A stretch of 22,602 bases of DNA from a virus. The notes under the pieces were generated by a model. It saw only the letters and a program-made list of their open reading frames with translations. It ran no database searches and was not told the origin of the DNA. Shown here piece after piece: positions 1 to 22,602 of the stretch (positions within the stretch are counted from its first letter, which is position 1; every line of letters begins with the position of its first letter). The position numbers and the translations under genes were made by a program. Where the stretch lies: positions 1 to 22,602 of IMG/VR virus record IMGVR_UViG_3300010354_000724; one strand, written 5' to 3'.

Positions 1-210
1 GCGTAAACTATAATCCATAGTAACGATATTAAGACTATTGCGATTATGATGCCAATCGCCCAAAAAGAATCCAGTATCACATCCGTTCTCCTTTGCGGTT
101 TTAATAAACCAATCTACAAAATCCTCACAGTCTTGGTTGTGTACTTGACTATTAGATTTTAGGCCAAAATGTATGTCTGTAAAAAATGCTGCCTTTTTAA
201 ATAAACTCAT
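1..210 (-). CDS. 47: gp47-like recombination endonuclease subunit (Mre11/SbcD family), 5' part only
   Basis: This is the N-terminal 70 codons of a minus-strand gene that runs off the left edge. The protein begins MSLFKKAAFFTDIHFGLKSN. Two metallophosphoesterase signatures are visible: D-x-H at residues 12-14 (TDIHFG) and G-D-x-H-x-x-R at 51-57 (GDWHHNR), which supply metal and catalytic ligands in the Mre11/SbcD/gp47 family. In T4, gp47 pairs with the ATPase gp46 to process DNA ends for recombination-dependent replication and host DNA breakdown; that role is inferred here. The start ATG (208-210) overlaps the gene 55 stop by four bases (ATGA), so the two genes are probably translationally coupled from the promoter upstream of gene 55. 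A gene 46 would be expected beyond the edge. The family is well supported; the exact T4 name rests on the neighbourhood. Confidence 0.88.
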   Translation of the reverse strand, partial: MSLFKKAAFFTDIHFGLKSNSQVHNQDCEDFVDWFIKTAKENGCDTGFFLGDWHHNRNSLNIVTMDYSLR

Positions 211-1028
211 TCCTCTTCTCTTTCGAATCTACGTAAACTTGCGGCGTGCTCTGCGTTACTAGTTCTAGTGTAACTGGGAGCCATATCATTCATCTCTAAG
301 ATATCATCTCTAATATTTTGATTACGTTTTTCAATATTGATTATTCTAACAAAACTATTAGTAACAGCAGCAGTAAAATAAGCAAAAGGATTGTTCGACT
401 TAGATTCATTAAATTGTAGACCTACTTGTGTGAGTTGTAATATGGCCTGTGCTCGCATTTCATCATTGTAGGTATAACCACGAACATTGCCACGGGTAGC
501 ATAACGTTCACACAATTTAATATACATACGTGCTAGATTATTAGTAATTTGTCCATGATCTTTGCTAAACTTACCACTTTTAACACCGCCTCTCCAGTGG
601 CTTTTTCCAACACATATTAGTTCATCGTTTTCATCGAACTTCCAGTGTTGAAAAGGTGGAAAGTTTACACGATCATGACTATCTGCTTCAGTTTTTTGAC
701 TTTTCTTACGTGTTTTGTTTACAGGAATATGTTCATAAGTCATAATTCTAAATACTAAATCAGTTTTGGCCATTTTTTTATAATCAACTTCACATTCAGA
801 TAGTTTAACTTTTTCACCCGCTTCTTTTCTTTTGGCAAATAGTTCATCACCTATTCTTTTAGCACGATTACGTTTGGCTTCGGCTATAGTTCTAATATTA
901 ATTTTATCCTTATTAGTAAGAATTATATCATATTGATGAAATTCTGGCTTGCTATAACTGCAATATGTATTCTTACTTTTGTGTATTTCTTCTAATAAGT
1001 CTTTATTGTTGAGATAATTTACGGACAT
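207..1028 (-). CDS. 55: gp55-like RNA polymerase sigma factor for late transcription
   Basis: The 273-residue product is a phage sigma factor that directs host RNA polymerase to late promoters. Two blocks match T4 gp55 as remembered: the N-terminal NYLNNKDLLEEI (T4 NYVNNKELLQAI), and the segment from GYTYNDEM (residue 184) through FNESKSNNPFAYFTAA to FVRIINIEKRNQ (about 238), the sigma region-2-like core. T4 gp55 is about 185 residues. The extra length lies between these blocks (about 20-180), a basic segment containing AEAKRNRAKR and FPPFQHWKFDENDE. The tail SLRRFEREEE may correspond to the T4 clamp-binding SLDFLYE end but has lost most of its hydrophobic residues. The start is ATG at 1026-1028, with AAAGGA nine bases upstream (1038-1043 on the complement). 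The gene overlaps gp47 by four bases and is divergent from the baseplate operon that it should switch on. Confidence 0.93.
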   Translation of the reverse strand: MSVNYLNNKDLLEEIHKSKNTYCSYSKPEFHQYDIILTNKDKINIRTIAEAKRNRAKRIGDELFAKRKEAGEKVKLSECEVDYKKMAKTDLVFRIMTYEHIPVNKTRKKSQKTEADSHDRVNFPPFQHWKFDENDELICVGKSHWRGGVKSGKFSKDHGQITNNLARMYIKLCERYATRGNVRGYTYNDEMRAQAILQLTQVGLQFNESKSNNPFAYFTAAVTNSFVRIINIEKRNQNIRDDILEMNDMAPSYTRTSNAEHAASLRRFEREEE

Positions 1029-1041
1029 ATGGTTCCATCCT

Positions 1042-1077
1042 TTGGTTTATTATAAACTACGTACATTTAAAAGTCAA
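1042..1077 (-). promoter_or_regulatory. sigma70-type promoter for genes 55 and 47
   Basis: On the minus strand TTGACT (1072-1077) and TATAAT (1049-1054) are separated by exactly 17 bases, five of six and six of six matches to the bacterial housekeeping consensus. The predicted start lies near 1042, so the leader would be only about 14 nt with the ribosome binding site almost at its 5' end. This fits early or middle expression of gene 55 by unmodified host polymerase. The elements are seen directly; the start point is inferred. Confidence 0.72.
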
Positions 1078-1088
1078 ATAAATATTTG
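1075..1088. repeat. 14-bp palindrome centred on the late box
   Basis: CAAATA and TATTTG flank a central AA, giving a two-fold symmetric site. It spans the late box and the outer half of the gene 55 -35 element. It could be an operator, but in AT-rich DNA a 6-bp inverted repeat can arise by chance. Confidence 0.35.
1077..1084 (+). promoter_or_regulatory. T4-type late promoter box ahead of the baseplate operon
   Basis: AATAAATA differs from the T4 late consensus TATAAATA at the first base. It ends 19 bases before the ATG of the first structural gene. The identical octamer occurs at 7035-7042, 18 bases before gene 6. In T4 the late start lies a few bases after the box, which here puts it near 1090, right at the AAGGAG ribosome binding site. 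The box overlaps the divergent sigma70 -35 element by one base. Confidence 0.6.
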
Positions 1089-1103
1089 CCAAGGAGACCT
1101 AAA

Positions 1104-2117
1104 ATGACATTATTGCTACCCGATCTCAATGGAGGAGTAAAACTAGGAGCCTCAGGTCCAAGTATTGACAGCGTACTAGGAGGTGCTAAAGATGCTCTAA
1201 GTTCAGGAGTAAGCAATTTCATGAGTAGTATAAGGTCTAAAAATTTGGGCGGAGCCAAATCAACTAGCAAAAACACAGAATCCAAAGCCACTTTTAGTGA
1301 TGGCGGAAATCCTGCAGATTGGCGTGTACGATTAAGCATACCACCTGGTGAAACTTGGAAAAGTGATTTATTCAAGCCCCTAAGAAATTCTGGCGGATTA
1401 GTATTTCCCTACACTCCAACCATAACTATCAATCATCAAGCCAATTACCAAGAACAACCAATAACACATCAAAACTATCAATTTGTAGCATATCAATATA
1501 GTAAAGTTAGTGATATTCAAATTATAGGTGATTTTGTAGTAGAAAACGCAGAACAAGCACAATACTGGTTGTCAGCTGTACATTTTTTAAGAAGTGTTAC
1601 CAAAATGTACACTGGCGAGGATGAAAAAACAGCAGGCAATCCACCTCCTCTCATGGTATTTAACGCTTACGGGGATTATGTGTTTAAAAATATACCTGTT
1701 GTAGTAAAAGGATTCAGTGTTACCTTGCCCAAGGAAGTAGACTATATTACAACAAAGATTACTGAATTACCCAGACCAAGAACTGCTGCTGCTGATAGTG
1801 GTGGTGGTGCTTTGGATGCATTGGGTAGGACAGCAGGATTCCTATCAGGAGTAGCCAGTGCCATAGGACAAACAAAGGTAGCAGGTGCTATCAATGCTGC
1901 TAATGCAGTGACAAATTTAATTAACGGTACTAGTACTAGTAGAGGTTTTGGTGGCAGTGTACAACCAGGTGGTAAGAGTGGAGAAAACGATAGTCACGTT
2001 CCAACTCAAAGCAGTTTCACTGTGACCATAATGCCTGTATACAGTAGAACAAGAGTTAGAGAATTCAGTCTAGCCAAATTTGTACAAGGCAATTATGTTA
2101 AGGATGGGTACCTATAA
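1104..2117 (+). CDS. 48: gp48-like baseplate tail-tube cap / tube initiator
   Basis: This 337-residue protein probably caps the baseplate hub and starts tail-tube polymerisation, the role of gp48 (and gp54) in T4. Visible features are an Ala/Gly/Ser-rich N-terminus (1-68), a beta-rich core with NPADWRVRLSIP (69-80), FPYTPTITI (101-109) and HFLRSVTKMYTG (160-171), then PVVVKGFSVTLPKEVDYI (198-215). A low-complexity Ala/Gly helical insert (about 228-300) precedes a final strand segment, SSFTVTIMPVYSR. These motifs resemble tube-cap proteins annotated as gp48 in marine T4-like phages. The start is ATG 1104, seven bases after a strong AAGGAG (1091-1096); an in-frame upstream TTG at 1086 has no such signal. 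Its stop overlaps the gene 53 start by one base (TAATG). It could instead be a gp54-like paralogue. Confidence 0.7.
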   Translation: MTLLLPDLNGGVKLGASGPSIDSVLGGAKDALSSGVSNFMSSIRSKNLGGAKSTSKNTESKATFSDGGNPADWRVRLSIPPGETWKSDLFKPLRNSGGLVFPYTPTITINHQANYQEQPITHQNYQFVAYQYSKVSDIQIIGDFVVENAEQAQYWLSAVHFLRSVTKMYTGEDEKTAGNPPPLMVFNAYGDYVFKNIPVVVKGFSVTLPKEVDYITTKITELPRPRTAAADSGGGALDALGRTAGFLSGVASAIGQTKVAGAINAANAVTNLINGTSTSRGFGGSVQPGGKSGENDSHVPTQSSFTVTIMPVYSRTRVREFSLAKFVQGNYVKDGYL

Positions 2118-2419
2118 TGGCAGCAAAATATTCAAGTTCTAGTCCTTGGTATAATACCGCCATAATTAGAGAACAATTAAGTATACTCAGCATTAGACCT
2201 GTCAGTGCTGAAGATGATGATTATCTATACACAATAGAAAGTCAATATGCTAATAGACCAGACTTATTGGCACATGACTTATATGGTGATCATAGATTAT
2301 GGTGGGTATTCACCCAACGTAATTTAGATATTTTGCAGGATCCAATTTTTGATTTTGTTCCAGGAGTACAAATATATCTTCCTAAAGTGAGTAGTTTGAA
2401 AAAAGTTTTAGGAGTCTAA
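2117..2419 (+). CDS. 53: gp53-like baseplate wedge subunit
   Basis: A 100-residue protein carrying the gp53 core: RPVSAEDDDYLYTIESQYAN, RPDLLAHDLYGDHRLWWVF (about 47-65) and DPIFDFVPGVQIYLP near the end. In T4, gp53 clamps wedges together around the hub and has a LysM-like region. The match here is to the RPDLLA-LYGD-LWW signature common to this family. T4 gp53 is about 196 residues, so this is a short form that lacks the C-terminal part. The gene starts within the preceding stop codon, with the purine run AAGGATGGG just upstream. It is one base from the next gene, as expected for stoichiometric baseplate parts made from one message. Confidence 0.82.
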   Translation: MAAKYSSSSPWYNTAIIREQLSILSIRPVSAEDDDYLYTIESQYANRPDLLAHDLYGDHRLWWVFTQRNLDILQDPIFDFVPGVQIYLPKVSSLKKVLGV

Positions 2420-2420
2420 T

Positions 2421-4928
2421 ATGGGCTTATCAATTAAGAGTCTAGCCAAAGCAGCCGTAGCCACAGCAGCCACAGCAGTAGGTGCCAAGGTTCTTAGTGG
2501 TACAAACCCTGCTGCTGGACTACAAACAGCACTAGGCAATGCAGCCAATGGTTTAGGTAACATAGGTCAAAACTTAAACAATCTAGTTAACAGTAAGTTA
2601 GGATTACCTGGTGTTCCTATTTCTGGATTTAGTCCTGGTGAATTAAGTTCAGGTACTCAAGTAGCCACAGTGATTCCTGGTGCAGTAGATGAAGATCCTA
2701 TTCCACTAGGACTTTCCCCACCTTTTCCTAATGAATTACATGATTACGCCAGTTACAATTGTATTTGGACATTAAGTGCCCTAAGTAGAGCACATTTAAA
2801 TTTTCCAAATGATAGTTACAGAAAAGGTATATTAGGTCCTATAATTTTAAAAAGTGCTAGCGGTAATCCAGATGATAGAATAGCATTGAGTCAATTTACA
2901 CACTCGGCAAACCCAACAGGCAAGTATGATTACTTTATTGAAAATGTTCGTATAACAGGTATCACTGGATTAGATAAAAATACAGGGAATACTAACAGTA
3001 CTGGAATAAGTTTTACAGTAATTGAACCTTATAGTATAGGATTATTTTTTCAAAGTTTACAAGTAGCCGCAGCACAGGTAAAGTATAAAAACTGGGTCGA
3101 GATGCCCGTGTTATTGACCTTAGAATTTATTGGTCACGAAAACCCAGTGTTTCAAAATTGGAAAAGTATTAGAACAAAATACTTCCCTTTAAAAATAGCC
3201 AATATACAAATGAGAGTTACAGAAAGAGGTAGCAGTTATGAATGTACTGCTATCCCTTGGAATGAACGTGCTTTTAGTAAACAAATTAGTACAATTAAAA
3301 ATAATATTACTTGTACTGGTAGAACAGTTCAAGAAATGTTACAAAAAAATGGACCTAATAAAAGTAGAGCCTTACAAAGTGTTATAAATGATGCTCTAGC
3401 CAGTGCAGCCCTAGCAGCATCGCAAGGAAAAAACGAACCTATAATACCAGATAGAGTTTTGATTTTATTTCCTAATAATACTAAAACTGGTGACAATGGA
3501 CTGCAAACAGATGATTCAAGTACGCCAACAGGGGCAACTACAAAGAGTCCTGGACCCAATAATCAAAATGATAGAGGTGTTGCTGAACGATTAGGTGTAG
3601 AACTTGATGGCATAAATTTTATTCAAAATACAAATGTTAATCCTATTGGTATGGCTGATATGGGATTTACTGATCAGAAAAAAGCAGAAGCAGTATTTGG
3701 CAAAGATAATGCTGTATGGGATCCTGATAAGAAAGTTTTTGTTAGGGGTGATATAACAATTAGTAGTAAAGAAGGACAGGCAACTTTTAAACAAGGTCAA
3801 AGTATACCTAATATTATTAATCAAATTATTCTAAGTAGTGATTATCCTAGACAAGCGTTAGACCCAGAGAACTTTGATGAAAAAGGGTTTATTAACTGGT
3901 GGAGAATAGATACACAAATGTATATGTTAGATGGAGAGTCTAACATGACACAAACAGGTAAGTATCCTATGCTTACTGTATATAGAGTTCTTCCACACAA
4001 AGTTCATCATAGCAAATTTGTGGCCACTGATCAACCTGCACAATCAGCACCAGTTAAAAAGACTGTGATTAAGAGTTATAATTACATTTATACCAGTAAA
4101 AATTTAGATATTTTAGATTTTCAAATTAATTTTAATACCAGTTTTTATACTAGTTTAGCAGCAGATAATGCCAAGTTCAACAAAGATATTCAAACTAGGA
4201 GCCAAACAGCCAGTGATGCTACAAAGAGCAAACCAGTTATTGAAGATGGAAGATTAACTAGTAAACGTATCAATGCTGAAGGTAAAGAGTACGATGCCAG
4301 TGAAGAATACAAATCAGGTAAACATGGAAACTTAAAAGTTGGCGATACAATGAGCCAAATAACACAAATTAGAAATGAGGAAATTAATATTGGTGCCAAT
4401 CAAGGTGGTACTTCAGGTGAAGATCCAGGTAGATTGGCAGCAAGACAATTTCATAAAGCCATTAATCAATCAACAGACATGGTGACACTGACCATGAAAA
4501 TACTTGGTGATCCTTTTTATATGGGTGATAGTGGTATGGGAAATTACACAGCACAAGCCACAGATGTAGAAGGAATGAACAGTGACTTTGCCATAAACTA
4601 TCAACGTGGTGAAGTTTACATAGAAGTAAATTTTAAAAATCCTATAGATATAAATCATAGTGACGGTGTATTGGCTTACGAATTTCCTAAAGGCGATTAC
4701 ATTCCATCTTTTAGTGGATTGTATAAAGTAGCAAAGGTAGAAAGTACAATTGATCGAGGGCTTTTTACACAACAATTAGATTTATTACGTATGCCAAATC
4801 AAATGAAACAAGAAGGTCCAGCAGTTAAACCAACTACAGTGGCCACACAACAAACACAAGGATGGAAGCCTGGTGAAGATATTGCAGGAATACCTTATGG
4901 TGATGAAGATTCAGGGGAGTGGACCTAA
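2421..4928 (+). CDS. putative gp27-like baseplate hub structural protein (835 aa)
   Basis: This large structural protein sits directly upstream of the spike gene 5, with its TAA overlapping the gp5 ATG by one base. The N-terminus is Ala/Gly-rich (AAVATAATAVGAK, residues 11-23; low complexity to about 60). Residues about 108-310 look like a hub-type beta domain, with YNCIWTLSALS, FTVIEPYSIGLFFQSLQ (198-214), MPVLLTLEFIGHE (228-240) and TERGSSYECTAIPWNERA. This pattern resembles the gp27/VgrG-type ring proteins that hold the spike. The C-terminal part has ILGDPFYMG (about 694-702) and FSGLYKVAKVES followed by RGLFTQQLDLLRM (about 764-790), again typical of tail hub proteins. A long polar linker (about 355-430) separates the two parts. 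T4 gp27 is about 391 residues, so a hub role is an inference from motif style and position. Ribosome binding site AGGAG (2410-2414) lies six bases before the ATG. Confidence 0.55.
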   Translation: MGLSIKSLAKAAVATAATAVGAKVLSGTNPAAGLQTALGNAANGLGNIGQNLNNLVNSKLGLPGVPISGFSPGELSSGTQVATVIPGAVDEDPIPLGLSPPFPNELHDYASYNCIWTLSALSRAHLNFPNDSYRKGILGPIILKSASGNPDDRIALSQFTHSANPTGKYDYFIENVRITGITGLDKNTGNTNSTGISFTVIEPYSIGLFFQSLQVAAAQVKYKNWVEMPVLLTLEFIGHENPVFQNWKSIRTKYFPLKIANIQMRVTERGSSYECTAIPWNERAFSKQISTIKNNITCTGRTVQEMLQKNGPNKSRALQSVINDALASAALAASQGKNEPIIPDRVLILFPNNTKTGDNGLQTDDSSTPTGATTKSPGPNNQNDRGVAERLGVELDGINFIQNTNVNPIGMADMGFTDQKKAEAVFGKDNAVWDPDKKVFVRGDITISSKEGQATFKQGQSIPNIINQIILSSDYPRQALDPENFDEKGFINWWRIDTQMYMLDGESNMTQTGKYPMLTVYRVLPHKVHHSKFVATDQPAQSAPVKKTVIKSYNYIYTSKNLDILDFQINFNTSFYTSLAADNAKFNKDIQTRSQTASDATKSKPVIEDGRLTSKRINAEGKEYDASEEYKSGKHGNLKVGDTMSQITQIRNEEINIGANQGGTSGEDPGRLAARQFHKAINQSTDMVTLTMKILGDPFYMGDSGMGNYTAQATDVEGMNSDFAINYQRGEVYIEVNFKNPIDINHSDGVLAYEFPKGDYIPSFSGLYKVAKVESTIDRGLFTQQLDLLRMPNQMKQEGPAVKPTTVATQQTQGWKPGEDIAGIPYGDEDSGEWT

Positions 4929-6565
4929 TGCCTGAAGAGTCACGTGCCCCGATAGAATCTAATAGCAGTGACCCTGGCCCGTTCTTGGCCAAGGTAGTAA
5001 GCCACCTTGACCCTAAATATATGGGCAGTCTTGAAGTACAATTGCTCAAACAGGTTGGTGATGCTCCCAAGGCCGAAGGTCAACTTTACATTGTAAAATA
5101 TGCTAGCCCATTTTGGGGACAAACTGGTTTTGAATTTAATAACGAAGAAAATACCTACGACGGTACACAAAAAAGTTATGGCTTTTGGATGATACCACCA
5201 GATGTAGGCAGCACGGTACTTGTCATATTTGCTGAAGGAGATCCTAAACAAGGTTATTGGATAGCCTGTGTACAAGACTTGGACATGAATTTTATGACTC
5301 CAGGATATGCTACTACAAGTTTTAACGAAGATGGTGATGAGGAACGTGTACCTGTAGCAGAATATAATAAAAAAGTAGATCAACCTTTACCCAAAGATAC
5401 TACCAAAGTTAAAAAACCCAAACACAAATATTTTGTAGACATATTAAAAGAACAAGGACTTATGCTGGATGACATACGTGGCTTAACAACCAGTAGCGCA
5501 CGTAGAGAAGTTCCCAGTATGGTCTTTGGCATTAGTACACCAGGACCCGTAGATAAAGATGGTCCAACAGGTAAAGTAGGTAAAGCAGAACACGAAATTA
5601 CTGGTGCTCCCATAAGCAGACTAGGTGGTTCAAGTTTTGTTATGGATGATGGTGATGACAAATTTGAACGCAAGACCAAGGCCAGTGAAGGTCCACCAGA
5701 CTATGCCACCGTAGAAGATGGTGAGAAGGGTGACAATAAAATACCTCACAATGAACTCATACGCATACGCACACGTACTGGGCATCAAATTCTACTGCAT
5801 AACAGCGAAGATTTAATTTATATAGGCAATGCTCGTGGTACATCTTGGATAGAACTGACCAGTGATGGCAAGATGGATATCTATTGTGAAGATAGTGTGA
5901 GCGTACATACTAAAAATGATTTTAACTTGTATGCTGACCGCGATATCAATATGGAAGCAGGGCGTAACTTTAACATAAAAGTTAAAGAAGAAATGCATAC
6001 TCACGTATTAAAAGATCATGTCTTAATTGTAGATGAGAATCAAAAAATACACATTAAGATGAAGCGTGATGAAACCATAGAACAAGAACTTAAACAAAAA
6101 GTTGTAGGTAGAGTGGATGTATATCATAGCAATGCTTTTAGGCACTATGCCGCTGATTATTATGATATCAGTGTTGGTGGACACTTGTATATGACCAGTG
6201 GTGGTACTAATGAAACAAGAGCAGGCGGTAACATTATAGAAACTGCACCAAACATACATATGAATGGACCAGGTGCAGCGCAGGCCAGTGTGGCAGATGA
6301 AGCAGAACTACCTAAATTGCTTAAAACTCATAGCGTACCAGATCAAGAAGGTTCAGAATTATTTCAAACTATTATGCGTCGTGTGCCCATTAAGGAGCCT
6401 TGGCCACATCATGAAAACTTAGATCCTATGGAATTTAAGCCTGATAAAACTGATAGAGATCTTGAAGGAAGATATGAAGATAATAGCGAGTTTTTACTAA
6501 AACCAGAATATTTTAAGAAATATACTACTAAATTGGACACGTTTGCCAAGAACAAACGTGATTAA
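4928..6565 (+). CDS. 5: gp5-like baseplate hub spike protein without lysozyme domain
   Basis: The 545-residue central spike protein. Residues about 18-130 form the OB-fold region (FLAKVVSHLDPKYMGSLEV, then FWMIPPDVGSTVLVIFAEGD and GYWIACVQD). Residues about 276-440 show the short alternating strands of the trimeric beta-helix: IRIRTRTGHQILLHN, WIELTSDGKMDIYCEDSVSV, DINMEAGRNFNIKVKEEM. T4 gp5 (about 575 residues) carries a lysozyme domain between these parts. Here the interval holds a polar linker with MVFGISTPGP and GGSSFVMDDGDD and no lysozyme-like sequence. After the helix comes an extra tail with MRRVPIKEPWPHHENLDP (483-500), a motif seen in related marine phage spikes. The start is ATG 4928, eight bases after AGGGGAG; a GTG at 4919 lies inside that signal and is rejected. 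Confidence 0.88.
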   Translation: MPEESRAPIESNSSDPGPFLAKVVSHLDPKYMGSLEVQLLKQVGDAPKAEGQLYIVKYASPFWGQTGFEFNNEENTYDGTQKSYGFWMIPPDVGSTVLVIFAEGDPKQGYWIACVQDLDMNFMTPGYATTSFNEDGDEERVPVAEYNKKVDQPLPKDTTKVKKPKHKYFVDILKEQGLMLDDIRGLTTSSARREVPSMVFGISTPGPVDKDGPTGKVGKAEHEITGAPISRLGGSSFVMDDGDDKFERKTKASEGPPDYATVEDGEKGDNKIPHNELIRIRTRTGHQILLHNSEDLIYIGNARGTSWIELTSDGKMDIYCEDSVSVHTKNDFNLYADRDINMEAGRNFNIKVKEEMHTHVLKDHVLIVDENQKIHIKMKRDETIEQELKQKVVGRVDVYHSNAFRHYAADYYDISVGGHLYMTSGGTNETRAGGNIIETAPNIHMNGPGAAQASVADEAELPKLLKTHSVPDQEGSELFQTIMRRVPIKEPWPHHENLDPMEFKPDKTDRDLEGRYEDNSEFLLKPEYFKKYTTKLDTFAKNKRD

Positions 6566-6573
6566 ATAATGAT

Positions 6574-7014
6574 ATGGCCATACAAAGATTATATGAAAAA
6601 TTAGTAGTTAAGGGCAATACCCCTAAGGATCTGCCACCACTACCTAGAACTTATAGAGGGTTTAGTACTATAAGTGAGGACAGTGAAAACTATAGTTTGT
6701 ATGATCTAGGACTAATTAAACAGGATTTAATCAATCATTTTCACATAAGACAGGGCGAAAAACTCAGTGATCCCACATTTGGTACCATAATTTGGGACTG
6801 TATTTTTGAACCAATGACTGAAGATCTAAAGGAACTTATAGTAAAAGACGTAGAAAGAATTATAAACTTTGATCCAAGAGTTACAGCAAAAGATGTAGTA
6901 ATAACAGCCTATGAATCAGGTATTCAAATTGAATGTGAACTTACTTATTTGCCCTATAACGTAAGTGAAGTACTACGCTTTAGATTTGATCAAAGTGCAG
7001 GGTTAACCAGTTAA
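6574..7014 (+). CDS. 25: gp25-like baseplate wedge subunit
   Basis: A 146-residue member of the GPW/gp25 family, slightly longer than T4 gp25 (about 132). It is a conserved core of contractile baseplates that joins gp6 and gp53 at the sheath attachment point. Family features seen are YRGFSTISED (27-36), a helix DLGLIKQDLINHFHIRQGE (44-62), SDPTFGTIIWDCIFEP (65-80) and a C-terminal strand pair around IQIECELTYLP. The start lies eight bases after the gp5 stop, and no Shine-Dalgarno sequence is visible before it. Translation probably depends on ribosomes finishing gp5. The classic EPR triplet of T6SS TssE relatives is represented only by FEP at 78-80. Confidence 0.9.
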   Translation: MAIQRLYEKLVVKGNTPKDLPPLPRTYRGFSTISEDSENYSLYDLGLIKQDLINHFHIRQGEKLSDPTFGTIIWDCIFEPMTEDLKELIVKDVERIINFDPRVTAKDVVITAYESGIQIECELTYLPYNVSEVLRFRFDQSAGLTS

Positions 7015-7034
7015 ACTAGCAGTTATTAGTTAAC

Positions 7035-7042
7035 AATAAATA
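7035..7042 (+). promoter_or_regulatory. T4-type late promoter box ahead of gene 6
   Basis: AATAAATA, identical to the box at 1077-1084, lies in the 46-base gap between genes 25 and 6, 18 bases before the gene 6 ATG. GAGGA (7050-7054) follows as ribosome binding site. It would let genes 6 and onward be transcribed independently of the upstream hub genes. Confidence 0.55.
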
Positions 7043-7060
7043 TTAAGATGAGGATAATGT

Positions 7061-10000
7061 ATGTCATCTACTGATAGACAAAATAGGTTACTGGTAGCCG
7101 AGGACTGGCGTAGAATATATCAAAGTTTCCGTAATGCAGACTTTCAAAGTTATGACTTTGAAAATTTGCGTAGGGTAATGATTGATTATCTTAGACAAAA
7201 TTATCCAGAAGATTTTAATGATTATATAGAAAGCAGTGAATATCTAGCCCTAATAGATATGATTGCTTTTTTAGGACAAAGTATAGCATTCCGTGTTGAC
7301 CTTAATGCTAGAGAAAACTTTTTAGAATTAGCAGAGCGCAGAGAAAGTATACTGCGTCTGGCACGTACTCTAAGTTACAATGCCAAACGTAATAAAGCAG
7401 CCAACGGATTACTTAAATGGCAAAGTGTTACAACTACACAAACTATAGTCGATAGTAATGGTAGAAATTTAGCAGGACAAGAAATACTGTGGAATGACCC
7501 CAGTAATAATGAATGGTATGATCAATTTATACGTGTGATTAATGCTGCTATGCCTATTACAGCACAATTTGGCAGTCCAAATAACAAGGCTGTAGTCTAT
7601 AGTATACCAACTGAACAATATCGTTTACAAACTACTGGTGGAACTATTCCTGTATTTGGATTTAACAAAATCATAGATGGTAGAAGTATGAATTTTGAAA
7701 TCACTAGCACTATGATCAAGGATGGTAAAGATATTGTAGAAGACCCTCCTATTAGTGGTAACAATCTCAGTTTCATTTATAGAGATGATGGTAGAGGTGC
7801 TGCCAGTAATGCTAATGGATTTTTTAGTCATTTTAGACAAGGTACTCTACAAACAGGTACATTTACTATATCACAACCAAGTACAAATGAAATTATTGAT
7901 ATTGATGCTATAAACATTAATGATACTGATGTATGGTTATACAAAGTAGACTCAAGAGGCATAGAAAATGAGTACTGGATACAAGTACCTAACTTTGAAG
8001 CCAATAATGTAATCTATAATAGTTTAGATAAAAATTTAAGAAATATATACAGCGTAGTAACTAGAGTTAATGATAGAATTAGCATTGCATTTAGTGATGG
8101 AACATTTGGTAGTTTACCATTAGGTAATTTTAGAATATATTATAGAACTAGCAACGCATTAAGTTATACAATTAATCCAAAAGATATGCGTAGCGTTAGT
8201 GTAGAAATTCCTTATTATTCAAATACAGGTCAAATTGAATTACTAAGCATTACAATGAATTTACAAAATTCAATTAGTAATAGTTCTGGACCAGAAAGCA
8301 ATGAACAAATTAAATTAAAAGCACCTAGTACATATTATACTCAAAATAGAATGATTACAGCAGAGGATTATAATCTTAGTCCGCTTAGTGTAGATCAAGA
8401 TGTACTTAAGGTCAAAGCAATTAATCGTAGTAGTAGTGGTATTAGTAGATATTTTGACCTAATTGACCCAACAGGAAAATACAGTAGTACAAATTTATTT
8501 TCAGATGATGGTGTAATATATAAAGAAGAATACGAAGATACAGACAAATTTAGTTATAGTACTACAGTTGATATTGAAGGAATAATTACAAATCAAATAT
8601 TACCATCATTAAAAGATATTAATATACGCAATTTTTTCTATGATAAGTTTAGTAGAATACGTATTGGTAGTGATCTAACTTATAAATGGGTACAAAAAAC
8701 GTCCAGTACAAACGAATCAACAGGTTATCTTGTAGATGCCAGTGATGAAATAGTTGGTTATGATGTAACTACAATTTTAAGAAATTTAGAAGTTGGCGCT
8801 TTATTAAAATTTGTAGCACCAACAGGCAAGTACTTTATTAAAAATATGGGTAATAAGTTAGAATTAACCAGTGAAAATACACCATATGCCAGTGATTATG
8901 TTTGGGCCAAAGTTGTAAGTATAAGTGAAAATGGTGCTGTGACAGAGTTAGATGATGGTAGTGGTCCTATTACTCTTAGTGCTGAAATACCTTCAACAAG
9001 TTTATTAAATCAAATTATACCTAGTTGGAGAACTAGTTTAGAATCTAATATAGTTACTACTATGGTAAATTTAATATTTTCCAACAAACCTTTTGGATTA
9101 AGATATGATATCACAACAAAAACATGGAAAATTATATTTGAACTTGATTTAAATGTTAGCAGTAATTTTAATGTAGGTAAAGCAGGGGATACAACTAATC
9201 AAAAGTTAGATGCAAGTTGGTTGCTATTATTTACTGTAGATACAGACGTAGGCTTTTATACAGTAAAATCTAGGAAACTCAGATACGTATTCGAAAGTGA
9301 AAAGAAAATTAGGTTTTATTTCGACAGTTCTAATAGAGTTTTTGATACTAGATCAAATACAGTCATTAAAGATTTAGTTAAAATTCTAGGAATTAACACA
9401 AGACCAAATGCTATTATACCTTTTAATTATGATTTAGAATGGGAAATAACTAACGAGTTTATTGGCACAGATGGTTATATAGATACTAAAAAAATAGAAT
9501 TAAGTTTTAGTGACACTAATGATGACGGTGTTGTAGATGATCCAGATATATTTGATTTAGTTACAATTCCTTATTATACTACTTGGGATATTAGTGTAAC
9601 TTATAAATTAAATGAATTTGTAACCTACAACAATAACATTTATAAATCTTTAGCCAACAACAATTTAGGTTATACGCCTAATACCTTAAACAGTGTAGAT
9701 AAATGGCAAATATTCTATGGCAATTATATTGTGCTTGAAAAATATGAAACACAAACAGGTCAATTTGATTATAGATATGTACAAAACTTAAAAACAGACT
9801 TAACACCTTTAGTTATTATAGTTGGATCAATAAACACTGTAAGCACTGGTGTTGATTCACAATATTATTATTTTATTGATATTAATTCAGTGGCACGTTG
9901 GAGTGATAGTGAAGGCAGATTCATTTTTAATTTAGACTATAAAGTATTTTTAGGTAGATCTATTCTTAAATTTCAATATGTACATAGTGCAGATTATGAA

Positions 10001-10642
10001 ACACGTATTGATCCTGGACAAATTAATATAATTGACCTATATGTATTAACTAGAAATTATGATCTTGAGTTTAGAAGATGGTTAGCAGGTGCTTTAGATA
10101 CAGAACCTATGCCACCTAGCAGTGATCAATTAAACATTACAATGTCACCGTTCCTAAATCCAATTAAGGCAATGAGTGATGAAGTAATTTATCATTCAGT
10201 AAAATACAAAGTTCTATTTGGTCCCAAAGCCAGTTCAAATCTACGTGCTATATTTAAAATTATTAAAAATCCTGAACAAACAATTAGCGATAACGAAATT
10301 AAAAGTAGAGTACTTGCAGCCATAAATGAATTTTTTACTGTAGAAAATTGGGATTTTGGAGATAGTTTTTATTTTAGTGAGTTGGTTGCATATGTTATGA
10401 ATAGAACAGCACCATATTTGGTTAATATTGTTATAGTACCAAGACAAAACAATCTGTATTTTGGTAGTTTATTTGAAATTAAGAGCGAGAGTGATCAGAT
10501 TTTTATTAATGGTGCTACCAGTGATGACATTGAAGTAATAGATGCGCTAACAGCAAGTCAATTAAACGCACAAGGTATGATTGCTGATACATCTAATATT
10601 GTAAGTCAACAACGTATTATCAGCGGATTAGGAAACTACTAA
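7061..10642 (+). CDS. 6: gp6-like baseplate wedge protein, enlarged (1193 aa)
   Basis: This protein should form the wedge ring that holds the baseplate together. The N-terminal 130 residues are the clearest part: AEDWRRIYQSFRNADFQSYD, then YLALIDMIAFLGQSIAFRVD, and ENFLELAERRESILRLARTL, the helical start of T4 gp6 and J-type proteins. The C-terminal quarter has KYKVLFGPKASSNLRAIFKI, INEFFTVENWDFGDSFYFSE and VNIVIVPRQ, as in gp6/baseplate J cores. T4 gp6 is about 660 residues, so roughly 500 residues are inserted between them. That insert holds an EF-hand-like loop, DTNDDGVVDDPD (818-829), and a short aromatic module (about 842-884). GAGGA (7050-7054) supports the ATG. Its stop overlaps the start of the next gene by one base. 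Composition is more AT-rich than in genes 48 and 5. Confidence 0.87.
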   Translation: MSSTDRQNRLLVAEDWRRIYQSFRNADFQSYDFENLRRVMIDYLRQNYPEDFNDYIESSEYLALIDMIAFLGQSIAFRVDLNARENFLELAERRESILRLARTLSYNAKRNKAANGLLKWQSVTTTQTIVDSNGRNLAGQEILWNDPSNNEWYDQFIRVINAAMPITAQFGSPNNKAVVYSIPTEQYRLQTTGGTIPVFGFNKIIDGRSMNFEITSTMIKDGKDIVEDPPISGNNLSFIYRDDGRGAASNANGFFSHFRQGTLQTGTFTISQPSTNEIIDIDAININDTDVWLYKVDSRGIENEYWIQVPNFEANNVIYNSLDKNLRNIYSVVTRVNDRISIAFSDGTFGSLPLGNFRIYYRTSNALSYTINPKDMRSVSVEIPYYSNTGQIELLSITMNLQNSISNSSGPESNEQIKLKAPSTYYTQNRMITAEDYNLSPLSVDQDVLKVKAINRSSSGISRYFDLIDPTGKYSSTNLFSDDGVIYKEEYEDTDKFSYSTTVDIEGIITNQILPSLKDINIRNFFYDKFSRIRIGSDLTYKWVQKTSSTNESTGYLVDASDEIVGYDVTTILRNLEVGALLKFVAPTGKYFIKNMGNKLELTSENTPYASDYVWAKVVSISENGAVTELDDGSGPITLSAEIPSTSLLNQIIPSWRTSLESNIVTTMVNLIFSNKPFGLRYDITTKTWKIIFELDLNVSSNFNVGKAGDTTNQKLDASWLLLFTVDTDVGFYTVKSRKLRYVFESEKKIRFYFDSSNRVFDTRSNTVIKDLVKILGINTRPNAIIPFNYDLEWEITNEFIGTDGYIDTKKIELSFSDTNDDGVVDDPDIFDLVTIPYYTTWDISVTYKLNEFVTYNNNIYKSLANNNLGYTPNTLNSVDKWQIFYGNYIVLEKYETQTGQFDYRYVQNLKTDLTPLVIIVGSINTVSTGVDSQYYYFIDINSVARWSDSEGRFIFNLDYKVFLGRSILKFQYVHSADYETRIDPGQINIIDLYVLTRNYDLEFRRWLAGALDTEPMPPSSDQLNITMSPFLNPIKAMSDEVIYHSVKYKVLFGPKASSNLRAIFKIIKNPEQTISDNEIKSRVLAAINEFFTVENWDFGDSFYFSELVAYVMNRTAPYLVNIVIVPRQNNLYFGSLFEIKSESDQIFINGATSDDIEVIDALTASQLNAQGMIADTSNIVSQQRIISGLGNY
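9512..9547 (+). other. EF-hand/dockerin-like calcium-binding loop within gp6
   Basis: The twelve residues DTNDDGVVDDPD match the D-x-[DN]-x-D-G-x-[IV]-x-x-x-[DE] calcium loop with Asp/Asn at positions 1, 3, 5 and 12 and Gly at 6. Seen directly; calcium binding is inferred, and no partner loop was noticed. Confidence 0.45.
9584..9712 (+). other. short aromatic carbohydrate-binding-like or SH3-like module in gp6
   Basis: Residues about 842-884 run W-x9-YKLNEFVTYNNNIYKSLANN, then GYTP and a closing W. This is the spacing of small chitin-binding-type (CBM5/12-like) modules: W, Y..G/N..V.Y....Y.S, W. Three similar segments occur in the giant protein downstream. Confidence 0.45.
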
Positions 10643-13600
10643 TGGCAGATCAAGAAGAATTAGGCGTTCCATTAGACAGCAACGAGAAAAGAAAATCTGA
10701 AAAGTTTATTCCAAGATTTTTTAGAAGTGACTCTAATAAAAAGTTTCTTGCAAGTACTGTTGATACTCTAATACAAAATGGTACCGTAAGACGTCTTAAT
10801 GGTTATATTGGTAGGCAAAATGCAAAATCTGTTACAGCAAATGATGTATTTTTAGAAGCACCGCTTAAAGATAGACAAAATTATCAACTAGAACCCAGTT
10901 TAATCTGTGAAGATAAACTAGGCAATGTAAGTTATTTTAAAGATTACATAGATTATATTAACATTATTAATGTTTTAGGTGGTGATGCAACTAATCATCA
11001 AAAACTAAATCAACAGGAATTTTATAGTTGGGAACCACATATTGATTGGGATAAAGTTGTTAACTATCTACAATATTATTGGTTACCTTTTGGTCCAGAA
11101 ACAATACCAGTTAGTGGAACTAAAGTACTTAATACAGTTAGCACATACACAGTAACTACAGTAGACGAAGGTGATAACTTTGCTTATTTGTTTAGTCCTG
11201 ATGGATTAACTAGAAATCCTATAATAAAATTGTACAGAGGTGAAACATACAAGTTTGATATTAGAGCACTAAATGATCCTTTTAGTATTAAAACTGAAAG
11301 AGTTACTGGAACAGAATATAGATATACTGATGGTGTAGATAAATCAGCAGTTAAACAAGATATATTAACATTTACAGTTCCATTTGATGCACCTGATGTA
11401 TTATACTATGTTAGTGAAAATAATGTAGATACTAGTGGTATTATTAAAATATTTGATATTATTGAAAATACTAAAATCAATGTTGAAGAAGAAGTTATCG
11501 GTAAGAAAAACTTTACACTAGCCAATGGCATAACACTTACTAACGGAATGAAAATACGTTTTGTAGGTCAAGTTATACCAAAAAGTTATGAAGATGAAGT
11601 ATTTTATGTTGAGGGTGTAGGAGAATCTATACAGTTAGTTAACGAACGTACACTGGAAATTGCAGCAACTTATACTGAAAATTACAATGTTAATTATGAT
11701 GGTAGCGGATTTGATCAACTTGCATTCAACAATGTAAATTATGCAGCACTTAAAAAAGATTACATAACAATTAATAGATCAAGTAGAGATAGAAATCATT
11801 GGAGTAGATATAATAGATGGTTTCATCAAGATGTAATCGTTAAGACTGCACAAATATTAGGCAATCAACCAGTATTTGATCAAAGTCAACGTGCAATAAG
11901 ACCTATTATTGAATTTAAACCAAACATAAGATTATTTAATTTTGGAAATTATTCTAAGAAAAATGTAGACCTAATTGATAATTCTACATTAGATGCGTTT
12001 AGTATAGTAGAAGGAGCATTAGGTTATTATGTTGATGGTGTTGAATTAGTTAATGGACATAGAGTTATTTTTAATGCTGATACAGATATTTTAGTAAAAA
12101 ACAAAATATACAAAGTAGAATTCGTTAATTTATACGATGAATCTACAGGACAAGAAACACGCCGCATACATTTAGCAGAAGAGCCTGACTCAAATCCTGT
12201 ATTAGATGAAACTGTGTTAGTTATGTTAGGTAACGAATATACAGGGCAAATGTTTTGGTTTAATGGTGAAAATTGGGTTTTTGCACAAGAAAAAACAGGA
12301 TTAAATCAATGTCCTTTATTTGATTTATTTGATGATGAAGGAGTTAGTTTAAGTGATACTTCAAAATATGAAGGATCTAATTTTAAAGGCAATAAACTAT
12401 TTTCCTATAAACAAAATATAGGAACTGCGGATAAAGAATTAGGATTTGCGCTAACATACAAAAATATTAATAATATAGGTGATATTCTTTTTGAATTTAA
12501 TTTAACAAATGATGTTTTTAGTTACAAATATGAAACTGATATTAAAGAAGAATCTACAGATAACAAGTTCCTCAAAGTATATTCTAATGTGGGAGAAGAA
12601 AGATTAGTTAATGGTTGGACACATTGTAATGTGCAAAATGTACAACCTATAGTAAGAATTTTTAAGCAAGAATACACAACAATTAGCAATACTAAAAAAC
12701 AAATTCTAAATAATTTTCCTGTAGATGTTTATGATGATAAGGATGATTTAGCAGATTTAGTTGTAAAAGTTTACATAAATGGTATTAGATTAGATAAAAA
12801 TAAATTCAATATAATATACGGATCTAATTATCCAGTTGTGGAATTGGATAATGATATTGGCGAAAATGACATATTAACATTAAGATGTTATGCTAAACAA
12901 GTTAAAAATCAAAATGGTTATTACGAGTTTCCAATAAACTTTCAAAATAATCCAGAAAATAATAATATTAAAAACTTTACACTAGGTGAAATTATTGATC
13001 ATGTAGATAGTATTGTAGATAATTTACCTATATTTGAAGGTGTGTATCCAGGTACAAGTAACTTACGTGATATAAGCAATCTAAGTACATTTGGTACTAA
13101 ATTTGTACAACATAGTGGTAGTATTAATCTTGCTTTGTATCATTTAACTAGTAAAAATGCCAACATAATAAATGCAATAGATAAAGCACGAGATGATTAT
13201 GGTAAATTCAAACGTGCCTTTATCTACAATACAAATATAGTTGAACAAGGAATGTCAACTAAATTGGCTGTAGACTTAGTTTTACAAAAAGTAAATGAAG
13301 GTAAACCTAAACAAAGTCCCTATTACTTTAGTGATATGTTGGGCTATGGTGCTTGTACAAGATTTGATTTTATAGTAAAAGATTCTAAAACTAGAAAATA
13401 TCCTCTTACAAATGTATTTTCATTAAAAGAACTATCTCCAAAATGTATTAATGTATACTTAAATGACATACAATTACTACATGAAATAGATTATGTGTTT
13501 ACTAATGATGGATTTTTAGATATAATTAAATCTAAACAAGAAAATGATACAATTAGTGTATACGAGTATGAAAAAACTGATGGATGCTTTATACCACCAA

Positions 13601-16600
13601 CTCCAACTAGTTTAGGCTTGTATCCTAAATACCAACCAAAAATATATATTGACACTACGCTTATTGAACCTCAACCAGTAATACAAGGTCATGATGGCAG
13701 TATAATTTTAGCATTTGGTGATTTTAGAGATGATCTTATACTAGAATTAGAAAAAAGAATTTTTAATAACATAAAATGTTCTTATGATCCTAAGATTTTT
13801 GACATTTATGATTATATTCCTGGAGCAAATAGAACTACGACCTATAGTTTAGATGAATTTAACAAAATACTAGCCCCAAACTTTTTTAAATGGACTAGTT
13901 TAATTGATGTTGACTTTACTAAATCCTTATTGTTTTTAAGTAATAATGCATTTACCTACAACTATAGTGATATCAGTAGTTTTGATAATACAAAATTATT
14001 AGGATTTTGGCGTGGTATATACAAATGGTATTTTGACACAGATCGTGTGCATATTTGTCCTTGGGAAAGTTTAGGTTTTACTATAGAACCTAAATGGTGG
14101 CAAAGTGTTTATGGTCCGCCGCCATATACCAGTAATAATCTAATACTTTGGAATGACCTTAAAGATGGTATTATAAGAGAACCTAATAAGCCTATAATAG
14201 TACATCCTAAATTTATTAGACCTGTATTTGAAAATATCCCAGTAAATGAACTAGGACAATTAGTTGATCCTGTAGCAGCAAATCTTGCTACAGGATTGTT
14301 TAATGTAAAAACTGATAAAGGATATGTGTTTGGAGATCAAGGTCCAGTTGAAAATACTTGGCGCCGTAGCAGTTACTATCCATTCAGTTTAATTAAAACT
14401 ATATTACTAATGAGTCCTAATAGAGCATTTGCTACTCTATTTGATAGATCTAGAATTATTAGAAATAGTTCTAATCAACTTGTATATGCATCAACTGGAC
14501 TTAGAATTAAATTTAAAGATATTGTAACTACCAGTGTGTTTAGTGATACTAGACGTGTTCAAACATCGGGATTAGTTAATTATTTGATGGACTATTTGGT
14601 CAGTGATAACCTTATTAGTGTAAATGAATATAGATATGATTTACAAAATTTAACAAACAAACTTAGTCATAGACTTGGTGGCTTCACTAGTATTGATAAA
14701 TTTAATTTAATCTTAGACAGTAAAAGTGCCAGTGCTACTTCTGGAGTATTTGTACCAAAAGAAAATTATAAATTATTTTTAAATTCTAGTACGCCAATTA
14801 AGAAATTATTCTATAGTGGCGTTATTATAACAAAACTATTGACACGATATGGGTTAGGATATGAAATAAAAGGATATAGTCAAACTGAGCCTTATTTTTA
14901 TTATTATCCTTGGGGCAAACCTGGATATAATATTAATGTAGGTGGTATAAGTGAATCCTACATAACTTGGCAAAGTGGACAAAGATATCTTTCAGGTAAT
15001 ATTGTTAAAATTGACAATCAGTATTTTAGAGTTAAAGTAGCACATACTAGTAGTACAAGTCCTAGTTATGACTTACTATCAAAATTGCCAGCGTTACCAA
15101 TGGTGGGTGGCAGAGATGCTAATCTACGTTCTTTGTTTACAAAAACACCAAAAATATTAAATTATGGAACTATATTAACCACTATTCAAGAAGTGGTTGA
15201 TTTTTTACAGGGTTATGGAGAATACTTAAAAGATCAAGGATTTGAATTTGACGAATTTAATTCTACTTTAAAAACTGTAACTAACTGGGAAACAAGTATA
15301 CGTGAATTTTTATTTTGGACCACTCAAAATTGGAGTTCAGGATCAGATACTTATGTAGAATGGGAGTCAAATACCAAATACGATGAAGGTGATATAGTTT
15401 ATTATAACGGAGACTTTTTTAAGAGTACAAGAGATCATACCAGTAGCACATTTTTTGACGTTAATTTTTATGTCAAAATGGACAGTTTAAACACAGATGG
15501 TGCTGCTGCTATAAGTTTGAGTCCTGCTGCTTTAAAAATAAATCTAAAACTTGACTATTCTATTGTCGATGACCTAAGAGAAACTAATAACTTTTATGAA
15601 ATATTTGCAGCAGATGGAACAAAATACGATCCGCAACTATTAAATTACGTTAGATATAATGATACATTTAGTTTATATCCAAAAAATGAAGTAGGTATAT
15701 ATGGTGCTGCAATTTATTTGGTACAAAAAGAGCATGTTCTTTTAATAGATAATACTAGTCAATTTAATGATATTATCTATAATTTAGAGACTGGTTATCG
15801 TCAAGAAAAGATCAAAATATCAGGATACAAAACAATAAATTGGAATGGTAGTTTTGATGCCCCTGGATTTATATATGATCAAGCCATAATAAAAGAGTGG
15901 ACTCCATGGACTGATTATAGTTTAGGGGACATAGTTAAGTACAAAGAATTTTATTATACTGCTAATCAAGTTATTCCAGGTGTAGAAACTTTTGATGACA
16001 ATAATTGGATTAAAATAGAAAACAAGCCTGAATCTAGACTATTACCTAATTGGGATTATAAAGCCTTACAATTTACAGACTTTTATGATTTAGACAGTGA
16101 TAATTTTGATATAGATCAGCAACGTATAGCACAGCATTTAATTGGATATCAAAAAAGAAAATATTTAGAAAATATTATTAGAAATGATGTCAGTGAGTTT
16201 AAGTTCTATCAAGGTATGATCACTGAAAAAGGCACTATAAACTCATTGAATAAACTGTTTGATGTATTAAGCAGTAGTGAACAAGATAGTGTAGATTTTG
16301 TAGAAGAATGGGCTGTTCGTGTTGCTCAATATGGAGCCAGTGATGCTTTTGAGGAAATTGAGTTCAACTTAGATGAAGCATTATTTAGAATAGAACCTCA
16401 GGCTATAGAACTAGTACCAACTATAGATAACAGTATTACTGATTACATTATTAGGCAAACAAAAAATGATTTATATGTTAGACCTAGAAATTATGCAGAC
16501 AATATTTGGCCTATTAATAATAATTACAGACCCTTCCTAAAAACTCCAGGATTTGTTAGGCTAGATCAAGTAAAAATCGCAGTAGATAAGAAAGATGATA

Positions 16601-19600
16601 TAAAAAATTATACTACAGATCAATTATTACCTGGTGATTATATTTGGTGTGGGTTTGAAGTCAAAATTAACGAGTTTAAAGATGATTGGTCTGTGTACAG
16701 AGTAAATCATTTAGATGTTAATGTTGTAAATGCTGTTATTACTAATAATATTTTAAATATAACTTACAATATTAATCCAAAAATATCAGCGGGAGACTTA
16801 GTAGGATTTAGTTCAAGCCAATCTGCAATTAATAAGTTTTTTACTGTTAGTCAAGTAGATGGTAAAACTATAAAAATAAACGGACCTATAGTAGGCTTAA
16901 TACTAAACACGTTAAACCTAACAAGTGTTAAAACTTATAAAATAGCACCATACAGATTTGAAAATATTGACAATCTTATTGTACCAAAATATCTAAACAA
17001 GGTAACAGAAACTAATCCTTATGGTGAAATAGTTTGGTTTAATAATAATTACAAACAGCAAATTTGGCAAAATATTCCTATATATGCACCCACTGAATTT
17101 AGTGATTCAATATTCGCAAACGGTTCTAGGTTTGGTAAGCAGGTATGTATAAGCAAAGATGGCACAGTGTTATTAGGCTCATCTAATAATGAAGTAAGAG
17201 TTTACAGAAAATTTAGTGATACTGTTTGGGTTAAAGATCAAGTTATAGAATTTTCAATAGCAACTAATTTTGGTAAATCCTTAGCAATATCTGAAGATAA
17301 TGAATACATTGCTATAGGTTGTAATGTTAACAATAATGGTGTTGTAAGAATTTACAAATTAGACTTGGATGATGCTTATCAATTTGCTAATTCATTAATT
17401 AATCCGGAAGAAGTAAGTCTAGGAGTACCAATACAAGATCAATTTTATGGATACAAATTAAGATTTAGTAAAAATCTAACATCATATAGTTTATTTGTCA
17501 GTAGTACAAATGGTGTAAGCATTAGTGGTAAGATTTATATCTATAATAAAAATTCTGCTTGGGATATTTTTGATAGACTTGAACCCAGTGACTGTGATGA
17601 GGAACCCTATGCTTATGATTTTGATGTAAATGATAATGGAAGTATTCTTGTACTAAGTGCCTGTCTAAATGATGGTGGCAAAGTTTATGTATTTGAAAGA
17701 AAGTCAGACCATTATAATCGTCAACAAATTTTAGATTTACCAGGTAAAACTGAAAGATTTGGCTTTGCAATGAGTCTAAGTGCAACAGGACGATTATTGG
17801 CAGTGTCTAGTACCTATGAAACTATTGATTATACTAATCAAGGTCGTGTTAGAATATACCAAACACAAAATGCACTGGATGATTCCACAGTACCACCAGT
17901 AAATTATACATTATTACAAACAATAGATAATAGAAATGCCGAAGCAGATGAAGTGTTGGGTGAACAATACGGGTATTTCTTAAAGTTTGCTAATAATGAA
18001 CGTACACTTGTTGTATTCAGTAAGTATGGTGATAGTTATAAGGATGCTCTAGTAGGTGAGGACTCAAGCAGAATTAATAGAGATAGTGGGCGTGTAGACA
18101 TATATGATCAATACCTAACAAAGTTTATATTCTCAGAATCAATTCCAACAGATAAAAATACAGAAGAATATGGATTTAGTTTTGATGCTTGTGATAATCA
18201 TGTAGTAATAGGTGCACCAAATGCACAGTTTGGTCAGTACAATTCAGGTAAGATTTATGTATACAATAAACCTAACAATGAATTTACTTGGAAATTATAT
18301 TTAGAAGAACAACCAAAAATAGATATAAATGTATTTAAAAAAATATTTTTATACAATAAAAAAACTAGTAAATTAATATCCTATTTTGACATAATTGATC
18401 CAGTACAGGGTAAAATTGCAGGTGTTGCAGATGAAGAAATAAAGTATAAAACATACTATGATCCTGCTATCTATAATATTAAGGCTGCAAATACTAACCT
18501 AAAAGTTAATGTAGATAATGGTATGAACTGGTTAGAAAAACAAGTTGGAACTTTATGGTGGGATCTACGACGTGCTAAGTTCTTAGATAGCACAATGGGT
18601 AATACCACATTTAGGAATAGTACTTGGAACAGTCTATTCCCAACAAGTAGCATTGATATTTGTGAATGGGTAGAATCAAAATTTACACCAGATCAATGGG
18701 ATCAATTGTCAGGCACCGAGGAAGGTTTTGCCAGAGGTATTAATGGTAATACACTATACGGTAATAAAGTTTACAGTCAAAAAAGAAAGTTTGATACTAT
18801 AAGCAAAACTTATAGTAATTTATACTATTTTTGGGTTAAAAATAGAACTACTGTTCCTAATGTAAGTGGTAGAAAAACAAATATAATAGACATTATAGGT
18901 CAAATTACTGATCCTAAAAATTATGGTATAAAATTTATACAATTTTTAAGCCCAAATGCACTAGGTCTTGCCAATGCTAGTAATATTTTAGTTGATAAAG
19001 ACATAGTTTTAAGCATTCAGTATTGGACAGTACCTGAAAAAGAAAAACTTTTAATCCATAATGAATGGAAAATTATTAATGAAAATGAAAAAACTGAATT
19101 ACCTGTAGATATTGAAAGAAAATGGGTTGACAGTTTAATAGGTATAGATGAAAATGGGTATACAGTTCCAGACCTTACACTAAGTCCAAAACAGCGTTAT
19201 GGGATTGAATTTAAGCCTAGACAAAGTATGTTTATTAATAGAATTGAGGCATTAAAACAATTCATTGAAAGATTTAACTATGAAGTTAAAGATATACAAA
19301 TAGATAATATTGATCTCAGTGATTTACTTAAAAAAGATGAACCACCAAACATACTATTAGGTGAATATGACTATGCTATAGATACAGAAGAAGAACTAAA
19401 ATTTATTACAGGTGAATCACATAGACAAGCAGTACTAACACCTATTATACTTAATGGTAGAATTATAGATGTACAAATTAATACTGCTGGCGCTAATTAT
19501 AAAGTTGCTCCTATAATAAAAGTATCAGGAAACGGTACTGGTGCTATTATAAAAGCAACAATCAATAGTGCAGGATCTATTAATTCGGTCACGGTTAAAG

Positions 19601-22600
19601 AACCAGGTAAAGGGTACGATATTACAAGCACAAATCTTGTTGTTAGGCCATTAACTGTATTGGTAAGAACAAATAATCTTGGTGTATGGTCATTATTTGC
19701 CTACACATCTTCTAGTAAAACTTGGTTTAAAATTAAAAGCCAAGAATATGATGTAACTAAATTTTGGTATTATATTGATTGGTATAGTCTAGGTTATAAT
19801 GAATTTAGTAGAGTTGATTATATTGTTAATGGTATATATGAACTATTTACATTAGAGGCGGAGATTGGCCAAACTGTAAAAGTTAAAAATACTGGCGGGG
19901 ATTGGTTATTACTTGAAAAATATAGTGATATTGTCAGTATTGATTATACTAGAACCTATAAAGTAGTAGGTCGTCAAAATGGTAGTTTACAACTGAGCAA
20001 TAAATTTTTCAATTTTACCGATAGTAGATTAGGTTTTGATGGATCTTTGTATGACTCTAATGTGTACGATGGTGTTGGAAGTATTGAATTACGCATAATT
20101 TTAAATAGTTTAAAAAATAAAATTTTAATTGATGATCGTAGAAAAATATATCTTAGACTGTTTTTTGTCACTGTAAAATATGTATTAACTGAGCAACTAT
20201 TTGTAGATTGGGTTTTTAAGACTAGTTTTGTAAAGGCTCTACATAATGTTGGTCCATTACGTCAAAAAATAAACTATAATAATGATAGTTTGCCAGATTT
20301 TGAAAGTTATATTAAAGAAGTCAAACCATATAGAACTAAAATTAGAGAATTTACCAGTATCTATAATAATATAGAAAATAGCCAAAGTCTTGTAACAGAT
20401 TTCGATCTTCCTTCTTACGTTGACAACTATAAAATTCAAACACTAAGTACATCATTTGATAATGAATTATATGTTAACAATACACGTATAGTTGAACAAC
20501 AACCTTGGAAACAATGGAAAGATAATTTAGGATTTAGTGTAACAGAAATTGTTATTAGTGATTCAGGTGACGGGTACTTAACTATACCCAAAATCGAGTT
20601 TGAAGGTCCTTGCATAAGACCAGCCAAAGCCAAAGCCTATATAGTTAGAGGAAAATTAGTACAAATTGATATTTTAGATAGCGGAGAAGGATATTTTAAT
20701 CCACCTAAAATAAAAATTAATAGCAATATAACTAAAGAAGGTAAAATAGCCAAAGCGCACAGCGTTATTGGAAATAATTTAATTAGATCAAATAAAATTG
20801 CTATGAAGTTTGATCGTTATCTCAAAGGTAAACTTAATGAAATTAACCCAATAACTGGTAAATTTAAATTTGAGGAAGACAATCCTTTAACTATAGAAGA
20901 TACTTTTGCAGGAACTGGTAGTCAAAATACATTTACACTTAGGTATAAACCTAATCAAAAAGCAAATACAATCACAGTAAAAGTTAATCAACAAGAACTT
21001 ATTGTTGGTACCTATACCATTGAACCTAAAACTAAACAGGATAAAGGTTTTACAGAACACTATGCTAACCTAGTTTTTGTAGACCCTCCTACTAGCGGTA
21101 GTGTAATAAGTATAAAATATCAAAAAGATTTTGTACATCTTAACGCATTAGAAAGAATCTACTACTATTATGATCCAGAATCTGGTATGATAGGTCGTGA
21201 TTTTAATCAATTAATGACAGGCATAGACTACGGTGGTGTTAATGTTATAGGCGTTGGCTTTGAAAAACCTAATAGTTGGGATGATGGAATATACAGTTGG
21301 GCTGAAAAACCTTGGGACGCAGGTATACCTACTGATGATGAAATATATGATACTATCATAGACGCAGGTAATTTAAACACTAACAGTGCTTATAGAACTG
21401 CCAGCGGACTTAATGCAGATGATATTATAATTGATGGTGATGGATTTGTAACACCAACTACAAGTCCTGCACCAGAGGAAATGCTACCAGGACATGTTGT
21501 AGACAGTGTGGCTATTACAGTATTTGAAAGAAGTTTAACAACAAGTTCAGACATAGTATCAAACAATTATCTAGCAGACGGCACAGTTAGTTCATTTAAA
21601 ATTAATCAATATCCTAATAATAAAAATGCTATAATTGTAAAGTTAGGAACCACAATACTTAAACCTAATGTTGATTATGACTTTGACTATGATAATCTTA
21701 CAGTAATTACTAAGACTCCACCTCCTGCTGGAGTAATTGTTAGTATTACTGGGTTAGGATTTAACGGTGAGAATTTATTAGCCACTGATTATAGAATTAT
21801 TACCAGTGAAACTACAGAAATTTACACAGATTTAGATTGGCAAGAAAATATTGTGGCTTATACATTAGTATCTGGTGATATCAGTAATAATATTCTATTT
21901 AAAACTGAAGGTGATAATGTAGTAAACAATAAAGTCGGCATAAGATTTCCAGTAATATTAAACCCTGGACAAGTTGTCAACTTTTCATTATTTTTAGGCA
22001 GTACTCTAAACCAAAGTCTTGTTAGTAGAGAATACTTAATTACTGATGGAACAAGCCTAAAATATTATTTGAAAAATCCTGTAGGTAAGAGAATACCTTT
22101 AGACCCAAATACATTGGTAAGAGTTGCTGACACTATTCTTAACACTATAGACGCTTTTAGATATACATTAACGAATAATAATTTAGTATACGATATTCCA
22201 GCAGGTAAAGCAGATATTGACACATATTCATTAAACGATTATGTTGTTTATATTGATGGTAAAAAAGCAGAATTAAGCATAGGTTATACATTAGACTTAA
22301 TTAATTCTAAACTTAATATTCAAACTGCCTATTATAAGAACAATGCTGAAGTTATTGTTACTATTACTAAAGATGCTGACTATTTTATTGATACTGATAG
22401 TGGTGGAACTTACTTATTATTTAGGAATTTATACCCAGCAGGCACAGAAGTTGAAGTTATCAGTATGTACAATCATGATATTTTAGGTATTGAGAGAAAA
22501 TATTATATAGTTGAACCAAAATTAAACAACTTTTTTAACAGTATCTACTATCTAAATCTTGTACAAATTAGTGCTGGTATATTTTCTTTTGACAGAGAAG

Positions 22601-22602
22601 TA
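10642..22602 (+). CDS. giant baseplate wedge-like structural protein (at least 3987 aa), 3' end outside window
   Basis: One frame is open from ATG 10642 to the last base: 3987 codons with no stop on full reading. The ATG overlaps the gene 6 stop by one base, with AGGA (10630-10633) eight bases upstream. The position after 25-6 is that of T4 gene 7, a wedge protein of about 1032 residues, so this is at least four times longer. Landmarks: FIPRFFRSD and VRRLNGYIGRQN (22-59), QCPLFDLFDDEG (about 557), IQGHDGSIILAFGDFRDD (1014-1031), three aromatic modules (1443-1478, 1574-1613, 1753-1793), RIAQHLIGYQKRKYLENII (1828-1846), a seven-fold propeller repeat (2164-2556), VGTLWWDLRRAKF (2635-2647), GxGY motifs (2944-3003, 3300-3362), DRRKIYLRLFFVTVKYVLTE (3166-3185) and a C-terminal set of beta repeats. 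No signal peptide, membrane segment or protease motif was noticed. A structural role follows from the operon; gp7 identity is inferred from position. Confidence 0.8.
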   Translation, partial: MADQEELGVPLDSNEKRKSEKFIPRFFRSDSNKKFLASTVDTLIQNGTVRRLNGYIGRQNAKSVTANDVFLEAPLKDRQNYQLEPSLICEDKLGNVSYFKDYIDYINIINVLGGDATNHQKLNQQEFYSWEPHIDWDKVVNYLQYYWLPFGPETIPVSGTKVLNTVSTYTVTTVDEGDNFAYLFSPDGLTRNPIIKLYRGETYKFDIRALNDPFSIKTERVTGTEYRYTDGVDKSAVKQDILTFTVPFDAPDVLYYVSENNVDTSGIIKIFDIIENTKINVEEEVIGKKNFTLANGITLTNGMKIRFVGQVIPKSYEDEVFYVEGVGESIQLVNERTLEIAATYTENYNVNYDGSGFDQLAFNNVNYAALKKDYITINRSSRDRNHWSRYNRWFHQDVIVKTAQILGNQPVFDQSQRAIRPIIEFKPNIRLFNFGNYSKKNVDLIDNSTLDAFSIVEGALGYYVDGVELVNGHRVIFNADTDILVKNKIYKVEFVNLYDESTGQETRRIHLAEEPDSNPVLDETVLVMLGNEYTGQMFWFNGENWVFAQEKTGLNQCPLFDLFDDEGVSLSDTSKYEGSNFKGNKLFSYKQNIGTADKELGFALTYKNINNIGDILFEFNLTNDVFSYKYETDIKEESTDNKFLKVYSNVGEERLVNGWTHCNVQNVQPIVRIFKQEYTTISNTKKQILNNFPVDVYDDKDDLADLVVKVYINGIRLDKNKFNIIYGSNYPVVELDNDIGENDILTLRCYAKQVKNQNGYYEFPINFQNNPENNNIKNFTLGEIIDHVDSIVDNLPIFEGVYPGTSNLRDISNLSTFGTKFVQHSGSINLALYHLTSKNANIINAIDKARDDYGKFKRAFIYNTNIVEQGMSTKLAVDLVLQKVNEGKPKQSPYYFSDMLGYGACTRFDFIVKDSKTRKYPLTNVFSLKELSPKCINVYLNDIQLLHEIDYVFTNDGFLDIIKSKQENDTISVYEYEKTDGCFIPPTPTSLGLYPKYQPKIYIDTTLIEPQPVIQGHDGSIILAFGDFRDDLILELEKRIFNNIKCSYDPKIFDIYDYIPGANRTTTYSLDEFNKILAPNFFKWTSLIDVDFTKSLLFLSNNAFTYNYSDISSFDNTKLLGFWRGIYKWYFDTDRVHICPWESLGFTIEPKWWQSVYGPPPYTSNNLILWNDLKDGIIREPNKPIIVHPKFIRPVFENIPVNELGQLVDPVAANLATGLFNVKTDKGYVFGDQGPVENTWRRSSYYPFSLIKTILLMSPNRAFATLFDRSRIIRNSSNQLVYASTGLRIKFKDIVTTSVFSDTRRVQTSGLVNYLMDYLVSDNLISVNEYRYDLQNLTNKLSHRLGGFTSIDKFNLILDSKSASATSGVFVPKENYKLFLNSSTPIKKLFYSGVIITKLLTRYGLGYEIKGYSQTEPYFYYYPWGKPGYNINVGGISESYITWQSGQRYLSGNIVKIDNQYFRVKVAHTSSTSPSYDLLSKLPALPMVGGRDANLRSLFTKTPKILNYGTILTTIQEVVDFLQGYGEYLKDQGFEFDEFNSTLKTVTNWETSIREFLFWTTQNWSSGSDTYVEWESNTKYDEGDIVYYNGDFFKSTRDHTSSTFFDVNFYVKMDSLNTDGAAAISLSPAALKINLKLDYSIVDDLRETNNFYEIFAADGTKYDPQLLNYVRYNDTFSLYPKNEVGIYGAAIYLVQKEHVLLIDNTSQFNDIIYNLETGYRQEKIKISGYKTINWNGSFDAPGFIYDQAIIKEWTPWTDYSLGDIVKYKEFYYTANQVIPGVETFDDNNWIKIENKPESRLLPNWDYKALQFTDFYDLDSDNFDIDQQRIAQHLIGYQKRKYLENIIRNDVSEFKFYQGMITEKGTINSLNKLFDVLSSSEQDSVDFVEEWAVRVAQYGASDAFEEIEFNLDEALFRIEPQAIELVPTIDNSITDYIIRQTKNDLYVRPRNYADNIWPINNNYRPFLKTPGFVRLDQVKIAVDKKDDIKNYTTDQLLPGDYIWCGFEVKINEFKDDWSVYRVNHLDVNVVNAVITNNILNITYNINPKISAGDLVGFSSSQSAINKFFTVSQVDGKTIKINGPIVGLILNTLNLTSVKTYKIAPYRFENIDNLIVPKYLNKVTETNPYGEIVWFNNNYKQQIWQNIPIYAPTEFSDSIFANGSRFGKQVCISKDGTVLLGSSNNEVRVYRKFSDTVWVKDQVIEFSIATNFGKSLAISEDNEYIAIGCNVNNNGVVRIYKLDLDDAYQFANSLINPEEVSLGVPIQDQFYGYKLRFSKNLTSYSLFVSSTNGVSISGKIYIYNKNSAWDIFDRLEPSDCDEEPYAYDFDVNDNGSILVLSACLNDGGKVYVFERKSDHYNRQQILDLPGKTERFGFAMSLSATGRLLAVSSTYETIDYTNQGRVRIYQTQNALDDSTVPPVNYTLLQTIDNRNAEADEVLGEQYGYFLKFANNERTLVVFSKYGDSYKDALVGEDSSRINRDSGRVDIYDQYLTKFIFSESIPTDKNTEEYGFSFDACDNHVVIGAPNAQFGQYNSGKIYVYNKPNNEFTWKLYLEEQPKIDINVFKKIFLYNKKTSKLISYFDIIDPVQGKIAGVADEEIKYKTYYDPAIYNIKAANTNLKVNVDNGMNWLEKQVGTLWWDLRRAKFLDSTMGNTTFRNSTWNSLFPTSSIDICEWVESKFTPDQWDQLSGTEEGFARGINGNTLYGNKVYSQKRKFDTISKTYSNLYYFWVKNRTTVPNVSGRKTNIIDIIGQITDPKNYGIKFIQFLSPNALGLANASNILVDKDIVLSIQYWTVPEKEKLLIHNEWKIINENEKTELPVDIERKWVDSLIGIDENGYTVPDLTLSPKQRYGIEFKPRQSMFINRIEALKQFIERFNYEVKDIQIDNIDLSDLLKKDEPPNILLGEYDYAIDTEEELKFITGESHRQAVLTPIILNGRIIDVQINTAGANYKVAPIIKVSGNGTGAIIKATINSAGSINSVTVKEPGKGYDITSTNLVVRPLTVLVRTNNLGVWSLFAYTSSSKTWFKIKSQEYDVTKFWYYIDWYSLGYNEFSRVDYIVNGIYELFTLEAEIGQTVKVKNTGGDWLLLEKYSDIVSIDYTRTYKVVGRQNGSLQLSNKFFNFTDSRLGFDGSLYDSNVYDGVGSIELRIILNSLKNKILIDDRRKIYLRLFFVTVKYVLTEQLFVDWVFKTSFVKALHNVGPLRQKINYNNDSLPDFESYIKEVKPYRTKIREFTSIYNNIENSQSLVTDFDLPSYVDNYKIQTLSTSFDNELYVNNTRIVEQQPWKQWKDNLGFSVTEIVISDSGDGYLTIPKIEFEGPCIRPAKAKAYIVRGKLVQIDILDSGEGYFNPPKIKINSNITKEGKIAKAHSVIGNNLIRSNKIAMKFDRYLKGKLNEINPITGKFKFEEDNPLTIEDTFAGTGSQNTFTLRYKPNQKANTITVKVNQQELIVGTYTIEPKTKQDKGFTEHYANLVFVDPPTSGSVISIKYQKDFVHLNALERIYYYYDPESGMIGRDFNQLMTGIDYGGVNVIGVGFEKPNSWDDGIYSWAEKPWDAGIPTDDEIYDTIIDAGNLNTNSAYRTASGLNADDIIIDGDGFVTPTTSPAPEEMLPGHVVDSVAITVFERSLTTSSDIVSNNYLADGTVSSFKINQYPNNKNAIIVKLGTTILKPNVDYDFDYDNLTVITKTPPPAGVIVSITGLGFNGENLLATDYRIITSETTEIYTDLDWQENIVAYTLVSGDISNNILFKTEGDNVVNNKVGIRFPVILNPGQVVNFSLFLGSTLNQSLVSREYLITDGTSLKYYLKNPVGKRIPLDPNTLVRVADTILNTIDAFRYTLTNNNLVYDIPAGKADIDTYSLNDYVVYIDGKKAELSIGYTLDLINSKLNIQTAYYKNNAEVIVTITKDADYFIDTDSGGTYLLFRNLYPAGTEVEVISMYNHDILGIERKYYIVEPKLNNFFNSIYYLNLVQISAGIFSFDREV
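14968..15075 (+). repeat. aromatic module copy 1 in the giant protein
   Basis: Residues 1443-1478: W-Q-S-G-Q-R-Y-L-S-G-N-I-V-K-I, then NQYFRVKVAHTSS. It shares the W...Y..G..V......Y/F pattern with copies 2 and 3 and with the gp6 module. Here the later aromatic shelf is weaker. Confidence 0.4.
15361..15480 (+). repeat. aromatic module copy 2 in the giant protein
   Basis: Residues 1574-1613: W then TKYDEGDIVYYNGDFFKSTR and a closing FDVNFYVKM. This is the best match to the CBM5/12-like or SH3-like module pattern Y..GDIV.Y.G.F(Y).S. Confidence 0.5.
15898..16020 (+). repeat. aromatic module copy 3 in the giant protein
   Basis: Residues 1753-1793: W-T-P-W, TDYSLGDIVKYKEFYYTANQ and DDNNWIKIE. 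Three Trp and several Tyr residues sit at positions that line binding faces in such modules; binding is inferred. Confidence 0.5.
17131..18309 (+). repeat. seven tandem FG-GAP-like blades: predicted seven-bladed beta-propeller
   Basis: Seven repeats begin at residues 2164, 2210, 2269, 2323, 2373, 2443 and 2510, that is FGKQ, FGKS, YGYK, YAYD, FGFA, YGYF and YGFS. Each opens with [FY]-[GA]-x and continues with a hydrophobic strand. Each closes with a [GV]-x-[IV]-x-[IV]-[YF] strand: VRVYRK, VVRIYK, GKIYIY, GKVYVF, GRVRIY, GRVDIY, GKIYVY. The last blade keeps the diagnostic V-I-G-A-P-N core. Repeat lengths are 46-70 residues. The seven-fold count fits a closed propeller such as integrin alpha or related FG-GAP proteins. 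I recall a propeller in T4 gp7 as well, which would agree with the gene position. Ligand and calcium binding cannot be judged. Confidence 0.72.
19471..19650 (+). repeat. GxGY-type strand motif pair 1 in the giant protein
   Basis: Residues 2944-3003 contain two successive units: VQINTAGANYKVAPIIKVSG, then SVTVKEPGKGYDITSTNLVV. The form is V-x-[IV]-x5-G-x-[GN]-Y-x3-P-x-[IV]-x-[IV], a short strand-turn-strand repeat. Confidence 0.55.
20539..20727 (+). repeat. GxGY-type strand motif pair 2 in the giant protein
   Basis: Residues 3300-3362: VTEIVISDSGDGYLTIPKIE, then VQIDILDSGEGYFNPPKIKI. This pair matches the motif better than pair 1 and lies about 300 residues further on, the two pairs flanking the conserved DRRKIYLRLFF segment. 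Confidence 0.6.
20911..22383 (+). repeat. C-terminal beta-sandwich-like repeats in the giant protein
   Basis: At least three units share [FY]-x-[LI]....-I-x-V-x-[VL]-[NG]-x2-L/I-x4-DY/TY and a later PP-x-[SA]-G-x-[VI]-I-x-I strand. They start near residues 3424 (TFTLRYKPNQ), 3644 (SSFKINQYPN) and 3868 (YVVYIDGKKA). The conserved YYYYDPESGMIGRDFNQLM segment lies between the first two at about 3507-3525. Shorter relatives occur earlier at about 709-753 and 935-979. Boundaries are approximate. Confidence 0.45.

Follow-up and report, generated by a model that had tools for sequence, protein, structure and literature searches.

An FG-GAP-type beta-propeller, predicted to be seven-bladed, at a module site in the giant baseplate-wedge-associated protein of uncultured jumbo phages

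Binding modules are known in core baseplate proteins. The wedge protein Gp119 of Vp4 carries CBMs and binds cells; Gp177, a homologue that lacks CBMs, does not bind them (PMC11406892). In siphophages, the inserts of 'evolved' Dit proteins (PMC7291167) restore or promote adsorption (PMC10688798). In both cases, a conserved baseplate protein has, in some phages, an internal site at which additional modules for host binding are inserted. The T4 wedge protein gp7, encoded after gp6, carries gp9 and gp10 (PMC3004832). Integrin-alpha propellers of the FG-GAP or FG-GAP_2 (PF14312) type have seven repeats, each with an FG opening and a G-x-V-x-V-Y closing, and the integrin alpha-I domain provides a case of a whole domain inserted into a propeller loop. 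No paper in the literature searched connects FG-GAP, phage and baseplate.

The locus described here resembles each of these systems in part. It has the arrangement of Gp119 and evolved Dit in another protein family; the inserts there are CBMs with demonstrated binding, whereas here the module is a propeller that accepts CBM5/12-like inserts, for which we infer binding. With T4 gp7 it has in common the gene position after gp6 and the wedge setting, but sequence homology is undetectable and the protein exceeds 4000 aa, compared with 1032 aa for gp7. The repeats and their motifs are those of the FG-GAP type, and whole domains are inserted into propeller loops as in integrins, but calcium loops are nearly absent, a single blade passes the Pfam cut-off, and the propeller is embedded in a tail protein of more than 4000 aa. 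The giant proteins of RaK2-like, PA5oct-like and Atu_ph07-like phages are the product of the same gene, with the same neighbours and the same chassis on both sides of the site, but in the cultured members the site lacks the propeller.

The DNA analysed, hereafter the window, is a virus fragment of 22.6 kb from IMG/VR. On its plus strand it encodes, in order, a 343-aa structural protein, a gp53-like wedge protein, an 835-aa structural protein, a gp5-type hub, a gp25-type baseplate wedge protein (6574..7014), a gp6 homologue from the baseplate wedge (7061..10642; phrog_10646, 1193 aa) and, immediately downstream, a giant ORF of 3987+ aa (10642..22602) that is open at the contig end. Complete environmental relatives of this protein range from 4254 to 5131 aa. 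A divergent ORF lies on the minus strand at 207-1028, a position at which PA5oct has a late-transcription sigma factor. The giant ORF matches phrog_10938, a 'virion structural protein' of jumbo phages such as PA5oct, RaK2, Atu_ph07 and SCTP-2, whose gene comes after a gp6-type wedge gene; membership is indicated by sequence homology over the full length together with the gp25-gp6-giant order. According to the PA5oct annotation, the homologue was detected as a virion protein by mass spectrometry. A further virion-detected homologue is probably phAPEC6 gp245, a 382-kDa protein listed beside the wedge protein gp244 (PMC7247149). The best explanation of the window's giant ORF is that it encodes a virion protein associated with the wedge, the phage being an uncultured jumbo myovirus; the protein's place in the virion is suggested by synteny and mass spectrometry of relatives, and its location in the baseplate by gene order. 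Within the protein, Pfam recognises a CBM5/12 (chitin-binding type 3) module in three places, at residues 1443, 1574 and 1753 (14968..16000, plus strand). A variable domain, partly common to RaK2 and PA5oct (residues 1926-2161; 16417..17124, plus strand), leads into the propeller, which is directly followed by a conserved chassis domain (residues 2557-2889; 18310..19306, plus strand) found in all family members, including RaK2, PA5oct and Atu_ph07.

The propeller comprises residues 2162-2556 (nucleotides 17125-18309); an earlier note on this DNA had placed it at 17131-18309, correct to within a few bases. All blades are on the plus strand: blade 1 (residues 2162-2204; 17125..17253), blade 2 (2208-2256; 17263..17409), with its B-C loop after residue 2229, blade 3 (2266-2318; 17437..17595), with its C-D loop after residue 2305, blade 4 (2320-2368; 17599..17745), blade 5 (2371-2432; 17752..17937), blade 6 (2441-2503; 17962..18150), whose B-C loop is long in the window itself, and blade 7 (2508-2556; 18163..18309). 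An [FY][GA] opening occurs in all seven, at F2164, F2210, Y2269, Y2323 (Y-A), F2373, Y2443 and Y2510. The repeat motif first proposed holds for every opening, and its strict closing, G-x-[IV]-x-[IV]-[YF], occurs in six blades, with blade 1 ending in N-E-V-R-V-Y. Seven ordered opening/closing pairs are observed; 5000 residue shuffles gave 0-2 and stretches elsewhere in the giant protein 0-1, which bears out the in-register FG-GAP-like repeats that had been noticed in the sequence. When the propeller profile is compared with itself, off-diagonal alignments appear at whole-blade shifts with probabilities up to 99.3%, and several blade pairs match each other at 92-97%. Pfam FG-GAP_2 (PF14312) scores above cut-off on blade 7, the sole such blade in the window, and is matched by 8 of 11 relatives at E<=0.1. 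This, with the gp25 and gp6 neighbours, agrees with the FG-GAP kind and baseplate setting originally assigned. In calcium-binding FG-GAP propellers of the integrin type, several of the repeats have a D-x-[DN]-x-[DN]-G loop; here one possible loop is found among the seven blades, a D-x-N-x-N-G motif at residue 2328 in blade 4. A sequence search with the propeller against solved structures gave no significant match, the best being integrin alpha-6 at an E-value of 1.3.

Structure prediction points to the same blade count. AlphaFold2 with four relatives gives a pTM of 0.73, and a larger construct with 11 relatives has 28 strands in residues 2168-2556, equal to seven blades of four. Most blade strands have pLDDT values of 70-94, with a whole-construct mean of 63-66. 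Foldseek matches are mostly to seven-bladed propellers. Among the best 50 of about 700 matches are Sec12 (TMt 0.74), Swd1 (0.73), WIPI3 (0.72) and 6-phosphogluconolactonase (0.66), all of which we take to be seven-bladed propellers; the integrin alpha headpiece is at rank 45, and the T4 baseplate model 5IV5 is absent from these 50. Against BFVD, the matches are FG-GAP repeat proteins of phages and of large algal and amoebal viruses. A seven-bladed FG-GAP-type beta-propeller is thus the best explanation of residues 2162-2556, as modelled, and the ring is presumably closed because the model matches closed seven-bladed rings. Jumbo phages often have tail enzymes, and the presence of 6-phosphogluconolactonase among the seven-bladed matches might suggest that the propeller is itself an enzyme, glycosidase- or lyase-like, for instance, that degrades capsule or exopolysaccharide. 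We regard this as improbable, given that the propeller matches no Pfam enzyme family and no solved enzyme by sequence, and that its fold matches are mostly non-enzymatic scaffolds.

The length of the site, taken as the distance between flanking markers, was measured in 175 non-redundant members of the family, sampled as the best 80 loci per query, so that proportions are not frequencies in nature. The propeller is present in 135 of the 175, all of them IMG/VR environmental contigs, and absent from 40, including every cultured phage examined (RaK2-like, PA5oct, SCTP-2 and Atu_ph07). Its presence is all-or-none, both by blade profile (E<=2e-9 in the 135, E>=0.3 in the 40) and by hhalign (98.4-99.7% versus 0.1-0.4%). 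The markers are 211-217 aa apart in RaK2-like phages, the minimal state, 327 in PA5oct, 514 in SCTP-2, 1531-1539 in Phosso and Atu_ph07, and 602-1596 in propeller carriers. Some non-carriers have other modules at the site: Atu_ph07 and Phosso carry glycine-rich GxGY repeats there, the group of locus L131 has CBM5/12 plus repeats, and a LamG-like fold is tentatively assigned to SCTP-2 and L189, where the Pfam match is weak (E 0.03) and a PDB search returned no match. Two GxGY-type beta repeat modules, of the same kind as those expanded in Atu_ph07 and Phosso, are also found in the window's giant ORF at 19423-19609 and 20527-20725, the second matching phrog_22827. Like an 'evolved' baseplate protein, the family thus has a module that is present or absent among homologues at one internal site.

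In a tree of the conserved domain that follows the site, all 135 carriers fall on one side of a single branch (support 93), and propeller presence requires one change, compared with a mean of about 36 for shuffled labels. Gain, as opposed to loss in many lineages, is the direction indicated by midpoint rooting, with carriers nested beside PA5oct-like non-carriers. The best explanation is that the common ancestor of the clade gained the propeller once, at a fixed point of the chassis, and that no sampled member has lost it. A tblastn search of 50,697 deposited phage records returned no match to the propeller, although the chassis occurs in 57 such records; plasmids yielded none, and bacterial genomes no relative of the propeller.

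The earlier note had raised the possibility that the propeller is an ancestral T4 gp7 module retained in an expanded protein. The gp25-gp6-giant order does parallel the position of gp7 after gp6 in T4. However, profiles of six T4-type gp7 proteins match the giant family and the propeller at a probability of 0.3-0.4%, no better than a reversed control, while gp6, the positive control, is recognised in the same comparison, and sequence homology to gp7 is rejected on these grounds. Profile self-comparison also detects no internal repeats in T4 gp7. With every cultured family member examined lacking the propeller and a single gain in one clade, retention from a gp7-like ancestor is very unlikely, and that part of the original proposal finds no support.

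The loops of the propeller are expanded in many relatives. Insertions of at least 30 aa in 75 carriers number 55 in B-C loops, 53 in C-D loops, 22 in D-A loops and none in A-B turns, counted per sequence, such that related sequences enter separately and are not independent events. The main sites are the B-C loop of blade 2, with the largest inserts (up to 644 aa), and the C-D loop of blade 3, which is expanded in 46 of 74 relatives. Pfam finds CBM5/12 in 13 of 38 short inserts and in 5 of 7 long ones. To illustrate, blade 1 has a CBM5/12-like insert in L012, L013, L027 and L031, and blade 2 has a conserved B-C insert of 544-644 aa in L103, L093, L100, L076, L094, L102 and L097, which starts with CBM5/12 and beyond that start matches no family or structure. 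Profiles of the inserts match the chitin-binding domain of chitinase A1, chitin deacetylases, a phage tail spike (8fqc), All3316 and an F2 pyocin fibre. In the window itself, the loops of the propeller are compact and free of CBM inserts; the three CBM5/12 modules lie upstream instead.

With moderate confidence, we favour the reading that the propeller is a clade-defining platform for display and docking on the baseplate wedge, gained once. This reading rests in part on analogy, because binding modules in core baseplate proteins are known from Vp4 Gp119 and evolved Dit. The propeller would be a rigid platform at the edge of the baseplate, exposed on the surface, and its loops would present binding surfaces, in many relatives whole CBM5/12-like modules. 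Contact with the host would be of low affinity and in many copies, directed at surface polysaccharide either ahead of irreversible attachment or in the course of it, and the platform perhaps also seats the adjacent fibres. Since loops in many relatives have grown modules that resemble sugar-binding domains, the propeller probably helps the virus to hold its host. The CBM5/12-like modules and the neighbouring fibre both fit the docking hub or receptor-contact surface that the earlier note had envisaged.

Several observations weigh against display. The compact, CBM-free propeller of the window is one, and the lack of integrin-type calcium loops, with one possible exception, is another. CBM5/12-like folds in phage fibres could moreover be structural joints and not sugar binders; such modules are known in phage fibres and in All3316, and three lie within the chassis here. 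That the propeller was gained once and lost in none of the 135 members is more to be expected if it is a structural component than if it is a receptor domain exchanged freely, although it fits display and dock alike. The main rival is accordingly a purely structural dock, in which the propeller serves as an anchor for fibres, either short or collagen-like, or for a neighbouring wedge, and makes no contact with the host, much as T4 gp7 carries other baseplate proteins. In relatives, the gene after the giant one does encode a collagen-like fibre of very variable length (L004 15597-16973, L013 16782-17870, L011 15957-18641), and part of the fibre protein of L004 and L013 matches phrog_677, a family of wedge tail-fibre connectors. 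We consider such a dock possible but somewhat doubtful: loop lengths and inserts vary enormously among relatives, as a fixed interface between proteins would not usually do, which favours display, and conservation is lower in the propeller and the stretch before it than in most of the chassis (for instance, in L013, 39% for the propeller compared with 53-68% in most blocks).

Extending the display and docking reading, we tentatively suggest that, throughout this uncultured jumbo-phage clade, the integrin-like propeller embedded in the baseplate serves as an evolvable display head. Modules, chitin-binding-like and others, might be received by its loops, chiefly B-C of blade 2 and C-D of blade 3, and such insertions in the wedge itself may tune attachment alongside the tail fibres. 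By this account, the baseplate wedge of a large phage lineage without a deposited isolate bears an integrin-type propeller. Across jumbo phages, one position in the conserved giant tail protein emerges as a module site, with a propeller, a tentative lectin fold, glycine-rich repeats or nothing; therefore, a role of wedge proteins in jumbo-phage attachment, beside that of tail fibres, becomes testable, with concrete domains to express.

The gene upstream of the giant ORF has features of its own. The window's gp6 homologue, at 1193 aa compared with 660 aa for T4 gp6, contains a CBM5/12-like stretch at 9584-9730 (residues ~842-890) with weak matches to chitin-binding domains, and gp6 of Vibrio phage 2.275 is likewise annotated with CBM5/12. 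The gene that precedes the giant one in Salicola phage SCTP-2 (L016 494-9784) encodes 3096 aa, which suggests that the protein in the gp6 position may be enlarged there too.
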